Shown here piece by piece: positions 1-64,000 of a DNA stretch of 64,000 nucleotides (its first letter is position 1; each line of letters begins with the position of its first letter). A program made the translations under genes and the position numbers. This DNA is from a bacterium (lineage in GTDB: Bacteria; Bdellovibrionota; Bdellovibrionia; Bdellovibrionales; Bdellovibrionaceae), in NCBI GenBank assembly GCA_019752925.1, contig JAIELP010000001.1, forward strand, positions 124,001 to 188,000, given 5' to 3'. The notes under the pieces are model-generated. The model was not told where the DNA came from. It did no database searches and saw nothing but the letters and a program-made list of their open reading frames with translations.

Positions 1-708
1 TGGCGTTTGTATGCGTGTGTATGTTAATATTCTTGAGTTGTCATCGGTACCAAATATATTTTCAATTAGCTTCTGCACATAAACTCCAGCTATGGCCGGG
101 CGTACTTGTAAATCATATTCAGATTCTGCAGCGTCAGGTGGTACTGTGTTTTGGTTCAGTCTCAGTTTAGAACCTATTTTAGAAACCCAGATCACGCTAT
201 TCTGTAACTTAATCGCCGGCGAAAATAAAATAACATGGCTGATATTAAATGGAGTGGCTGAAACAATCTGGTTTAAAGCTAAAAGCGCACCTGTCGAATG
301 CCCGATCAAAATCATTTTGTCGCCAAGCTCCTGTGCTAAATTTAAAATTTCTGTAACTTGGCTTTTCCAGATTTGATGAGAGGTTTTATAAAAAGCATTT
401 TGATCTTTGCGCCAGTGCCCAGATAATAGTGGAGCTACCACATTACAGCCACGCGCGTAAAAAAAGTTAATTAAGCCCTGCATATCTTTAGGTGATTGAA
501 ATAAGCCATGTAATACAACAGCCACGCATTCTTGTTTTTCACTATAAAGCTTAAGCTGCATATTTCTGCTGGCTACTAGAAGCGAGGGTTCAATACTTTT
601 TTGCATTGTCTCAAGTTGAGACTTGGCCGCCAAAAATTGTTGATCAGCTGAGGCCGAGCATAGGGTCAAAAGTGCGTATAAGCTTGTCAGTAGCGTTAAA
701 ACTCTCAT
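1..708 (-). CDS. Exported alpha/beta-hydrolase, C-terminus beyond the window
   Basis: The frame is open from an ATG at 708 to the window edge (236 codons), so only the N-terminal part is present. It starts with a signal peptide (hydrophobic TLLTSLYALLTLCSASA). Residues such as AVVLHGLFQSPKDM form the HG oxyanion strand of an alpha/beta hydrolase. The nucleophile elbow GHSTG follows LGDKMILI (coded near 290-315). The catalytic Asp and His should lie at or beyond the left edge and were not confirmed. It probably acts in the periplasm or outside the cell as a lipase or esterase; the substrate cannot be read from sequence. It follows the 773-2458 gene on the same strand across a 64-base gap containing a hairpin. 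Confidence 0.8.
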   Translation of the reverse strand, partial: MRVLTLLTSLYALLTLCSASADQQFLAAKSQLETMQKSIEPSLLVASRNMQLKLYSEKQECVAVVLHGLFQSPKDMQGLINFFYARGCNVVAPLLSGHWRKDQNAFYKTSHQIWKSQVTEILNLAQELGDKMILIGHSTGALLALNQIVSATPFNISHVILFSPAIKLQNSVIWVSKIGSKLRLNQNTVPPDAAESEYDLQVRPAIAGVYVQKLIENIFGTDDNSRILTYTRIQTP

Positions 709-730
709 GCTTTTATACAACAGCAAACAG

Positions 731-756
731 GAAGCCAAACGTCGAGATTAGGCTTC
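731..756 (-). terminator. Weak intergenic hairpin
   Basis: GAAGCC (731-736) and GGCTTC (751-756) form a 6-bp stem with a 14-base loop between two same-strand genes. There is no T-run after it on the minus strand, so this may be an attenuator or mRNA-processing hairpin rather than a full terminator. Confidence 0.25.
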
Positions 757-772
757 AGAAATTTTAGTGTTT

Positions 773-2458
773 TTAGAACAAGTATTCGATGCCGATTTGT
801 TCGTTCAGTGTTTGTATAGAAGTGGATTTTGCCGGATTAGCTCTGGTAGCAGTACCACTGAAACTTACATTAATATTAGTAACACCAATATCAGCGCGCA
901 CCCGCACTTTATCAGATACCGAATACTGACCGAAAATTCCTAACGAAGTGATGGAGGGTTTTGAGTTGCCGGAATTCACCGGCGACTCAGACAATTTTGG
1001 CGAAACATAAATGTCAAATTTAGCGCCGATATTAACTGGATACTCAGGGGTTAGAGGCATGGCCGCTTTTAACTGTAAAACCAGTGAATCTGTTTGTGTG
1101 CTAGTTAATGCAGTAGGAGTTGTATCCGATACTCCGGTTTTTATCGAAGCAAAGCCGATTGCTGCGGATAATTTAATTGGATCAGAAGATGGTTGTTCTT
1201 CATCAACTAAATCATAATCATAACCGATTGAGCCCGAATAACGGGTATAGGTGTAATTCAAATGAAACGGGGTAGAGCCAGAAAGCATATTATCGCCACC
1301 GAAAAAATTCATCTGCGTATTGAAGTCTACAAATATACTGGGCAGTACATTTAGTTGAACACCCAAATAAATTCCAGGCGCCATGTTGTTGGAAGAGCCA
1401 GCCGTTGTACCATTAGTAAGTTCAGAAGACTCTTTATATTGGGTAATAACCCCCTGAGCTGTAAATACACCAAAGGTATTTTGCTTATCGAGTAAAGCTT
1501 CTTTTTCAGCTTCTAATGAGCGGTCTAACTTAGGGGCTTCAGGATCAACTTCAGAAACGAGTGGTGGTCTTGATGTCTGTGGAGGAAAATCGCCAACCAC
1601 CGCACCTTGGGTATTAATTTGAGGTACAGGATAAGCAACATATTCGGAAGGAAGCACTTTTGCACCTACAGCGACAACGCCAGTTTCTTTTTCAAAAGTA
1701 ATTTGTGCAAAACTCAAATAGGGTTCAACTTGAGTCACTTTTACTTTAGCGATAATTTCTTTTTCAACGCCCACCATTGTTTTTAATTTCGGGTGGCGGT
1801 TCAGTTTTAAAATTTGTGCAAGAGTGAGCTCTTGACCCTGCTTAACACCGTTCATAGAGCCTAAGTTTAAAGTTACATCTACACCGCGACGACTCAATAC
1901 GTAACCACGATAAGGAAGTTTATTTTTAATGTTATAATACATGGTTACAAAACTTTCGCGTAGCTTTGAAACTTCGAAAGTATTTAAATCCTGAAAAGCC
2001 TCTTCGGCCAGAATCAAACCCTGGTCCTGAGTAAATAATTTGAGTTTCGCATTTAACCCACGTGGGCCTTTTGTAATGAAAGCTGTTAACAAACCCTGAC
2101 TTTTAGTTTTTGTCAGCGCTTCGATAACATCGTTAGGCTGATTATCAAATTTTTCGATGAATATTTTTTTATCAAAATCAGGAAATTCCGAATAGCCCCA
2201 TACTTTGTCGCTTTGTAAAAGATCCACCAAAAGTTTTTGTATAGGATCGGCATAAATATTATTAACGTTGTCGTAGACCGGAGCTAGAGTGATTGTTTTT
2301 AAAATAATTTTTTCATCAACAAGGCTTGTATACTTAACGGGAAATGGACTTTTATTTTTAGCACCTTGTTGAGCCTGCAGGTTAAGTGCAAACAAGATGA
2401 TTAGGGTAAGAAAAACTGAACTTATAAAACGCGGTTGCTGAGCTAAGGTGTTTATCAT
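773..2458 (-). CDS. Exported protein with probable C-terminal outer-membrane beta-barrel, unknown function
   Basis: 561 residues beginning with a signal peptide (hydrophobic FISSVFLTLIILFALNLQA). The first ~280 residues are a soluble mixed alpha/beta region without a family I recognise. A Pro/Glu-rich, charged linker (~290-330) follows. From ~335 to the end the chain has alternating hydrophobic and polar beta-strands (for example FGVFTAQGVI, FVDFNTQMNFFGG, IGIEYLF) and ends in Phe, the usual C-terminal signature of BAM-inserted outer-membrane proteins. An OmpA/opacity-type small barrel carrying a periplasmic N-terminal domain is the best structural guess. It is divergent from the receiver gene at 2589. 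Function unknown. Confidence 0.75.
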   Translation of the reverse strand: MINTLAQQPRFISSVFLTLIILFALNLQAQQGAKNKSPFPVKYTSLVDEKIILKTITLAPVYDNVNNIYADPIQKLLVDLLQSDKVWGYSEFPDFDKKIFIEKFDNQPNDVIEALTKTKSQGLLTAFITKGPRGLNAKLKLFTQDQGLILAEEAFQDLNTFEVSKLRESFVTMYYNIKNKLPYRGYVLSRRGVDVTLNLGSMNGVKQGQELTLAQILKLNRHPKLKTMVGVEKEIIAKVKVTQVEPYLSFAQITFEKETGVVAVGAKVLPSEYVAYPVPQINTQGAVVGDFPPQTSRPPLVSEVDPEAPKLDRSLEAEKEALLDKQNTFGVFTAQGVITQYKESSELTNGTTAGSSNNMAPGIYLGVQLNVLPSIFVDFNTQMNFFGGDNMLSGSTPFHLNYTYTRYSGSIGYDYDLVDEEQPSSDPIKLSAAIGFASIKTGVSDTTPTALTSTQTDSLVLQLKAAMPLTPEYPVNIGAKFDIYVSPKLSESPVNSGNSKPSITSLGIFGQYSVSDKVRVRADIGVTNINVSFSGTATRANPAKSTSIQTLNEQIGIEYLF

Positions 2459-2499
2459 TCCCTATTTTTGCCTGTTTTGCAGAGTGGCGCAATACGACC

Positions 2500-2579
2500 A
2501 GCCTTTTGAACTGGACCAAGATCATCAGATCAAAGGCTAGCTTTCTTAAAACAGTTTCAGACATAGCCAAATAAGGCTA
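2500..2579. promoter_or_regulatory. Two inverted repeats in a divergent intergenic region
   Basis: AGCCTTTTGA (2500-2509) faces TCAAAGGCT (2530-2538), complementary apart from one extra T. TAGCC (2564-2568) faces GGCTA (2575-2579) just upstream of the receiver ATG at 2589. They lie between divergently transcribed genes and could be operators or 5'-UTR hairpins. The second would sit where a ribosome-binding site is expected, and no good Shine-Dalgarno is seen there. Confidence 0.3.
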
Positions 2580-2588
2580 AAATAAAGC

Positions 2589-2978
2589 ATGGCCCTTAAG
2601 TGTTTAATAGTCGAAGACTCACCCTTTATGTGCGAGATATACCGCTACTCTTTGAGCGGTGTCAGCGATTTCAGTATAGCGGCAGAGGCGCACGATGGTG
2701 AGGAAGCCACAAATTTGCTTAGACAAATCCAGCCAGACGTACTTATTCTCGATTTGGTTTTGCCCAAAAAAAATGGATTAGATATTTTGAAGGAGTTGCC
2801 TTCACTTTCTCCGTCTACAAAAGTAATAGTGATTTCATCTCTTGAGAATGAGGCCATTATTAATCAGGCCAAAGCTCTTGGAGCTATAGTTTATTTAACA
2901 AAGCCATTTACAAAAGCACAACTTGTTACAGCAATTGAAGACATCAGCAAGCATTATTCAGAGGTACAGAATGGATGA
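2589..2978 (+). CDS. Single-domain response regulator (CheY-like receiver)
   Basis: 129 residues, exactly one receiver domain and no output domain. Phosphorylation-site residues are all present: acidic pair E9-D10 in LIVEDS, phosphoacceptor D55 in LILDLVLPKKNG, S83 in VISS, and K105 in TKPF. Such stand-alone receivers pass phosphate or bind motor or pilus targets rather than DNA; the partner kinase is not in the window. The gene ends in ATGGATGA, so the next gene's ATG lies inside its last codons, implying translational coupling. There is no clear Shine-Dalgarno before the ATG. Confidence 0.9.
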   Translation: MALKCLIVEDSPFMCEIYRYSLSGVSDFSIAAEAHDGEEATNLLRQIQPDVLILDLVLPKKNGLDILKELPSLSPSTKVIVISSLENEAIINQAKALGAIVYLTKPFTKAQLVTAIEDISKHYSEVQNG

Positions 2979-3357
2979 GTTTAAATTTGTTATAAAATGT
3001 TTCGGCTTCGCAGCTATATTTATGATCTTAACACAGGTTAAAACGGGCGAAACAACTTTGGAGCAACAGATTGAAGCTTCGTTAGTTAACTCAACAGTTT
3101 CAGATTTTGTAAATAAAGTTGCACATGGTGGCGTAAAGCTTATTAAAGACAGCGCTAATTCAGCAAAAGAATCTTATTATAACTGGAAACACTCTGACAG
3201 CGGAAAAGCCATTAAATCTGAATCTGTGACTAAAAAAGAAGAAACTGCAGCTCAGGAACCTATTGTAAAACCAGAAATTTCAAAAATTAAATTTGAAGAA
3301 GCCCAAGCCAAAATAGAAGAGCTCAGCGTCGAAGACGATGAGCCCGTTGAAGAATAG
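2971..3357 (+). CDS. Small membrane-anchored protein coupled to the receiver
   Basis: I chose the ATG at 2971, not the longer frame from 2923. It has a GAGG Shine-Dalgarno at 2961-2964 with 6-base spacing, and the resulting 128-residue protein begins MDEFKF followed by one hydrophobic segment (~6-22, CFGFAAIFMILT). The rest is hydrophilic, Lys/Glu-rich and predicted helical, with an acidic end (EDDEPVEE). No family recognised. The 8-base overlap with the receiver gene suggests the two are made together; whether the proteins interact is inference. Confidence 0.7.
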   Translation: MDEFKFVIKCFGFAAIFMILTQVKTGETTLEQQIEASLVNSTVSDFVNKVAHGGVKLIKDSANSAKESYYNWKHSDSGKAIKSESVTKKEETAAQEPIVKPEISKIKFEEAQAKIEELSVEDDEPVEE

Positions 3358-3370
3358 TTAAAATTAAATA

Positions 3371-3562
3371 TTAGTTGCCAACAGGAACAGCGCCAGGAGC
3401 TGAAGCTTTGCTGCTTGCTACAGATGATGCTTTACCTGGAACAAATGCATGCTTTGCAGAACTACGTAGCATAGATTTTGTTTTATTCTTTAGCTCACAT
3501 GAATGAGCGTTAGCTCCGATGAAAGAAGCCGCTACTACAAATAACATTACTACCTTTTTCAT
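3371..3562 (-). CDS. Tiny exported protein, 63 residues
   Basis: It starts with a typical signal peptide (KKVVMLFVVAASFIGANA, cleavage likely after ANA). The mature part is about 44 residues with one Cys, basic in the first half and Ser/Ala/Gly/Pro-rich in the second (ASSVASSKASAPGAVPVGN). A strong AAGGAG Shine-Dalgarno precedes the ATG with ~7-base spacing. It follows another mini secreted protein (3768-4004) at the tail of the Tad operon, and a 205-base gap holding an inverted repeat separates them. No homology recognised; composition and position make it a candidate accessory of the pilus/hit region. Confidence 0.65.
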   Translation of the reverse strand: MKKVVMLFVVAASFIGANAHSCELKNKTKSMLRSSAKHAFVPGKASSVASSKASAPGAVPVGN

Positions 3563-3669
3563 ACTAATCTCCTTAGTTGAGTTCTATATCTGAATAGATG
3601 TATTGCGAAGACGATGCCAACGAAGAGCTAAAATAGAACATTAAAGATTATGCAATTTCAGGTACTTAG

Positions 3670-3750
3670 AAGAGTGTATTTTAATGAGACTGGTAAATTA
3701 TTAGACAGGTGTTGTTCAAAACATCGAGCGTATCAGATTGATACACTCTT
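3670..3750. repeat. 10-bp inverted repeat with nested hairpin between two mini-genes
   Basis: AAGAGTGTAT (3670-3679) is perfectly complementary to ATACACTCTT (3741-3750) across a 61-base interval. The right arm overlaps a smaller hairpin, GTATC (3730-3734) with GATAC (3740-3744). In the minus-strand transcript downstream of 3768 these could form alternative structures, such as a terminator/antiterminator pair or an RNA-stability element. Confidence 0.4.
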
Positions 3751-3767
3751 AATGTTATTGAGAATGA

Positions 3768-4004
3768 TTAGTCGTCAGTACCAGCTGGAGCAGTTGGTGG
3801 AGTAGCAGAAGGTTTCTTTTTAGAACCACGTCTATCAGGTCTATACACGCCTTTGTTGTTTCCTAGGCTAGCTGTTCCAGGTGTTAACATCTTAGGACAG
3901 TCTTTACATTGTGGCGAAAACCAGTTGGCTTCAGTGTTTGTTGATTGCGCGAGTGCTACAACCCCAAAACTTACTATTGATAAAACTAATAACATTAATT
4001 TCAT
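3768..4004 (-). CDS. Small exported protein in the hit (Bd0108-like) position
   Basis: 78 residues: signal peptide (KLMLLVLSIVSFGVVALA, then QSTN), then ~58 mature residues with a CKDC motif (two Cys two residues apart) and a Pro/Thr/Ala-rich C-terminus after a basic RRGSKKK patch. A GAGAGG Shine-Dalgarno precedes the ATG. It sits 10 bases after the RHS-protein gene, at the distal end of the Flp/Tad operon. From memory, B. bacteriovorus has the small periplasmic hit protein Bd0108 next to the RHS/WapA-like Bd0109 and Tad genes, so this is a positional counterpart. I cannot confirm sequence homology. Confidence 0.65.
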   Translation of the reverse strand: MKLMLLVLSIVSFGVVALAQSTNTEANWFSPQCKDCPKMLTPGTASLGNNKGVYRPDRRGSKKKPSATPPTAPAGTDD

Positions 4005-4014
4005 ATAGACCTCT

Positions 4015-5691
4015 CTATAAATTATATAAATCTTGGGTGGCGGGTGAAATTACATCTAATAAGTTATTGAAAGTGCTGGCCACTTGAGAAGCTACTGTTG
4101 GGCCTTCTGCACTTTCTACTTTAGCAATTTCACCATTAACTTTATAGCTGACTTTAATTGTTCCTAAACCCGGGCGTGACACAATCGCCGGTTTGCCAAA
4201 TCTTTCTTCGTAATCAATTTTAACAACTTTTTTGGCTTGATCTGTGATTGTCGCAATTCGGCCCTTTATATCGTAAGTCATATTAATTTTCTGACCGTCA
4301 GAGTTTTCAGCATAACTTAAATTACCTTTGGGATCGTATTTAAAACTTGTTGTAAGAACTGAAATCGGTTTGCCTTTTTCATTGAAGAAAGTACTTTTTA
4401 CAGTAGCTACTTTTTTAGTAGTTGGGTCGTGAGTAAATTCAACTCGTGCATTTGATGCTTCTTTTGTTTTAATTAAACCATCTGGGTAATATTCAAAAGT
4501 CACTTTTTCATTATTCTTTTTAATTGAAACTGCTTTACCTAAAGTATCGTGGTAAGTTATGTCCTGAGTGCTGCCGTTAGTGTTAGTTAACACACGCGAC
4601 AAAATAACCTGACCACTTGGTAATTGCTTGTGCCAGAACTCATAACGATTATTGGCTACAACTTCTTTACCACAAGTTTTAACTACCGAAGACCAGTAGT
4701 GAAATTTAGGCTGAGATGTAGAGTTTTCGTACTTATAATTTTCTACACACTTGTCGCGATCTGTGAAGCCAAGAACCCAGTCTTTAATATTATCGTATTT
4801 AATTGCAATCCATGTTTTATCCGGCCAAGTTGCTTTAGTTAAATTGTGGAACTCATTATATTCATAGGTATAAACATCTTTATCGGTTTTTGCCCAAGCA
4901 TTTTTATTCCAGATTAAATCTTCCTGAGAATTATATTTATACTCCGTTATTAAGCTGTTGGGCCCAGTGATCATTTTAACTTTTTTGTTAGGCCAATATC
5001 TAAAAACAAGTTTACGTGCGTTGTTATCTTCTAATTGTACTAATAAATCTTTATCATATTCGAACTTAAGGAAGTTTCCGTTTTTATCGTACATATGAGT
5101 TAAACGGCCGGCGCTATCAAAACGCTGGCTGCTGCCATCTGGTAAGTTACGCGTGTAAAAGCCTTTGCTAACAACAACGCTTTCAACTTCTTTACCATTA
5201 GCGATTAGTTTTGAACCTTCTTTAAGCGGAACAACAATTTTATACTGGTAGGCTAATTCAGACCTCTGATCAGCATCTTCAACTAAGTCATCAGAAAGTT
5301 TTTTCCAATAATCAGCTGAAACTACTTTAACTTTCGGGTCTGTTTTCATTTTTCCAATAATTTGTGTAATAGTATTGTCTACATCTTTGCGGGTAATTTC
5401 ACGTGCTGAGAAAATAATTTCCTGACCGTCTCCGCATTCAGAAATTTTTACAGATCCTTCAGCAATTGGCTCAAGTTTAGTTTCAAAAGGCGAACACCAG
5501 CCAAAACCGAACATACCATTATAAAGAGTACGGCTTTTATAGGCGCGCATAACTTTCATATCGTAACCATTGCTTGGAACTTCTAAGTCAGTCCATAAAT
5601 TCGAATAACTAGCGCTATTCATATCTACAAGTGCATTAGCCTTCGGGTAAGTTAAGAATAAAGTCGCTAAAAGGACTAAACTATATTTCAT
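4015..5691 (-). CDS. Exported RHS/YD-repeat protein, Bd0109-like, end of Tad operon
   Basis: An ATG also exists at 5706, but the one at 5691 has GGAG 8 bases upstream and places a clean signal peptide first (KYSLVLLATLFLTYPKANA). The 558-residue product opens like RHS proteins (YDMKVMRAYKSRTLYNGMFG, then FGWCSPFE), followed by YD repeats such as YDKNGNFLKFEYD, YKYNSQEDLIWN and YDPKGNLSYAENSDGQ. Classical RHS proteins are >1000 residues with a toxin tip. This one is short, has no conserved RHS core boundary and no visible toxin domain. It directly follows the TadB/C gene (zero spacing). By layout it matches Bd0109, reported to act with Bd0108 in pilus-linked control of prey-independent growth; that link is inference. 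Confidence 0.8.
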   Translation of the reverse strand: MKYSLVLLATLFLTYPKANALVDMNSASYSNLWTDLEVPSNGYDMKVMRAYKSRTLYNGMFGFGWCSPFETKLEPIAEGSVKISECGDGQEIIFSAREITRKDVDNTITQIIGKMKTDPKVKVVSADYWKKLSDDLVEDADQRSELAYQYKIVVPLKEGSKLIANGKEVESVVVSKGFYTRNLPDGSSQRFDSAGRLTHMYDKNGNFLKFEYDKDLLVQLEDNNARKLVFRYWPNKKVKMITGPNSLITEYKYNSQEDLIWNKNAWAKTDKDVYTYEYNEFHNLTKATWPDKTWIAIKYDNIKDWVLGFTDRDKCVENYKYENSTSQPKFHYWSSVVKTCGKEVVANNRYEFWHKQLPSGQVILSRVLTNTNGSTQDITYHDTLGKAVSIKKNNEKVTFEYYPDGLIKTKEASNARVEFTHDPTTKKVATVKSTFFNEKGKPISVLTTSFKYDPKGNLSYAENSDGQKINMTYDIKGRIATITDQAKKVVKIDYEERFGKPAIVSRPGLGTIKVSYKVNGEIAKVESAEGPTVASQVASTFNNLLDVISPATQDLYNL

Positions 5692-5706
5692 ATTCGGAAT
5701 CTCCAT

Positions 5707-6609
5707 TTACACCTTAATTGTAACAATTTTTTTAATCATCACTCCACCGATAATTTGCAAACCTAGCATAGCGGCGAGGAACAATAAGCCCAAGGTCGTG
5801 GTGAACATGGGCATAATGTGATCTGGGTCTAACGCATAAAATACGCCCATTAATAAAAACGGAATAGATGTTACGATAATTCCTTGCATAACCCCTTGCG
5901 CAGTCATTGCCGAAATCTTCTTTTCTAGCTTTTGTCTTTCACGGATTGTTAAAACAATTGTTTGGAAAGTTTCCGATAAATTACCACCGGTCTCTTTTAA
6001 AATATTAATGGCAACCACAAACATTTGTACGTCTGGACGTGGAATTCTAACAGAAAGATCTGTTAAGGCTTCCTCAAAGCTCTGACCAAATTGAGTTTGT
6101 GTAATTACTTGACCAAACTCCGCGCTGATAGGGTTACCCATAATTTCAACAACTCTTTGCATAGATTGCTGCGGATTGGAGCCGGATTTAATACCGTTGG
6201 CCATAATTGTTAAGCCATCCACCATTTGTTCAACAAACAAGTTACATCTTTTTTCATAGAGTGACTTGAAAATAATAGGAGGGAGTTGAAAACCTGCTAT
6301 GCCGGCGGAAATTCCAAGAAAAAATCCCACAAGAACATTAGGCCAAGTTGCAATAAAAAATAAAAATCCAAGACCGAAACTTGAAAGTAAAAGCATGCGT
6401 GTAACTTTTTTTTCGTCAACATCCATGCCCAATAACTTCATGTGCATGATGATGCTGGTTTTTTTCCCCTGACTTTTTTCATAAAGTTTAACTAAAAGTT
6501 TATCGGCCCAAAAATACAGTGCAAAGAAAGTAGCAATACCGAAGATGGGTAAAGCAATCCAGTCGTGTCTTAAAATTGATTCCAGAAAAGGTATGTCTTT
6601 ATAATCCAT
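5707..6609 (-). CDS. tadB: Tad pilus inner-membrane platform protein (TadB/TadC, GspF fold)
   Basis: 300 residues. The T2SSF/GspF domain spans ~120-250 (FVEQMVDGLTIMANGIKSG, then LPRPD-like RIPRPDVQMFVVAINILKETGGNLSE). Two hydrophobic segments lie at the N-terminal side (~20-35 and ~72-105) and two at the C-terminus (~245-295), ending in IKKIVTIKV as TadB proteins do. It anchors the assembly ATPase at the inner membrane. Tad systems normally carry two such proteins, TadB and TadC; only this one is in the window. AGGAGG lies 4-9 bases ahead of its ATG. Confidence 0.88.
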   Translation of the reverse strand: MDYKDIPFLESILRHDWIALPIFGIATFFALYFWADKLLVKLYEKSQGKKTSIIMHMKLLGMDVDEKKVTRMLLLSSFGLGFLFFIATWPNVLVGFFLGISAGIAGFQLPPIIFKSLYEKRCNLFVEQMVDGLTIMANGIKSGSNPQQSMQRVVEIMGNPISAEFGQVITQTQFGQSFEEALTDLSVRIPRPDVQMFVVAINILKETGGNLSETFQTIVLTIRERQKLEKKISAMTAQGVMQGIIVTSIPFLLMGVFYALDPDHIMPMFTTTLGLLFLAAMLGLQIIGGVMIKKIVTIKV

Positions 6610-6622
6610 AATCTCCTCCTGA

Positions 6623-8845
6623 TTATCCTACTTTTTTAACTGGTGGTGCCGGAGTGGCCGGTGCGCCTGGTTTAGGCGCGCCAGCTGTCGGAGCCGGTGC
6701 AGCCTTAGGAGCTTCATTCGAGAAGATCTCCATAGGAATATGTCCACCCTTGTCTTTAATTTCTTGCGCAAATGAAGGAACAGTACCGGTTGATTGGAAC
6801 TGGCCGATAATTTTTCTGTTTTTATCGTAGCCCGTTTCTTTATATTTAAAGATTTCAGCTAAAGTTACAACGTCACCTTGCATACCGACAACTTCGGTAA
6901 TACTGATAATTTTACGACTACCATCAGATAAACGTACGATCTGTACGATCAAATCTACGGCACCTGCAATTTGTTGACGAATGGCGCTAACAGGTAAATC
7001 TAAGCCTGACATCATCACAAGAGTTTCTAAACGCGCCAAACACTCACGAGGCGAGTTGGCATGTGTAGTTGTCATTGAACCATCATGACCTGTATTCATG
7101 GCCTGCAACATATCAAGTGCGGCGCCGTCACGCGTTTCCCCCACCACGATACGGTCGGGACGCATACGCAGAGCATTCTTAATTAAGTCACGAATGGTAA
7201 CCGCATTTGTACCTTCCATAGAAGGTGGACGTGTTTCAAGTCGTACAACGTGCTCTTGCATCATCTGTAGCTCGGCCGCGTCTTCCACTGTGATAACACG
7301 TTCATGTGCGGGGATAAATTGCGAGATCATATTTAATAAAGATGTTTTACCGGAACCTGTACCACCACTGATAACCACGTTATAACCGTACTCAACGGCG
7401 ATTTTCAAAAAGTCTAACATGTTTTTTGTGGCACTGCCGAATTCGATATACTTTTCGGGATTGATACCGCCTTTTTTAAACTTACGAATAGTAAGCGCGG
7501 GACCATCAAGAGCTAAAGGTTCAATTACGGCATTAACACGGGATCCGTCTTTTAAGCGGGCATCCACATAAGGTGTTGCGTTGTTAATCTGACGTCCAAG
7601 TGGAGTCACGATACGTTCGATAATACGTCGTAAGTGATCGTTAGAGGTAAATTTAATACCACTTAACTGAACCTTACCACCTTTCTCGACAAATATTTTA
7701 TTAGCACCATTAACCATAATCTCGGAAATAGCCGGGTCGGCTAACATATCTTCTAAAGGACCTAATCCTAAAGCCTCTTCTAATACGTCTTTAACGAGCT
7801 TCTGACGCTCATCACGGGCTAAATCGGGAGCTTCTTTATCGACGATCAAACCGATATCTCGCTGAGTTTTAGCGCGCATTTCTTTTTCTTTATTTTCATT
7901 ATCGCCGGCTTCAGCCAAGATCTTTTTAAGATCGATTGTACGGATAAGTTCGGAGTGTACACGTAATTTTAATAAAGTTTTTGCATCATATTGGCCGCTC
8001 GCTGTTGCTGCAGCAATGGCCGGATCAGTTCCGCCACCGCCACTTGCAGCTGCCGGGGCAGGAGCAGGTTTAGGACGTTGAACCGTTTTTAATTTTTGTA
8101 AAACACCGCCAGTTAATTTTCTTACAACATCAAAGTAAGCAGCCGAAAGCGGGGATTTCGGGTTTACCACCACAAACGGTTTTGAAGCTGCCAATGAAGC
8201 TGAGCTTGTAACTTCATCTGCAGGGATTAAAGCTAAAGGATTTAATCCTAAATGCTGTCCGATCACCTGTGGAGTTAAACCTGAATTAGAATATTTATTT
8301 AAAACCAACTGAAACATTTCCTTTGGATATGTCTGAGTTAATAAGTCGTTGATCAATCTCTGTGTTTGCTGAACAACTAAAATTTCAGGAGTTGAAACGA
8401 TTGTGATTGCAGTAGCTTCTTGCAAGAAGGCATGTTGCATAGGTCCCATGTCGTTACCAAGATCCACAACAATAAATTTGAATGAGCGAGCAAAAAAATC
8501 TAAAAGTTTTCCTAAGTTTTCTGGAGATACATTTAAAATTTCTTCTGGTCCACGTACAGCACCTAAGTAAGAGAATCCGCCGGGGTGAGGTGTAACAATT
8601 GATTGTAACGGAGTTGAGTTAAGTGATTGTGTCGTGTTAGCTAATTCACGTAAAGTTTTTAAAGGTTTTAAACCAGTGATAATATTTTGATCGCCCACAC
8701 TCTTAGTGTCGCAGTCGATCAGCAGAGTTGGTTGTCTTAATTCCATCGCGAGAGCTGCCGTGAAGTTAGCCGCAAACACGGATTTACCCACGCCGCCTTT
8801 ACCACCGACAACAGCTATTAAATTACATTGAGGATTGATTGCCAA
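6623..8845 (-). CDS. tadA: TadZ-TadA fusion: MinD/ParA-like localiser plus pilus assembly ATPase
   Basis: 740 residues joining two proteins that are usually separate. Residues 1-~250 are a ParA/MinD ATPase (deviant Walker A GGKGGVGKS, 14-22; VVDLG at ~127), matching TadZ/CpaE, which places the machine in the cell. A Pro/Ala/Gly linker (~258-278) leads to a CpaF/TadA secretion ATPase (~290-690). That part carries Walker A GGTGSGKTS (494-502), Walker B RIVVGE (565-570) and the His-box region GHDGSMTTTHANSP. The tail is Ala/Pro-rich. It powers Flp pilin polymerisation at the cytoplasmic face. No phosphoreceiver domain precedes the ParA part, unlike many CpaE proteins. A GGAGG-type site precedes the ATG. 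Confidence 0.92.
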   Translation of the reverse strand: MAINPQCNLIAVVGGKGGVGKSVFAANFTAALAMELRQPTLLIDCDTKSVGDQNIITGLKPLKTLRELANTTQSLNSTPLQSIVTPHPGGFSYLGAVRGPEEILNVSPENLGKLLDFFARSFKFIVVDLGNDMGPMQHAFLQEATAITIVSTPEILVVQQTQRLINDLLTQTYPKEMFQLVLNKYSNSGLTPQVIGQHLGLNPLALIPADEVTSSASLAASKPFVVVNPKSPLSAAYFDVVRKLTGGVLQKLKTVQRPKPAPAPAAASGGGGTDPAIAAATASGQYDAKTLLKLRVHSELIRTIDLKKILAEAGDNENKEKEMRAKTQRDIGLIVDKEAPDLARDERQKLVKDVLEEALGLGPLEDMLADPAISEIMVNGANKIFVEKGGKVQLSGIKFTSNDHLRRIIERIVTPLGRQINNATPYVDARLKDGSRVNAVIEPLALDGPALTIRKFKKGGINPEKYIEFGSATKNMLDFLKIAVEYGYNVVISGGTGSGKTSLLNMISQFIPAHERVITVEDAAELQMMQEHVVRLETRPPSMEGTNAVTIRDLIKNALRMRPDRIVVGETRDGAALDMLQAMNTGHDGSMTTTHANSPRECLARLETLVMMSGLDLPVSAIRQQIAGAVDLIVQIVRLSDGSRKIISITEVVGMQGDVVTLAEIFKYKETGYDKNRKIIGQFQSTGTVPSFAQEIKDKGGHIPMEIFSNEAPKAAPAPTAGAPKPGAPATPAPPVKKVG

Positions 8846-8915
8846 AAGAGACCTCCGCTATAGTATTCTTTTCGTCAGAAATCGTAAAAATCTTAATCAA
8901 AAAAATGCATCAGAC

Positions 8916-8934
8916 CTTAGGCGCGCGACCTAAG
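8916..8934 (-). terminator. Possible attenuating hairpin between secretin and TadZ-TadA genes
   Basis: CTTAGG (8916-8921) pairs with CCTAAG (8929-8934) around a 7-base loop. On the minus strand it is followed after about 10 bases by seven T (8899-8905). Stem-to-T spacing is too long for a strong intrinsic terminator, so partial attenuation that tunes the ATPase:secretin ratio is the more likely reading. Confidence 0.35.
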
Positions 8935-8944
8935 TAATGATGGG

Positions 8945-10492
8945 CTAGTCGCGTAGTCTGAATTTTTTCTTTACCTGCTCTACGCCCGAGCTGGCAGAAG
9001 ATTTAATGATCGGTGTAACAAACACTACGAACTGGGAGTTTACACGGTCATAGTTCTTAGACGCATTAAAGGTAATAAGTGCGCCATCATCAGTTGGCGC
9101 TCCGTAGCTGGTATCTGTAGCCTTTTTAATAATACCACCGAATGCCGCGCTCTGACGGTCTCGCACAGAAATAGTTGTTTGAACATCTGTTGAGTTTGAA
9201 CTTTCAGTCTTACCACCAGTAGTTGTTACCGATACTGTCAAATTTTTAAGTTCAACTAATCCTGAACGTTCAGCTTTAATTGTAGGAGTTACCGATAAAG
9301 AAACATTCGCATTTGATTGCACTATATCAATTGCACCGTTTTGTCCTGCTTTTGTTGAGCTGGTTACAACGTTGCGGTTAATTCGGCCAGTGACTTTATC
9401 CTGAACTAAAATAGAAGCGGTATCTAAAACTTTTGCATATCCATGAACTTTTGCCCAATTTAATTTAGGTAAAAGATTTGATAATAAATTAATTGTAGAA
9501 TCAATTGTCGAATTACTTCCGTTTGAAGCCTGTCCGCCGGCTTGGGCACTGAGTGCCGGTGAAAATTTAAAGCTAAAAGATTTACCATAGTTGTCACCGA
9601 ATTTAACAAAATGGGCTACAATTTGAATCATCTTAGGCGGTGGTTCAACTTTTTCGTCATCTTTTTTGATGGTAATTAAGTCGATAATCAAATCTTCAAT
9701 TTTACCGCTATTTTTACGTCCCATAATTCTGAGGTGAGCTGTATCTGGAGCAACTTCAATTACCAGATCCGGCAAATATAAACTAACGATTTGATTAATT
9801 CTTCTTTTTTCTTCAGCTGAATTCACTTGTCCTTCAAGTTTGATGTAATCTCCAACAGAAGTGATTTTAACTTCAGGGTTGTTAACATCATTAGAAATAA
9901 AATCTGCAATTTTTTTACGTGCGAGAGGGCTGAGTGTAGCCAGCGACTGTACTCTGTCCGGAGGCCAAGTTTTAATAACCTGTGCAATGCGCACCAGATC
10001 GCGCGGAATTAATACGTAACCATCAATGTAGATGGTATTATTGATGATTTTAAACTCGATGCCATCAATATCACTGAGCATGGCCTGAACTTCACGCAAT
10101 GTTTTTTCAATGGAATCGTCGCGAATATCAAAGCGCAGTTCAACTAAAATTTGTCCAGTTTCTTCATCAATTAAAGTCGTGATACCATTACCGGCTTTTT
10201 TAGGATTGATTCTGAAAATATCAGTTCCTTTAATACGATTGATGGTAAAGAAGTCATCTCGCCCACCGATTTTTAATTTTTTATCTGGAATTAAAATTTC
10301 TTCGTCGTGATCAAGCCCCACTATTAAATTTAATTGGCGACGAATACGTTTTCCACTAGGTTTTTCCGGGCCAGTCGGCGTGCCGACTGCGGGCGCAGCT
10401 CCGGGAGCTGCGGGCATACCTGCGGGAACACCTTGAGCCCAGGTTTCTAATGCGAACACTAAAATAAATAGCGAACAAAACTGTTTAACCAT
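8945..10492 (-). CDS. cpaC: Tad pilus outer-membrane secretin (RcpA/CpaC family)
   Basis: 515 residues with a signal peptide (CSLFILVFALETWA), a Gly/Ala/Pro stretch, then the CpaC-type N-terminal pilus domain (~50-130). BON-like or ring-building segments follow (~140-250, for example GDYIKLEGQVNSAEEKRRI). The secretin core lies in the C-terminal half (VQDKVTGRINRNVV, NVSLSVTPTIKAERSGLVEL, then AAFGGIIKK). It forms the multimeric outer-membrane gate through which the Flp pilus exits. It lies between CpaB and the TadZ-TadA gene in the usual order. Confidence 0.9.
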   Translation of the reverse strand: MVKQFCSLFILVFALETWAQGVPAGMPAAPGAAPAVGTPTGPEKPSGKRIRRQLNLIVGLDHDEEILIPDKKLKIGGRDDFFTINRIKGTDIFRINPKKAGNGITTLIDEETGQILVELRFDIRDDSIEKTLREVQAMLSDIDGIEFKIINNTIYIDGYVLIPRDLVRIAQVIKTWPPDRVQSLATLSPLARKKIADFISNDVNNPEVKITSVGDYIKLEGQVNSAEEKRRINQIVSLYLPDLVIEVAPDTAHLRIMGRKNSGKIEDLIIDLITIKKDDEKVEPPPKMIQIVAHFVKFGDNYGKSFSFKFSPALSAQAGGQASNGSNSTIDSTINLLSNLLPKLNWAKVHGYAKVLDTASILVQDKVTGRINRNVVTSSTKAGQNGAIDIVQSNANVSLSVTPTIKAERSGLVELKNLTVSVTTTGGKTESSNSTDVQTTISVRDRQSAAFGGIIKKATDTSYGAPTDDGALITFNASKNYDRVNSQFVVFVTPIIKSSASSGVEQVKKKFRLRD

Positions 10493-10536
10493 AATACTTC
10501 AAATAAAAGTATACTGGTCTTCGTCTCGTAATACTA

Positions 10537-11358
10537 TTACTTGGGAGGGGGCTGAGACGAAAATCCAGGTGCCAAGCCAGAGGTCCTGCTTTGGATAGAT
10601 TCCGCGCTTGATGCCGGTACTCGAGGTTGAATCTTACGATCGTGAGGATTTCTTAATAAAAAGTATAAGCTACTTGAATTAGTTGCGGCTAAGTAAACTA
10701 AATCCTGAGCCTCTTCAGTTTTAGCTTCAATTGTAATAGTTGTATATTTGGTATCGCCCGTTAGTGTTGTTTGTATAAGTGCTTTACCACTAGGGTCTCT
10801 TTCAATCGTTCTTGGTAAGTTATTATGAACATTAACTCCCGTAGCTAAAATAACCACGTCTTGCATAAGTACACTTACTTCACGTTTTTGATTAATACCT
10901 TTTCCTGAGTCTACGATTGCCATAATATCCACGCGGTCACCAGGTCTGATCAGGCGGGCATTGGCGCGGTCGTCATTAATTGGAATAGTAACAGCACGTT
11001 TTCCTGGAGAAACCTGAATGGCCATGCCGGTTTCAGGACCTGGCTCTAAAATTTTATTTTTAGTAATAGTCTGACCTTTTCTAATAGGAATGGCCGCAAC
11101 ACCACCAACCACCGCAGGAATAGAGTCAAAATAATCGGGCTCCACATCTACACGGGCTTTCTCTACAACTTCAAGCACGTTATCGTAAATGCTATCCATA
11201 TCGCGGATGTCTTCACGGGCAACAACAACACGCACTTTATCGCCGGCCGCTTTTTCGAGCTCAGCTTTTTTTTCTTGTGAATATGAATAGAGCATAAACG
11301 TAGCAAATACACCGGCTCCTATAGAGATCCATAAGTTTCTTGATTCGTTGGGTCCCAT
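10537..11358 (-). CDS. cpaB: Tad pilus assembly protein CpaB/RcpC (SAF domain)
   Basis: 273 residues with one N-terminal membrane helix (LWISIGAGVFATFMLYSYS), then the SAF/beta-clip domain (VVVAREDIRDMDSIYDNV, AVVGGVAAIPIRKGQTIT) and the RcpC-type region (AVTIPINDDRANARLIRPGD, then VDIMAIVDSG). It is a periplasmic pilus component thought to bridge the secretin and peptidoglycan. The C-terminus is Pro/Ser-rich. AGGAGAAT lies just before the ATG. Order and length fit the family. Confidence 0.9.
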   Translation of the reverse strand: MGPNESRNLWISIGAGVFATFMLYSYSQEKKAELEKAAGDKVRVVVAREDIRDMDSIYDNVLEVVEKARVDVEPDYFDSIPAVVGGVAAIPIRKGQTITKNKILEPGPETGMAIQVSPGKRAVTIPINDDRANARLIRPGDRVDIMAIVDSGKGINQKREVSVLMQDVVILATGVNVHNNLPRTIERDPSGKALIQTTLTGDTKYTTITIEAKTEEAQDLVYLAATNSSSLYFLLRNPHDRKIQPRVPASSAESIQSRTSGLAPGFSSQPPPK

Positions 11359-11372
11359 ATTATTCTCCTATC

Positions 11373-11948
11373 CTATTCACCACAATCGGCAGTTACACAG
11401 ATTCCATAAACAGTCTTGATCCAAACTCTAGACGTTTGTATAGCCCCAGGTCCTTCTTGAGGTACATAAGTCGAGTTCGCAAACCAAATATTACTCGCAC
11501 TGTCCTTGCCGCCGTAAGTCCGGTCAGTGGTTTCTCCACCGCTGGCATCGAGCGCAGCCTGAAGATTTCGTTTGCTATCAGTTGGTACAAAGTTAAATGT
11601 AATGCCTCTAACAGCTGCCGGCCAGCGGCTTTTTTCATCGGCAGTGACAGCATTGTATTCACTGCCTTCTTTAGTGGTGCCATGAACACGGTTGTTTACA
11701 TTACTATAGTTTGCATTATCTAAACCGGCAGGACGGAAATACATAAGGTTGGATCTAAACCTAAATGTTTCCATTGCATAGTTATAAGAACCGATTGAAT
11801 TCAAAATTCCCGAATGAATTGCGCCGAAAAATCCAAGTGAAAAATTGAAAATTAAAACCATCATAAAAAGTACCGGAATGGTTTCCACCATAGCCATGCC
11901 TTTTTCGGTTTTTTTAAATTTTCTTTTTTTATTTTTTAAATTTAACAT
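11373..11948 (-). CDS. TadE-like minor pseudopilin
   Basis: 191 residues. The N-terminus is basic and ends in KG, followed by MAMVET and a hydrophobic helix (IPVLFMMVLIFNFSLGFFGA). This matches the TadE/F-type prepilin rule G/xxxxE (cleavage after KG, Glu at +5). The remainder is a soluble exported domain with a CVTADC motif near the end. TadE/TadF are minor pilins processed by the Tad prepilin peptidase, which is not in this window. It overlaps the preceding gene by 7 bases, so the two are co-translated. Confidence 0.8.
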   Translation of the reverse strand: MLNLKNKKRKFKKTEKGMAMVETIPVLFMMVLIFNFSLGFFGAIHSGILNSIGSYNYAMETFRFRSNLMYFRPAGLDNANYSNVNNRVHGTTKEGSEYNAVTADEKSRWPAAVRGITFNFVPTDSKRNLQAALDASGGETTDRTYGGKDSASNIWFANSTYVPQEGPGAIQTSRVWIKTVYGICVTADCGE

Positions 11949-12619
11949 CCGTTATCCTCCGCGCGCGCAGCCACTGGGGCCGTTGCTGAAGAACGCTTGC
12001 CTAATTTGCTGTCTTCGAGCTGCTTAATACCTTGTTCATATCGGTCACGAAGAAAAAATGCTTCGCATTCTAGCATGCTCGGGTGACGTATTAAAAAAGC
12101 GCGCACCGGAAACTTAAAATCGTCGGCATTTTTTGCAACTTTTCCTAAAAATGGAATTTTAAATCCGGCAAATAATTTCAGATTAATTCGAGCACGCGCA
12201 CCATGCCAGGGTTGGCGGAAACTATTTATTTTATCATCGCTATTGATGCGATTTTCAAAATCAGTGTCAACACCTGGAGCGGCTAAATCACCAATCTTTA
12301 AATCATCATCTGAATCGGTTAGCTCAAACCACGAGCTACCACCGGCACCATTACCAGTTAGTAGTGGAAATTTTGAAGTCAAATTCTGAAATTTCTTTTT
12401 TGCTTGAGCACGGGCTACGGCTTCATCTTTATTAGCAGCAGCATAGTTTCGGGCAGTCGACCACACAATGTATTGTGCAACTTCAATAGTGGCAAGAGAG
12501 AATGTAAGACCAAAAATAAATATACCAATTCCCAATACCATAACGAACGCAAATAAAAAATCTGCTATTATAAAACCCGATGAACTTTTAATTGGATTAT
12601 ACACTAGGCGATTTTTCAT
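11942..12619 (-). CDS. TadF-like minor pseudopilin
   Basis: 225 residues: short basic leader ending SSSG, then FIIADFLFAFVMVLGIGIFI. This fits G/xxxxD, with Asp rather than Glu at +5. The long exported domain contains charged helices and two Cys (LECEAFF and the terminal NGC). ATGA overlap with the gene before it and 7-base overlap with the TadE-like gene after it. Probably a minor pilin; the unusual Asp at +5 may affect how it inserts into the filament. Confidence 0.72.
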   Translation of the reverse strand: MKNRLVYNPIKSSSGFIIADFLFAFVMVLGIGIFIFGLTFSLATIEVAQYIVWSTARNYAAANKDEAVARAQAKKKFQNLTSKFPLLTGNGAGGSSWFELTDSDDDLKIGDLAAPGVDTDFENRINSDDKINSFRQPWHGARARINLKLFAGFKIPFLGKVAKNADDFKFPVRAFLIRHPSMLECEAFFLRDRYEQGIKQLEDSKLGKRSSATAPVAARAEDNGC

Positions 12620-12924
12620 AATTTATTAGGATTTGAGCTCAACGAGCGCGATAAAGAGTTAGGGTGGCATTTACCGAGTGTAACCTTTGATTTGCCAGGA
12701 GCTTTGCAGCCCGTTCCATCACCGGACTTCCAAACACCGAAACCTGTCATAACAGCCACACTTTGCACAGGTTTTTCAACCAAGTTAGCCAATAAATTTT
12801 TTTGTTTTGCATAATTAGTAACGGCCAGGAATGCACCCAGCAGAACGGTCATCAGAAGAACCGATTCGATCGCAAATTGACCCTTATTATTCAGATTCAA
12901 TCCAGGGAACTCTGTCAGCTTCAC
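12616..12924 (-). CDS. Flp-operon pilin-like protein with GTG start
   Basis: 102 residues. The start codon is GTG at 12924, supported by a GGAGGAGGA Shine-Dalgarno located inside the preceding gene. The leader ends in NNKG, followed by QFAIESVLLMTVLLGAFLAV. This matches the G/xxxxE prepilin site (Q1 F2 A3 I4 E5). The exported part has two Cys (TGCKAPGK and GKCHPN). It overlaps the upstream gene by 38 bases and the downstream one by ATGA. Probably a minor pilin or pseudopilin. Confidence 0.75.
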   Translation of the reverse strand: MKLTEFPGLNLNNKGQFAIESVLLMTVLLGAFLAVTNYAKQKNLLANLVEKPVQSVAVMTGFGVWKSGDGTGCKAPGKSKVTLGKCHPNSLSRSLSSNPNKL

Positions 12925-13108
12925 TTGAAGATCCTCCTCCAGAACTGCCTTTATAAGGTTTAAATCCGGTGCCGGTGGCTAATTGAACTTCCACGCGCGC
13001 AGCTAAACGTGCCCCACCTTGTTCGTAGGCCTTCTTAGGGGCTTTGATGAGAGTTCCCATAAAGAGAACTCCACCCATTACTAAGAGAAGCACGTATTCT
13101 ATAGTCAT
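12887..13108 (-). CDS. Flp-like protein lacking a prepilin leader
   Basis: 73 residues starting MTIEYVLLLVMGGVLFMG, then a charged/amphipathic helix and a Gly/Ser-rich tail. It looks like a mature Flp pilin that begins almost at the EY motif; the basic leader and cleavage glycine are absent. No upstream start can restore them, because TAA (13112-13114) lies two codons before the ATG. It could be a pilin-like membrane subunit used without processing, or a decayed gene; good reading frame and tight packing argue for a working gene. No strong Shine-Dalgarno. Confidence 0.7.
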   Translation of the reverse strand: MTIEYVLLLVMGGVLFMGTLIKAPKKAYEQGGARLAARVEVQLATGTGFKPYKGSSGGGSSSEADRVPWIESE

Positions 13109-13131
13109 ATTTTATTCTATTTATTTAAGTA

Positions 13132-13335
13132 CTATGGATCAGTTGTGATTTTGCTCATACCTTGATCTAACTCACCCATTTTTGTATTCATAGATGATTT
13201 GATCTTAGGACCGAACATCATTACAAGGCCCACGATAACTACTAGTAACAGAATGTACTCTGTTGCACCTTGACCCGATTGATTTTTTAATAAATTTTTA
13301 CGTAGACGATTTCTTAAAGTTGTCATTAGCTTCAT
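13132..13335 (-). CDS. flp: Flp major pilin prepilin
   Basis: I chose the ATG at 13335, which has AGGGGG 4 bases upstream, over the ATG at 13353, which has none. The 67-residue product has a basic leader (LRNRLRKNLLKNQSG) and then QGATEYILLLVVIVGLVMMF. The Flp processing site G/xxxxEY is present (cleavage after SG; E5, Y6). The tail is short and hydrophilic, as in type IVb Flp pilins. It is the first gene of the operon, the usual place for the abundant subunit. The promoter should lie in the 145-base gap shared with the divergent gene at 13481. Confidence 0.9.
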   Translation of the reverse strand: MKLMTTLRNRLRKNLLKNQSGQGATEYILLLVVIVGLVMMFGPKIKSSMNTKMGELDQGMSKITTDP

Positions 13336-13480
13336 AGAGCCCCCTTTTGTCATAACAACTTATCGTCTGTTTTTGGGAAAACTTGAGTCTTGAGATGGGA
13401 ATTATTAGAATACGACAAAAGTTCAGGATTTAAAACCGGGCCAGTATATGTGTGAGTTGTCAGATTAAATATGCTTAATT

Positions 13481-14923
13481 GTGGCTATGACTCGGTCTCA
13501 TTTTTATACGTTTCTGTTCATTCTATTACCGACTTTTTACTATATAAGCTTACCCATCACTGTAGGTGACCTAGCCGGCTGGACCGCCTATGGCCAGTAC
13601 GCCCTGCGAGAGTTTTCTATTTTACGTGAAGATATTTATTCGGTCTTATCTGCTAGGCCACTTGTTTACCCGGTGCTGATGCCCTTGGTGTATGGAGTAA
13701 TAGATTTAATTGGCGGACTATCACTGATTAGTCTTTTTCATAAATTGATATTGGCATTAGTTCTGTGGATTATTTACAGCAACTCTCTAGGAAAACTTCG
13801 CAATCCTTTTAATTTAAAAAATCTATTTTTCGTTTTAGTTTTTTTTAGTGGGATTACCATTTATTTTATTGATAGGCCGGCATTAGCTGTGTTTATAAAT
13901 TTAGTCCTAAGCTATTTAATTATAGAGCAGGATGAAGTTGTAGATTGGAAAGATTTTGCTAAGCTTTGGCTGATTCTTGTATTCTGGGTCAATATGCATG
14001 GTTCATGGCCTGTTATGATCGTTATGTTGGGCTGGAAATTTTTATTTATTACCAATAAATCCAATTTGCTCAAACATACAAGTCAGCTGGCCATTCTTTG
14101 CGCTTCATCCGTGCTGAATCCTTTTGGATATTTAGTTTGGCCTTACATGTTTGAAACCGCCGCTATCTCTAAAGAGCGCCACATAGATGAATGGAATGTT
14201 ACTAACTTTACGGATTTTTATCCTCAGGGGTATATTTTTTGTATTAGCGTCTGTATTGTTATGTTTTTTGTATTCAGAAAAATCAAAACTACAAAAAACT
14301 ACAAAATGTTCAGCTCACCAATTTTTATTCTTATACTGATGGGCTTTGCCGCTATCCGAAATGTGGGACTTTTTAATTTTGTATTACTGCCATTTTTATT
14401 TAAATACGGCTTTTTAAAAGATAGCGAAGTTACTCAAAAAAATTCAGGCTTCAGCAATGCTATAAATGCAGTTTTAGCCGTGTTATTGATTTTACTTTGT
14501 GTATCGCAGACTCCCTACTTTAAAGCCAACTTTGAAAAGCAGTACAGTCATCTGATGCCGGCCGGAAAACTTGAAGTTTTTGATGATGCGGCACCAGTTG
14601 AGTTTGCCGACTATATACAGGCTACAAACAGTACGGCACCAATATTAAATGATTGGGAGTACGGAAGTTATTTAATGTACCGTTTGAAAAATAAGATACT
14701 GATGGATGCACGAAACATTATTTATTATGAAAACGATTTTAATGAGTATCTTAAAATAATGGATGCTGATCCTTTATGGCCCACTTATGCAGATAAGTAC
14801 AAATTTGACTTTATCTTGCTGAATAAACATATAAGACAAGCCTTAATAGCTCAGATTGAAACGAATTCTCTGTGGAAAAAAGTGGTGGAAAACCAGCACA
14901 CGGTGCTTTTTCAAAGAAAATAA
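13481..14923 (+). CDS. Polytopic membrane protein, GT-C-like architecture
   Basis: 480 residues from GTG 13481 (or ATG 13487, two codons later) with about ten hydrophobic helices up to ~335, then a soluble C-terminal domain. That domain carries NDWEYGSYLMYRLKNKILMD, then ARNIIYYENDF and KYKFDFILLNK. The 'DWeyGsYL...DaR...Y' pattern is common in uncharacterised GT-C-type membrane proteins that use lipid-linked sugars. No catalytic residue can be assigned safely. It is divergent from the Flp operon, so a role in pilus or surface glycosylation is possible but only inferred. No Shine-Dalgarno; TGcTTAATT (13472-13480) resembles an extended -10 immediately upstream. Confidence 0.7.
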   Translation: MAMTRSHFYTFLFILLPTFYYISLPITVGDLAGWTAYGQYALREFSILREDIYSVLSARPLVYPVLMPLVYGVIDLIGGLSLISLFHKLILALVLWIIYSNSLGKLRNPFNLKNLFFVLVFFSGITIYFIDRPALAVFINLVLSYLIIEQDEVVDWKDFAKLWLILVFWVNMHGSWPVMIVMLGWKFLFITNKSNLLKHTSQLAILCASSVLNPFGYLVWPYMFETAAISKERHIDEWNVTNFTDFYPQGYIFCISVCIVMFFVFRKIKTTKNYKMFSSPIFILILMGFAAIRNVGLFNFVLLPFLFKYGFLKDSEVTQKNSGFSNAINAVLAVLLILLCVSQTPYFKANFEKQYSHLMPAGKLEVFDDAAPVEFADYIQATNSTAPILNDWEYGSYLMYRLKNKILMDARNIIYYENDFNEYLKIMDADPLWPTYADKYKFDFILLNKHIRQALIAQIETNSLWKKVVENQHTVLFQRK

Positions 14924-14980
14924 TATTTGTTCTCATCAATGTACATAATCCCGACCTAGGACGCGTTTTTTTGCGAAAAA

Positions 14981-15009
14981 TTGAGCTGGTCTTAATACTG
15001 GCGTAACAT
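14981..15009 (+). promoter_or_regulatory. Putative sigma70 promoter for the micro-protein gene
   Basis: TTGAGC (14981-14986), 17 bases, TAACAT (15004-15009). Predicted transcription start ~15016, leaving a ~37-base leader with GGAGG ahead of the ATG at 15053. Matches to consensus are 4 of 6 (TTGACA) and 4 of 6 (TATAAT). Confidence 0.4.
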
Positions 15010-15052
15010 AATTTGTGGATCATTCATAAGTATATTGCAGCGGAGGAATTAT

Positions 15053-15130
15053 ATGATACCGAAACAGTTTGTTTTTTTATACGTAGCCTGTGTTATTACA
15101 TTGTTTGTTGTTAATGCCTTTATGGGTTAA
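15053..15130 (+). CDS. 25-residue single-span membrane micro-protein
   Basis: ATG at 15053 to TAA at 15130. The product is MIPKQ followed by a 20-residue hydrophobic helix (FVFLYVACVITLFVVNAFMG). It is preceded by GGAGG (15042-15046) with 6-base spacing, one of the best Shine-Dalgarno sites in the window, and a plausible promoter at 14981-15009. It lies alone between the GT-C-like gene and convergent hpt, whose last codon touches its stop. Small hydrophobic proteins of this size often regulate membrane complexes, or act as toxins in type I systems; neither is shown here. Confidence 0.6.
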   Translation: MIPKQFVFLYVACVITLFVVNAFMG

Positions 15131-15649
15131 CTAGTTTCTTAAAACGTAAATATCAGAATAGTTACGTCCTAACTCATCAGCGTCCATTCCGTAACCTACA
15201 ACATAACGGTCTTCAATTGTTTTACCGATGTAATCAGCACGAATAGGTAATTCGCGGCGGGCTGGCTTATCTAGTAAAGTAACAATTTTAAGTGAAGCTG
15301 GGTGCGAAGCTAACAAGCGGCTTTTTAAGAAACTGAGAGTGCGTGCTGTATCGATAACTTCTTCAATGATGATTACATCTTTGCCTGTGATATTGATGGT
15401 GATGTCTTTCGTCATGCGGATAGCTCCGCCTTTTTCAGTTGATTGTACGTAAACGAAATCCACTTGCTGCATTAATCCAACTTTTCTCATTAAATCTGCC
15501 GCAAAGTGAATTGAACCACGTAACGGACATATAAAAATAATTTCTTTACCTTCGTAATCGTTTTCAATTTGTGTAGCTAATTTAGAAACTAATTTTGAGA
15601 TATCTTCTTTTGATAAAAATGATGTCATTTCATCTTTAATTTGAGCCAT
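15131..15649 (-). CDS. hpt: Hypoxanthine phosphoribosyltransferase
   Basis: 172 residues, normal length. It converts hypoxanthine or guanine plus PRPP to IMP or GMP in purine salvage (cytoplasm). The PRPP motif is DVIIIEEVIDTARTL (91-105); the usual ED pair is EE here and the following DTG is DTA. The PLRGS loop (42-46) and a C-terminal purine-recognition segment (IEDRYVVGYGMD) are present. Salvage of prey purines fits a predatory lifestyle. It is the third gene of bamD-TPR-hpt, 12 bases after the TPR gene. Confidence 0.9.
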   Translation of the reverse strand: MAQIKDEMTSFLSKEDISKLVSKLATQIENDYEGKEIIFICPLRGSIHFAADLMRKVGLMQQVDFVYVQSTEKGGAIRMTKDITINITGKDVIIIEEVIDTARTLSFLKSRLLASHPASLKIVTLLDKPARRELPIRADYIGKTIEDRYVVGYGMDADELGRNYSDIYVLRN

Positions 15650-15661
15650 AAAAATTCTTTC

Positions 15662-16384
15662 TTATATCGTGAGTGTTGTAACACCTGCAGCTTGGGCCAT
15701 TTTTAAATAGCGTATGGCTTCAGTGTTTTTAGGTTCATAACGTAAAATATTCTCCCACTGATCAACCGCTTCGGCAATATGATGAGAGTTGTATAAAATT
15801 AATCCAAGCTTCAGTCTAGGCGAAGCGAGTCTTGGGTCGGCTTGTAAAAGAGATTTCAACTCTTTGATAGCTTTATCTTTTTGACCCGCCTGTACATAAC
15901 ATTCACTTAAACGCAGAATTAAATCTACTTTTTTGACTGATAAAGAAATCGCTTTTAAATACTGTTCAGCACTTTCTTCAAAGCGTTTAAACTGTAAATA
16001 CATATCAGCTAGCTCAGCATGTTTAGACGCAAATTTTTCATTAACATTAGGCTCAACACTTTGTTTTTTTGCATCCAACTGAGCTTTGGCTTGGTCAAAA
16101 ATTCTGCGAGCATCGTCATAACGGCCGATATCATTTAAAATAATTGAAAGCCCTACGGCAGCATCTGTATAGCTTGGCTCAATTTCTAAAGCTTTTTTAA
16201 AAGTTGAAATCGCTTTATTGAATTTTCCTTGATCGTAGTAAATAGTTGCCAGCATTTGCAAAACTTCAGGGTTTTTTGAATTCAACAAAGTTGGCTGATT
16301 TAACAAGGGTTCTGCGGTTGCGTAGTCGCCCTCGATAAATGCCGCTCTAGCTTCGTCAATTAGCTGCTGAGAAAATGATTTCAT
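15662..16384 (-). CDS. TPR-repeat protein
   Basis: 240 residues built of about six tetratricopeptide repeats. Examples are NPEVLQMLATIYYDQGKFNKAI, EPSYTDAAVGLSIILNDIGRY, LADMYLQFKRFEESAEQYLKA and LGLILYNSHHIAEAV. No signal peptide or membrane helix, so it is probably a cytoplasmic scaffold. It overlaps bamD by ATGA (16381-16384), so it is translationally coupled to it. Function of this partner is not known to me. Confidence 0.8.
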   Translation of the reverse strand: MKSFSQQLIDEARAAFIEGDYATAEPLLNQPTLLNSKNPEVLQMLATIYYDQGKFNKAISTFKKALEIEPSYTDAAVGLSIILNDIGRYDDARRIFDQAKAQLDAKKQSVEPNVNEKFASKHAELADMYLQFKRFEESAEQYLKAISLSVKKVDLILRLSECYVQAGQKDKAIKELKSLLQADPRLASPRLKLGLILYNSHHIAEAVDQWENILRYEPKNTEAIRYLKMAQAAGVTTLTI

Positions 16385-17121
16385 TCTAACCCCCGCTTAA
16401 TTTCTTTTGCTTCATCTGATTCAGGAAATTTTGAAAGTAACATGTCTGTATAAGTTTTTTGACTTTCTCTATCATCCATTTTCATCGAGCTTTTTATGGC
16501 TCCTAGTAATGAGCGAGGTTGGTATCCAAAATCAGGATATTTTTTATAAGAACTTACATAGCGCAATAGCGCGGAGTCGTACTGTTCATGCTTAAAATAA
16601 AAATCAGCAATATAAAGTTCTTTTTCATTCAGCATAGTGAAAGCTTTGCGGCGGTTTTCTTGAGCTTCCATATAATATTCTGATTTAGGGTATTTTTTAA
16701 TAAGTTCGTTGAAACTATAAATAGCGTCGTTAGCTAAAATTATATCACGATCAATAGTTTCCGGAAGCTGCATAAAGTAACTCATGCCGATACGGAAAAT
16801 AACATAATCTATTTTAGGATGTTTTGGGTGAAGTTCGCGGAAGTTTTGATAGCTGATTTGAGCTTCAACATAATCTTCGCTTTTGTAATGAACGTTGGCG
16901 ATCGAAAGCTCAGCCTCAGTTGCAAAAGCAATATAAGGAAATTTATTTTTAACGTCGTTGTATCTCTGAATAGCGACTTGGTAGCGATCTTTTTCTTCAA
17001 ACTCTTTTGCGATATTAAAAGCTTCTTCGGCTGTTTCAGGTTTTTTATCAGAACTGGCACAAGAAAATACAGAAATTGAAAATAGAAAAATAAATAATAA
17101 TTTCAAGATCTTAACTGTCAT
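16381..17121 (-). CDS. bamD: Outer-membrane assembly lipoprotein BamD
   Basis: I chose ATG 17121, with AGGTG 7 bases upstream, over an in-frame GTG at 17130. The 246-residue product has a lipoprotein signal (LLFIFLFSISVFS, then Cys) and five TPR-like repeats with the family's pattern (AEEAFNIAKEFEEKDRYQVA, YVEAQISYQNFRELHPKHPK, FNELIKKYPKSEYYMEA). BamD binds BamA at the periplasmic face of the outer membrane and is essential for beta-barrel insertion. Length matches E. coli BamD. First gene of a three-gene operon. Confidence 0.9.
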   Translation of the reverse strand: MTVKILKLLFIFLFSISVFSCASSDKKPETAEEAFNIAKEFEEKDRYQVAIQRYNDVKNKFPYIAFATEAELSIANVHYKSEDYVEAQISYQNFRELHPKHPKIDYVIFRIGMSYFMQLPETIDRDIILANDAIYSFNELIKKYPKSEYYMEAQENRRKAFTMLNEKELYIADFYFKHEQYDSALLRYVSSYKKYPDFGYQPRSLLGAIKSSMKMDDRESQKTYTDMLLSKFPESDEAKEIKRGLE

Positions 17122-17205
17122 TAAATACACCTGTTTTTAGCTCTTAAAAAGATAAAACCCGAATGGAGAATCGAAGTCAAAGTGATTTACTTCAGACTGT
17201 GTTAT

Positions 17206-18087
17206 TTACTCAGTTTTTTGCTCAAAAGATAAGCTTAAAATTTCGAGCTGAGTTTTGTTAATCCATCCGGCGAAAGCTCCGGGATAACGTATTTGAAAAT
17301 AACCTTGATCAAACTTTAAAACTTCTAATTCTAACCCGGCTTGAGCTTCAAAAATAACCGGCTTATTTTCCCCTGGTGCTGTTTGTACTTGAGCTGTATC
17401 TGCAATCACAATTGCCCGTGGTGTGCTGCTATCTAAATAGCGAACGTAAGTAATTGAAATAATTAATAAACTTACAATTATCGCTATATAAATAGGCCAT
17501 TTTGGAGCTTTTAAAAAATTTTCGGCTAGTTGATTTTTTTTATTGGTTAAAAACGCCTTTAAAGCCAACCAAACTGTAACAAAAATTAAGACCAAACTTA
17601 AAAGTATCCAAGCATCTAAAGGCAGCTTTGAAACTTCTTTTTTCAAATAGTCATAGGATGATATTTGGCGAGCAACTACTGGAACTTCAAATTTTTTGGA
17701 GAAAACTTCCAATGACTCACGGGCTAATTGGTTTCCCGGATTTAAAACCACAGCTTTTTTAGACCAAGCATAGGCTTTTAAGTAGTCCGTCTTCTCAAAC
17801 GCTATAGTCGACATATTGTGATACACAACAGATGCCTGAGAACTGTTCATTTGAACAAGGCTTTGGTCGAGTAATTTTTGGTATGTGGTTAAAGACTCAT
17901 CCCAATTTTTTTGCTGTTGCAGCGAAAGAGCCTGATCAAACAACTGTGTGTAGCTAGAGTTGCTGGCAGGTGTTGTATTTTCAGCGCTGTTTGCGGTGCT
18001 TTCGTTTTCTTGCGGCATATAGCCAAAGTCTACAAACAAGCGCTCTTCGTTGTCACGCACTAGTGCAGCGATGTAAGATAATTGCAT
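17206..18087 (-). CDS. TPR, membrane-spanning, SH3-domain protein (BatE-like)
   Basis: 293 residues. Two TPR-like motifs (FDQALSLQQQKNWDESLTTY; VVYHNMSTIAFEKTDYLKAY) come first, then two membrane helices (DAWILLSLVLIFVTVWLALKA and WPIYIAIIVSLLIISITYV). The C-terminal bacterial SH3-like domain is exported (IADTAQVQTAPGENKPVIFE, GYFQIRYPGAFAGWINK). TPR plus SH3 recalls BatE of Bacteroides-type aerotolerance operons, but no BatA/B/D lies nearby. No N-terminal signal, so either the TPR part is cytoplasmic or the true start lies elsewhere. Weak ribosome-binding site. Confidence 0.65.
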   Translation of the reverse strand: MQLSYIAALVRDNEERLFVDFGYMPQENESTANSAENTTPASNSSYTQLFDQALSLQQQKNWDESLTTYQKLLDQSLVQMNSSQASVVYHNMSTIAFEKTDYLKAYAWSKKAVVLNPGNQLARESLEVFSKKFEVPVVARQISSYDYLKKEVSKLPLDAWILLSLVLIFVTVWLALKAFLTNKKNQLAENFLKAPKWPIYIAIIVSLLIISITYVRYLDSSTPRAIVIADTAQVQTAPGENKPVIFEAQAGLELEVLKFDQGYFQIRYPGAFAGWINKTQLEILSLSFEQKTE

Positions 18088-18119
18088 TCAAAATTCAGTT
18101 CTAAACGAAAGGTGCTTTT

Positions 18120-19541
18120 ATGTTATCAGTTTTTAAAAATGCATTAACCAAGGTAGCCAACTCTGACGAATCTTTAATTGGAAGAAAAATCGAAAACGAT
18201 CCTGTTGTTGAAAGTTTGGTTTCAGATTTAGTTGATGAAGTTACGGCTCACAACAGTTCTTTAGATACTGTTCGTAAAGCGCAACTCCATTTAGTTGAAA
18301 GTGCAAAAAAGAAAATTGACCACATCGGCGTACTGCGTGGCCGTCCACTTTATCACAATTACATCGGCACAGGCGCAGGTCGCGGAGTTTTTGTTGAGCT
18401 TGAAGATGGAAGTGTAAAATTAGATTTAATTAATGGTATCGGTATTCACATTATGGGTCACAGTAATCCACGCGTGATGAAAGCAGCCGTTCGTGGTGCT
18501 TTGTCTGACGTAGTAATGCAGGGAAATATCCAACCCAATGTTGATTACGTCAGATTAACTGAAAAATTAGTTCAGATCGCAGGCCGTAAAAGTCGTTTGA
18601 AACATGCCTGGTTTTCAACTTGTGGAACTATGGCCAACGAAAACGCCCTAAAAATGGCACGCCAAAAAAATTCTCCAGCTAAATATGTTTTCGCAATGAA
18701 AAATGCATTTGCCGGTCGTTCAACAATGATGGCAGAAGTAACTGATAACCCAGCCTACAAGCAGGGTTTGCCTGAGTACAATGAAGTTTTAAGAATTCCG
18801 AACTACGATAAAAAAGATCCACAAAGTTCTGAAAAAGCTCTGCAAACAATGAAAGATCTTTATGCTAAACATCAAGGGCAGGTAGCGTGCTTTGTATTTG
18901 AACCGATGTTAGGTGAGGGCGGATTTGTTCCAACGCCTCGCGAATTTTATTTACCGATGCTTGAATTCTGTAAGCAAAATAAAATTGCGGTTTGGGCTGA
19001 CGAAGTTCAAACTTTTGCGCGTACAGGCGAGTTTTTTGCTTTTGAAACAATGGGTTTAGGTCAGTACATCGACATCGTAACAATTGCAAAAACAGTTCAA
19101 TTAGGCGCAACTCTATACACTGAAGAATACAATCCTAAGCCGGGCTTAATTGCCGGAACTTTCTCTGGCGGCAGTTCTTCAATGACTGCGGGCCTTGAAA
19201 TTCTTGAAATGCTTGAAGAAGGCTATTTAGGTTCTAACGGACGCATCGTCCAAATTCATAATCGTTTTATTGATGGACTTAATGCCCTGAATGAAGGCGC
19301 TTGCAAAGGCTTGGTTAAAGACGCAGGCGGAATGGGATTGATGATTGCATTCACTCCATTTGAAGGAAAAAAAGAACAGGCTGAAGCGCTTGTTAAAAAA
19401 CTTTTCAATAACGGATTAATTGCATTCACTTGCGGTAAAGATCCTGTTCGTATCCGATTTTTAGTTCCGGCTGTGATTGAAGATCTTGAAATTGATCTAG
19501 CTCTTCAGATTGTTGAAAAAACAATGTTGGAAGGAATTTAA
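18120..19541 (+). CDS. Class III PLP aminotransferase, first gene of the Ast-type operon
   Basis: 473 residues; a class III aminotransferase with PLP-contact Asp294 (WADEVQTFARTG), Schiff-base Lys324 (VTIAKTVQLGA) and phosphate-binding CGTMANENALK (168-178). It is longer than AstC/ArgD (~400) through an N-terminal extension, closer in size to lysine or other omega-aminotransferases. In this operon the job of AstC, N-succinylornithine to N-succinylglutamate semialdehyde with 2-oxoglutarate as acceptor, is the natural inference; a 4-aminobutyrate or lysine role is not excluded. AAAGGTG Shine-Dalgarno before the ATG. The M20 gene begins 2 bases after its stop. Confidence 0.85.
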   Translation: MLSVFKNALTKVANSDESLIGRKIENDPVVESLVSDLVDEVTAHNSSLDTVRKAQLHLVESAKKKIDHIGVLRGRPLYHNYIGTGAGRGVFVELEDGSVKLDLINGIGIHIMGHSNPRVMKAAVRGALSDVVMQGNIQPNVDYVRLTEKLVQIAGRKSRLKHAWFSTCGTMANENALKMARQKNSPAKYVFAMKNAFAGRSTMMAEVTDNPAYKQGLPEYNEVLRIPNYDKKDPQSSEKALQTMKDLYAKHQGQVACFVFEPMLGEGGFVPTPREFYLPMLEFCKQNKIAVWADEVQTFARTGEFFAFETMGLGQYIDIVTIAKTVQLGATLYTEEYNPKPGLIAGTFSGGSSSMTAGLEILEMLEEGYLGSNGRIVQIHNRFIDGLNALNEGACKGLVKDAGGMGLMIAFTPFEGKKEQAEALVKKLFNNGLIAFTCGKDPVRIRFLVPAVIEDLEIDLALQIVEKTMLEGI

Positions 19542-19543
19542 TT

Positions 19544-20893
19544 TTGAATTTTGTCGACACTTGTCGAAAATTAATTTCTTTAGATAGTAGTCCTACGAGT
19601 TCCAATGTGGAAGTTGTAAATTACTTGGCGGGTCTTGCTGAAGCTGCGGGGCTAGATGTTGAATTAATTCACGAAGTACAAAATGGAATAAATCAGGCTA
19701 ATATTATTGTTCGTACCGAAAAATTCAAACCAGGTGATAACGAATTTTTACTGCAAACTCATCTCGACACAGTGGACCCTGGCAGCTTTTCTTTATGGAA
19801 AAAAAATGATTTTAACCCTTATGATGCAGTTATTGAGGATGGAAAGATATTCGGCTTAGGCGCTGCGGAAGTTAAGCTTGATTTTCTATGTAAACTTAAT
19901 GCACTAGCCGCATCAAAAAACAAAAAATTCAACTCACTAAAACCTGTTCTTATAGGCACTTTCGGGGAAGAAACCGGAATGCAAGGCGCGCTGAAGTTAA
20001 TTCGAAAAAATAAAATTAATGCGAAGTACGCTTTAATTGGCGAAGCAAGTGATTTAAAAATTATTCAGGCTGCAAAAGGTTATGCAGTAGTTGAAATCAG
20101 AATTCCTATCAGTGAGCATGAAAGAAAATATAAAATTTCACGTGATCAAGCTGAGTCAGCAACTACTCAGACAAAACTTTTTGCAGGAAAGTCGGCGCAC
20201 TCTTCAACGCCGCACTTAGGTGATAATGCTATTCAAAAAATGCTCGAGTTTTTGCAGAAGATGCCCGAAAATATGGTGCTGGTTGAGGCTGATGGCGGTA
20301 CACGTTTTAATATGATTCCGAGTCAGGCTATGGTGGAACTTGAAATGGTTTCACATGTGCAGGATTTATGTTTGGCCAAACTTAATAAAATTTATCGCGT
20401 TTTACAAGAAGTTGAAAGCGACATGAAACAATTTCAAGATGCGGAATTTGAGCCTAATTTTTCTACTTTAAGTGTAGGGTTAATCAGAACATTTGAAGAT
20501 AGCTTAATGCTAGGCGGCTCGTGCCGTATATTGCCGAATATCACGCAGGAACAATACGAAGCATGGATGAATAAAATTCAGAAAGTATGTGAAGAGTGCG
20601 GAGCCGTTTTCAGAGTTACTGACTATAAAAGACCTTTCAGAACCAATGAAAATTCGGTCTTGATTAAAACTGCACAAAGCGTTTTAGAGAAGATGAATCT
20701 TGACTCAAAGTGCAAAACTCTTGCGTCAACAAACGAGGCAAGCCTTTTTACGCGACTTAATATTGAGTGTATCTGTATAGGGGCGGGTGTTCGTGAAGGA
20801 AATGTACATACACCCACCGAACATGTTAAAATTGAAGATCTCGAAAAAGCGACCCATTTTTATGAACAAATGGTCGAAAGGTTTTGTTTATGA
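19544..20893 (+). CDS. M20 metallo-amidohydrolase (ArgE/DapE type), candidate desuccinylase
   Basis: Start is TTG 19544 after GGAAGGA. 449 residues. The M20 metal and catalytic set is mostly present: H73-x-D75 in THLDTV, general base E142-E143 in GTFGEETG, and terminal His in GNVHTPTEHV. The metal-bridging Asp, normally in GaaDmK, is Glu here (GLGAAEVK, E109). M20 enzymes remove acyl groups from amino acids (acetylornithine, succinyl-diaminopimelate) or cleave dipeptides. Between an aminotransferase and astA, a role removing succinate from succinylglutamate or succinylornithine is likely; this is inference. It ends in an ATGA overlap with astA. Confidence 0.82.
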   Translation: MNFVDTCRKLISLDSSPTSSNVEVVNYLAGLAEAAGLDVELIHEVQNGINQANIIVRTEKFKPGDNEFLLQTHLDTVDPGSFSLWKKNDFNPYDAVIEDGKIFGLGAAEVKLDFLCKLNALAASKNKKFNSLKPVLIGTFGEETGMQGALKLIRKNKINAKYALIGEASDLKIIQAAKGYAVVEIRIPISEHERKYKISRDQAESATTQTKLFAGKSAHSSTPHLGDNAIQKMLEFLQKMPENMVLVEADGGTRFNMIPSQAMVELEMVSHVQDLCLAKLNKIYRVLQEVESDMKQFQDAEFEPNFSTLSVGLIRTFEDSLMLGGSCRILPNITQEQYEAWMNKIQKVCEECGAVFRVTDYKRPFRTNENSVLIKTAQSVLEKMNLDSKCKTLASTNEASLFTRLNIECICIGAGVREGNVHTPTEHVKIEDLEKATHFYEQMVERFCL

Positions 20894-21918
20894 GTTTTAT
20901 TATAAGAGCTGTTACAAGAGACGATTTGCAGCAATTAACAGACTTAGCTAAGCAGTTTAATTTATTAAATTTGCCTGGTGACAAAAAAGTATTAGCCGAA
21001 AAAATTGCCCGCAGTGAGGCTTCATTTGCTGGTGAACTACCAAAAGATAAATCTGAATATATTTTTGTTGTTGAAGATACTGAAGAAAATATGGTTGTAG
21101 GAAGTTCGCTCATTATCGCGAAACACGGTAACGAAGAAGTTCCTCACTGTTATTTTAAAATTTTAAAGCGCGATCACTTTTCACAGGATTTAGGCTTGGG
21201 TTTTATTCATCAGGTATTGCGTTTTCAAACTGACGCTGACGGTCCTACTGAAATCGGTGGATTATTAGTTGATAAACTTTATCGCCGCCGCCCTGAAAGA
21301 TTAGGAAAGCAAATTTCATTAAGCCGTTTTGTTTACATGGCTTTAAATCCTGAAAGATTCGAAGAACGTATTTTGTGCGAATTGACACCGCCTTTAACAG
21401 AAGAAGGACGCAGTGAATTCTGGGAAGCTTTAGGTCGCAGATTTACAGGTTTGCCTTATCAGGAAGCCGACATGCTTTCGCAAACCAACAAAGAATTTAT
21501 CGAATCACTATTTCCGGAAGAAGATATTTACCTAAGCTTGCTGGATGCAAAAGCCCGCTTGGTTTTAGGCCGGGTTGGCGAAGCTACTAAACCTGCGCAG
21601 CACTTATTAGAAGGTATCGGTTTCGAATACTTAGATGAAGTAGATCCTTTCGACGGCGGTCCGCACTATGGCGCTAAAACCAAAGAAGTTTTACCAATTA
21701 AAATCGGAAAAAAATTAGCTTTAGGCGAATTTAAAGATGCTACTTACAAAAGTAACGGCTTGGTTGGTTTTGGTTCGAATGATTTCAGATGTATTTTAAC
21801 AGCTTACGAAATTCGTGATGGAGTTGTTTCGATTCCGCCTAAATCTCGCGATCTGTTAAAAGCTGAGCTGGATCAAGAAGTATTTGTTACACCTTTTGAT
21901 GGGAGAAAACACTCATGA
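20890..21918 (+). CDS. astA: Arginine/ornithine N-succinyltransferase
   Basis: ATG 20890 overlaps the previous stop (ATGA), preferred over an in-frame TTG at 20884; 342 residues, as in AstA. Family signatures: IIRAVTRDDLQQLTDLAK (GNAT-like N-terminus), GRRFTGLPYQEADMLSQTNK, LLEGIGFEYLDEVDPFDGGP. It transfers succinyl from succinyl-CoA to the alpha-amino group of arginine (or ornithine in some homologues), the entry step of the AST pathway in the cytoplasm. astD follows with an ATGA overlap. Confidence 0.93.
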   Translation: MSFIIRAVTRDDLQQLTDLAKQFNLLNLPGDKKVLAEKIARSEASFAGELPKDKSEYIFVVEDTEENMVVGSSLIIAKHGNEEVPHCYFKILKRDHFSQDLGLGFIHQVLRFQTDADGPTEIGGLLVDKLYRRRPERLGKQISLSRFVYMALNPERFEERILCELTPPLTEEGRSEFWEALGRRFTGLPYQEADMLSQTNKEFIESLFPEEDIYLSLLDAKARLVLGRVGEATKPAQHLLEGIGFEYLDEVDPFDGGPHYGAKTKEVLPIKIGKKLALGEFKDATYKSNGLVGFGSNDFRCILTAYEIRDGVVSIPPKSRDLLKAELDQEVFVTPFDGRKHS

Positions 21919-23420
21919 GTTTAAAACAAGTTACTTTTGATGGAGATTTCATCTCAGGTAAATTTATTAAAAATGAAAAATCAGACGGACAGTTTAAAGA
22001 TATTAGTCCTGCAGATTTAAACGATCATGTAATGACAGTAACTTACCAGTTAGATCATGTAGACAAAGCCTGTAAGGCCGCAAAAGACGCGTACTTACCT
22101 TGGGCCCGTCTTTCGATGAGCGACCGCAAAAACTATTTGCTTAAATTAAGAGACATTTTTGTAGCTCACGAATCACAAATGGCTGAACTTATCGCGCGCG
22201 ATACTGGTAAAGCACTTTGGGACGCAACAACTGAAGCCAAAGCTTTAGCTGCTAAAATTGATATAACTTTAAATGAGTCTATTAAGTTAATTCAGGAAGA
22301 GCGTATTACAAATGCGCTTCCGCAAGTTGATGGAGTTATTCGTCATCGCTCACGTGGTGTTATGGCGGTTATTGGGCCATTTAATTTCCCTGCGCATCTG
22401 CCAAATGGCCACATTATTCCTGCATTGATTGCGGGAAATACAATAGTTTATAAACCTTCGGAGCAAACTCCGGCCGTCGCACAGTTGTATGCTCAAATGG
22501 TTGAAAAAGCTGATTTCCCTGCGGGTGTATTTAATATTGTACACGGAGAGGCTGAAACCGGTCGCAGACTTGTGTCGCACGAATTGATAGATGGAATTTT
22601 ATTTACCGGCTCATATGAAGTGGGTCTTAAAATTAAACAGGAAACTTTAAACCATTACTGGAAAATTTTAGCGCTCGAAATGGGCGGTAAAAATGCAACT
22701 GTAGTTTGGGAAGATGCCGATATTGAAAAAGCTATCTACGAAACTTTAGTAGGTGCCTATATGTCGACCGGGCAAAGATGTTCAGGAACTTCAAGAGTGA
22801 TTTTACACGATAAAATTGCTGATCAATTTACTGAGCGTTTTTATCAGGCCGCAAAAAAATTAACAATCGGTCATTGGTCAAAAAATCCATTTATGGGTCC
22901 GTTGATTAATGGAGCCGCTGTTGAAAAATACATTCGCTTTCAGGAAATGGCCAACCGTGAAAACTGTGAAAGCTTAATGCGTGGTAAATCTTTAGAGTTA
23001 GATTACAAAGGTCACTATGTTACCCCAAGCATTCACTTAGTAAAAAGCTTTGATCCTAATTCGCTTTACCAAAAGACCGAAATTTTCGGCCCAAATGTAG
23101 CCATTTACCGTTCAAGTGATTTTGAAAAAACTTTAGAAATGGTAAACTCTACAGGTTACGGGCTTGCAATGGCTTTGTTTAGTAAAAATAAAGAACTTTA
23201 CGAGACAGCTTTATTAAAAGCGCGCGTAGGTTTGTTAAACTGGAACCGCACAACCAACGGGGCTAGCTCGCGCTTGCCTTTCGGTGGTATGGGTAAATCC
23301 GGTAACGACCGTCCGTCAGCACACTATGCAATCCAGTATTGTACGGTCCCTGTGGCCAGCCTTGAGGATCCAACAACACTTGATAAAACAAAACTATTAC
23401 CCGGGGTAAGTCTTGACTAA
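21915..23420 (+). CDS. astD: Succinylglutamate semialdehyde dehydrogenase
   Basis: 501 residues, aldehyde dehydrogenase superfamily. Catalytic Cys289 (STGQRCSGTSR), general base Glu255 (LALEMGGKNA), Asn157 (IGPFNFPAHLPNGH) and NAD-binding KPSEQTP / FTGSYEVG are all present. It oxidises N-succinylglutamate semialdehyde to N-succinylglutamate with NAD+. Coupled to astA by ATGA overlap. The reading frame overlaps the mltG start by 8 bases. Confidence 0.93.
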   Translation: MSLKQVTFDGDFISGKFIKNEKSDGQFKDISPADLNDHVMTVTYQLDHVDKACKAAKDAYLPWARLSMSDRKNYLLKLRDIFVAHESQMAELIARDTGKALWDATTEAKALAAKIDITLNESIKLIQEERITNALPQVDGVIRHRSRGVMAVIGPFNFPAHLPNGHIIPALIAGNTIVYKPSEQTPAVAQLYAQMVEKADFPAGVFNIVHGEAETGRRLVSHELIDGILFTGSYEVGLKIKQETLNHYWKILALEMGGKNATVVWEDADIEKAIYETLVGAYMSTGQRCSGTSRVILHDKIADQFTERFYQAAKKLTIGHWSKNPFMGPLINGAAVEKYIRFQEMANRENCESLMRGKSLELDYKGHYVTPSIHLVKSFDPNSLYQKTEIFGPNVAIYRSSDFEKTLEMVNSTGYGLAMALFSKNKELYETALLKARVGLLNWNRTTNGASSRLPFGGMGKSGNDRPSAHYAIQYCTVPVASLEDPTTLDKTKLLPGVSLD

Positions 23421-24480
23421 AAAAACTAAAGTGGCCTCTTTTGGCTTTATCAGCATATCTATTGCAGTGGCTTCTGTTATTCTGTTTTTTGGATATCAAT
23501 TATTAAAGGCTCCGGTGAGTTCAGATAAAACCGAAGTGGTTTTTGATGTGAGCCCGGGCACAAGTTTAGCTCAAATCGCTAATGATCTTCAAATTAGGGG
23601 CTTGATCCGCCACTCAAAAGCTTTTCAGGTTTATGCAAAAAGCAAAGGTTTAGCTGCTAAATTTAAAGTGGGCGAATACTCGTTAAATTCTGCAATGACT
23701 CCGGATGAAATTATGAATGTGTTGGTTTCAGGAAAAAGTATTGCCAGAAGTATTACGATTGCCGAAGGTCTAAATATTTTTGATATTGCCGATATTCTTG
23801 AAAAAAATCGCATTGGCACTCGAGATGAATTTTTAAAACTAGTTAATGACCGAATATTTATTAAATCTTTACTAAACGAAGATATAAAAAGCTTAGAGGG
23901 ATATTTATTTCCTGAAACTTATAAAGTTACTAAATTCGAAGGTACTCGTTCAGTTGTTACACAAATGGTAAGCCGCTTTTTATCAGTATGGAAAGAGTTT
24001 GAACCCATTGCTAAGCAAAAAGGTTGGACGCGCAACCAAGTTGTTACTTTTGCCAGTATAGTTGAAAAAGAAACCGGTGCGAGCTTTGAGCGTCCGCTGG
24101 TTTCGTCGGTATTCCACAATCGCATCCAGAAAAAAATGCGTTTACAGACGGATCCAACAATAATGTACGGAATGGCTCTAAAATTAGGAAAAATGCCGAC
24201 GAACATTACTAAAAACGATTTAATTACTCCCGCCCCATACAACAGCTACACGAATGCTGGTTTGCCACCTACGCCTATTTCTAATCCCGGAAAAGAGGCG
24301 ATCAGAGCTACACTTGAGCCCGCACAAACCAACTACTTATTTTTTGTAAGCCAAAATAATGGAACTCATGTGTTTTCTGAAACTGTAGAGCAACACAATA
24401 GAGCAGTTCAGAATTTTCAGTTGAACTCAAAAGCCCGTGAAAACAAATCTTGGCGCGATCTTAAAGATTCAAATAAATAA
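23413..24480 (+). CDS. mltG: Endolytic murein transglycosylase MltG
   Basis: 355 residues from TTG 23413, which lies inside the end of astD; no ATG upstream of the membrane helix exists. N-terminal membrane anchor (FISISIAVASVILFFGYQLL), LysM-like region (VSPGTSLAQIANDLQIRG) and the YceG domain with catalytic Glu218 in ASIVEKETG, plus YNSYTNAGLPPTPISNPG. It cuts nascent glycan strands at the inner membrane and helps set glycan length. Its linkage to the ast genes looks like operon packing rather than function. Confidence 0.92.
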   Translation: MTKKTKVASFGFISISIAVASVILFFGYQLLKAPVSSDKTEVVFDVSPGTSLAQIANDLQIRGLIRHSKAFQVYAKSKGLAAKFKVGEYSLNSAMTPDEIMNVLVSGKSIARSITIAEGLNIFDIADILEKNRIGTRDEFLKLVNDRIFIKSLLNEDIKSLEGYLFPETYKVTKFEGTRSVVTQMVSRFLSVWKEFEPIAKQKGWTRNQVVTFASIVEKETGASFERPLVSSVFHNRIQKKMRLQTDPTIMYGMALKLGKMPTNITKNDLITPAPYNSYTNAGLPPTPISNPGKEAIRATLEPAQTNYLFFVSQNNGTHVFSETVEQHNRAVQNFQLNSKARENKSWRDLKDSNK

Positions 24481-24489
24481 ATTTTAATA

Positions 24490-24963
24490 TTACTGCGACA
24501 AAGGCTCGAAATGTTGTAGTTCTAAATCGTAGCGGAAAGTATTAAGACGTAAATTTCCGTTACGATCTACTGATGGGGCAATAATATCCAGTTGGCCGTC
24601 TTTATCCACATCAGAAAGAGCTAAATTTGTCGTATTTTTATCTAGAGTTATATATGCATCAGAGTCCTGCGAGAGTTCAAACTTTTGTTTGAATACGGGT
24701 TTACTTGTATCTTTGGCATCATAAATTTCAATTTGAATGCCAAATGGATCTTTAACTTTTAAAATTAAGTACTCATTTTGTTCTACACCGAAGAAGGCGT
24801 TGATTTTTGCCAATACCACGCGAGGATCATTGCTGAAATAAGGTTTTATTTTATTTTGAACAGAGGGAATCGCAGATAGCACCGCTATAATCAAAGCGAA
24901 TGCCGCTAAAATTACGATGTAACGTGTTTTTTTTCCTTCAATGGTATTATCTGCTGTATTCAT
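24490..24963 (-). CDS. Membrane-anchored protein with an FG-GAP-like motif
   Basis: I chose ATG 24963, not 24993, because the latter would overlap the divergent gene's start. 157 residues: short cytoplasmic stretch, one membrane helix (YIVILAAFALIIAVLSAI), then an exported domain with a calcium-loop-like DVDKDGQLDIIAPSVDRNG, as in FG-GAP/VCBS blades. Only one such blade is evident. Function unknown. It ends 9 bases from mltG (convergent). Confidence 0.7.
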   Translation of the reverse strand: MNTADNTIEGKKTRYIVILAAFALIIAVLSAIPSVQNKIKPYFSNDPRVVLAKINAFFGVEQNEYLILKVKDPFGIQIEIYDAKDTSKPVFKQKFELSQDSDAYITLDKNTTNLALSDVDKDGQLDIIAPSVDRNGNLRLNTFRYDLELQHFEPLSQ

Positions 24964-24978
24964 TTTCTTATATATTGT

Positions 24979-24984
24979 TATAAT
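24979..24984 (+). promoter_or_regulatory. Perfect TATAAT -10 element, possible leaderless start
   Basis: TATAAT ends 7 bases before the ATG at 24992 of the nitroreductase. No convincing -35 hexamer at 16-18 bases and no Shine-Dalgarno are present. Transcription would start at or just before the ATG. Confidence 0.4.
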
Positions 24985-24991
24985 CAGATGC

Positions 24992-25600
24992 ATGGGTCAA
25001 ATAATGCGTGATGATTTTTACAATATAATCAAGTCTCGTAAATCTATCAGACAGTTTAAAAAGCAGGAAGTACCTCAAGAGGTCATTGAACGTCTTTTGG
25101 AAGCGGCTTCACATGCTCCGTCCGGCAAAAATTACCAGAACTGGAGATTTTTTGTTGTTCAAGGTGAAAAGCGCAATGAATACCTTAAATACTCGCAAAA
25201 AAGTTGGCTCGGCATTAAAGATATTCTGCAAAAAAAACTGAAGCCTTCGTTGTATGCGTTCACAGAAAGATTCTTTTTTACCATGGGCGATGCTCCGGTA
25301 ATTATTTTTGCATACTCATGGAACTCTCCGGAAGAGCGTCATTACACCAGCATAGGCAGTGTTTATATGGCAGTACAAAATATTAATTTAGCCTGTGAAG
25401 TTGAAGGGCTTGGCTGTTGCACTATGGGAGCGCCACTGGAAATTTACAAAGAAGTGGATCGCTTTTTAGGTGCGGATCAGCTCGAAGAATATAGAAAAGG
25501 TGAAATGGAATTACTATGTGCCGTAGCAATAGGTTATCCAGATCACAATCCACCAAAGGCTGCTCGTCAAACTGAGGGACGCATAAAGTGGCTTAAATAG
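24992..25600 (+). CDS. Nitroreductase-family FMN oxidoreductase
   Basis: 202 residues from ATG 24992 (or 198 from ATG 25004). The upstream frame to 24941 runs into the divergent gene and was discarded. FMN-site motifs: SRKSIRQFKKQEVP, AASHAPSGKNYQNWRF, and the C-terminal GLGCCTMGAP (usually GLGs-CWIG). These enzymes reduce nitro, quinone or flavin-like substrates with NAD(P)H; the physiological substrate is unknown. The motif pair of two adjacent Cys is unusual. Its start is 28 bases from the divergent 24963 start. Confidence 0.85.
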   Translation: MGQIMRDDFYNIIKSRKSIRQFKKQEVPQEVIERLLEAASHAPSGKNYQNWRFFVVQGEKRNEYLKYSQKSWLGIKDILQKKLKPSLYAFTERFFFTMGDAPVIIFAYSWNSPEERHYTSIGSVYMAVQNINLACEVEGLGCCTMGAPLEIYKEVDRFLGADQLEEYRKGEMELLCAVAIGYPDHNPPKAARQTEGRIKWLK

Positions 25601-25638
25601 ATTTGAGTCGGTAATTAGTTCATTGACCTAATACTGAC

Positions 25639-25667
25639 TTGAGTTTCAGCCCGCATTTTGGCATAAA
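25639..25667 (+). promoter_or_regulatory. Putative dusB promoter
   Basis: TTGAGT (25639-25644), 17 bases, CATAAA (25662-25667); both match 4 of 6 consensus bases with ideal spacing. Only 8 bases lie between the -10 and the ATG at 25676, and there is no Shine-Dalgarno, so the mRNA may be leaderless or nearly so. Confidence 0.4.
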
Positions 25668-25675
25668 TTCCCTCT

Positions 25676-26719
25676 ATGTCGGCACAGTCTACTCCTATTC
25701 ATATTCACCCTCTTGAGGCCCTGAAAAAAAATCCGTTTGTATTGGCGCCTATGGCTGGAATCACCGATCATGCTTTCCGTTCTTTCATGAAAAAATTAGA
25801 TGCGAGCGTTGTTGTAACTGAATTGGTTTCTGCAACCGGCATTGAGTATAAATCACAAAGAACAATGGCTCTAATGAGCTTTGATGAAACCCAGCGTCCT
25901 ATTGGCATTCAACTCTTTGGCGAAGACCCAGAAATTATGGCTCGCGGCGCTCAAGTTGCCGAAGCTCAAGGTGCAGATTTTGTCGATGTAAACTTTGGTT
26001 GTCCGGTTCCAAAAGTTGTTAAAAAAGGTGCAGGCTCTGCTATGATGAAAGATCTTCCGTTAATGGAAAAAGTTTTATCCAGCATGGTTAAATCCGTAAA
26101 AATTCCCGTAACAATTAAAATCAGAACAGGCTGGGAGCAAAATGCTCGCAATGCTGTAGATGTTTGTAAATTAGCTCATGATGTAGGAATTACATGGGTT
26201 GCAATTCACGGTAGAACCCGTGCAGCCGGTTATTCCGGGCATGCGGACTGGGACTTTATTTCGGAAGTAAAAGCTAAAAGTAAAATTCCAATTTTAGGTA
26301 ATGGTGATATCTTAACTCCACAAAAAGCTGTTTCTAGATTGAAAGAGTCGGGCTGCGACGGCGTTTTAATTGGTCGCGGCGCTCTTAAAAATCCTCTTAT
26401 TTTTGCTGATGCTTTAAGCTTGTGGAAGGGTGAGGAACTAAGAACCGACCTTAAGCGCAACTATGCGGGTATCTTCAAAGAGCTTAATGAGGCTATCAGA
26501 GCTCACAGTTCAGAGCATATTACCAATATTCAGCTTAAAAAATTCGCTTCATGGTTCTCAACAGGCTATGAGGGTTCATCAGCGTTCAGAAAATCCATTT
26601 TTCAGCTAAAGAATAATGACGAAGTGCTATCTTGTGCGCTAGATTTCTTCGGTTCAATCGGAGACATCGAGCAAGCGGACACAAGTGAGGATAACTTCCT
26701 TATGGGTGGCCACGGTTAG
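25676..26719 (+). CDS. dusB: tRNA-dihydrouridine synthase
   Basis: 347 residues, TIM-barrel flavoenzyme that reduces uridine in tRNA D-loops using NADPH. Signatures: VLAPMAGITDHAFRSF, GIQLFGEDPEIM, DFVDVNFGCPVPKVVKKGAG (catalytic Cys109) and HGRTRAAGYSGHADW. The order and length fit DusB best. Fis, its partner in gammaproteobacteria, is absent. bipA starts 32 bases later with its own AAGGAAG site, so both may be co-transcribed up to the hairpin at 28598. Confidence 0.93.
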   Translation: MSAQSTPIHIHPLEALKKNPFVLAPMAGITDHAFRSFMKKLDASVVVTELVSATGIEYKSQRTMALMSFDETQRPIGIQLFGEDPEIMARGAQVAEAQGADFVDVNFGCPVPKVVKKGAGSAMMKDLPLMEKVLSSMVKSVKIPVTIKIRTGWEQNARNAVDVCKLAHDVGITWVAIHGRTRAAGYSGHADWDFISEVKAKSKIPILGNGDILTPQKAVSRLKESGCDGVLIGRGALKNPLIFADALSLWKGEELRTDLKRNYAGIFKELNEAIRAHSSEHITNIQLKKFASWFSTGYEGSSAFRKSIFQLKNNDEVLSCALDFFGSIGDIEQADTSEDNFLMGGHG

Positions 26720-26751
26720 TTTTTATTTAAGTTATTAACGAAGGAAGACAA

Positions 26752-28569
26752 ATGATACAGGATCCAAAGAAGATTAGAAATATCGCGATTATCGCGCACG
26801 TTGACCACGGCAAAACAACGCTGGTGGATCACTTAATCAAACAAGCGGGTACATTCCGTGAAAACCAAGCGGTTGAAGAACGTTTGATGGACTCAATGGA
26901 TCTAGAAAAAGAACGCGGTATTACTATCGCGGCAAAAAATGCTTCGTTTGTTTATAACGACATTAAAATTAATATCGTCGATACACCGGGACATAGCGAC
27001 TTCGGTGGAGAAGTTGAGCGCGTATTAAACATGGTTGATGGTGCGATCTTACTTTGCGATGCTTCAGAAGGCCCGCTTCCACAAACACGTTTCGTTTTGA
27101 AAAAAGCTTTAGAACAAAACATCAAAGTAATGGTTGTTATCAATAAGATCGACCGTTCAGATGCTCGTATTCAAGATGTTCACAATGAATTATTCGATTT
27201 ATTCATCGACTTAGAAGCTAACGAAGAGCAATGTGATTTCCACACTATTTACGCTATCGCGCGTGAAGGTATGGCTACATTAGATCCAGCAGTAAATACG
27301 GGCAATTTAAAAGTTCTTTATGATGCTATCGTTAATTTAGTTCCACCACCAAAAGTTGAAGAGAACGAACCGCTTCAATTAATGGTTTCTAATATCGGTT
27401 ACAACGATTACGTTGGTCGTTTAGCTATCGGCCGTATGCGTGCCGGTAAAGTTAAAGTTGGTGATGATATCGTTTGTATTCAGGAAAACGGTCAGAAAAA
27501 AGTTAAAGTATCTGCGTTATTCCAATATCATGTTAACTCTCAGGTTCCTGTTACTGAAATCGGAGCAGGCGACATGGCGATCATCGCCGGTATCGAAGAT
27601 TTCACAATCGGTGATACTATTACTTCTGCAGCTGACCCGCGCCCTCTTCCACGTATTAAAGTGGATGAGCCTACAGTTGGTATGGTGTTCTCAGTAAACA
27701 ACGGTCCTTACGCTGGCCAAGAAGGTAAGAACGTTACATCTCGTAAAATTTTAGAGCGTTTAGAGCGCGAATTACTTTACAACGTTTCTATCCGTGTAGA
27801 AAAAACAGATACGAACGACGCTTTCAAAGTTGTTGGTCGTGGTGAGTTACAATTAGGTGTATTAATCGAACAAATGCGCCGTGAAGGTTTTGAATTATTA
27901 GTTTCTAAACCTAGCGTTGTTATTAAAAACGAAGGCGGCCGTAAGCTTGAGCCGTTTGAATATGCTGTTATCGATATCGAAGATCCTTACGTAGGTGCTG
28001 TAACTGAAAAGTTAGGTTTACGTAAAGGTGTGATGACCAATATGGTACAAAAAGGTACGGGTCGTACACGTTTAGAATTCCGTATTCCAGCACGTGGCTT
28101 AATCGGTTACCGTTCTGAGTTTTTAACTGATACTCGTGGTACAGGTTTATTAAATACAAACTTCGACGGCTGGGATGACTACCGCGGAGATATCCAATCA
28201 CGCATCAACGGTGCGATGATTTCAGACCGTATGGGTGAAGCCAACGCTTACTCTATCTGGATGAAGCAAGAGCGTGGATTAATGTACGTAAATCACGGTG
28301 ATAAAGTTTACGAAGGTATGATCGTTGGTGAGCATGCTAAAGATAACGACCTTATCGTTAACATCATCGAAGCAAAAAGAATGTCAAACGTTCGTGCTTC
28401 GGGTTCTGATGAAGCTATCCGCGTAATTCCGGTTCGTCCTATGACTCTGGAAAAAGCGATGGAATGGATTAAAGATTCTGAGCTGATCGAAGTAACGCCT
28501 AAAACGATTCGTTTACGTACTCGTGAGCTGGATCCAAATAAGCGTCCTAAGCCGCAAAAAGACAAATAG
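26752..28569 (+). CDS. typA: Translational GTPase BipA/TypA
   Basis: 605 residues, EF-G-like GTPase. G1 AHVDHGKTT (15-23), G2 in ERGITI, G3 [11 protein letters not shown]4 NKIDR, followed by the BipA C-terminal domain ([33 protein letters not shown]). It binds ribosomes and supports 50S assembly and stress growth. Codon use is noticeably enriched in preferred codons, as expected for a well-expressed translation factor. AAGGAAG Shine-Dalgarno. Confidence 0.95.
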
Positions 28570-28597
28570 TAAATACTGTAGTTACTTATAAATGCAT

Positions 28598-28629
28598 AAA
28601 GCCTAACTTGGATCACCCAGTTAGGCTTT
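28598..28629. terminator. Bidirectional hairpin terminator
   Basis: AAAGCCTAACT (28598-28608) and AGTTAGGCTTT (28619-28629) form a perfect 11-bp stem with a 10-base loop. It lies in the convergent gap between typA and the GT51 gene. The A/T ends of the stem serve as U-tracts on both strands. Confidence 0.8.
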
Positions 28630-28678
28630 ATTGACTTTCAGAGCTTCTTTTTAAATAGGATTCGCTTACACACAAATC

Positions 28679-29491
28679 TTAATCTTCGTTATCGGTATCA
28701 GGCTCGTCCATCTCATTGAGGTCATCTTTAGATAAACTCTCCTCGTGCTCAGGTGGTCGGGGAGGTGCGGCCTGACCGGATTTTAAAAAACTATCAACAC
28801 TACCGGATGCGTTTGAATAGGATCCGGCATCAATACGACCAAATCTGTACATATTTTTAATAATTCTATTTACGCGCTTTCTTGCAAACCTAGTTAAATC
28901 TTTTCTGAAAAAAGATTGTGAATACTTTTCTGGGTTTGGCAAAACCATGGCTAAAAATGCAGATTCATTAACCGTGAGCTGTGAAGGATGTTTTTTAAAA
29001 TAGAACTGTGCAGCTGCCTTTATGCCAAAAATATTTTTTCCGAATTGTACAACGTTGAGATATTTTTCAAGAATTTCTCGCTTTGTTAAAGTCTGTTCTA
29101 GTTTAAAGGTAATAAGGGCTTCAACACCTTTGCGAATAAAGTTTTTATTGCGTGATAAAAACATATTTTTTGCTAATTGCTGCGTAATCGTAGAACCTCC
29201 GCAAACAATGCGCATTTTTTCTTTTAATTTTTCAAAGCAGCGCTGAATACCTTCTTCATCAAAACCATTATGCTGATAAAAGCTTGAGTCTTCTGTTAGG
29301 ATTAGCGCATTTTGCATATTGCGCGAAATTTGTGAAAGCGGAACATAGTTTTTTGATTTAGGGCACAGCTCTACGTCAAACATGGAAGTCGTCATGCAAC
29401 CTTTAATTTCCTGTTCAGAAGGAAACCACATGAGAAATCCAACTATTAAAATTAAAACAAGACTGATCCACAGCTTAATAAACGTTGTCAT
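28679..29491 (-). CDS. mtgA: Monofunctional peptidoglycan glycosyltransferase (GT51)
   Basis: 270 residues: N-terminal membrane helix (LWISLVLILIVGFLMWF), then a GT51 domain with catalytic Glu in TEDSSFYQHNGFD, GGSTITQQLAKNMFLSRN, and YLNVVQFGKNIFGIKAAAQF. No transpeptidase domain, so it polymerises lipid II without cross-linking, at the outer face of the inner membrane. The acidic C-terminal tail (SLSKDDLNEMDEPDTDNED) is extra. Last gene of PAP2-SDR-GT51, overlapping the SDR gene by ATGA. Confidence 0.9.
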   Translation of the reverse strand: MTTFIKLWISLVLILIVGFLMWFPSEQEIKGCMTTSMFDVELCPKSKNYVPLSQISRNMQNALILTEDSSFYQHNGFDEEGIQRCFEKLKEKMRIVCGGSTITQQLAKNMFLSRNKNFIRKGVEALITFKLEQTLTKREILEKYLNVVQFGKNIFGIKAAAQFYFKKHPSQLTVNESAFLAMVLPNPEKYSQSFFRKDLTRFARKRVNRIIKNMYRFGRIDAGSYSNASGSVDSFLKSGQAAPPRPPEHEESLSKDDLNEMDEPDTDNED

Positions 29492-30471
29492 TTTAAGTAG
29501 CCGTTGTCTTTCATCCAGCGAACGCTATTTTCAATAGCTCGGTCGGCAGAACTAGGGCTAAATCCAAGCTCATTGCGGGCTTTAGAAGAATCAAACCAGT
29601 GAAACATTGTAGCTGTGTAAGCATTTTCCTGGCTTACACCTATGTTCACACCAACTTTTTCAAGAAGATCTCCGCTGATGCCGATTGTTTGCAGGGCCCA
29701 GGTAGGCATATAGATTTTAGGCGCTTTAACTCCGGCAAAACCTGCGATTTTAATAAAAAGATCTTTAATTTTCATATTCTCGTTGGTTAAAAGATAGCGT
29801 TCGCCGTTTTTACCTTTTTTTACCGCCAGTAAGGTGCCTTCGATAATATCTTCAGCGGCTACTACATTAATTCCGCCCGCCGTATAAAATGGAAATTCTC
29901 CGCGCGCTACTTTTACCTGAGTTTTGCGGCTACCTTTTTTTGCATCACCAAAGCCGTAAATAGTTCCCGGATTTACACAAACGGCATTAATACGTTTTTC
30001 ATTGGCCGCCTTAACAACAATTTCTTCTGCCAGTCTTTTGGTTTCAAAATAACCTAAGTTAAGATGCTTAATATTGTAAGCCGATGCCTCAGTCATGGCC
30101 TGCGGAGTAAATGAAGCCCCAACAGCCACAACAGAAGACATGTGTAAGAGTTGCGGAATTTTAAGTTCTTCGCAGATATCGACTACATAACGTGTACCTT
30201 CTACATTCACGCGGTCCATAAGTGGGCGATCCGACGCTCTGTAAGCCACAACTCCGGCTAAGTGAAATACGATATCCTGATTTTTAAAAGCTTCACGTAA
30301 AGAGTTTTTATCGGTTACATCACCGTAGACATATTTAGGTTTAGCATTTTCCAATTCAGATAAATCGCTATTTTTTCTTATCAAAGCAGAGACTTCATGT
30401 CCTTCAGCTAAGAGTCTGCGAGTAAGCCAAGCCCCTAAAAATCCATTTGCTCCGGTAACAACAACTTTCAT
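29488..30471 (-). CDS. NAD(P)-dependent epimerase/reductase (extended SDR)
   Basis: 327 residues, extended short-chain dehydrogenase. Nucleotide-binding VTGANGFLGAWL at the N-terminus, FHLAGVVAYRA, and the active-site Tyr-x3-Lys in YFETKRLAEE. It resembles dihydroflavonol-4-reductase/hopanoid-associated sugar epimerases; the substrate is unknown. Being between a PAP2 phosphatase and a GT51 suggests work on a lipid-linked or envelope compound. ATGA overlaps on both sides. Confidence 0.85.
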   Translation of the reverse strand: MKVVVTGANGFLGAWLTRRLLAEGHEVSALIRKNSDLSELENAKPKYVYGDVTDKNSLREAFKNQDIVFHLAGVVAYRASDRPLMDRVNVEGTRYVVDICEELKIPQLLHMSSVVAVGASFTPQAMTEASAYNIKHLNLGYFETKRLAEEIVVKAANEKRINAVCVNPGTIYGFGDAKKGSRKTQVKVARGEFPFYTAGGINVVAAEDIIEGTLLAVKKGKNGERYLLTNENMKIKDLFIKIAGFAGVKAPKIYMPTWALQTIGISGDLLEKVGVNIGVSQENAYTATMFHWFDSSKARNELGFSPSSADRAIENSVRWMKDNGYLK

Positions 30472-31043
30472 TGCTTATTATTCTTTCTGTTTCTCAGATA
30501 TTTCAGAAGTTTGCTGGCCCAGTTAGAAAACAACAAACCCCAAAGGTACCCAATAATACTGCCAGCAAAAATATCTGATGGGTAGTGGACCCCATTATAA
30601 ACTCGGCTATAGGCGACCAAAGAAGCTATAGTATAAAGCGGAATTTTTAGAGGTGGAATAATGTGGCTGGTATAGGTAGCTAAGGCAAACATATTGGATG
30701 CGTGATTTGAATAAAAACTGTAACTGCCGGCACCCGAACGTTTGATAGTGCTGATCGACGTATTATCAAATGGACGCTGTCGCTCAGCCACGTATTTGAA
30801 CTTTCCGCCAACGAAATCACTCGCCGATAAACACAAAATTAAAAATAGAAAAAGTGTAACCCCTTCTCTCTTAAATTTGCGAATAAACAAGAAAAGCACT
30901 AAAGGCACTATAGTGACTTTGAAATAAAGTGTTTTATGTAAATCAGTAATCCATAAAAAAAATGTGTCCAGTGTGGAATAGGTCCAAACACTGTTGATTT
31001 GATTGAAAATCCAATAGTCGATGTTTATTAAAAAATCCAACAT
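30468..31043 (-). CDS. PAP2-family membrane phosphatase
   Basis: 191 residues, about five to six membrane helices. The PAP2 motifs are seen: K-x6-RP in KYVAERQRPF, the central His in FYSNHASNM (usual PSGH is SNH here), and SRVYNGVHYPSD (SR-x5-H-x3-D). Such enzymes dephosphorylate undecaprenyl pyrophosphate or phosphatidic/phosphatidylglycerol phosphate at the periplasmic side. With GT51 two genes later, recycling of undecaprenyl pyrophosphate is the leading inference. Confidence 0.88.
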   Translation of the reverse strand: MLDFLINIDYWIFNQINSVWTYSTLDTFFLWITDLHKTLYFKVTIVPLVLFLFIRKFKREGVTLFLFLILCLSASDFVGGKFKYVAERQRPFDNTSISTIKRSGAGSYSFYSNHASNMFALATYTSHIIPPLKIPLYTIASLVAYSRVYNGVHYPSDIFAGSIIGYLWGLLFSNWASKLLKYLRNRKNNKQ

Positions 31044-31108
31044 ACCTTTAGTCTAGCCTGTAATACTTGGGCGTGAAAGCTTTGTTTATATGTGGCAAGA
31101 TTTTCTAT

Positions 31109-31852
31109 ATGGATAGAGCTACATTTTTTGGTTTAATTATAGGTATTGGCGGCATTTTACTGGGTAATTTTTTTGAAGGCGGGCATATTGCTTCGTTACT
31201 TCAGGGAACTGCCTTTGTTATTGTAACCATGGGGACTATTGGAGCCGTGATGGTATCCAATAAATCTAAGGATTTAAGATTGGGCTTCAAGTTGTTCAGA
31301 CAAAGCTTTAAAGAGCAGTCGCTGGATTACGACAAGCCTATTAACGAAATCGTTGATTGTGCAAAACTTGCAAAAAAAGAATCGATTTTATCTTTAGAGG
31401 CAAAATTAAATCAAATGCAGTCGCCAATGCTTAAAGATGTACTGCGCAATGTAATTGACGGAGTTGATCCTAAACTTACAAAGCAGATTTTTGACAACAT
31501 TATTCAAAAAGAAGAGCAACGTTTGTTATCTGCTGGAAAAATCTGGTTGGATGCAGGTGGATTTTCGCCGACTATTGGTATTATAGGTGCGGTTCTCGGC
31601 TTGATTCACGTTATGGGAAATTTATCAGATACTTCTAAATTAGGTCAGGGTATAGCGGTGGCGTTTGTTGCTACTGTTTACGGTGTTGGTTTTGCCAATC
31701 TAATTTTTATTCCTATCGGCAATAAAATTAAAAAGAATGTACATGAGCTTTCAAGACATAAACATATGATTTTAGATGGTGCTTTGTTGGTGGGTACTGG
31801 TTTAAACGCTCAATTAATTGAACAAAAACTAATATCCTATAAGAGTAAGTAA
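31109..31852 (+). CDS. motA: Flagellar motor stator MotA (ion channel subunit)
   Basis: I chose ATG 31109 over an in-frame TTG at 31067, because MDRATFFGLIIGIGG is the MotA N-terminus. 247 residues, four helices. A charged cytoplasmic loop (~60-150) carries the torque-generating residues, and the conserved SPTIGIIGAVLGLIHVMGNL holds the channel prolines. With MotB it couples ion flow to rotation in the inner membrane. Bdellovibrio relatives often carry several MotAB pairs; one is seen here. Stop and motB start overlap (TAATG). Confidence 0.92.
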   Translation: MDRATFFGLIIGIGGILLGNFFEGGHIASLLQGTAFVIVTMGTIGAVMVSNKSKDLRLGFKLFRQSFKEQSLDYDKPINEIVDCAKLAKKESILSLEAKLNQMQSPMLKDVLRNVIDGVDPKLTKQIFDNIIQKEEQRLLSAGKIWLDAGGFSPTIGIIGAVLGLIHVMGNLSDTSKLGQGIAVAFVATVYGVGFANLIFIPIGNKIKKNVHELSRHKHMILDGALLVGTGLNAQLIEQKLISYKSK

Positions 31853-32631
31853 TGAGCGACGATTCAAACGACGGACGTAGAGATCAGCATCAGGAAGAGC
31901 CAGAAAACCACGAAAGATGGTTAGTGTCTTATGCCGATTTTATAACGTTGTTGTTTGCTTTCTTTGTGGTTATGTATGCAACTTCAAGCAACAATCAGGA
32001 AAAACAAAAATCATTCGAAAAATCAGTACGTACCAATCTTAAATTAGTAGGTAATAATTCCGGTAACGGAAGTCCTAGCGCAAGTGATGGTAATGTGGGT
32101 GGCGAAACAGCTGGCGAAACTATTATACAGCTAGATGGTTTCCCTCCTCGGGGTGCTCCCGGTGAAACTGAGCAGTATATCGGTCGTGTATTCGATAAAA
32201 AACTCGATAGTGCGGATAAAGAAAAAATCCAACAATTAAGACATGATGCTATTGGAGTAAGAATTGCGTTGGCCTCGGCCCAGTTCTTTTTACCGGGCGG
32301 AGTTAAGATTAGAACCAGCGCTTTAAAATCTTTAGATAAAATAGCTGAAGTACTTAAAGAAACCGATAAAAGAATAGTCATTGAAGGCCACACCGATAAT
32401 ATACCCGTCGCCGAAAACCCGCTATATGAGTCTAATTGGGAACTGGCTTCACTCAGAGCTACAAGTATTGTTAGGTATTTAGTAAAGTACCATGGAATTG
32501 ATCCCAAAAGAATTTCGGCAACATCGTATGCCGACACCAGGCCTTTAAAAAGTAACGATTCTGTCGAGGGTCGCTCGCAGAATCGTCGTATAGAAATCTA
32601 TATAATTTTAGACGAAAAGTTACAAGAGTAA
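31852..32631 (+). CDS. motB: Flagellar motor stator MotB (peptidoglycan-binding)
   Basis: 259 residues: hydrophilic start, membrane helix with ion-binding Asp29 (SYADFITLLFAFFVVMYA), a long Gly/Ser linker, then an OmpA-like peptidoglycan-binding domain (IEGHTDNIPVAENPLYESNW, then LASLRATSIVRYL; SQNRRIEIYI). It anchors the stator to the wall. Gene order and overlap with motA are typical. Confidence 0.94.
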   Translation: MSDDSNDGRRDQHQEEPENHERWLVSYADFITLLFAFFVVMYATSSNNQEKQKSFEKSVRTNLKLVGNNSGNGSPSASDGNVGGETAGETIIQLDGFPPRGAPGETEQYIGRVFDKKLDSADKEKIQQLRHDAIGVRIALASAQFFLPGGVKIRTSALKSLDKIAEVLKETDKRIVIEGHTDNIPVAENPLYESNWELASLRATSIVRYLVKYHGIDPKRISATSYADTRPLKSNDSVEGRSQNRRIEIYIILDEKLQE

Positions 32632-32644
32632 CTAACCAGCTAAA

Positions 32645-33280
32645 CTATTCACACTCACGTAATTCTTTTTCAGTAAATTTACCGTTTGAAGCAATTTTAA
32701 TTGCGTCTTCTACAGACTTACCTTCAGTTAAAGCTTTCTCATATTTTTCAACGAAAGTTTTAGAAGACTGACCAAAATCTAAAGCTGAAATTTTGCCAGA
32801 AATTTCGATAATCTTAGCCACTTTTTCTTGTTGTTTCTGAGCTTCAGCACTGTTAACCGCTAAAGATTGAACATCGTGAGCTGCTTTAGAAATTAACTCT
32901 AAGCTTTTCTTAGCCATATCTTTTTCTTGGGCTGTAGAGCTGGCATCTTTAGCAATTGAAGATAATCGAGCTACTTCAGTTAAAATGTCTTTAGCGTTCA
33001 CATTCATAAGTTTAATTAAACCGCTATTTTCAGCAGAAGATAGAGTAACGAGATCTTTTAAAGAAAGATCCAGCATTTTGTTTACTCTTTCCATCAACTT
33101 AGCATCCTGAGTGATATCACGACCGGCTTCGCGGGCTTTAACGATATCTTGGAAAGTTGTTGATCTTTCAACGCGTGCACGAGCTTGTTCAGTCGTCATA
33201 CGTGTTACTTCGCGACCTGGAGTGGCAGCAAAAGCAATGTGGCTTAATACTAAAAGGGCGGCAACGATCATTTTTTTCAT
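32645..33280 (-). CDS. Exported helical protein, unknown
   Basis: 211 residues with a signal peptide (KMIVAALLVLSHIAFA). The mature part is almost wholly alpha-helical, rich in Ala, Lys and Glu with coiled-coil heptads (LSSIAKDASSTAQEKDMAKK, SAEAQKQQEKVAKIIEISGK). One Cys near the end (RECE). AAGAGG precedes the ATG. No family recognised; a periplasmic helical-bundle or coiled-coil protein is the most that can be said. It converges with motB. Confidence 0.7.
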   Translation of the reverse strand: MKKMIVAALLVLSHIAFAATPGREVTRMTTEQARARVERSTTFQDIVKAREAGRDITQDAKLMERVNKMLDLSLKDLVTLSSAENSGLIKLMNVNAKDILTEVARLSSIAKDASSTAQEKDMAKKSLELISKAAHDVQSLAVNSAEAQKQQEKVAKIIEISGKISALDFGQSSKTFVEKYEKALTEGKSVEDAIKIASNGKFTEKELRECE

Positions 33281-33432
33281 TTTATACCTCTTGTTTTTTT
33301 AACGTTTTATTCTTTTTCAATCTTTGTACCTAATTTTTTAACTTTTAAATCAATACATTCGTTATGGTTTCATGATTTTTCCTAAAAGTCTCAAAATTGG
33401 AAACCTTGTCTAATCCATACACAGTTTTAATT

Positions 33433-36400
33433 CTAGCGCTGGCCTCCAAATGGATTAGCCGTGCCGGTTCTACGCGGAGCTGTTGGGTTAGAGTTCTGCC
33501 AATCATTCATAAATTCTTTAACATCTAAATCTAAACTTTGTGAAAGAGTGATTTTCATGCGGATAAATCTACGGATTTCAGATTCAACCTGACGCAAGCC
33601 TTTAACAGCTGCTACTGTCATTCTTTGTTTATAAGTAGGGTTTTGAATCGGAATGTCTTCGTATGACTTCTGCGAAGTCTCAGTGCCAGATGCAGATGCA
33701 GGAGCGGATAAATCTTCCACTTCATCTTGAGCCGCTGCAGCCACAACCTTTTTAAGACCAGCCTTAACTAAGATATCATTAATTGCTGTATCAATTTTTT
33801 TAGAATGAGCTATGTACCAATCAAAGTTAGGTTCATTTTGTACAAATGTGTAGTAGACCTCTAATAGATCATTTAATTTTTTAACTTCTGGCGAGTTTTG
33901 TTTATAGATAGAGTTGTAGTTGATCTCTTCAGAGTTCTTTTTTGCATATTCAAGGTAGTTAAATTCTGTCAACTGTGTGTCCATTAGACGGTTTCTTAAA
34001 ATTAAATATGAAGAACTATTTTCCATAATGGCTGTTGTAGCTCTTTCGTACCAGGACATATTTTTAGAGTCCGGAGTCTTTTGTGGAGTATTTAATTTGT
34101 CAGGGGTGCCCGGGTTTTCAAGCATCACTCGATTTAAAATCTGCATATACAGATTACTTTCAGCTTTAAGAGTAGCAGCTAAGCTTTTAGGTAAATAACG
34201 ACTCTGATTTAAGCCATCAACAAAGAATTTAAAAAATGATCTGTGGTCAAAGAAGTTATTGTAAGCGGCCTCAAAAACTTTTTTGAATTTTTCGTCAAAT
34301 CCTTTGAATTCTGCAGACAGTGGAGCCTTGGCATTTTTCAGCCACCATTTATCAAATGCACCAGCATTCTCTTTATTAGTGAAATCACCTACGGCTTCAT
34401 AATTTAAGTTAGCCAATAAGTAATCTCTTAAATCTTTTCCACCGATTTTAGTGGAGTAAAGGTTGCCAGTAGTTCTCCAGCTTGTACAAAATTCTTCGCG
34501 GCTTTTATCTTTAACATTATTTAATAATGTAGGCGGATCAAATTGTGGACTCACAAAGTTAACTCCAGCCAATTGAACACGATATAAGCGTGCCTGTTGT
34601 AAACCGCAAATTACTTTCAGCATCATTAAGTCGGCTTCTTTGTTAAATTTATACTTTTGTTTAACTGACCACTTACTATAGTCTGCCGCTTGTGCGGATA
34701 TCACATTAGTGCTGTTGGCTGCAAAGGCCTGAGTGTAGCCAGCAAACGGATACACAACAGGGCGCGGATCGCCTAAAGCTTTTCTTAAAATTTCCATTGC
34801 ATCTACAAAGTGTGCAGATTGCGAAGTATAGCCGTAGCCTTCAGGATTCGATCTTTCTATATTATCCAGATCAATAATATTATTTAAATCATTTAAGCCT
34901 GAAGACATCTTTAAGTTGTCTCCACTTAATAATTTTTCAAGAATATTATTTAATTTTTCCAGCTCTTTGCCCTGCATTACCTGTTTAACTTGTCTAAACT
35001 GAGTAGCTACTGCCAAAACATGTTCTTTTTGACGTTTTTCCAATTCAATAGGATTTAATAAGTAGAAATCTTCAATCTGGCCACCTATAGGTTTGTATTG
35101 GCCCGTTGAAACTCCATAGAAAGGCAAAGTTCTGAATGGGTATTGTGAAATAATAGTGGCAGCAGATGGAGCCAGCTCACCGGTTTTAATTTGATGTCCT
35201 ATATTTAGTGTTTCAAATAAACTGCTCGTGAATCCGCGGTAGTATTTATATGAATAGTCGATCTGATTCAGGATTTCTTTTGTCATTTCCATCCAGCCGG
35301 CTAAATCAGTTTCTGCATCCTGATTTAAATGGTCACGCCATTGCTGCATTTGAGCTGTATAATTTTCAATTTCTTTTTCAAACTTAGCTAGATTTTTCGT
35401 ATTTTTGATTTTTGCAGAATCCCAATTTCCTTCGTCTGCCTCATGCCACAGCTTATTAATAGCTAAAGCATCAAAGTCAAAAAATATAGGTTTCAGAATA
35501 TTATTAATAGGTCTGTATGTATAATTTGATAAAACATGGTCTACAGCTACAAACATCGAAAAGCGTGTAACTTTGCCGAGGATTTTAATACTTTTCAGAA
35601 CCCAACCACCTCCGGTGAAAGTTAAAACAACATCTGCGCCTGTAATTTTATAAGCAGTTTTAACTAAAAAATCTTTTGATAAAACTTTTTGTGCAAATTT
35701 ACTCATTGAAACTTTTGAAAAAGCTTTATGTCCCATAGATTCAATTGCATCAGTAGCTGCTTGTGCGGCCCACATGGAAATAATCTGTGGAAAATACTGT
35801 GTAAACTTACTGCGAACAGTCCATTGAGCCCAAGCTTGGTTACAAGACTGCAAAGAAGCATCATCACTTTTTCCTTTAATCCACTTATCAACACACATTT
35901 TAAAGCTTTGCCCTAAGTCTGCTACTATACTAGATGCTAAAGAACCAATGGCCATACCTTGATAAGTTAAACGTCTCATCATTTGTTGGCGAGTAGCCGG
36001 ATCCATTGCGGCAAAGCTGGCTTTGCTAGTATGAAAATTCATGTAAAAACCCTGAGTTTGCATAAATGCATAGAACGACAAATGTGCAATAGGATCTTTT
36101 AATGAAAGAATATGTCTTTCCATTTGTAATGGATCGCCATGTGATTTAATCCACATTGAATTAAATGTTACTCCACCGATAGCAATAAAAAATGTTAAAG
36201 ACTCAGGCGCAAATCTTTTAGTTGTACTTAAGAATACGCCGTCTTTGCTGGCGTGGGCCTGCTCATTCATGGCCTGTCTATTCAGTTCAGCACGTAAGAT
36301 CTCAAGAGCATTAGGTTTTTGCGGCGTGTGTTCAGCAGTAAATAAACTGAACTGACCTTCATCATCACCTGTCTTGATAAGCACAGGAGCCGGAATATCC

Positions 36401-36540
36401 CTATCAGTGGCTTGTTCTAAAGGTAACTCTAATTGACGTGGAGGTTGTTGAGGTACATCTAAGGGTAATTCCAATTGCGGAGCACCTGCAAAAGCAGTCA
36501 TATATAGAGTCGAAATCAGGGCAAATAGAATGTGTCTCAT
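33433..36540 (-). CDS. Very large exported protein, unknown (1035 residues)
   Basis: Signal peptide (HILFALISTLYMTAFA) then a Pro-rich mature start with two near-identical repeats (QLELPLDVPQQPP and QLELPLEQA). Moderately hydrophobic segments lie at ~110-125 (LTFFIAIGGVTFNSMWI), ~190-205 (GMAIGSLASSIVADLG) and ~300-320. They could be buried or membrane-associated helices. The rest is long, helical and charged; I recognise no catalytic motif. The C-terminus carries a charged helix (EIRRFIRMKITLSQSLDLDVKEF, shortened) and a Pro/Gly end. Large lineage-specific exported proteins are typical of Bdellovibrio-like genomes. A prey- or envelope-directed role is only a guess. Confidence 0.75.
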   Translation of the reverse strand: MRHILFALISTLYMTAFAGAPQLELPLDVPQQPPRQLELPLEQATDRDIPAPVLIKTGDDEGQFSLFTAEHTPQKPNALEILRAELNRQAMNEQAHASKDGVFLSTTKRFAPESLTFFIAIGGVTFNSMWIKSHGDPLQMERHILSLKDPIAHLSFYAFMQTQGFYMNFHTSKASFAAMDPATRQQMMRRLTYQGMAIGSLASSIVADLGQSFKMCVDKWIKGKSDDASLQSCNQAWAQWTVRSKFTQYFPQIISMWAAQAATDAIESMGHKAFSKVSMSKFAQKVLSKDFLVKTAYKITGADVVLTFTGGGWVLKSIKILGKVTRFSMFVAVDHVLSNYTYRPINNILKPIFFDFDALAINKLWHEADEGNWDSAKIKNTKNLAKFEKEIENYTAQMQQWRDHLNQDAETDLAGWMEMTKEILNQIDYSYKYYRGFTSSLFETLNIGHQIKTGELAPSAATIISQYPFRTLPFYGVSTGQYKPIGGQIEDFYLLNPIELEKRQKEHVLAVATQFRQVKQVMQGKELEKLNNILEKLLSGDNLKMSSGLNDLNNIIDLDNIERSNPEGYGYTSQSAHFVDAMEILRKALGDPRPVVYPFAGYTQAFAANSTNVISAQAADYSKWSVKQKYKFNKEADLMMLKVICGLQQARLYRVQLAGVNFVSPQFDPPTLLNNVKDKSREEFCTSWRTTGNLYSTKIGGKDLRDYLLANLNYEAVGDFTNKENAGAFDKWWLKNAKAPLSAEFKGFDEKFKKVFEAAYNNFFDHRSFFKFFVDGLNQSRYLPKSLAATLKAESNLYMQILNRVMLENPGTPDKLNTPQKTPDSKNMSWYERATTAIMENSSSYLILRNRLMDTQLTEFNYLEYAKKNSEEINYNSIYKQNSPEVKKLNDLLEVYYTFVQNEPNFDWYIAHSKKIDTAINDILVKAGLKKVVAAAAQDEVEDLSAPASASGTETSQKSYEDIPIQNPTYKQRMTVAAVKGLRQVESEIRRFIRMKITLSQSLDLDVKEFMNDWQNSNPTAPRRTGTANPFGGQR

Positions 36541-36600
36541 AATGATTCAACCTCGTTCTTAACTATTTAAGTGCAAGGACAGTGCGCGAAAATCACATCC

Positions 36601-36740
36601 ATTAACAATTTAAATGCAATAGAGCGTCTTGATTTAAGACAAGGACCTGTTTTGTCATCAGCATTGTTTAAATATTTGCTAATCATTAGCAGAGGCATAG
36701 GTATGGCAGCAACTCGTCAGTCTGTGGCTGCCATCTTTTT
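36601..36740 (+). ncRNA. Candidate structured small RNA ending in an intrinsic terminator
   Basis: A 222-base gap has no convincing protein gene but a run of complementary elements on the plus strand. TTAAATGC (36610-36617) pairs with GCATTgTTTAA (36661-36671). Inside it GTCTT/AAGAC (36626-36640) or GAC.../...GTC (36638-36656) are alternatives. GCTAA-TCA-TTAGC (36678-36690) follows, then the terminator at 36703-36740. Both flanking genes lie on the minus strand, so the terminator serves no known gene. The 5' end and promoter are not fixed. Confidence 0.45.
36703..36740 (+). terminator. Intrinsic terminator without an upstream gene
   Basis: ATGGCAGC (36703-36710) pairs perfectly with GCTGCCAT (36727-36734); the 3' side is followed by CTTTTT (36735-36740). 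The T-run is only on the plus strand, giving the element a direction. Confidence 0.7.
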
Positions 36741-36762
36741 ATTTAGTATTTAAATTCAGTAA

Positions 36763-37269
36763 TTATTTTTGGATCGTTACTTTTTTCATTACGATTGGCT
36801 CTAAAGGGCGATCGCCGGGAGCTGTTCTTGAATTTTCGATTGCGTGAACTACGTCCATGCCTTCAATAACTTCTCCAAAAATTGTATGGCCTTTGTCTAA
36901 CCATGGAGTTGCTACTGTAGTAACGAAAAACTGGCTGCCATTTGTGTTTGGGCCTGCATTAGCCATTGATAACATTCCCGGTTTATCGTGCTTGTTTTGA
37001 CCAGCAACGATTTCGTCAGCAAATCTGTAACCTGGGCCCCCAGCGCCTGTGCCAGTAGGGCATCCGCCTTGAATCATGAAATCACGGATTACACGGTGAA
37101 AAATTAAACCATCGTAAAAAGGACGTTTTGTTTTTTCATTTGTTTTTGCATCGATAAATTCTTTAGTGCCTTCAGCTAAGCTAACAAAATTTTCAACTGT
37201 GTTAGGTACGCGTTCGTTGAAAAGTTTAACTTTAAAGTTTCCTTTTGTAGTTTCAAACAGTGCAAACAT
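36763..37269 (-). CDS. ppiB: Cytoplasmic peptidyl-prolyl cis-trans isomerase (cyclophilin)
   Basis: 168 residues, complete cyclophilin domain and no signal peptide. Active-site elements: [19 protein letters not shown] (with the catalytic Arg in FHRV), [14 protein letters not shown], and [14 protein letters not shown]. It accelerates proline isomerisation in protein folding. Its ATG directly overlaps the last base of the exported cyclophilin gene. Confidence 0.92.
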
Positions 37270-37931
37270 TATTTTTTTCCTTTTGCTTTAGATTTTTTTT
37301 CAGCTTTGGCGCCTACTAATTTAACTGATTTGATCATAATAGGTTTAACTGGAACATCGCCGTATTCACCTTTAGTGGTCGTTTCAACATCTCTGATTTT
37401 ATCAACAACATCCATACCAGCAGTTACATAACCAAACACTGCATAACCATAACGGTTGTTATCTTTGTGATCTAACTTTTGATTATCTACTACGTTAATA
37501 AAAAACTGCGATGTAGCGGAGTCTATTTCGTTAGTGCGTGCCATTGCGATAGTGCCGCGTAAATTTGATAAACCATTTTTAGCTTCATTTTTAATTGGAG
37601 CAAATTCAGTGGATTTTTCAGTCATATCAGGCAAGTGACCGCCACCTTGAATCATGAAAGTTTTAATTACACGGTGAAAAGTTGTACCTTCGTAATGTTT
37701 AGTGCCAACGTATTTTAAAAAATTTTCTGTAGAGATAGGTGCTTTTTCAGAATTCAGCTTAACTTTAATATCGCCTAAGCTAGTGCTGATGATCACTTCT
37801 GGATCGGCTTTTTTTACATCTTCAGCGCGCGCATGGAATGACCAGGTCATTAATGCGAAAGCTAATAAGTATATAAATAAAACTAGGGAGTTTTGGCTTT
37901 TAACTTGGGTCTTTTTAAGATTTGTTTTCAT
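37269..37931 (-). CDS. Exported or membrane-anchored cyclophilin
   Basis: 220 residues: basic N-terminus, hydrophobic signal ([21 protein letters not shown], shortened at the ends), cyclophilin domain ([48 protein letters not shown]), Lys-rich end (KKSKAKGKK). It likely folds periplasmic or outer-membrane proteins, fitting the Tol genes beside it. It overlaps the cytoplasmic homologue by one base, suggesting a local duplication with one copy gaining or losing a signal. Confidence 0.88.
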
Positions 37932-37990
37932 AGACTTAGGTCTATTAAACCCTGTCTATTTGGTCAAGTGTCACCGAAGGTGATTAAAAA

Positions 37991-39379
37991 TTACTCTAAA
38001 TTGACCGACCATTTGGGCCTATAATAGTTTTTAGTATCGTTGGTGACACGGCGTTCTTCAGAGCCATCAACTGTTGAAATATAGATCTGATTTTTGCCTG
38101 TGCGATTGCTGGTGTAAACAATATAGCGACTATCGGGAGAAAAGCTCGGATCTTCGTTGTGAGCGGGTTTTCCATCGACTTTTGATGCCGAAGTTATGCG
38201 ACGGATATTTTCGCCGTTTTCATCCATTACAAACACATCAAAGTTAGATCCATCCTGTGCTGCAAATGCAATTTTTTTTCCGTCAGGCGACCATGATGGA
38301 GATGAGTTGTAAACGCCTTTGTAAGTTAAACGCTTTACATTGCTGCCATCTGCATTCATTACATAAATCATCGGACGGCCGCCGCGCTCAGATGAAAATG
38401 CTATCTTGCTTCCATCCGGACTTAGAGTTGGTTCAACATTAATAGCACCTGCAGGTCCTTTAGTTAAGCGCGCTTCAATTTCGCCTTTTAAATTAATTTT
38501 GTAAATATCAGCAGAGCCACTTCCCATCGACATGCTTAAGTAAATAGATTTGCCATCTTTAGAGAATACGGCTCCAGAATTCATGCCCGGACGGAAAGAA
38601 GTTAAAACTCTTTTGTTAGTAGCCAAATCAAGTACGTAAAGTGAAGCGTTAGATAATACATTTCCGGATTTTGTATAAATTTTTGTAAATACGGAGTAAG
38701 CTATTTTTTTTCCGTCAGGCGACCAGTTAGGGGAAAGTGTAATATTTTTATGTTGAGTTACTTGTTCGAATTCTGAACCGTCCCAGTTCATTTTAGCAAT
38801 TTCTTTTGGTCCGCCACTACCGTTATCAAATGCAGTTACGATTTTAGCCATAAAAGGTGCGCGCACACCTGTAAGAGCCTCAATCACATCGTTTGATAAG
38901 GTGTGACCGATAGCTACAGCTTGATTAAGGCTCGCTTTGTAGCGTTTGCCTACAATTAATTTTTGTTCAGCCACGTGATAAAGATACATTTCAAGAGTGA
39001 TATCTTTGCCTACTACTGAGTAACCAGCACGGACTACAAACTCTGCGCCGATAGTTTTTAATGGCTCAAATTTAAAACCGCTTACATCATCGGGAAAAGG
39101 TTTGAGAGATTTTTTACTGAAATCTTCCAAATAAGCTTCATTGGCCATCATTGTAAAATAAGTTGAAAGCTCCAGATTTTTCTTTGCAGTTGCATATATT
39201 TCGCTGGCAGCAGCAGTAACAGCTCCAGTGTTGTTGGAACCTAAATTATTAAAAAACGGAAAAGCCATATTGCTTCTTTTAACTTTAGCATCGCCGATTT
39301 TAATATAAGCTTGATCTGCAAATGCAAAATTAAACGTTAATAAAATTGTAATAGTTAGAAATTGTTTTAATAAATTCAT
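37991..39379 (-). CDS. tolB: Tol-Pal translocation protein TolB
   Basis: 462 residues: signal peptide (LTITILLTFNFAFA), N-terminal TolB domain (~25-180), then a six-bladed WD40-like propeller with repeated SPDGKKIAYS / SPDGSKIAFSSERGG / SPDSRYIVYTSNRTG. TolB is periplasmic, binds Pal and shuttles its release through TolA to keep the outer membrane tethered during division. Length is a little above E. coli TolB (430). No pal gene follows within the window. Confidence 0.94.
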   Translation of the reverse strand: MNLLKQFLTITILLTFNFAFADQAYIKIGDAKVKRSNMAFPFFNNLGSNNTGAVTAAASEIYATAKKNLELSTYFTMMANEAYLEDFSKKSLKPFPDDVSGFKFEPLKTIGAEFVVRAGYSVVGKDITLEMYLYHVAEQKLIVGKRYKASLNQAVAIGHTLSNDVIEALTGVRAPFMAKIVTAFDNGSGGPKEIAKMNWDGSEFEQVTQHKNITLSPNWSPDGKKIAYSVFTKIYTKSGNVLSNASLYVLDLATNKRVLTSFRPGMNSGAVFSKDGKSIYLSMSMGSGSADIYKINLKGEIEARLTKGPAGAINVEPTLSPDGSKIAFSSERGGRPMIYVMNADGSNVKRLTYKGVYNSSPSWSPDGKKIAFAAQDGSNFDVFVMDENGENIRRITSASKVDGKPAHNEDPSFSPDSRYIVYTSNRTGKNQIYISTVDGSEERRVTNDTKNYYRPKWSVNLE

Positions 39380-39388
39380 ACAAACCTC

Positions 39389-40183
39389 TTATTCAGGAAA
39401 ACCGATTACTACACCATCCACGCTGAACTTTTCCGACAACTTATCGGGAACCGACGGGAAAGGAGCTGCTTTGTTTATTGCTTGCAAACAGTATTGGTCA
39501 TAACTGGAATTTCCGCTAGATGAAATAATCATCGAAGAAATAATTTGGCCCTGCACATTAAACTTTACAAGAGCCCGTGCTTTAAGTGGCTTGTTCATTA
39601 ACCACTGAGGCAATGTCCAAAACTCTTTAATATTCTTATCAATTTCTTGCAAATACGAATTGGCTTGCAACTTATCTAAGCCGCTCAGCGCAGAACCAGC
39701 TGCAATAATTCTTGGTTTAGCCGGCGTACTTGATGCGGATTTTCTTTCCTGATTTTTTATTTTATTAATCGAATCTTTTTTAAGATCCTGTTTAATTTTA
39801 TCCAAAGCTGATAATTTTTTCAGCTTATCTAGGGCTTCTTTTTGTTTAGCTTTCGACTTATTTAAATTAACAGCATCTTCTTTTGGGGCCTTTGCAACTT
39901 CTTTGACTTTTTCCGCTATTGTTTTTTGAGGCTTTTCTGCAGGTTCAGGCGTACTTTCTTCTTCGGGGGCGGCCGCATCTTGAATTTTTGAAGGTAGCTT
40001 TTTGCTATCTGCCACTTCGCCCACACTAACACTGATAGCTTGCGAAAGATCAATCATGGGCTTATTAAAAAATACAAATTTAACCATGAACAAACCTAAA
40101 ATAGCAGCATGCAATCCCAGCGATAGACCGAAACTTTTTTTAAAATCATCAGATTTTTGTTTCTTTATTGGTCTGATTTCCAG
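39389..40183 (-). CDS. tolA: TolA/TonB-like periplasm-spanning protein
   Basis: 264 residues if translated from CTG 40183, which is 8 bases after AAGGAG. That start gives a normal TolA N-terminus: LEIRPIKKQKSDDFKKSF, then the membrane helix GLSLGLHAAILGLFMVKFVFF. A TTG at 40114 would cut the helix, and no ATG precedes it. The middle is a Lys/Ala/Glu-rich rod (~60-140). The C-terminal TonB/TolA-like domain (WLMNKPLKARALVKFNVQGQ, SSYDQYCLQAINKAAPFP) contacts TolB/Pal. It transmits proton-motive force from TolQR to the outer membrane. The rare CTG start is inferred. Confidence 0.82.
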   Translation of the reverse strand: MEIRPIKKQKSDDFKKSFGLSLGLHAAILGLFMVKFVFFNKPMIDLSQAISVSVGEVADSKKLPSKIQDAAAPEEESTPEPAEKPQKTIAEKVKEVAKAPKEDAVNLNKSKAKQKEALDKLKKLSALDKIKQDLKKDSINKIKNQERKSASSTPAKPRIIAAGSALSGLDKLQANSYLQEIDKNIKEFWTLPQWLMNKPLKARALVKFNVQGQIISSMIISSSGNSSYDQYCLQAINKAAPFPSVPDKLSEKFSVDGVVIGFPE

Positions 40184-40188
40184 AAATG

Positions 40189-40608
40189 CTACTCCTTAGG
40201 TAAAGTGATAAGACTGATGTTGGTAATGCCGGCCATGCGGATTTCACCCATAACATAAGCTACGGTGCCGTAATCCACTTTTTTATCGGCTTGTATGTAA
40301 ATCTGTTTGTTTTTGCGGTTGCTGAAGATAGCTTTAATTTTTAGCGATAACGTATCGGCTTTAATTTCTGTATCTGCAGTTTTAATTTTTCCTGAAGAAT
40401 CAATACTTAAAACAAAAGGATCTTCATTGAGGGCCACACCTGTTGAAGCGGTTTTAGGTAAATTAACATCTAAACCCTGTTGCATCATGGGAGCCGTCAC
40501 CATAAAAATAACCAAGAGCACGAGCATAACATCCACAAAAGGTGTTACGTTGATTTCACTCATCGCCATGCGCGAATTGGAATTTTTAGAAGAGCTCTGC
40601 ATTCCCAC
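40189..40608 (-). CDS. tolR: TolR/ExbD-family stator protein
   Basis: 139 residues. Single helix with proton-path Asp26 in EINVTPFVDVMLVLLVIFM, followed by the periplasmic ExbD/TolR domain (GLDVNLPKTAS, IYIQADKKVDYGTVAYVMGE). Works with TolQ as the proton-driven motor. The stop TAG lies inside the Shine-Dalgarno region of tolA, so the two are coupled. Confidence 0.93.
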   Translation of the reverse strand: MGMQSSSKNSNSRMAMSEINVTPFVDVMLVLLVIFMVTAPMMQQGLDVNLPKTASTGVALNEDPFVLSIDSSGKIKTADTEIKADTLSLKIKAIFSNRKNKQIYIQADKKVDYGTVAYVMGEIRMAGITNISLITLPKE

Positions 40609-40613
40609 TAAAC

Positions 40614-41402
40614 TTATCCTTTAAAAAAATTACGTTTAACAATGTTTAAAAAATCTGTGCTGAAGTTATTTAAAGAAACTTCTTCTTTGCGAATGACTGA
40701 AACACAGTTGTTGTAAATAATTACTGCCGGAATGGCCGCTGCTAAGCCGATGGCCGTTGTAATAAGAGCCTCTGAAATACCAGGAGCAACTGCGGCCAAA
40801 CTTGCAGATCCAGTAATACCTATTTGATGGAATGAATTCATAATTCCCCACACAGTACCAAATAAGCCGATAAAGGGGCCGGTAGAGCCGGTAGATGCTA
40901 AAATTGTTAAACGGTTTTCCATATCAGCGATTTCATTTTCAGAAGCTTTTCGGAGAGAGCGCTCTAAGTTGTCTACACCGGACAATTGCGGAAGCTCAGT
41001 TCCTGATGCGGGCTTCTGATTCAGCATCGGAGACTCTGCAATTTTTTTCATTTCAACATAAGCCGCCTTAAAAACCCTTGCGTGCGAGCTACCGGAAAAA
41101 TTATCAACTTTTTCAAACAGAGTGTCCAATGAGCTTGTTGACCAGAATAAATTGTCAAAGTCGGTATTAGCTTTTTTCAGCAGTTGAAATTGTTTGTATT
41201 TAGCCCAGCCAATAGCCCAGCTCAATACTGATAAACTGAGTAAAATTAAAATAACAATCTGAACAACAATACTTGCGTGCAATAAGCTATCGAGGGCACC
41301 CATTTGAACACCGACGTTAGTAGAGGTCGGGGGAGGCGCAGCTAATGAAATTTGTGATACACTTAAAAAAGAAATGATCAGGAAATTTTTTATATTCATC
41401 AT
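40614..41402 (-). CDS. tolQ: TolQ/ExbB-family motor protein with N-terminal signal sequence
   Basis: I chose ATG 41402 over an in-frame TTG at 41438. 262 residues: a hydrophobic N-terminal segment resembling a signal peptide (NIKNFLIISFLSVSQISLA), a helix (IVVQIVILILLSLSVLSWAIG), a large cytoplasmic loop, and the conserved pair GSTGPFIGLFGTVWGIMNSF and ISEALITTAIGLAAAIPAVI. The signal-like extension is found in some ExbB but not in E. coli TolQ. Forms the pentamer around TolR. First gene of tolQRAB. Confidence 0.92.
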   Translation of the reverse strand: MMNIKNFLIISFLSVSQISLAAPPPTSTNVGVQMGALDSLLHASIVVQIVILILLSLSVLSWAIGWAKYKQFQLLKKANTDFDNLFWSTSSLDTLFEKVDNFSGSSHARVFKAAYVEMKKIAESPMLNQKPASGTELPQLSGVDNLERSLRKASENEIADMENRLTILASTGSTGPFIGLFGTVWGIMNSFHQIGITGSASLAAVAPGISEALITTAIGLAAAIPAVIIYNNCVSVIRKEEVSLNNFSTDFLNIVKRNFFKG

Positions 41403-41430
41403 ACATAAAAGCGTAAAGCTAAATGGCCAA

Positions 41431-42543
41431 TTGGGCAAGGCGAAAACTACTGCAAGTCTATTTGCTGTACTTTCATTTTTTATTGTACATTGCGTTCACA
41501 AAACAACAGAGCAAGTGCGCGAACCTTCTTCTCAAAGTGCTGAAAAAAATCCGCCTCAACTCAATTCGTACAGGTTTGAATACTGTGAGCAGAACAGGCT
41601 ATATCTTGAAGATGATATGGAAAAAATGCCAAGTGAGTATTTTGAGCCTCATATTCATGAAGGCATGGATGCGATCCCGGTAAAGTGTATTCAATTTGCT
41701 CAACGAAACTTTAACGGACACTACGGAGTTTGTGCAGAACAGGAAGATCGTCCGCGCATTTCAAAAGTTAAACCATGTTTGACCCGCAATTATACGATGC
41801 TGGCGTACAACGCTTATCATGATGTGATGGATTGCTTTAATTTGAATCCTCGCGATTTTTATTTACAGATTATGATCGAAAGCGGTTTTCACATAAATGC
41901 TATTAATAAAACCGGATTCGATTCGGGAATGTCGCAGTTTACAGCCAATGGCATTAAAAAAGTAACTGCTAATAACATGGTGGAGCGAACAAGGCGTATT
42001 CTACTTGAAAGCTCGCGCCCATCTTGCCAGCGGATTTCAAGCATTGTTGGAAGTTTCAATATTGATGCATTCTCGGTTGAAAAACGCTGTTCGATGATTT
42101 CGCTGCCGAAAAACCCTTACCGCGCAATGATGTTTAATTACCTGCACACGCTATTAGATCAAATTGCAATTGAAGAATTACTTTCGGATATTCCTGAAAT
42201 TCAGGATGCATTAACCGATAAAATTAAAAGGCAGTTTGTTTACTTGGCGTATAACCGAGGCTTAACTGGGCTCAGAAACAGAGTTAAGGGTTACATTGCG
42301 ACTCGTAACTATTTTTCGCAGACCATCACTGAAAATGATCTCGATCTAAATAAGAATCTGACTGCAGTGAAGAAAGTTCTGAACTTGGAGCCTGAGAAAA
42401 AGGCCATTCTTAAAAAAGCCAGAGTGCGGAATATGTCATTTGCTGAATATGCAGTCATTCACGACGCCACTTATGTATCGGATATGTCGGCCGCAGGCGA
42501 TTACGTGCAGCGCAACCTCGGCAATTCATGTGGAGACTTGTAG
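41431..42543 (+). CDS. Exported lysozyme-fold (SLT-like) protein
   Basis: An ATG at 41374 in the same frame would lie inside tolQ on the other strand. TTG 41431 gives a cleaner N-terminus (KAKTTASLFAVLSFFIVH, then Cys), a poor lipobox. The start is uncertain; 370 residues from there. Around 140-185 a lytic-transglycosylase pattern is seen: LQIMIESGFHINAINKTGFD, then SGMSQFT. The ES supplies a candidate catalytic Glu, and GxxSGMSQF replaces GaaGLmQl. Downstream KRQFVYLAYNRGLTGLRNRV fits a goose-lysozyme-like helix. It probably cuts peptidoglycan in the periplasm. Seven or more Cys suggest disulfides. Confidence 0.7.
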   Translation: MGKAKTTASLFAVLSFFIVHCVHKTTEQVREPSSQSAEKNPPQLNSYRFEYCEQNRLYLEDDMEKMPSEYFEPHIHEGMDAIPVKCIQFAQRNFNGHYGVCAEQEDRPRISKVKPCLTRNYTMLAYNAYHDVMDCFNLNPRDFYLQIMIESGFHINAINKTGFDSGMSQFTANGIKKVTANNMVERTRRILLESSRPSCQRISSIVGSFNIDAFSVEKRCSMISLPKNPYRAMMFNYLHTLLDQIAIEELLSDIPEIQDALTDKIKRQFVYLAYNRGLTGLRNRVKGYIATRNYFSQTITENDLDLNKNLTAVKKVLNLEPEKKAILKKARVRNMSFAEYAVIHDATYVSDMSAAGDYVQRNLGNSCGDL

Positions 42544-42565
42544 TTAATATTGCTATATCTCGAGC

Positions 42566-43321
42566 ATGAGAATTTTTGTTATCACACTCGGAACCCTATT
42601 TGTTGCTTTCATTAGTTTAATGACAGTTAAATACTGGGGTAAAACCCAAATGTATGTCGATTACAAACATCCAATGTTTGATACTCAAAGCGCGCCTTTA
42701 GAATTTTATAAACCTGATTTTACGCATTTGAATGAAGCACTTAAGAGCGATAAAAATTTGTATCTGGATGTGACGATCACATTCGATCAAAAATTAGTAA
42801 TACCACGCAGGCAGTGGGTCAGTACCGAAAAACCTTTGCGCTTGTTCGCTTACGAAGATGTTAAATCAGATGTTATTTTAGTCACCGATGTTAAAAACTC
42901 TCTAATTAGTAAAAAAATTATTTTCAATTTAAGTGAAAATGCTCAGGCCATTCACGAAACATTTGCATTTACGATGAAACAACTCGGTCTTGAAAAAGGC
43001 GAAAACTTTATTGTAACAAGTCAGTATGAAGCTCCGATAAAAGCCTTGAAGGAGGCGGCTCCTGCGCTTTTATTCGGTTCTACTCAGCCAGAAATTCTTA
43101 AAATTGTTGCGATGCAATCTATGTATTTGATTGAAGCCGTAAATATTAGAGCTGATGTCATTGTGCATCCGTTAAAAATTAAAAAGCATGATTTTTTTAA
43201 TGAAGAGCTAATGTCGGAATTAAATAAAAGGCATAAAAGAATTGTTGTAGGCCCTGTTAATTCTGAAGAACTAACCCAAGCCATGAAATTACAGCCTTAT
43301 GCTGTTATCTTAAATTACTAA
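42566..43321 (+). CDS. Exported GDPD-like protein lacking catalytic residues
   Basis: 251 residues with an N-terminal helix (IFVITLGTLFVAFISLMTVKYW). The strand pattern YLDVTITFDQKLVIPRR resembles the glycerophosphodiesterase stretch 'ElDV..TkDg..VvfHD'. Later segments (EAPIKALKEAAPALLFGST, ADVIVHPLKI, KRIVVGPVNSEELTQAM) match later GDPD strands. The N-terminal HRG and the catalytic E-x-D / HD residues are missing. Likely a non-catalytic TIM-barrel relative. TGcTATATC (42551-42559) lies just before the ATG. Its last 17 bases overlap the convergent gene. Confidence 0.6.
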   Translation: MRIFVITLGTLFVAFISLMTVKYWGKTQMYVDYKHPMFDTQSAPLEFYKPDFTHLNEALKSDKNLYLDVTITFDQKLVIPRRQWVSTEKPLRLFAYEDVKSDVILVTDVKNSLISKKIIFNLSENAQAIHETFAFTMKQLGLEKGENFIVTSQYEAPIKALKEAAPALLFGSTQPEILKIVAMQSMYLIEAVNIRADVIVHPLKIKKHDFFNEELMSELNKRHKRIVVGPVNSEELTQAMKLQPYAVILNY

Positions 43322-44117
43322 GTAGACCAGAGCTAGAATCCGGCACTTTGATGTTTCCAAGTCCGTCTAAATTATAGGTGTGAGTAACAGTTGATTTTTT
43401 CAAAACTGTTTCAATTGTCCAGTTGATGTTTAATATCATGCCAGCCAACGGATCTTTTGATGTACCCATGTTGTAAACCGCTTCAACACTAGCCTTGGCA
43501 TTAAATGTGTACATGTAAGCCGTAGTCATTTCTAAAGGTTCAACGGCTGCGTAACCGATGTAGCGACCAACACCTTCAACTGTTCCGCCGTACAATAAAA
43601 CTATACGGTAAGTGAAGCGCACCACTTCGATGCCGTATAAATTTTTATAAACCACACTGACTACTTTTGATCTTGGAGCTTGCCAGTTTGATAGCTGTTC
43701 CCATCTTAATACATTTTGTGGAAGAGCTGTGGCTTTAGAAGTAGTGTAGCTTGACGACGGTCGGCCTTTTTCAACAACGTTCCAGATTTTTTGACCTATA
43801 TTAATGACTTTATCGACTATTAAATCGGCCATATTTAAGCCGCGGCCAATTGGTGTTGTGTTTAGCCAAGCATCGTCTACATTGCTTTTAGCTTGGTCGG
43901 CTATATCTTTAAGTATGTCGACCGCTGTATTTTCCATTTGCTGATTGAGGTAATAGTCAGGATAGTCTTCTGAAATGTCCTGTACTTCAATAGAACCTAT
44001 GGTGAGATGTTTTTGGGCTTCGAGTGTTAAAGGGACTTTTGTTTTTGGTACAAAGGCAAAGGCGTTAAGGGACGTTAATAACAGCGTAAGTGAAATTAGG
44101 CTAGAAAAGCTCTTCAT
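43305..44117 (-). CDS. Exported protein, unknown
   Basis: 270 residues with a signal peptide (LISLTLLLTSLNAFA). The mature chain is beta-rich with aromatic-rich strands (VVSVVYKNLYGIEVVRFTYR, YAAVEPLEMTTAYMYTFNAK, GMILNINWTIETVLK). One helical region (VDILKDIADQAKSNVDDA) precedes them. No Cys and no motif recognised. The 3' end overlaps the convergent 42566 gene by 17 bases. Possibly a periplasmic or outer-membrane-associated protein. Confidence 0.7.
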   Translation of the reverse strand: MKSFSSLISLTLLLTSLNAFAFVPKTKVPLTLEAQKHLTIGSIEVQDISEDYPDYYLNQQMENTAVDILKDIADQAKSNVDDAWLNTTPIGRGLNMADLIVDKVINIGQKIWNVVEKGRPSSSYTTSKATALPQNVLRWEQLSNWQAPRSKVVSVVYKNLYGIEVVRFTYRIVLLYGGTVEGVGRYIGYAAVEPLEMTTAYMYTFNAKASVEAVYNMGTSKDPLAGMILNINWTIETVLKKSTVTHTYNLDGLGNIKVPDSSSGLLSNLR

Positions 44118-44446
44118 ACAAAAGACCCCCGTGTTAGTTGTTAAACTTTTGTAACAAAGTCTAATAATGAGGTGAAGTTAAATTCGACAAGTATGTATTC
44201 ATTACATAACGAAATGCACAAAATGCATTATAAAAGCATTTAAATCCAAGCTTTAGACAACTCGAGCAAAGGTGTAAACTGTTTGGATAGGGGGCTGGCT
44301 CAGCTCAATTTGTATTTTCATTTGCTTTTCATTTGAATTTCATATAATTTTCTCCCGTAAATACGTATTATTTTGTCGTATTTAGTTTTACTGATAACAA
44401 TTATTTTGTTAAGTATACCTAAATATTTAATTTAAAAGAGTTTTTT
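44118..44446. other. Intergenic region upstream of the suf operon
   Basis: 329 bases between divergent genes and no open frame of note. It is very AT-rich. It contains AAATGC (44221-44226) facing GCATTT (44236-44241) and the stronger inverted repeat at 44358-44384. Promoters for both the exported protein gene (minus) and the Rrf2-suf operon (plus) must lie here; no hexamer pair was convincing. Confidence 0.7.
44358..44384. promoter_or_regulatory. Perfect 8-bp inverted repeat, candidate Rrf2 operator
   Basis: TAAATACG (44358-44365), 11-base spacer, CGTATTTA (44377-44384): an exact dyad centred about 76 bases before the Rrf2 gene start. Rrf2 dimers (IscR, NsrR, RsrR) bind such dyads and usually control their own operon. 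The sequence differs from the E. coli IscR type 1 and type 2 sites I know. Confidence 0.55.
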
Positions 44447-44851
44447 ATGAACAAAATGAATAAAAAAATGGAATACGCCTTAATGGCTTTAAAGCTTATT
44501 AAGCAAAGACCATTGGGCTCTTTAACGACTGCTAAAGAGGTTGCCGATCAAATGAATATATCCTTTGAAGTAACCGCCCGAGTGCTTCAAGCGCTTTCTT
44601 CGCGCGGTTTATTAAAAGCTGAATATGGTGTTGGTGGTGGCTATTCGTTAGCTCGTCCACTTTCAGAAACTTCATTACATGATTTATCGCAAATGTTGGA
44701 AGGCCACACATCTTTAACAAAATGTTTAGGTCCGGATGAGCCCTGTGAAATCCACGGTAGTTGTAACATCTCTACTCCCATCGCTAATTTAAATAAAAAA
44801 ATTCAAGAATTTTATAAGTCAGTTAGCTTAGAAGAGGTCCTGCATGTCTGA
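44447..44851 (+). CDS. Rrf2-family Fe-S regulator of the suf operon
   Basis: 134 residues. Winged-helix N-terminus ([20 protein letters not shown]; recognition helix [20 protein letters not shown]; wing [11 protein letters not shown]). Three Cys at 93, 100 and 106 (C-x6-C-x5-C) match the [2Fe-2S] ligand cluster of IscR-type proteins. It probably senses cluster status and represses sufBCDS-nfu. It sits first in the operon and overlaps sufB by 8 bases, ensuring balanced expression. Confidence 0.9.
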
Positions 44852-46265
44852 GTCCTATGAGTACAAATATGGTTTTAGCACAGACATAGAAACTGAAGAG
44901 TTTCCAAAAGGTTTAAGTGAAGAAATCATCCGCATGATTTCGGCTAAAAAAAATGAACCCGAATGGATGTTGGAATATCGTTTAAAATCCTATCGTCATT
45001 GGCTCACCTTAACTGAGCCCACTTGGGCTGCGGTGTCTTACCCACAAATTGATTTTCAGGACTTAACTTATTACTCTGCTCCTAAAGCTAAACCTGCATC
45101 CGCAACATCAATGGATGAAATTGACCCAGAGCTTATTAAAACTTTTGAACGCTTAGGCATTCCTTTGCAAGAGCAAAAAAGAATTTCAGGCGTAGCGGTG
45201 GATGTGGTTTTTGACTCTGTCAGTATTGCAACAACCCGCTACGAAGAGCTAGACAAGCTCGGTGTTATTTTTTGTTCTATTTCGGAAGCCCTTAAAAACC
45301 ATCCGGAACTTGTCAAAAAACATTTAGGAACAGTGGTTCCCGCAAGTGATAATTATTATGCGGCTTTGAACGGTGCTGTATTCTCAGACGGTTCGTTTGT
45401 GTACATTCCAAAAGGGGTGCGTTGCCCGATAGATCTTTCCACTTATTTCCGTATCAACGCTAAAGAAACCGGACAGTTTGAAAGAACCTTAATCATTGCA
45501 GAAGAAGGCAGTTACGTAAATTACCTTGAGGGCTGTACAGCTCCTCAGCGTGATGAAAACCAATTGCATGCGGCTGTTGTTGAGTTACTGGCTTTTGATA
45601 ACGCCGAAATTAAATATTCCACTGTGCAAAACTGGTATACAGGCGATAAAGAAGGCCGTGGCGGCATTTACAACTTTGTAACTAAGCGTGGCATCTGCAA
45701 AGGCAAAAAATCTAAAATCTCATGGACTCAGGTAGAATCCGGCTCGGCCATTACCTGGAAATATCCTTCGGTTATTTTACAAGGCGATGGTTCTGAAGGT
45801 GCTTTCTATTCGGTGGCTTTAACTCATGATTATATGCAAGCCGATACCGGAACAAAAATGATCCATATTGGTAAAAACACGAAGAGCACGATCATCTCTA
45901 AAGGTATTTCGGCCGGGCATTCTTCAAATGCTTATCGCGGGCAAGTTAAAATTATGCCGTCGGCTGAAAATGCGCGTAATTATTCACAATGTGATTCCAT
46001 GTTAGTGGGCGATAAAGCCAGCGCGCATACATTCCCGTATATTGAAGTTAAAAATAAAACTGCAACGCTTGAGCATGAGGCGACTACATCAAGAATTTCG
46101 GAAGACCAAATTTTTTATTTACAATCCCGCGGGTTAAATAACGAAAAAGCTATCTCGATGCTGGTGAATGGATTCTGTAAAGAAGTATTTAAAGAGCTGC
46201 CATTAGAGTTTTCGGTGGAAGCTGTTAAGTTAATTGAAATGAAATTAGAAAACTCGGTAGGGTAG
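44844..46265 (+). CDS. sufB: Fe-S cluster assembly scaffold SufB
   Basis: 473 residues, typical SufB. Signatures: [40 protein letters not shown] (Cys in GCTAP), [44 protein letters not shown] (conserved Cys), and [14 protein letters not shown]. It builds clusters with SufC and SufD in the cytoplasm. The ATG lies within the last codons of the regulator gene. Confidence 0.96.
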
Positions 46266-46271
46266 GAATAA

Positions 46272-47024
46272 ATGTTAGAAATTACAAATTTACATGCAAG
46301 AGTAGAAGAAAAAGAAATATTAAAAGGCCTTAATTTAAAAATTAAAGCCGGCGAAGTGCATGCGATTATGGGCCCTAATGGTTCGGGTAAAAGTACACTT
46401 TCAAAAGTATTAGCAGGTCATCCGTCTTACGAAGTCACATCAGGCGAAATCAAATACGAAGTAAATTTTAAAATGCAAAATTTATTAGAACTTGAGCCAG
46501 ATGTGCGCGCTAAAGAAGGTATCTTCTTAGCATTCCAGTATCCAATTGAAGTTCCGGGCGTTTCCAATTTCAGTTTTTTACAAACTTCATTTAATTCTAT
46601 TTTGCAACACCAAGGCTCTGAGCCTATGGGCGAAGGTGATTTCCGCGAGTTTTTATATCAAAAAATGAAAATCGTACAAATGCGCCCTGAGTATTTAGAT
46701 CGTGCTGTAAACGTTGGTTTTTCCGGTGGCGAAAAAAAACGTAATGAAATTCTACAAATGGCCGTTTTATCGCCGCGCTTAGCGTTGTTGGATGAAACTG
46801 ATTCTGGTTTGGATATCGACGCCTTAAGAATTGTAGCCGAAGGCGTAAACAAGTTAAGATCAAAACAAAATGCGATCGTTTTAGTAACCCACTATCAACG
46901 TTTATTGGATTACATCAAACCGGACTTCGTGCATGTATTAGCTGATGGTAAAATAATTCAATCAGGAGATGCAACGCTAGCTTTGGAACTCGAAAAAAAG
47001 GGTTACGACTGGTTGGTTAAATAA
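46272..47024 (+). CDS. sufC: SufC ATPase of the SufBCD complex
   Basis: 250 residues, ABC-type ATPase. Walker A GPNGSGKST, signature FSGGEKKRNEI (the SufC form of LSGGQ), Walker B LALLDETDSGLDIDALRI, H-loop LVTHYQRLL. Drives conformational changes in SufB/SufD. 6 bases after sufB; sufD starts 2 bases after its stop. Confidence 0.96.
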   Translation: MLEITNLHARVEEKEILKGLNLKIKAGEVHAIMGPNGSGKSTLSKVLAGHPSYEVTSGEIKYEVNFKMQNLLELEPDVRAKEGIFLAFQYPIEVPGVSNFSFLQTSFNSILQHQGSEPMGEGDFREFLYQKMKIVQMRPEYLDRAVNVGFSGGEKKRNEILQMAVLSPRLALLDETDSGLDIDALRIVAEGVNKLRSKQNAIVLVTHYQRLLDYIKPDFVHVLADGKIIQSGDATLALELEKKGYDWLVK

Positions 47025-47026
47025 AT

Positions 47027-48301
47027 ATGAGTTGGGAAAATAACTATCTTCAATTTAAAAGCACTTCCGCACTTGATAGCATAAAAGCTAGCGAGAAGCG
47101 TCAGCAGTCTTTTGATAAGTTTGTAGTCGCCGGGTTACCTACTCGTCGTGATGAGGCTTGGAAATATACATCTTTAACTGACTTTAAAAATATTGAATGG
47201 AAGTCCTCTGAAGATTCAAATGAACACTTAACTCACGAGCAAATGCAGGAAGTTTCAAAAAATCTGCCTTCAGATTTTATTAATTTTGTATTTGTTAATG
47301 GCATATTAAACAAAACTCTTTCTGATGATTTTGATTCTTTAATCGAAGTGGGTGAGTTGGAAGAAAACGATTTTTTGAGGGACGAAGCTAGCGTAGAAAG
47401 CCGTTTATTGAATTTAGCACAGTCTTTTTTAAATAAAAAGATTACGCTGACAGTTTCTAAAGGCAAAGTTATTGAAAAACCGGTGCAAATTTTATTTGTA
47501 CAGTCTTCAAAAAATTCAGTTTATCTCAGTGAAAAATTAAATATTAATTTGGCTGAAAATTCGGAAATCAAATTATTGATACATTCCATGAGTTTTGTGA
47601 ATTCCACAGCAGATGCCATGAATTTAAATGTGAATATCAATGTGGAAAGCTCGGTTAGACTCACGTTTGTTCAGTTGCAAAACGAAGATAATTCATCTTT
47701 TCATTTTTCTCAGTGCAATTTAAATTTAGCCACTTCTGCTCAGGTTACAACTTTAGCACTTACGCTGGGTAATAAGCTTACACGCAATTATTATCAGTTA
47801 AATTTTAATAACGAACAGGCGTCGGCAGCAGTTTACGGCTTAGGCGTAATTGATTCTGAACAACATCTGGATAATTACACATTTATCCGTCATGCAATCG
47901 GTAACAATAATTCGGTTCAGCATTACAAATCTATTTTATCAGGCTCTTCACACTCTGTTTTCCGTGGTCGCGTGATGATTGAACCCAATGCGCAAAAAGC
48001 AAACTCTGAGCAGCTAAATAATAATTTACTGTTAACTCGCACAGCACAGGCGGATAGTATTCCTCAACTTGAAATTTTTGCCGATGACGTTAAAGCAGGC
48101 CATGGTTCAACCGTTGGTCAACTCAGTAAAGAGGAAATGTTTTATTTTTTAAGTCGTGGCATCAACCAATTTGAAGCTGTTAGAATGCTTTCTTACGGTT
48201 TTGCCAAAGAGTTGGTTTTAAAAATTGAAAACCCTTACTTGCAAAGCTTTTTAATTGCGGCTTTAAATCAAAAATTAGAGCGGATGGTCCAAAATGGATA
48301 A
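47027..48301 (+). CDS. sufD: Fe-S cluster assembly protein SufD
   Basis: 424 residues, SufBD fold. N-terminal GLPTRRDEAWKYTSLTDFKN and C-terminal GRVMIEPNAQKANSEQLNNN, KAGHGSTVGQLSKEEMFYFL (invariant His of SufD), SRGINQFEAVRMLSYGFAKE. It supports cluster assembly and iron entry in SufBC2D. 8-base overlap with sufS. Confidence 0.95.
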   Translation: MSWENNYLQFKSTSALDSIKASEKRQQSFDKFVVAGLPTRRDEAWKYTSLTDFKNIEWKSSEDSNEHLTHEQMQEVSKNLPSDFINFVFVNGILNKTLSDDFDSLIEVGELEENDFLRDEASVESRLLNLAQSFLNKKITLTVSKGKVIEKPVQILFVQSSKNSVYLSEKLNINLAENSEIKLLIHSMSFVNSTADAMNLNVNINVESSVRLTFVQLQNEDNSSFHFSQCNLNLATSAQVTTLALTLGNKLTRNYYQLNFNNEQASAAVYGLGVIDSEQHLDNYTFIRHAIGNNNSVQHYKSILSGSSHSVFRGRVMIEPNAQKANSEQLNNNLLLTRTAQADSIPQLEIFADDVKAGHGSTVGQLSKEEMFYFLSRGINQFEAVRMLSYGFAKELVLKIENPYLQSFLIAALNQKLERMVQNG

Positions 48302-49511
48302 CTCTATAGCGCAAATACGCGAACAGTTTCCAGCTCTTAAGCAAAAAATTCGTGAGCGTAATTTGGTTTATTTGGATAGCGCAGCTACCAGTTTAAAACC
48401 TCAGGTTGTAATAGACCGCATTTCTAAGTTTTATTCTTTAGAAACCGCCAACGTGCACCGAGGCGCTCATTTCTTAGCGGACGCCGCTACGGGTGAGTTT
48501 GAAAAAGCTCGCGAAACTGTACGTCAGTTTATTAATGCAGATTCTATTGAAGAAGTTATTTTTACCCGCGGAACCACAGATGGTATTAACTTAGTAGCCG
48601 CTAGTTACGGAAGCTTTTTAAATGAAGGTGATGAAATTGTTATTACAGAACTAGAACATCACTCGAATACAGTTGCTTGGCAGCTTTTAGCTGAACGTAA
48701 AAAATGTGTTTTAAAATATATTGAAGTTTTGCCTAGTGGCGAAATTGATTTGAATTCAGTTAATCAGCAAATTACAGCAAAAACAAAAATTGTTGCGTTT
48801 TCGGGGTGTTCAAATATTTTAGGAACACTTACTCCTATCGAAACTATTGTTAAAAAAGCTAAACAAGTAGGCGCGGTAACTTTATTAGATGCTGCTCAGT
48901 ACGTAACTCAGAAAAAAGTAGACGTTAAAGCCCTAGGCGTAGACTTTTTAGTTTTTTCTTCACATAAATTATTCGGTCCTTTTGGCTTTGGAGTTTTATA
49001 CGGTCGTAAAGATCTTTTAAATGCTATGCCAGTTTATCAATCCGGTGGGAGTATGATTTCTACTGTAGATTACCAACACACGACCTTTAATCACCTGCCT
49101 TTTAAATTCGAAGCCGGAACACCTCATATAGAAGGTGCTATCGGTACAGCCACAGCTATTGATTTTTTTAATCAGTATAAAATTGAAAATATCTTTGAAC
49201 ACGAACAGAAGTTAATGAATTTGGCGCTTACTGAGTTAAAGCAAATAGAAGATATTAAAATATTTGGCACCGCTCAGAATAAGGCAGCTATCATCAGTTT
49301 TGTGATGAAGGGTGTGCATCACTCTGATATCGGGCAGATTTTAGATCAGCAGGGAATAGCGGTACGGGTGGGTCACCATTGTACCCAGCCACTATTAAAG
49401 AAGTTTGATCTTACAGGAACAGTAAGAGCTTCTATTTCAATTTATAATAACGAAGATGATATTCACCAATTTGTGGAAGCTGTTAAAAAAGCTAAAAGGA
49501 TGCTTTTATGA
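48294..49511 (+). CDS. sufS: Cysteine desulfurase SufS
   Basis: 405 residues, class V PLP enzyme. PLP Lys225 (FSSHKLFGPFGFGVLYG), catalytic Cys363 (VGHHCTQPL), His in ELEHHSNTVAW. It takes sulfur from cysteine for the SufBCD scaffold. No sufE or sufU lies in the operon, so its sulfur acceptor must be elsewhere or be another protein. ATGA overlap with nfu. Confidence 0.95.
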   Translation: MDNSIAQIREQFPALKQKIRERNLVYLDSAATSLKPQVVIDRISKFYSLETANVHRGAHFLADAATGEFEKARETVRQFINADSIEEVIFTRGTTDGINLVAASYGSFLNEGDEIVITELEHHSNTVAWQLLAERKKCVLKYIEVLPSGEIDLNSVNQQITAKTKIVAFSGCSNILGTLTPIETIVKKAKQVGAVTLLDAAQYVTQKKVDVKALGVDFLVFSSHKLFGPFGFGVLYGRKDLLNAMPVYQSGGSMISTVDYQHTTFNHLPFKFEAGTPHIEGAIGTATAIDFFNQYKIENIFEHEQKLMNLALTELKQIEDIKIFGTAQNKAAIISFVMKGVHHSDIGQILDQQGIAVRVGHHCTQPLLKKFDLTGTVRASISIYNNEDDIHQFVEAVKKAKRMLL

Positions 49512-50068
49512 GTACTCAAGAAGTATTAATCCGTGTTCAAGAAACTCCTAACCCAAGCGCATGGAAATTTGTTTTAGACCGCGCTGTTTTAAACGATGGT
49601 AAAGCTACGTATTCAACTGTTCAGGAAGCTGAACATAATATTTTAGCCAATTCGTTATTTCAGATCGATGGCGTACGACAGGTGCATTTTTTTCAGAATG
49701 TAATTACCGTAACTCATCAGTTTGATTATGATAGCGATAAAATCCAAGAAGAGGTTTGTGCGGTTATTCAAACTCGTATGCCGGTTCATAATCCCAACCA
49801 AACAGTTGTGGACGAAAAAAAGATGGCTCGTCAGAATTTATCTCCGGAATTACAGGCTATTGAAGAAATTTTAGATCGAACAATTCGTCCAGGTCTGCAA
49901 GGCGACGGTGGCGATATCGAAGTTATTAAATTTGAAGACAACAAAGTTTATGTGTCCTACCAAGGCGCCTGTGGTACTTGCCCGAGCTCAACAACAGGTA
50001 CACTTATGGCTATTGAAGGAATTTTAAAAGACGAATTCAATCCGGCAGTGGAAGTCATTCCGCTGTAG
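49508..50068 (+). CDS. Nfu-type Fe-S carrier
   Basis: 186 residues: N-terminal Nfu domain (~8-95, VQETPNPSAWKFVLDRAVLN), then a NifU C-terminal domain (~120-186) with the cluster-binding CxxC in YQGACGTCPSSTTGTLMAIE. Likely delivers 4Fe-4S clusters to apo-proteins. This order, N-terminal Nfu fold plus NifU-like domain, resembles eukaryotic NFU1 and many alpha-proteobacterial proteins more than NfuA with its A-type domain. Last gene of the suf operon. Confidence 0.9.
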   Translation: MSTQEVLIRVQETPNPSAWKFVLDRAVLNDGKATYSTVQEAEHNILANSLFQIDGVRQVHFFQNVITVTHQFDYDSDKIQEEVCAVIQTRMPVHNPNQTVVDEKKMARQNLSPELQAIEEILDRTIRPGLQGDGGDIEVIKFEDNKVYVSYQGACGTCPSSTTGTLMAIEGILKDEFNPAVEVIPL

Positions 50069-50070
50069 AT

Positions 50071-50658
50071 TTATTTAACTACATTTTCAATATCAAATTT
50101 GCTTTTAGGTTTGCTGAGTTTGCCGGAAAGCTTTCTTTGATTTCTCACTTCATTCTGCTGAACCAAATACTCCATTGAGTCTTCATAGCGCGATGAAACT
50201 AAAACTTCGCGGCGAATAAGTTTTTGCTCATGTTCGCCCTGTATTTCAAAGCTTATATATTTTCTTAATTGTTTGGAAAACCCTTTTACCTTTAATGTGT
50301 AATGGCGGGTTTCACCGGCTACGAAATTACCTAGTACATCAGTGGCCTGTCCTTCGATTAATTCTACATCCTCAGGTAAATTCCAGGTATATGTAATGCC
50401 AACAGGTACATCTTTTAAAGCTTGCACATTAACCTGAATAGTCGAAACTTCATTTTCTGTCGCAGCAAAATCATTATTATCCAGCTTAATATCAAATAAA
50501 TACCCAGCATTTTGTTCTCCACCTAGCTTGGAAATTGGCAAGGAAGCTAAATGACGATTAACTGATTCTGTTTGTTGAAAATATTGAATACTGGTGTACC
50601 CAAGAAAACCGCCAAGCGACATTACAGTCAAAGATTTTAAAAGGTTGGAGATGGACAT
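50071..50658 (-). CDS. Membrane-anchored partner protein B of the duplicated module
   Basis: 195 residues: N-terminal membrane helix (LTVMSLGGFLGYTSIQYF) then an exported beta-sandwich-like domain. It shares ELIEG-x-x-TDVLG and LKVKGFSKQLRKYISFEIQG with the 52646-53164 product (TLIEGPQSGQLAG, IKVKGFSKQINHQVGFEIYG), so the two are paralogues. The ends are charged and helical. It overlaps the protease gene before it by 22 bases, so they are translated together. No known family recognised. Confidence 0.75.
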   Translation of the reverse strand: MSISNLLKSLTVMSLGGFLGYTSIQYFQQTESVNRHLASLPISKLGGEQNAGYLFDIKLDNNDFAATENEVSTIQVNVQALKDVPVGITYTWNLPEDVELIEGQATDVLGNFVAGETRHYTLKVKGFSKQLRKYISFEIQGEHEQKLIRREVLVSSRYEDSMEYLVQQNEVRNQRKLSGKLSKPKSKFDIENVVK

Positions 50659-52637
50659 AAGTATCCTCCGATATCAGTTGTTAATGTGTAGGTGTAGCGT
50701 GTGGTAGGTAATACTGTCACACCAGATGTGAAAGCACGGACATTGAGTAAATATGGAGTGCCAGAGGTTAAAGAAGAACTTGAAATACTACTTAAGTAAG
50801 TCGATGTGCTTGTTGGATAAATAAAATTTTCAGTATGAGTTTTCATTCCAAAACTGATGCCCGTGGTGCCTGCAGTATTAGTAACAGCAGATAGCGTAAC
50901 AGTGGAAATTCCAGCTAGAGACGTGGCTTTATCAATGTGATAGTAGTGATTAGAGTAGCGCTGATCGCTTAACGAATTAGTTACGTTGTCGGTTTCACTT
51001 TTTGGCTGAATTTCAAATGTGCAAGCAGAAACACTTGGTACCAGTTTGATTCCATAGCTAGGCCAAGTTAAGTTTGTGCTTGTATAACCGGAATTACCAT
51101 GACGTTGTTGAGCCTCATCTGTATTAAGAATGTTGTCAATATCGGTTGGCATAGTTCCGCCAAATGCAGCTGTCATGCGATCGTATAATCTGATTGAGCT
51201 ACGAAATGGGTAAGTTGAATTTTTCATATCAACAAAACCTTGCCATAGCTTTGGAAAATAAGTAGCGCCACTGCCTGTGCAGGTACTGGCGGTGCAGGTA
51301 TTTGTGATTTTAAATAAACTTCGCGCAATAGAAACTTCACGGAAATGTCCTTCACCTGGGTTTGCTGCGGCGTCAACTTTGTCAAAACAAAAATCTTCTG
51401 TTCCGCATGTTCCAGCAACAACAGGGGATCTGTTTTGAACAACTTCTGGATTACTGCCAGATTTTTTTAAATTAAACTTAATGAGTTCAGATGCGGAGCC
51501 ACCACCATCAGAATATCCCTTAGTGTCGAGGTAATAGAGCCAGCCATCATAGGATGTAAGATCTGCACTGGCCTGTGGATTAATATCGGTAATTTTATTT
51601 CGTACTATGTGTGCGGCTAAGTAATTTCCCCATCCCTCAGACCACGCAAGACGGGGGTCAATTCTGAACAAACCATTATGCGAGCCCCCTGGTGATTCCA
51701 TTTTACCACAGGCGTCTTCTATTCGATGGCCAGTTTCATGAATAATTACGGAATCATCAAAGTGATCGGTATCAACAGTGCTTACGTTTCCAAGTTTTCC
51801 ACCATTAATATAGAGCTCACTGTAGCCACGTAAATAAAATGAGATGTGATCCAGAGTTGAAGGATCCTCACTCGGATAAATGTATTGCGCTGGATTAAAC
51901 CCGGCCTGCCAGTAAACATGGAACTTCGGACTTAAACAGCTCAAATTATCCGTACCAGTGTTTGAGCCAATATATTCATATGTAGAAACAATATTATTTA
52001 AAATATTAAATGCTCCACCTTGAATTTTTCCGCTGGTTTCACTTTCACGTGCAAATGCAGTTAAATCACTAGAGGCTACACTTATTGGTGTAGAGCCGTC
52101 TGATGTAACAACTTTTGAGAGAGTGTGAATGCCATTTGTACATATATCTGTTTTGACGGAAGCATAAACTTTATAAGTGGGTTTACCTCCACCCAAAGCT
52201 ATTGTGTGATTAGTACGTGATAAAACTTGAACCGTATAATTTCCCGCAGTATTTGGGATTTGTAGAGCAGACGTACCATCCAAAGCTTTTACAAGCCCTG
52301 TAGCATCTGTTTTCCCACATTGAATGACATTGCCGGATCCATCTAAAACACGAACTTCGGCAAACTTAATTGGCAGCGCAGAAGTAATTGGTGCCCCTAA
52401 TGTAAGTGATGTGGTGTCGGGATTTCCGAGAACACGAATTTTTCTTTTAAAAAACTGTGCGGTTCCAGTAATGGTCACTGCTGGTGAATAAGATGTTGAA
52501 GTTGTGCACTCACTTATTTCTGCAACTGTAGTGGAACATAAAGGAGCTGCGCTAGCTGGAGCTGGATCTTCTTTTGCAACAGTGCAACCAGTAATAAAGA
52601 TCAAAATTAAAATAAAGGCTATTTGTGGTGTTTTCAA
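50637..52637 (-). CDS. HExxH metallopeptidase-like lipoprotein B
   Basis: 666 residues. Lipobox ILIFITGC (Cys18). Domains: carboxypeptidase-regulatory-like segment (~55-150), then a zincin core with HETGH (300-304) in VIIHETGHRIEDACG and a gluzincin-like downstream Glu334 in LAWSEGWGNYLAAHI, 30 residues later. The C-terminal beta domain (~540-666) has a PPC-like look. Paralogue of 53155-55305. It should sit on the outer membrane or periplasmic face and cleave proteins; activity and substrate are unproven. Followed with overlap by partner B. Confidence 0.8.
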   Translation of the reverse strand: MKTPQIAFILILIFITGCTVAKEDPAPASAAPLCSTTVAEISECTTSTSYSPAVTITGTAQFFKRKIRVLGNPDTTSLTLGAPITSALPIKFAEVRVLDGSGNVIQCGKTDATGLVKALDGTSALQIPNTAGNYTVQVLSRTNHTIALGGGKPTYKVYASVKTDICTNGIHTLSKVVTSDGSTPISVASSDLTAFARESETSGKIQGGAFNILNNIVSTYEYIGSNTGTDNLSCLSPKFHVYWQAGFNPAQYIYPSEDPSTLDHISFYLRGYSELYINGGKLGNVSTVDTDHFDDSVIIHETGHRIEDACGKMESPGGSHNGLFRIDPRLAWSEGWGNYLAAHIVRNKITDINPQASADLTSYDGWLYYLDTKGYSDGGGSASELIKFNLKKSGSNPEVVQNRSPVVAGTCGTEDFCFDKVDAAANPGEGHFREVSIARSLFKITNTCTASTCTGSGATYFPKLWQGFVDMKNSTYPFRSSIRLYDRMTAAFGGTMPTDIDNILNTDEAQQRHGNSGYTSTNLTWPSYGIKLVPSVSACTFEIQPKSETDNVTNSLSDQRYSNHYYHIDKATSLAGISTVTLSAVTNTAGTTGISFGMKTHTENFIYPTSTSTYLSSISSSSLTSGTPYLLNVRAFTSGVTVLPTTRYTYTLTTDIGGYLCPSPTF

Positions 52638-52645
52638 AAATAATC

Positions 52646-53164
52646 CTATTGTGACGCCTTAATTTTTTCTACATTCTGAACTATGTCTTCAAATGTACTT
52701 TCTTTGTCTGATGCGATAATGCTATCGCCGTATATTTTGCGGCCATTTTTAAAACCGTAGATTTCAAATCCGACCTGATGATTTATTTGTTTACTGAAGC
52801 CTTTAACTTTTATTCTTAATTTTAAAGACTGGGTGTGTGAGATACCTGCAAGCTGGCCGCTTTGTGGGCCTTCAATTAATGTAACACCTTCACCGAGCTT
52901 CCATTTATAATAAACACTGCTGTCAAAACTGAAAGGCATGCTGATATCTACGCTCACTTCAGCTAACTCCTCATTTGTGTTAACTTCATCCGCATGCATT
53001 GCGAGATTAATAATGCGATCGCCGACACCCTTACTTGAAAACATCGAAGTCAGTCTTTGAGGTCGTTCACGGTTTGATTTTTTTTTATGATTAAATGCAA
53101 TTATTCCGATAGCCACAACAATCGAAAGCGCTGAACTAATAATAATTTTGTTTTTTATGGGCAT
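52646..53164 (-). CDS. Membrane-anchored partner protein A of the duplicated module
   Basis: 172 residues: membrane helix (IIISSALSIVVAIGIIAF), Lys/Arg-rich stretch, then an exported domain with the shared TLIEG / KVKGFSKQ / FEIYG motif. It overlaps protease A's stop region by 10 bases and is followed after 8 bases by protease B. Paralogue of 50071-50658. Function unknown; constant pairing with the protease suggests an inhibitor, anchor or substrate adaptor (inference). Confidence 0.75.
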   Translation of the reverse strand: MPIKNKIIISSALSIVVAIGIIAFNHKKKSNRERPQRLTSMFSSKGVGDRIINLAMHADEVNTNEELAEVSVDISMPFSFDSSVYYKWKLGEGVTLIEGPQSGQLAGISHTQSLKLRIKVKGFSKQINHQVGFEIYGFKNGRKIYGDSIIASDKESTFEDIVQNVEKIKASQ

Positions 53165-55305
53165 ATATTGTCCCCGTTTTGATCACGAATCTGGTACGTA
53201 TAATCAGTTGTAGACGCAATTGATTTATTAGCTGTGTATGCACGTATATTTAAAAGATAGCGTTTTTGCGGATTAAGAGCTGACAATGTGCGTATAACTT
53301 TTGTCGCAATACTGCCAGACCTGCGATCGCTTCTAACCATATATTCATCTGTTTTGCGGCTGGCTTGGTAAGACACACTACAGCTACCATTAGTATCAGC
53401 CCCTGTAGGACAACTGTAATCACCATAATACAAATAATCTTCACTGAATAAAATTAAATCAAATTCTATATCAGTGCCGGCATTTTTAGTGAAGGTTACG
53501 TGAATTTCATCAAGACCTGTAAGTGTTAAGAAATCAATAGCAAAAAAATGATTAGAATATCTTTGGTCTGAATTAGTTCCTGTTAACACTGGGTCATCGC
53601 TACGGGGAAGAATTTTCATCGTTCCTATTGTACAGGCCCCGCCGGTGCGAGTAATTAAAGGGGTTCCGTAAGGTATCCATGTATTAGCACCGCTAATTAG
53701 ATAACGGCCGTCTGAATGTAAGTCTAATGCATCTGATGTAACAGGTTCAATAAAGTTTCGATAAGGAGTCCAAGATGCAGGTGTTACATTATTATTTGTG
53801 ACAATTTTTTTGACCAGCTCAAAGAAAGTTGCAGAACTTTTAAATACATAAGCAGCATTAAGGCCCATACCAACTAATGAAGTTACAACAGGAGTTACTG
53901 GTAATGGCTGAAAACTCATGGCAGACCAAAATGTACTAAAACTAATAGGTGATGCAAGTATACAGCCGGCTCCGCACACATTAGACAGTTTAAACATACC
54001 TCGCGTGATAGAGGCTTCGCGGAAATGTCCTTCGCCGGGAAATTGTGTTCCGTCTGTTTTATCAAATGGCTGACCACTGAACGGTCCGATCTGCCATGAA
54101 TCCGGATTATTTCCGGGTTTTTTCAGATCAAACATAAATCCGGCGCCGCTTCCGATATTTTGTACCGAGTCGCTAAAGCCTTCTGCTGCAAAAAAGTAAG
54201 TCCAATTTGTATTAGTTATACCTGCTGCAGTCATTTTAGTGGTGAACTCAGGATTGATGCTGTTGATGTTATTAAACATGATGTGTGCGGCTAAATAATT
54301 AGCCCATGCTTCGGACCACGCAAGGCGAGGGTCAATACGTGTAATAAGGCGATGCGTACCACCCGGAGTTAATAACGAACCGCATACGTTTTCGATATGA
54401 TGCCCAACTTCATGAATGGCAACGTAGTCATTAAAATGATCAGCGCGTTCAAAACTGAAATTACCGAGTTTGCCGCCTGTAAGAAATAAACGTTTTTTTG
54501 AGTTGTCGTAATAAGAGTTGCTGTCGAGAGATTCCGGAGGTGAATCCGGAGAATCATACTGTACCGGATTAAATCCAAGCTTCCAGTAAACATCAAACTT
54601 ATCGTTTAAGCAGGTTGTATCAACTAGGCCAGTATTGGCTTCGATGTACTGATAAGTTAAGAAAATATCGTTTAATATATTAAAGGCTCCGCCTTCAACT
54701 TCCATAGAATCTGTCTGTCTAGCATAAGCAAGTAAATTTATACTGGTGTCATCAATTCCGTTAGAACTTGCAATGGCAGAAATATAATAAATTTCATTTT
54801 TGTATATGTCTTGCTTAACTGCTACATTGACTTTTGTGCCGTTGACTCCGAGTTTGTGATTCATTCGTGAGAACACACGCACTGTGAAATTAGCTGCTTT
54901 AGCGGGAATTTCAAGATTAGAAGTTGTATCGAGTGCTTTAATATTTCCGAGCGCATCAGTTTTACCACACTGGATAATTTTGTTTTCATTATCGTAAACG
55001 GCAACCTCTGCAAACTTAATCGGAAGAGGATCAACTAAAGGATCACCTTGAGTCATATTTTTTAATTTAATAACACTTACGCCATTTTCCAATTCTGGAG
55101 CTGTAATTAAATTTACGCCGCGTTTGAAAAATTTTGCTGTTCCCGCAATAGAGGTGACGCTTGAGTATGTGTAGTGTTGATTGCATTCCGGCACTTCGTA
55201 ACGAAGAGAAAGGTACTCCTGATATTGGGAATTCTTAAGCGGGGAACAACCCGCACCCAATATTAAAAATGCAAAAAATAAGGTATAAAAATAGTGAATT
55301 TTCAC
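53155..55305 (-). CDS. HExxH metallopeptidase-like lipoprotein A
   Basis: 716 residues. Lipobox FLILGAGC (Cys20). Same plan as protease B: IAGTAKFFKRGVNLI / PIKFAEVAVYDNENKIIQCG segment, zincin core HEVGH (298-302) in VAIHEVGHHIENVCG, and Glu332 in LAWSEAWANYLAAHI. The C-terminal beta domain carries SNHFFAIDFLTLTGLDEIHV. First gene of the four-gene run A, partner A, B, partner B. It likely shares ancestry with B through tandem duplication. Confidence 0.8.
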   Translation of the reverse strand: MKIHYFYTLFFAFLILGAGCSPLKNSQYQEYLSLRYEVPECNQHYTYSSVTSIAGTAKFFKRGVNLITAPELENGVSVIKLKNMTQGDPLVDPLPIKFAEVAVYDNENKIIQCGKTDALGNIKALDTTSNLEIPAKAANFTVRVFSRMNHKLGVNGTKVNVAVKQDIYKNEIYYISAIASSNGIDDTSINLLAYARQTDSMEVEGGAFNILNDIFLTYQYIEANTGLVDTTCLNDKFDVYWKLGFNPVQYDSPDSPPESLDSNSYYDNSKKRLFLTGGKLGNFSFERADHFNDYVAIHEVGHHIENVCGSLLTPGGTHRLITRIDPRLAWSEAWANYLAAHIMFNNINSINPEFTTKMTAAGITNTNWTYFFAAEGFSDSVQNIGSGAGFMFDLKKPGNNPDSWQIGPFSGQPFDKTDGTQFPGEGHFREASITRGMFKLSNVCGAGCILASPISFSTFWSAMSFQPLPVTPVVTSLVGMGLNAAYVFKSSATFFELVKKIVTNNNVTPASWTPYRNFIEPVTSDALDLHSDGRYLISGANTWIPYGTPLITRTGGACTIGTMKILPRSDDPVLTGTNSDQRYSNHFFAIDFLTLTGLDEIHVTFTKNAGTDIEFDLILFSEDYLYYGDYSCPTGADTNGSCSVSYQASRKTDEYMVRSDRRSGSIATKVIRTLSALNPQKRYLLNIRAYTANKSIASTTDYTYQIRDQNGDNICP

Positions 55306-55676
55306 TCATATATTTATCGGCATTTTGAGAAAATTACTCGAGGCGTCCGGCTCTGTAGGAAGGTCTAGAAAAGAATCTCATATTGAGATTTTCAGGACTA
55401 AAAGGTTCGAAAAAGACAAAAAAAAAGATTCGATGACAACTCTGAAATATAAACCTCTTAATGCAAGGTGGGTGACCATGATAACAACTTTAGGCTTCTC
55501 ACTACGAGGTGAGCTTGCACACCATTGTCAGGGACAGTCCCCAATAATATGCTTGTAAGGTTTATTTTCGATGAGTTTTACGCCCTCGAACCCTCATTTA
55601 TAAGACTAACCAATTTATTTAAAAAAGTCTATTAATCAGGACTCTAGAAACACAGAAATATACCGAAATAATAGGC
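55306..55676. other. 371-base gap with hairpins, no confident gene
   Basis: Contains a perfect hairpin AATCTCA-TAT-TGAGATT (55374-55390) followed by TTC, a GGGA-CAG-TCCC hairpin (55531-55541), and GGTG/CACC (55508-55523). A TTG-started 77-codon frame (55325-55558) has no Shine-Dalgarno and unlikely composition. It probably holds the promoter of protease A (minus) and a leader region, possibly structured RNA. Confidence 0.5.
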
Positions 55677-55907
55677 ATGATTAATGCTTCAATGTCTTCA
55701 ATTTCAACGTTAGATTTTTATTTTCCGTTTATTGTATTTTTTTATGGTCTAGTGATTAATTTCGTGCTTGAAGTCCCGCATCTAGTGGCCCTAGCGCAAA
55801 AGCGGATGCCGGCGCAATATGCGAACTTCGAAAAGCATCGTAAAATAGCCATTGTGTCGCTCTATGTTGGTGGCCTCTGGTCATTGCAGAATATCTGGCT
55901 TTCTTGA
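55677..55907 (+). CDS. Small two-helix membrane protein
   Basis: 76 residues (an ATG also exists five codons in). Two hydrophobic stretches (DFYFPFIVFFYGLVINFVL and IAIVSLYVGGLWSLQNIWL) flank a basic loop (AQKRMPAQYANFEKHRK). Ribosome-binding site is weak. Composition fits a genuine inner-membrane protein. Family unknown. It precedes xseA by 34 bases and may be co-transcribed. Confidence 0.6.
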   Translation: MINASMSSISTLDFYFPFIVFFYGLVINFVLEVPHLVALAQKRMPAQYANFEKHRKIAIVSLYVGGLWSLQNIWLS

Positions 55908-55941
55908 TTGACTTGCTATGGTGGACTGATAAGTTTCCACC

Positions 55942-57306
55942 ATGTCGCAAAACCTAAATCTTACAGACGAAACTTCTGCATTGGGAAGCAAGCCACGCGA
56001 CTCCGTTGTTTATAATGTTGAGCAATTAAATTCACATATTCGTCAAACACTTGAAGGCCAATTGGGTGTGGTTTGGTTACAGGCTGAAATTTCAAATTTT
56101 AAACCCCATAGTTCAGGCCATTTTTACTTTTCTTTAAAAGATTCCAGAGCGCAGATTTCAGCGATCATGTTCCGCGGGCATAATTCTAAATTAAGATTTA
56201 AACCTCATGACGGTTTAGAGGTTATTGTACGCGGGCGCATTACAGTTTACGAACCTCGCGGAACTTATCAGATTGTTTGTGAAAGTATGGAGCCAGTAGG
56301 CGCCGGTGCTTTACAAAAACAATTTGAACAACTTAAAGAAAAATTAAAACTTGAAGGTTTATTTGAGGCTTCACGCAAAAAACCGATTCCTCATTATCCG
56401 CGTCATGTTGCTATTGTGACTTCGCCTACAGGCGCAGCTATTCAGGATATTTTAAATATCATGAGCCGTCGTGCACGTAATGTAGAGCTCACAATTGTTC
56501 CGGCTTTAGTTCAAGGAGCAGGTGCCGCCACTTCGTTGTGTGAGGCCTTCAGTAAAGCGTCTAAACTTCCCGTGGATGTTATCATCATCGGCCGCGGTGG
56601 CGGCTCTATGGAAGATTTGTGGAGTTTTAACGATGAAAAGCTTGCAAGACTTATTGCAGCCGCAGAGCTTCCGGTTATATCGGCCGTAGGGCACGAAGTG
56701 GATTTTACTATTTGCGACTTTGTTGCTGACTTGCGCGCACCTACGCCTTCAGCGGCCGCAGAACTTGTAGCAAAAAGCTCAACTGAAATTACACAAAGAC
56801 TAACTCAGTTAGATCGTTTGCTGAACTTAGGCATTCAAAAGTTATTAAAACTGAAAATGCACAGCCTGATTTTAAATAATAAACGTTTAGTTGATCCTAA
56901 AAAGAAATTGCACGACTACGCCTTCAGAAATGATGAGTTACTTACTCGCTTAGAACAGGCCATTAAAGTGTACATAGCGCATTTAAGTAAAGACGTGCAG
57001 ATTTTAGAAAAAAAACTGACTTCGCCAAAAGAAGTTATCCAGCGTTTACGTGAGCGTATTTCTCGTTCGCAATTGATTTTAAATAAATCAATGCAAAGCC
57101 GTTTGGATAAACTTCAGTATAAATTAAAAAACAATATGGGAATGCTGGACACTTTAAGCCCGTTAAATGTAGTGGAGCGCGGATTCTCTATTACAACTAA
57201 AAATAAAAAAGTTATTAAATCAGTTAAAGATGTAAAAAAATCGGATGTAATAGAAGTTAAAGTAACTGATGGAATAATCGAAGCTGAAATTATTAATATT
57301 AAGTAG
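55942..57306 (+). CDS. xseA: Exodeoxyribonuclease VII large subunit
   Basis: 454 residues. OB-fold N-terminus (VYNVEQLNSHIRQTLEGQLG, FKPHSSGHFYFSLKDSRAQI, EPRGTYQIVCE), catalytic domain (IVTSPTGAAIQDILNIMSRR, IIIGRGGGSMEDLWSFNDE, ISAVGHEVDFTICDFVADLR, APTPSAAAELV) and C-terminal coiled coils. With XseB it digests single-stranded DNA from both ends. GATAAG lies 8 bases before the ATG and no Shine-Dalgarno is present. Confidence 0.95.
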   Translation: MSQNLNLTDETSALGSKPRDSVVYNVEQLNSHIRQTLEGQLGVVWLQAEISNFKPHSSGHFYFSLKDSRAQISAIMFRGHNSKLRFKPHDGLEVIVRGRITVYEPRGTYQIVCESMEPVGAGALQKQFEQLKEKLKLEGLFEASRKKPIPHYPRHVAIVTSPTGAAIQDILNIMSRRARNVELTIVPALVQGAGAATSLCEAFSKASKLPVDVIIIGRGGGSMEDLWSFNDEKLARLIAAAELPVISAVGHEVDFTICDFVADLRAPTPSAAAELVAKSSTEITQRLTQLDRLLNLGIQKLLKLKMHSLILNNKRLVDPKKKLHDYAFRNDELLTRLEQAIKVYIAHLSKDVQILEKKLTSPKEVIQRLRERISRSQLILNKSMQSRLDKLQYKLKNNMGMLDTLSPLNVVERGFSITTKNKKVIKSVKDVKKSDVIEVKVTDGIIEAEIINIK

Positions 57307-57314
57307 GAGTGATT

Positions 57315-57542
57315 ATGGATTTTGAAAAAAAATTATCACGTTTAGAAGAAATCGTGCAAAAAATGGAAAAAGGCGAATTAGCTCTTGAAGAGTCTTTAAA
57401 GCTTTTTGAAGAAGGCGTTAAGCTTTCGCGCGATTGCCATGGTCAATTAACTAAAGCAGAAGCTCAAGTTAAAAAATTAGTTGGCTTTGACGAAAAAGGA
57501 AAAGCCATCACAGAAGACTTCAATACGGAAGATTCTGAATAG
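57315..57542 (+). CDS. xseB: Exodeoxyribonuclease VII small subunit
   Basis: 75 residues from ATG 57315, which has TAGGAG (57304-57309) 5 bases upstream; a GTG at 57309 lies inside that site and was rejected. FEKKLSRLEEIVQKMEKGEL, then ALEESLKLFEEGVKLSRDCH, is the diagnostic XseB helical hairpin. Short acidic end. Follows xseA and precedes ispA, a conserved order. Confidence 0.95.
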   Translation: MDFEKKLSRLEEIVQKMEKGELALEESLKLFEEGVKLSRDCHGQLTKAEAQVKKLVGFDEKGKAITEDFNTEDSE

Positions 57543-57545
57543 TTT

Positions 57546-58397
57546 ATGATACTGAGTGATGTACAAAACGAATTTATCTTTAAATTCGATACTTGGCTAA
57601 AAGAGCATCTTGAAAAATCTGCTAATAATGCAAACTACGCAGGTGTTCTTTTAAAAAGCCAAGAGTACAGCCTTCTTTCGGGCGGAAAACGTTTCCGTCC
57701 CTTTCTAGCATTTCTGATCTACGCTCTTTACTCAGATCAGTACTACAAAATTAAAAATCTTTGTTTGTCGTTAGAAATGGTACACACCTATTCGCTGATT
57801 CATGACGATCTTCCGTGTATGGATAATGATGATTTCCGTCGCGGCAAGCCTACCAATCACAAAGTTTTCTCTGAAGACATTTCTTTATTAGCCGGTGACG
57901 GTCTATTAACCGATGTATTTTATCTTTTATCCTCTGATGAAAATAATGAAGCTCAGGTAAAAAATTCTTTAGTCAGTTTATTAGCCGGTAAAATAGGTTC
58001 GTTCGGAATGGTCGCAGGTCAGGTATTTGATATGCAAGCCAACAGCAAAATCTCTCTTGAGCAGTTGGTGCAAATTCATACGCTTAAAACAGCTAATCTC
58101 ATTCAGGCTTCAGCTGTAGGAGCTGCTCTGGTAGCCGGTGTTAATAAAACTGAGTTACATAATATTTCTGAGTTTTCACATCACCTAGGTATGGCCTTCC
58201 AAATCAAAGACGATTTGCTAGACCATAATGATAATGAACAGGATTTTAAAAGTTACCTCAGTGTTTTGGGTTTGGAAAAAACGAAGGCAGAGTTGCGGCG
58301 TCATTCTGATGAAGCTTTGAAAAATTTAAAAAAATTAAATAAATCTTCTGCACTATTAGAGCAACTGGTGGATTTTAATTTAAAAAGGAATTCTTAA
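57546..58397 (+). CDS. ispA: Polyprenyl (farnesyl/geranyl) diphosphate synthase
   Basis: 283 residues, trans-prenyltransferase fold. First Asp-rich motif HDDLPCMDNDDFRRGKPTNH, second QIKDDLLDHNDNEQDF (aspartates D-D-x-x-D), GGKRFRP, and LAGDGLLTD. It condenses isopentenyl diphosphate with allylic diphosphates to C10-C15. The xseB-ispA-tlyA order is common, though dxs, often next, is absent here. The ATG is 4 bases after the xseB stop. Confidence 0.93.
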   Translation: MILSDVQNEFIFKFDTWLKEHLEKSANNANYAGVLLKSQEYSLLSGGKRFRPFLAFLIYALYSDQYYKIKNLCLSLEMVHTYSLIHDDLPCMDNDDFRRGKPTNHKVFSEDISLLAGDGLLTDVFYLLSSDENNEAQVKNSLVSLLAGKIGSFGMVAGQVFDMQANSKISLEQLVQIHTLKTANLIQASAVGAALVAGVNKTELHNISEFSHHLGMAFQIKDDLLDHNDNEQDFKSYLSVLGLEKTKAELRRHSDEALKNLKKLNKSSALLEQLVDFNLKRNS

Positions 58398-59165
58398 TTG
58401 AGACTGGATTTATTTTTAGTAGAAAATAAATTAGCAAGTTCACGCACTCAGGCACAGGATTTTATTGAGAACGGCTATGTTTACTTAAATCAAGGCGGGA
58501 AGCAAACAAAGTTGCAAAAGCCGAGCTTTAATGTTGACGATAATAATAAAGCTTTTATTGTTGTTGAAAGCAACGAGCTTCAAAAATACGTGTCGCGAGG
58601 CGGTCTCAAATTGGAATCCGCTCTTAAAAATCTTAATCTCAGTATTGATAATAAAAGTGTGCTCGACATGGGCCAATCTACTGGGGGCTTTACCGACTGC
58701 CTATTGCAACATGGGGCTTCTCACGTAGTGGGTGTAGATGTAGGCCATGCCCAGCTTCATGCGAGCTTAGTGGGCCATAAAAAAGTTAGCGTGGTTGAAA
58801 ACCTTAATGTTAAAGAGTTGTCGTCGCATCAAGGCTTTCTGTCACTGGTTCCGGCGGGCAATTTTGATTTGATCGTGGCCGATGTTTCTTTTATTTCCTT
58901 AGGTAAAGTTGTAGATCACCTTAAGCCTTACTTAAGAACTGAGGGCGAGTATCTATTTCTCGTTAAACCTCAATTTGAATGTGGGCCTGAGTATCTTGAT
59001 AAAAACGGTATTGTTAAAGACCCATCCGTTTATAAAAAAATTGAAGATGAAATTAGAAAAAAAATGTTACAGTGTTTTAATAATGTTGAAGCATATATTA
59101 AGTCCGACCTTATAGGTAAAGACGGAAATCAGGAGTTTTTTGTATATGGTAAAAATCGCAGCTAA
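58398..59165 (+). CDS. tlyA: TlyA-family rRNA 2'-O-methyltransferase
   Basis: 255 residues starting at TTG 58398 (AAAGGAA upstream): RLDLFLVENKLASSRTQAQD is the S4-like RNA-binding N-terminus. The RrmJ/FtsJ methyltransferase domain follows (VLDMGQSTGGFTDCLLQHGA for SAM, VGVDVGHAQLH, VADVSFISLGKV, FLVKPQFECG). It methylates ribosomal RNA (cytidine 2'-O). The last 20 bases overlap the lipoprotein gene. Confidence 0.92.
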   Translation: MRLDLFLVENKLASSRTQAQDFIENGYVYLNQGGKQTKLQKPSFNVDDNNKAFIVVESNELQKYVSRGGLKLESALKNLNLSIDNKSVLDMGQSTGGFTDCLLQHGASHVVGVDVGHAQLHASLVGHKKVSVVENLNVKELSSHQGFLSLVPAGNFDLIVADVSFISLGKVVDHLKPYLRTEGEYLFLVKPQFECGPEYLDKNGIVKDPSVYKKIEDEIRKKMLQCFNNVEAYIKSDLIGKDGNQEFFVYGKNRS

Positions 59166-60108
59166 TTTAACAATTAAGTTTACAACAATATGCATTTTAT
59201 TATTTATATTTGGTTGTGCCACTAAATCAAAAGACAAAAAACCTGAAACGCAGCAGAATAGTGGTGTTATTTCACCGAGCTCGCCTGTTAAAACTGAAGT
59301 TAATAGCGCAGACAATTCCATAGTAACTGCACCTAAAGAAAATGAAGTTCCTGTTGTTACTGAAACTGAAAAGCCGGTCGTAACAGCTCCTGTAAAAAAA
59401 GTTCCTCGTATCGGCATTATATTTTCCGGTGGTGGGGCCAAAGCTTGGGCCCATATCGGTATCATTAAAGAAATCGAAAAAGCCAAATGGCCAATTCAGT
59501 CTGTGGCCGGTTTTGAATGGGGGGCGGCTGTGGCAGCTCTTTATGCCCATAAATTTTCGTCAAATGAAGTTGAGTGGGAATTATCTAAAATTAAAGATTT
59601 TAAAAATGTTGAAGAAAACGGAAATACACTATTTGACAAACAAAGCGTGAGCGAGCTTAGAGCCCCTTTTGTCTGCTCGTCGCTCAATATTAATAAGCAG
59701 ATTATTTACTTACTTAACCGTGGCCAATTAAATAAGTTGATGCCTTTTTGTTTAGCTCATCCACCTTTGAGTGAGCCCTATGGACAAAGCGTAGCTGAAA
59801 TGGGTGATGTAGCCGGTTTAGCACAGCACTTACGGGCTACCGGAGCCAATAAAATCGTATTGATTAACGTTATGGCTCAGAATACTAAACGTTCTTTTGC
59901 TGCGGACTATGAGTCTTCTGATAACATCTTGTGGGTGCAGTCGGCGGCCTTAATGGCTAAAAAGATTCAGGGCGTAGATGATGTTGTTAATATCAATTTA
60001 GACGATTACGGCATAAAGGATATTGATAAAAAGCGTGAAATTATAGCCAAAGGAGCAGAGCTCGGTTATAATGAAATCAAGAAGTTAACAGCTAAGTACG
60101 GCCTTTAA
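59146..60108 (+). CDS. Patatin-fold lipoprotein without the catalytic dyad
   Basis: ATG 59146, AGGAG 10 bases upstream; TTG 59140 is an alternative. 320 residues. Lipoprotein signal ending FIFGC (Cys24), a Pro/Glu/Val linker (~30-85), then a patatin/RssA fold: oxyanion FSGGGAKAWAHIGIIKEI. The nucleophile motif is GFEWG (Glu124) instead of GxSxG (usually GTSAG), followed by AAVAALYAHKF. The usual DG[GA] Asp segment is absent: VAEMGDVAGLAQHLRATGAN. It probably cannot hydrolyse esters and may act as a binding or regulatory protein on the envelope. Starts inside tlyA, so is coupled to it. Confidence 0.8.
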   Translation: MVKIAANLTIKFTTICILLFIFGCATKSKDKKPETQQNSGVISPSSPVKTEVNSADNSIVTAPKENEVPVVTETEKPVVTAPVKKVPRIGIIFSGGGAKAWAHIGIIKEIEKAKWPIQSVAGFEWGAAVAALYAHKFSSNEVEWELSKIKDFKNVEENGNTLFDKQSVSELRAPFVCSSLNINKQIIYLLNRGQLNKLMPFCLAHPPLSEPYGQSVAEMGDVAGLAQHLRATGANKIVLINVMAQNTKRSFAADYESSDNILWVQSAALMAKKIQGVDDVVNINLDDYGIKDIDKKREIIAKGAELGYNEIKKLTAKYGL

Positions 60109-60138
60109 TTAGAGATAAAACCAAATCGAAAGATAAAA

Positions 60139-61458
60139 ATGAGAAAACCTACAGAAAATCCTGAAATTTTTAAGCGTAGAAGAAAAAAAGTTATAGCTAA
60201 ATTAAATGGGGCCGCTTTATTTGTGGCTGCACACCCTGAACAGATCCGCAACGACGACGTTCACCATTTTTACCGTCAAGATTCAAATATGTATTACTTA
60301 ACTGGCTTTGAAGAGCCGGAAAGCTTTTTGCTTATTCGCCCTAATCAAACTCCTGAAACAGTTATGTTTGTGCGTGAAAAAAACGTAGAGCGCGAAACAT
60401 GGGATGGATTCCGCTTTGGCCCAGAAGGAACAAAAAAAGAATTTATGATCGATGAAGTTTACACGATCGATAAACTGGAAGAAAAAGCGGTTGAGTTACT
60501 AAAAGGTTTTGAAGAAATTTACTACCGACTTTATAAAAATGAAGAAGCTGATAAACACGTACAGAATATTTTATTAAAATTAAAGCGTGCTCACGGCCGT
60601 TCTGGTTACGGTTTGTTATCTATTAAAGATGCGGATACTTTCTTAGGTGAGTTCCGTCTTAAGAAAGACGAAGACGATTTATCGAACCAACGTAAAGCTT
60701 CGCAAATCAGTGCGGATGCTCATGTTGCTGCTATGAAATTTACTAAGCCGGGTGTTACTGAACGTCAGGTTCAGGCGGTTATTTCACATGAATTTCATAT
60801 GAACGGTGCAGCTCGTGTAGGGTACCCTTACATTATTGCTTCAGGTGCAAATGCAACAACATTGCATTACAACTTTAATGATCAAACTTGCAAAAACGGG
60901 GATTTATTATTAATTGATGCCGGCGCTGAATATAATTACTACTCAGGCGATATCACACGTACATTCCCTGTAAACGGCAAATTTTCTCCTGCGCAGAAAA
61001 AAGTTTATGAGGGCGTTCTGAAAATTCAGAAAGAAATCATTGCTTCAATCAAGCCGGGTATTTACTTCAAAGATTTACACAAAATGGGCGAGGATAAATT
61101 GACGGACTTAATGTTCGAATTAGGTTTGTTAAGCGGCAAAAAAGAAGATGTGATGAAAGCCAACGAACACCGTAAGTACTATCCACATGGTATCGGTCAC
61201 TGGTTAGGTATGGATGTTCATGACTCGGGTCTTTATTTTATTAAAGGTGAAGCGCGCCCTATAGAAGTCGGTATGTGTTTTACAATCGAGCCGGGATTAT
61301 ATATTCCAGCCGATGATAAGAGTGCTCCTGAAGAGCTTAGAGGCATTGGTGTACGTATTGAAGATAACTTAGTTGTAACACCTAATGGTTGCGATAACTT
61401 GACTGCCGGAGTACCTAAAGAAATAGACGAAATCGAAAAATTAATGGCGCAACGCTAA
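60139..61458 (+). CDS. pepP: Xaa-Pro aminopeptidase (M24B)
   Basis: 439 residues. N-terminal creatinase-like domain (VHHFYRQDSNMYYLTGFEEP), then a pita-bread metallopeptidase with ligands in LLIDAGAEYNYYSGDITRTF (two Asp), HGIGHWLGMDVHDSG (His), TIEPGLYI (Glu) and VRIEDNLVV (Glu). It removes N-terminal residues ahead of proline, useful for digesting prey peptides. All five metal ligands are there. Convergent with the next gene after 10 bases. Confidence 0.95.
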   Translation: MRKPTENPEIFKRRRKKVIAKLNGAALFVAAHPEQIRNDDVHHFYRQDSNMYYLTGFEEPESFLLIRPNQTPETVMFVREKNVERETWDGFRFGPEGTKKEFMIDEVYTIDKLEEKAVELLKGFEEIYYRLYKNEEADKHVQNILLKLKRAHGRSGYGLLSIKDADTFLGEFRLKKDEDDLSNQRKASQISADAHVAAMKFTKPGVTERQVQAVISHEFHMNGAARVGYPYIIASGANATTLHYNFNDQTCKNGDLLLIDAGAEYNYYSGDITRTFPVNGKFSPAQKKVYEGVLKIQKEIIASIKPGIYFKDLHKMGEDKLTDLMFELGLLSGKKEDVMKANEHRKYYPHGIGHWLGMDVHDSGLYFIKGEARPIEVGMCFTIEPGLYIPADDKSAPEELRGIGVRIEDNLVVTPNGCDNLTAGVPKEIDEIEKLMAQR

Positions 61459-61468
61459 GCTGTTTCGC

Positions 61469-61957
61469 CTATTTACTTGCGGGCTGTGCTTCTGGCTGTG
61501 GCTGCGCAGTGACTTGAGGCTGCTTAGGTGTTTCAGGCTGTTTAGCGTCCGCAGTATTTTCTTCAAGGTTAATGCTAACCTCTTTTTTAAGGTTATCAGT
61601 GGTAACATCTAGAAATCTAATCTGTGCTACTAAGGGCGCTTTTTCATCATTTTCGTCTGTAAAAAACTGGATTGTAATGTAAAATTCTGAAACCGGGTCT
61701 GTTGAAATTTTAGTATTTAGAATTTCATTTACATCTTGATCAAATTTTTTGGTGTAGTTGAAGATTTCTACTCTTTCGGGTTTTCCGTAATCTGCAAGAA
61801 ATTTTTTAAGAACGCGTACTTTAGGATTTTTACTTTCTTGTTCAATGGCTTTTTTTTGTGTGGTTTTTTCTTCCCCGGTTTTAACGACTAAATACACACC
61901 GCCGACAAGGCAGGCCAATATAATAAGACGGATAATAGTTTGGATAATTGTATTCAT
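61469..61957 (-). CDS. Membrane-anchored protein, unknown
   Basis: ATG 61957 overlaps the HAD gene stop (ATGA); a GTG at 61975 lies inside the HAD gene. 162 residues: membrane helix (TIIRLIILACLVGGVYLVV), a small alpha/beta domain (VRVLKKFLADYGKPERVEIF, EFYITIQFFTDENDEKAPLV), and a Pro/Gln/Ala-rich tail (KQPETPKQPQVTAQPQPEAQ). Exported side inferred. No family recognised; coupling with the HAD phosphatase suggests a joint role. Confidence 0.7.
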   Translation of the reverse strand: MNTIIQTIIRLIILACLVGGVYLVVKTGEEKTTQKKAIEQESKNPKVRVLKKFLADYGKPERVEIFNYTKKFDQDVNEILNTKISTDPVSEFYITIQFFTDENDEKAPLVAQIRFLDVTTDNLKKEVSINLEENTADAKQPETPKQPQVTAQPQPEAQPASK

Positions 61958-62703
61958 ATAAAGCGGTGCCTCCACCAGTTGTTTTCGCTGGCTATATTTA
62001 ATAATTCATTTTCGGATTTAAATAATTTGTCGTCTCGCGAAGCGGCGCTTACCGCCAATTTAATGTGAGTAGAGCCATTTAGTAGTTCGTAGTCGCCTAT
62101 GGTGTTGCCTGCGCATAAAAATGGTTTAACATTGGAGGTTTTTTTTAAAAGCGCCTCTAATTTCCCTTGGCGGTAGGTAATAGGTTCTATTTTTTTATCG
62201 CTTATAATTCCATTTTCAATTTCAGTTTCAATTCCAATAACATTATCAGCGCTTAAACCAAGTGCACGTGCACCCGGTACTACGGATAGTTTAGGCGATG
62301 CAGTAACAATAAAAACCTGAACTGAATTTTTAAGTAAAAGAGCAATTAATTTTTTTTGTTCAGCAAAAATAGGTTGGGGCTGAATTTCGTCGAAAGCCGC
62401 TTGCGCCCACTTCTGTACTTCTTGCTCAGCTAAACCTTTATTGATTTGTGCAAACCATACATAGGCATCGCGGGGGTCGTTATTTACTTTTTTTAGATTG
62501 AAGTAGTATTCCCAAGGGTCTGGAGGAAGTGGTACTTTTTTATGATCTATTTGATATTGAAAAAAGTTTTCACCCAGATCGATATCCCAAAGCGTTCCGT
62601 CTGCATCAAATGCGGCAACCATTGGCAGATTTTTGCTTTTTAGCTCTGCAATTGTCTTTTCAATTTCAACCCAATATTCATTGGGAAAATTTTTATAATT
62701 CAT
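61954..62703 (-). CDS. HAD-family phosphatase (SerB-like)
   Basis: 249 residues. Motif I D33-A-D35-G-T in FDADGTLWDIDLGENFF, motif II Ser/Thr in FIVTASPKLSV, motif IV region AGNTIGDYELL. Closest in architecture to phosphoserine phosphatase/HAD-IB enzymes, which act on phosphoserine, phosphocholine or phosphoethanolamine. Substrate is unknown. Divergent from 62797 and coupled downstream with the membrane protein. Confidence 0.85.
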   Translation of the reverse strand: MNYKNFPNEYWVEIEKTIAELKSKNLPMVAAFDADGTLWDIDLGENFFQYQIDHKKVPLPPDPWEYYFNLKKVNNDPRDAYVWFAQINKGLAEQEVQKWAQAAFDEIQPQPIFAEQKKLIALLLKNSVQVFIVTASPKLSVVPGARALGLSADNVIGIETEIENGIISDKKIEPITYRQGKLEALLKKTSNVKPFLCAGNTIGDYELLNGSTHIKLAVSAASRDDKLFKSENELLNIASENNWWRHRFI

Positions 62704-62796
62704 TACTATAGCCTCTATCAGAATAGGTTAAACTGCTACTGGATAATAGTCGAGAAGTAGCTTGGCTTAAGCGGCTATTTCGTGTGTTATAAATAT

Positions 62797-63249
62797 ATGA
62801 GTGAAATCACCTATAGAATTGCACAGCTCGATGATGTTGAAAAAGTGTTCAATTATGAATCTAAAAAGCACTATAAAGAAGAATTAGACGAAATTGAAAA
62901 TCAGATCATTGTCTGGAGCTCTTTTTTCCGCAAAGAATCTTTAGAGCATTATTTTAAAACCGGATGGAGTTTTGTAGCTGTTGATAAAGATCAAAACATA
63001 GCAGGATTTTTTATGGGGCAGGCTTTGTTGTTTCTAGATAAGCAGACTCAGTCGCTTTGGGTAGAGTACATCAGCGCCTCTGACCCAGCTATTTACACGG
63101 AACTTCTTGATATTGCTTATCGCCTATCACGTGAAAAGCACTTTCAAAAGGTTCTGTATTCAGATGTTGTACAAAAGAGTAGTTTAACAAAAGAGTTTCC
63201 TTTTCAAAAATGGGAGCGCGACGTGACCTATTTAAAAACCACCAAGTAG
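62797..63249 (+). CDS. Small acyltransferase-like (GNAT-type) protein
   Basis: 150 residues from ATG 62797 (GTG 62782 is an alternative). ITYRIAQLDDVEKVFNYESK, then KTGWSFVAVDKDQNIAGFFM, and SLWVEYISASDPAIY resemble the GNAT beta-strand pattern (RxAxxxD; FVAvddgqIvGF; vxxixVxPxyR). The acetyl-CoA P-loop is not obvious, so the call is tentative. glpD begins 5 bases after its stop and is likely co-transcribed. Confidence 0.55.
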   Translation: MSEITYRIAQLDDVEKVFNYESKKHYKEELDEIENQIIVWSSFFRKESLEHYFKTGWSFVAVDKDQNIAGFFMGQALLFLDKQTQSLWVEYISASDPAIYTELLDIAYRLSREKHFQKVLYSDVVQKSSLTKEFPFQKWERDVTYLKTTK

Positions 63250-63254
63250 GATCT

Positions 63255-64000
63255 ATGAAAGAATTTTCATTTAATACACGAGCTAATAATTTAGAAAAAC
63301 TTAAAAATCTGAAATTTGATTTGTTAATTATCGGCGGTGGTATTACCGGCGCAGGTGTGGCTCGGGATGCGGCTCTTCGTGGCTTGAAAGTGGCATTGGT
63401 TGAAGCTAGTGATTTTGCCGAAGGAACTTCATCACGCTCAAGTAAGCTCGTGCATGGAGGAATTCGATATTTAGAGAATTTTGAATTTCATTTAGTATTT
63501 GAGGCTTTGTCTGAAAGATCTAAATTATTTAAAATTGCTCCTCACTTGGTTCATCCGCTACGCTTTATGATTCCTTTATTTACAAACAGCCGTGTTGGGC
63601 CATTTTTAATGGGATTGGGTATGATGCTTTACGATGCATTAGCATTATTCCGCACACCTCAAATGCACGAAAAATTAAATAAACAAAAAACTCTAGAGCG
63701 TATGCCTATCGTTCGTGGCAGTGATCTCGTTGGCTCCTGTGTTTACTCAGATGCATACATGGATGACGACAGATTAGTACATGAAACCATGCGCTCAGCC
63801 AATGAAGCGAGTGCTTGTATTGTTAATTATACTAAAGTTTTATCTGCTAAATTCAAAGACAACAAAGTGCAAGCGGTGGAAGTGGTTGATTCTCTGAGTG
63901 GACAAAAATTTTATATTGAGTGCGAACACATCGTGAGCACTGTAGGCCCATGGACCGATATTGTGGGTGACAGTCTTTTAAACGACTGGAAGCAGATTTT
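63255..64000 (+). CDS. glpD: Aerobic glycerol-3-phosphate dehydrogenase, cut by window end
   Basis: Open from ATG 63255 (AGG 5 bases upstream) to the right edge, 248 codons. FAD-binding IIGGGITGAGVARDAALRGL, then VALVEASDFAEGTSSRSSKL, VHGGIRYLENFEFHLVFEAL and SDAYMDDDRLVHE match GlpD. It oxidises glycerol-3-phosphate to dihydroxyacetone phosphate and feeds electrons to quinone at the inner membrane, letting cells use prey phospholipid glycerol. The C-terminal domain lies outside the window. Confidence 0.93.
   Translation, partial: MKEFSFNTRANNLEKLKNLKFDLLIIGGGITGAGVARDAALRGLKVALVEASDFAEGTSSRSSKLVHGGIRYLENFEFHLVFEALSERSKLFKIAPHLVHPLRFMIPLFTNSRVGPFLMGLGMMLYDALALFRTPQMHEKLNKQKTLERMPIVRGSDLVGSCVYSDAYMDDDRLVHETMRSANEASACIVNYTKVLSAKFKDNKVQAVEVVDSLSGQKFYIECEHIVSTVGPWTDIVGDSLLNDWKQI

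What the first reader, a model, noticed from the sequence alone, without database searches (positions are those of the whole stretch)
3371..5691. Hit-locus counterpart (RHS protein plus tiny exported proteins) attached to the Flp/Tad operon
Seen: an exported 558-residue YD-repeat protein directly after the TadB/C gene, then a 78-residue exported protein with a CKDC motif 10 bases later, then a 63-residue exported protein. Known (from memory): in B. bacteriovorus the small exported Bd0108 (hit) and RHS/WapA-like Bd0109 lie next to Flp/Tad genes, and their mutation allows prey-independent growth. Inference: these genes are the same control module in this organism, with a possible second mini-protein as an extra component.
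Basis: partly seen in the sequence, partly recalled or inferred. Interest (0 to 1): 0.75.

Follow-up and report, generated by a model that had tools for sequence, protein, structure and literature searches.

The report
Hit-locus counterpart with overlooked exported microprotein
This is the predation-switch (hit) locus of a Bdellovibrio relative, and its second tiny exported protein sits where a transcript published in Bdellovibrio as a non-coding RNA lies, which gives the study of the growth switch a new, testable protein.

Summary
The three ORFs exist as described. The RHS protein is the Bd0109 counterpart: 62% identity over 551 aa, after a TadB/C gene, the only full-length copy found in this genome. 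The 78-aa CKDC protein (M1) sits where Bd0108 does, but BLAST finds no similarity, the curated hit_Bd0108 model misses it, and profiles support kinship only weakly.

The surprise is the 63-aa protein (M2). It is probably not part of the Tad operon: it has its own sigma54-type promoter and converges on a response-regulator/membrane-protein pair (Bd0102/Bd0103 positions). This recurs across Bdellovibrionales: M2 in 71 of 73 loci with the membrane gene, a sigma54 element at 70 of 77 copies, exactly one cysteine in 74 of 77.

In HD100 the gene at that position is a 66-codon ORF inside a published 261-nt "non-coding sRNA" that rises in bd0108 mutants. dN/dS is 0.00-0.09 in four close pairs; no RNA structure was detected. 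The "sRNA" is most likely an mRNA for an exported microprotein.

Inferred, untested: M2 acts through its cysteine on Bd0103 or the RHS-M1 pair. Against: mature M2 does not align between genera, and rpoN was not found in this assembly.

The parts
4015..5691 (-). Exported RHS/YD-repeat protein, Bd0109 counterpart (558 aa; alternative start 5706)
   Evidence: 62% identity over 551 aa to the HD100 copy; RHS_repeat and DUF6531; AlphaFold pLDDT 83.5, beta-rich, RHS shells as nearest folds
3768..4004 (-). M1: 78-aa exported CKDC mini-protein, positional counterpart of Bd0108
   Evidence: not matched by NCBIfam hit_Bd0108; CxxC in 42 of 69 order-wide M1s
3726..3748 (-). Terminator-like hairpin between M1 and M2
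   Evidence: 2 found in the scanned stretch against a shuffle mean of 2.1, so weak alone; a hairpin plus T-run is seen by eye at the same place in HD100
3603..3620 (-). sigma54-type -24/-12 promoter element of M2 (TTGGCATCGTCTTCGCAA)
   Evidence: score 10 of 11; 70 of 77 M2 copies order-wide score 9 or more, against about 1.5% of shuffles and 2.4% of random windows of the same loci (which include real sites)
3371..3562 (-). M2: 63-aa exported single-cysteine microprotein, counterpart by position and promoter of the HD100 transcript published as a hit-locus sRNA
2971..3357 (+). Bd0103-position small protein with one N-terminal transmembrane-like helix, convergent with M2
   Evidence: helix 2-22 in the model; gene found in 36 of 39 genomes searched, own included
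2589..2978 (+). Bd0102-position CheY-like response regulator; its stop overlaps the start of the membrane protein by 8 bases
   Evidence: Response_reg 4.7e-25; overlap
5707..6609 (-). TadB/C-type inner-membrane protein (Bd0110 position)
   Evidence: T2SSF 8.5e-18; a related ORF lies just before the RHS gene in 94 of 97 loci with enough upstream sequence
6623..8845 (-). CpaE-like ParA/MinD domain fused to a TadA ATPase (Bd0111 position)
   Evidence: CbiA and T2SSE domains; TIGR03819 4.9e-89, below its curated cut-off; a 739-aa ORF at the same place in HD100

Best explanation
The region is the hit locus of a Bdellovibrionales species of the genus that includes Bdellovibrio qaytius, and it holds two units. 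Unit 1 is the end of the Tad operon: Tad genes, RHS protein (Bd0109 counterpart), then M1, a small exported CxxC protein in the Bd0108 position. Unit 2 is M2 alone, an exported microprotein with one cysteine, transcribed from its own sigma54-type promoter and facing an overlapping gene pair (CheY-like regulator plus small membrane protein, Bd0102/Bd0103 positions). In B. bacteriovorus HD100 the M2 counterpart is the transcript published as a 261-nt non-coding sRNA that rises in bd0108 mutants; it is most likely an mRNA for a 66-aa exported protein. Likely working, inferred: in attack phase the FliA-driven Tad/RHS/M1 unit keeps the periplasmic pilus sensor in place. When that state is lost (prey entry, or bd0108 mutation), a sigma54 activator turns on M2, which enters the periplasm and, through its lone cysteine or disordered tail, acts on the Bd0103-like membrane protein (which could be the unidentified membrane protein of the Capeness model) or on RHS-M1, with the CheY-like protein as cytoplasmic output. 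Supported by sequence here: gene layout, promoter element, coding selection. Inferred: export, use of the promoter, partner, direction of the effect. The confidence given is for the anatomy and the coding reading; the working model alone is about 0.2-0.3.
For: RHS 62% identity to HD100 and the same gene order. Published sRNA primers match exactly in one of 24 genomes of G018's genus, at 96555-96652 of a 3,782,950-base chromosome, inside the published sRNA coordinates 96455-96716 (PMC3818213 section 14) and inside ORF 96483-96683. Purifying selection on that ORF and its relatives: syn/nonsyn 15/3, 12/1, 15/0 and 17/6 in four close pairs, dN/dS 0.00-0.09; nine pairs, three of them the same, 0.00-0.25. 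AGGAG and ATG invariant in 12 sequences. RNA fold z +0.34, consensus energy -0.07 kcal/mol, no Rfam family. M2 in 71 of 73 loci, tandem copies in 6; shuffles 17 of 2920. sigma54 element at 70 of 77 copies, shuffles about 1.5%. Exactly one Cys in 74 of 77 M2s, 27.8 expected. M2 stays beside the Bd0103-like gene in four genomes where the RHS gene is 54, 18 or about 4 kb away, or not found full length. rpoN in 35 of 39 genomes; 8 strong sigma54-activator domains in this genome. Passages of PMC5430801 state that the Tad operon is FliA-controlled.
Against: Mature M2 does not align between the window's genus and Bdellovibrio (hhalign 5.2, best of 40 shuffles 11.1), and BLAST of window M2 against HD100 M2 finds nothing, so kinship rests on place, promoter and architecture. 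In six more diverged pairs dN/dS is 0.21-0.42 (three) or synonymous sites are saturated (three). Six M2 copies have no sigma54 element and one scores 7. The promoter pattern is genome-wide no commoner than its backward control when both genomes are taken together with their spread (8 and 19 sites against 11 and 12). The window's own genome is one of the 4 of 39 without an rpoN match; the assembly is 94.4% complete and the lptB-rpoN stretch of G002 had no convincing DNA match (such a search can miss diverged DNA), so a gap is likely but not proven. Of 11 places scanned where the layout differs, 7 show no M2. No protein, export, disulfide or interaction data on M2 were seen. The RNA could also act as an RNA.
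Confidence: 0.8

Rival explanations
1. The HD100 transcript is a true regulatory sRNA, as published, and the ORF is incidental or secondary.
For: Published as a 261-nt sRNA, higher in bd0108 mutants (PMC3818213 section 14). No protein data were seen. A dual-function RNA cannot be excluded.
Against: dN/dS 0.00-0.09 in close pairs, conserved AGGAG and start codon, no stable or consensus RNA structure detected, no Rfam match, exported-protein architecture in 71 of 73 loci.
Confidence: 0.06
2. One reading: M2 is simply a third gene of the Tad-RHS-M1 operon.
For: Same strand, and downstream of M1 in most loci that have both.
Against: A 205-base gap with a hairpin in the window (hairpin weak), its own sigma54 element, and M2 without the RHS gene nearby in four genomes. 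In HD100 the M2 transcript rises in bd0108 mutants, while bd0108-0121 is listed as down in host-independent strains.
Confidence: 0.08
3. M1 is not a descendant of the same gene as Bd0108 but an unrelated small exported CxxC protein at the same place.
For: No BLAST match; the hit_Bd0108 model misses it although it matches 27 of 69 order-wide M1s.
Against: Profile without signal peptides 23.9 (probability 31%) against at most 12.1 in 40 shuffles; an M1 at the same place after RHS in 69 of 73 loci; the nearest relative found is the G002 CRDC protein, by position A11Q_2208, reported at 28% identity to Bd0108 (PMC4267844 passages).
Confidence: 0.25
4. The RHS gene is a polymorphic contact-dependent toxin and a mini-protein is its immunity partner.
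For: RHS repeats and a small gene directly behind; the nearest folds and sequences in the PDB include RHS toxin shells.
Against: Only 563 aa, with a conserved C-terminal end and helix instead of a variable toxin domain; a TadB/C-type gene before it in 94 of 97 loci; Bd0108 was deletable and bd0109 was not (PMC3818213 abstract and passages), the reverse of toxin-immunity logic.
Confidence: 0.03

Closest known systems
hit (host-interaction) locus of B. bacteriovorus HD100: Bd0108/Bd0109 plus Tad genes
   Same: RHS protein after the Tad genes, then a small exported CxxC protein, then the sRNA/M2 position, then convergent Bd0103/Bd0102-position genes
   Different: The window M1 is shorter (78 against 101 aa), lacks the N-terminal NPGEDPNEA-type motif of the Bd0108 group and is not matched by the hit_Bd0108 model
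   Same: The protein in the A11Q_2208 position (CRDC) is the best relative of the window M1 among those compared
   Different: In G002 that pair lies away from the Tad genes, and the Tad-linked RHS of G002 is followed by an M1 without cysteine. In the window the CKDC protein is at the Tad locus and one full-length RHS copy was found
Published hit-locus sRNA of HD100 (PMC3818213)
   Same: Same position as M2; the HD100 ORF lies wholly within the published coordinates
   Different: Read here as an mRNA for an exported protein, with a sigma54-type promoter
[quoted passage not shown]
   Same: Both papers noticed short genes here; BD_RS00505 is probably the HD100 M2 (its coordinates were not seen)
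   Different: In the passages read, neither links them to the sRNA, to sigma54, to the single cysteine or to coding selection

Membership tests
hit locus (Bd0108/Bd0109 type) | Bd0109-type exported RHS protein directly after Tad genes | tested here: met
   62% identity over 551 aa; gene order
hit locus (Bd0108/Bd0109 type) | Small exported CxxC protein directly behind it | tested here: met
   CKDC, 10-base gap; export judged by composition only
hit locus (Bd0108/Bd0109 type) | Mutation gives prey-independent growth; the two proteins bind each other | not testable with these tools
   Seen only for HD100 in the papers read (PMC3818213, PMC4267844)
NCBIfam NF053838 hit_Bd0108 (equivalog) | Score above the curated cut-off of 40 bits | tested here: not met
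   Window M1 has no listed match to this model at E 1 or 0.01; HD100 Bd0108 scores 102 bits; 27 of 69 M1s match at E 0.01
Bd0108 family by descent | Detectable sequence relationship of the mature protein | tested here: inconclusive
   BLAST none; hhalign without signal peptide 23.9, probability 31%, best of 40 shuffles 12.1
sigma54-dependent gene | TGGCAY-N5-NNGCW (GG-N10-GC) upstream of the gene | tested here: met
   Window score 10 of 11; 70 of 77 copies score 9 or more
sigma54-dependent gene | The organism encodes RpoN | tested here: inconclusive
   35 of 39 genomes yes, own assembly no; activators present; probable assembly gap
sigma54-dependent gene | Expression lost without RpoN | not testable with these tools
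Regulatory non-coding sRNA | No selected coding frame; conserved RNA structure | tested here: not met
   (HD100 and its relatives)
RHS polymorphic toxin | Variable C-terminal toxin domain behind the RHS shell | tested here: not met
   563 aa, conserved C-terminus

The most novel reading that the evidence does not exclude
M2 is the missing growth-side signal of the hit system: a sigma54-driven, exported, single-cysteine microprotein, conserved across Bdellovibrionales and mistaken for an sRNA in the model strain, which acts on the Bd0103-type membrane protein and its CheY partner to release growth, opposite to the FliA-driven Bd0108/Bd0109 attack-phase state.
Probability: 0.2. Interest if true: 0.85.

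Novelty: new variant of a known kind. Interest (0 to 1): 0.62.

Why it matters
How the hit locus tells a Bdellovibrio cell to start growing is a long-standing question (the 2013 abstract calls the mechanism elusive). One lead in that paper was a supposed sRNA whose predicted top targets were hypothetical proteins. If that RNA is the mRNA of an exported microprotein with a sigma54 promoter, the search should turn from RNA targets to a protein in the envelope, to its sigma54 activator, and to the Bd0103/Bd0102 pair, each open to a simple knockout. A separate sigma factor would fit its rise in bd0108 mutants while the Tad genes fall. The layout recurs over much of the order, so the switch may be shared widely, epibiotic predators included (inference).

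Tried and rejected
RHS as toxin: rejected on length and conserved C-terminus.

M2 as an ncRNA: rejected on coding selection and lack of detectable RNA structure.

M2 as a second Bd0108 copy: the profile comparison aligned only the signal peptide, and mature parts gave 8.7 and 11.1 against Bd0108, so it is not treated as a paralogue.

M2 homology by sequence between genera: failed. Searching genomes with the M2 profile found one convincing place each in G000, G002, G018 and G039, but three of those sequences were in the profile and the fourth is nearly the same as one of them, so this is no independent test.

A FliA promoter for M2: motifs within 3 mismatches turned up in 27 of 71 upstream regions, too loose to mean anything.

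sigma54 regulon: YTGGCAYN6YGCWW gave 8 sites in this genome and 19 in HD100, with 11 and 12 for the backward control pattern, so genome-wide counts are at or near chance level. The M2 case rests on conservation, not on rarity. I recognised no site at a pilin gene among the ORFs printed, but pilA itself was not located, so co-regulation with the type IVa pilin is neither shown nor excluded.

Loci dropped before counting: of 140 loci held, L051, L101, L106, L110 and L134-L140 were left out as partial, duplicate or other copies; the remaining 129 gave 98 distinct RHS ends. Of these, 73 have the membrane gene within 2.5 kb; of the other 25, 7 have about 1 kb or less downstream. L038 counts as lacking M2 only because its signal peptide fell under the threshold; it has a 65-aa M2. 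The scan covered 11 chosen places. One search kept 80 of 145 confirmed stretches.

One search read the downstream side of minus-strand loci the wrong way round; and later ones corrected the orientation, and only those are used for counts.

Not in print: (open-licence PMC papers only) showed no paper that reads the hit-locus sRNA as a coding RNA; most of their rows were seen as listings only.

Full report
OBSERVATION. The three ORFs exist at the given places. The RHS ORF follows the T2SSF (TadB/C-type) gene directly; M1 (78 aa, CKDC) follows ten bases behind it; M2 (63 aa) starts 205 bases beyond M1. Pfam sees RHS repeats and DUF6531 in the RHS protein and nothing in the mini-proteins. The upstream gene 6623-8845 carries a ParA/MinD domain and a TadA-type ATPase in one ORF.

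WHOSE GENOME. The window is C3:124001-188000 of a 2.74 Mb, 14-contig genome, 94.4% complete. A same-genus genome (G013) has the contig length of Bdellovibrio sp. qaytius CP025734.1, and another (G002, 2,657,893 bases) fits B. exovorus JSS by recalled size.

RHS PROTEIN. Of 39 genomes searched, own included, 37 have a match; the window genome has one place. Against HD100 it is 62% identical over 551 aa. HD100 here is G039: 3,782,950 bases, with the primers of PMC3818213 matching exactly inside the coordinates that paper gives (section 14 read). Gene order in HD100 is the same. A TadB/C-type ORF stands just before the RHS gene in 94 of 97 distinct loci with enough upstream sequence; L095, L103 and L107 lack it. 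The AlphaFold model (24 sequences, pLDDT 83.5) is beta-rich with a C-terminal helix; nearest solved folds are RHS shells and teneurins. No toxin domain was found.

M1. Same place as Bd0108 and same CxxC, but no BLAST match and no match to the curated hit_Bd0108 model, which HD100 Bd0108 passes at 102 bits and 27 of 69 M1s match at E 0.01. Profiles with signal peptides give 96.5%. Without them they give a score of 23.9 and 31%, against at most 12.1 in 40 column shuffles. The closest relative compared is the CRDC protein of G002, by position the A11Q_2208 that PMC4267844 (passages) called the Bd0108 homologue of B. exovorus. In G002 it sits with a second RHS copy away from the Tad genes, while the Tad-linked M1 of G002 has no cysteine. 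The window shows a CxxC M1 at the Tad locus in that genus, which favours the Tad-linked place as a working hit locus there (inference). Over the order, M1 was found in 69 of 73 loci, with CxxC in 42 of 69 and an even cysteine count in 67 of 69, 3 of them zero.

M2, THE MAIN RESULT. Downstream of the RHS gene, 73 of 98 distinct loci carry a convergent small membrane-protein gene, 64 of 98 a CheY-like gene. Before the membrane gene, an exported small ORF with start codon and ribosome-binding site was found in 71 of 73, in 0 of 73 reverse-strand controls and in 17 of 2920 shuffles. Six loci have two copies in tandem. Exactly one cysteine after residue 18 occurs in 74 of 77 copies, where composition predicts 27.8. 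A sigma54-type -24/-12 element (score 9 or more of 11) precedes 70 of 77 copies; shuffles give about 1.5% and random windows of the same loci, real sites included, 2.4%. Each of the twelve tandem copies has its own.

THE PUBLISHED sRNA. [quoted passage not shown] Its RT-PCR primers match 96555-96652, inside a 66-codon ORF 96483-96683. The ORF begins MKKIVQATIAMSLIASVAMA and has one cysteine. A sigma54-type site lies at 96742-96759, predicting a start near 96732, 16 bases from the published upper edge; the strand of the RNA is not stated in the section read. Selection on the ORF: four close pairs give synonymous/nonsynonymous counts 15/3, 12/1, 15/0 and 17/6 (dN/dS 0.00-0.09); of six more diverged pairs three are saturated and three 0.21-0.42. 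Nine pairs, three of them the same, range 0.00-0.25, and M1 in those pairs 0.02-0.13. The AGGAG and ATG are invariant in 12 sequences. Fold z-score +0.34, consensus energy -0.07, no Rfam hit. PMC3627812 (passages) lists eight attack-phase sRNAs, none at 96 kb, and states that growth-phase sRNAs could not be placed.

A SEPARATE UNIT. In G015 and G017 the membrane gene lies 54 and 18 kb from the RHS gene, in G032 about 4 kb, and in G001 no full-length RHS was found; in these four, M2 with its sigma54 element stays beside the membrane gene, while 7 other scanned places show no M2. The CheY-like stop overlaps the membrane-protein start by 4-14 bases in 47 of 63 loci, starts being chosen by a simple rule. 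So M2 tends to travel with the Bd0102/Bd0103-type pair. Passages of PMC5430801 say that the Tad operon bd0109-0119 is FliA-controlled; M2 seems to follow another sigma factor. PMC3818213 lists bd0108-0121 as down in host-independent strains and the sRNA as up in bd0108 mutants, which fits.

MECHANISM, INFERRED. Mature M2 is Ser/Ala/Lys/Thr-rich, so probably disordered, with one free cysteine; an exported protein with a lone conserved cysteine suggests a mixed disulfide or homodimer. Candidate partners are the Bd0103-like protein (one N-terminal helix in a model of pLDDT 73; topology unknown), the RHS protein (invariant cysteines C71, C91, C320, C345 in 24 sequences) or M1 (CxxC). PMC3818213 (passages) proposes that Bd0109 signals through an unidentified membrane protein; Bd0103 is a good candidate by conservation and place. 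I put about 0.3 on M2 acting on Bd0103 or Bd0109 at all, and 0.2 on the full switch model.

WEAK POINTS. M2 kinship between genera is not shown by sequence. rpoN is not in this assembly, though 8 strong sigma54 activator domains are and the lptB-rpoN stretch of G002 has no convincing DNA match. Export was judged by composition. Genome-wide the promoter pattern gives 8 sites here and 19 in HD100 against 11 and 12 for its backward control. The terminator scan is at chance level. Two papers had noticed short genes here (PMC5941755 passages; PMC10469934 section 9).

VERDICT. Observation confirmed; interpretation right for RHS, plausible for M1, probably wrong on M2's operon. Interest 0.62 because a published regulatory RNA of a classic open problem is probably a protein gene.

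Noticed in passing
6623-8845: CpaE-like ParA/MinD domain and TadA ATPase fused in one 740-aa ORF; HD100 has a 739-aa ORF with a similar start at the same place.
   Followed up: partly
L125, L127, L128, L129, L130, L131: M2 is duplicated in tandem, each copy with its own sigma54-type element.
   Followed up: partly
G000 sites: L144, L146, L148, L150, L156, L158: Six of the eight sigma54-type sites of this genome lie 25-53 bases before ORFs that look exported; sigma54 may drive an envelope regulon here. Site counts alone are at chance level.
   Followed up: partly
L141 (G002) and L002: G002 has two RHS copies; the CxxC mini-protein is with the distal one and the Tad-linked one is followed by a 124-aa protein without cysteine.
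   Followed up: partly
L107, L103: RHS relatives in Roseovarius aestuarii (33%) and in a MAG labelled Alphaproteobacteria (36%), possible transfer or mislabelled bin; neither has the TadB/C-type ORF just before it.
   Followed up: no
773-2458: 561-aa exported-looking protein with a sub-threshold FlgT_C match; HD100 has a similar-looking 528-aa ORF near its hit locus (likeness by eye only).
   Followed up: no
G000 whole assembly: rpoN domains not found, while 8 strong sigma54-activator domains are present.
   Followed up: partly
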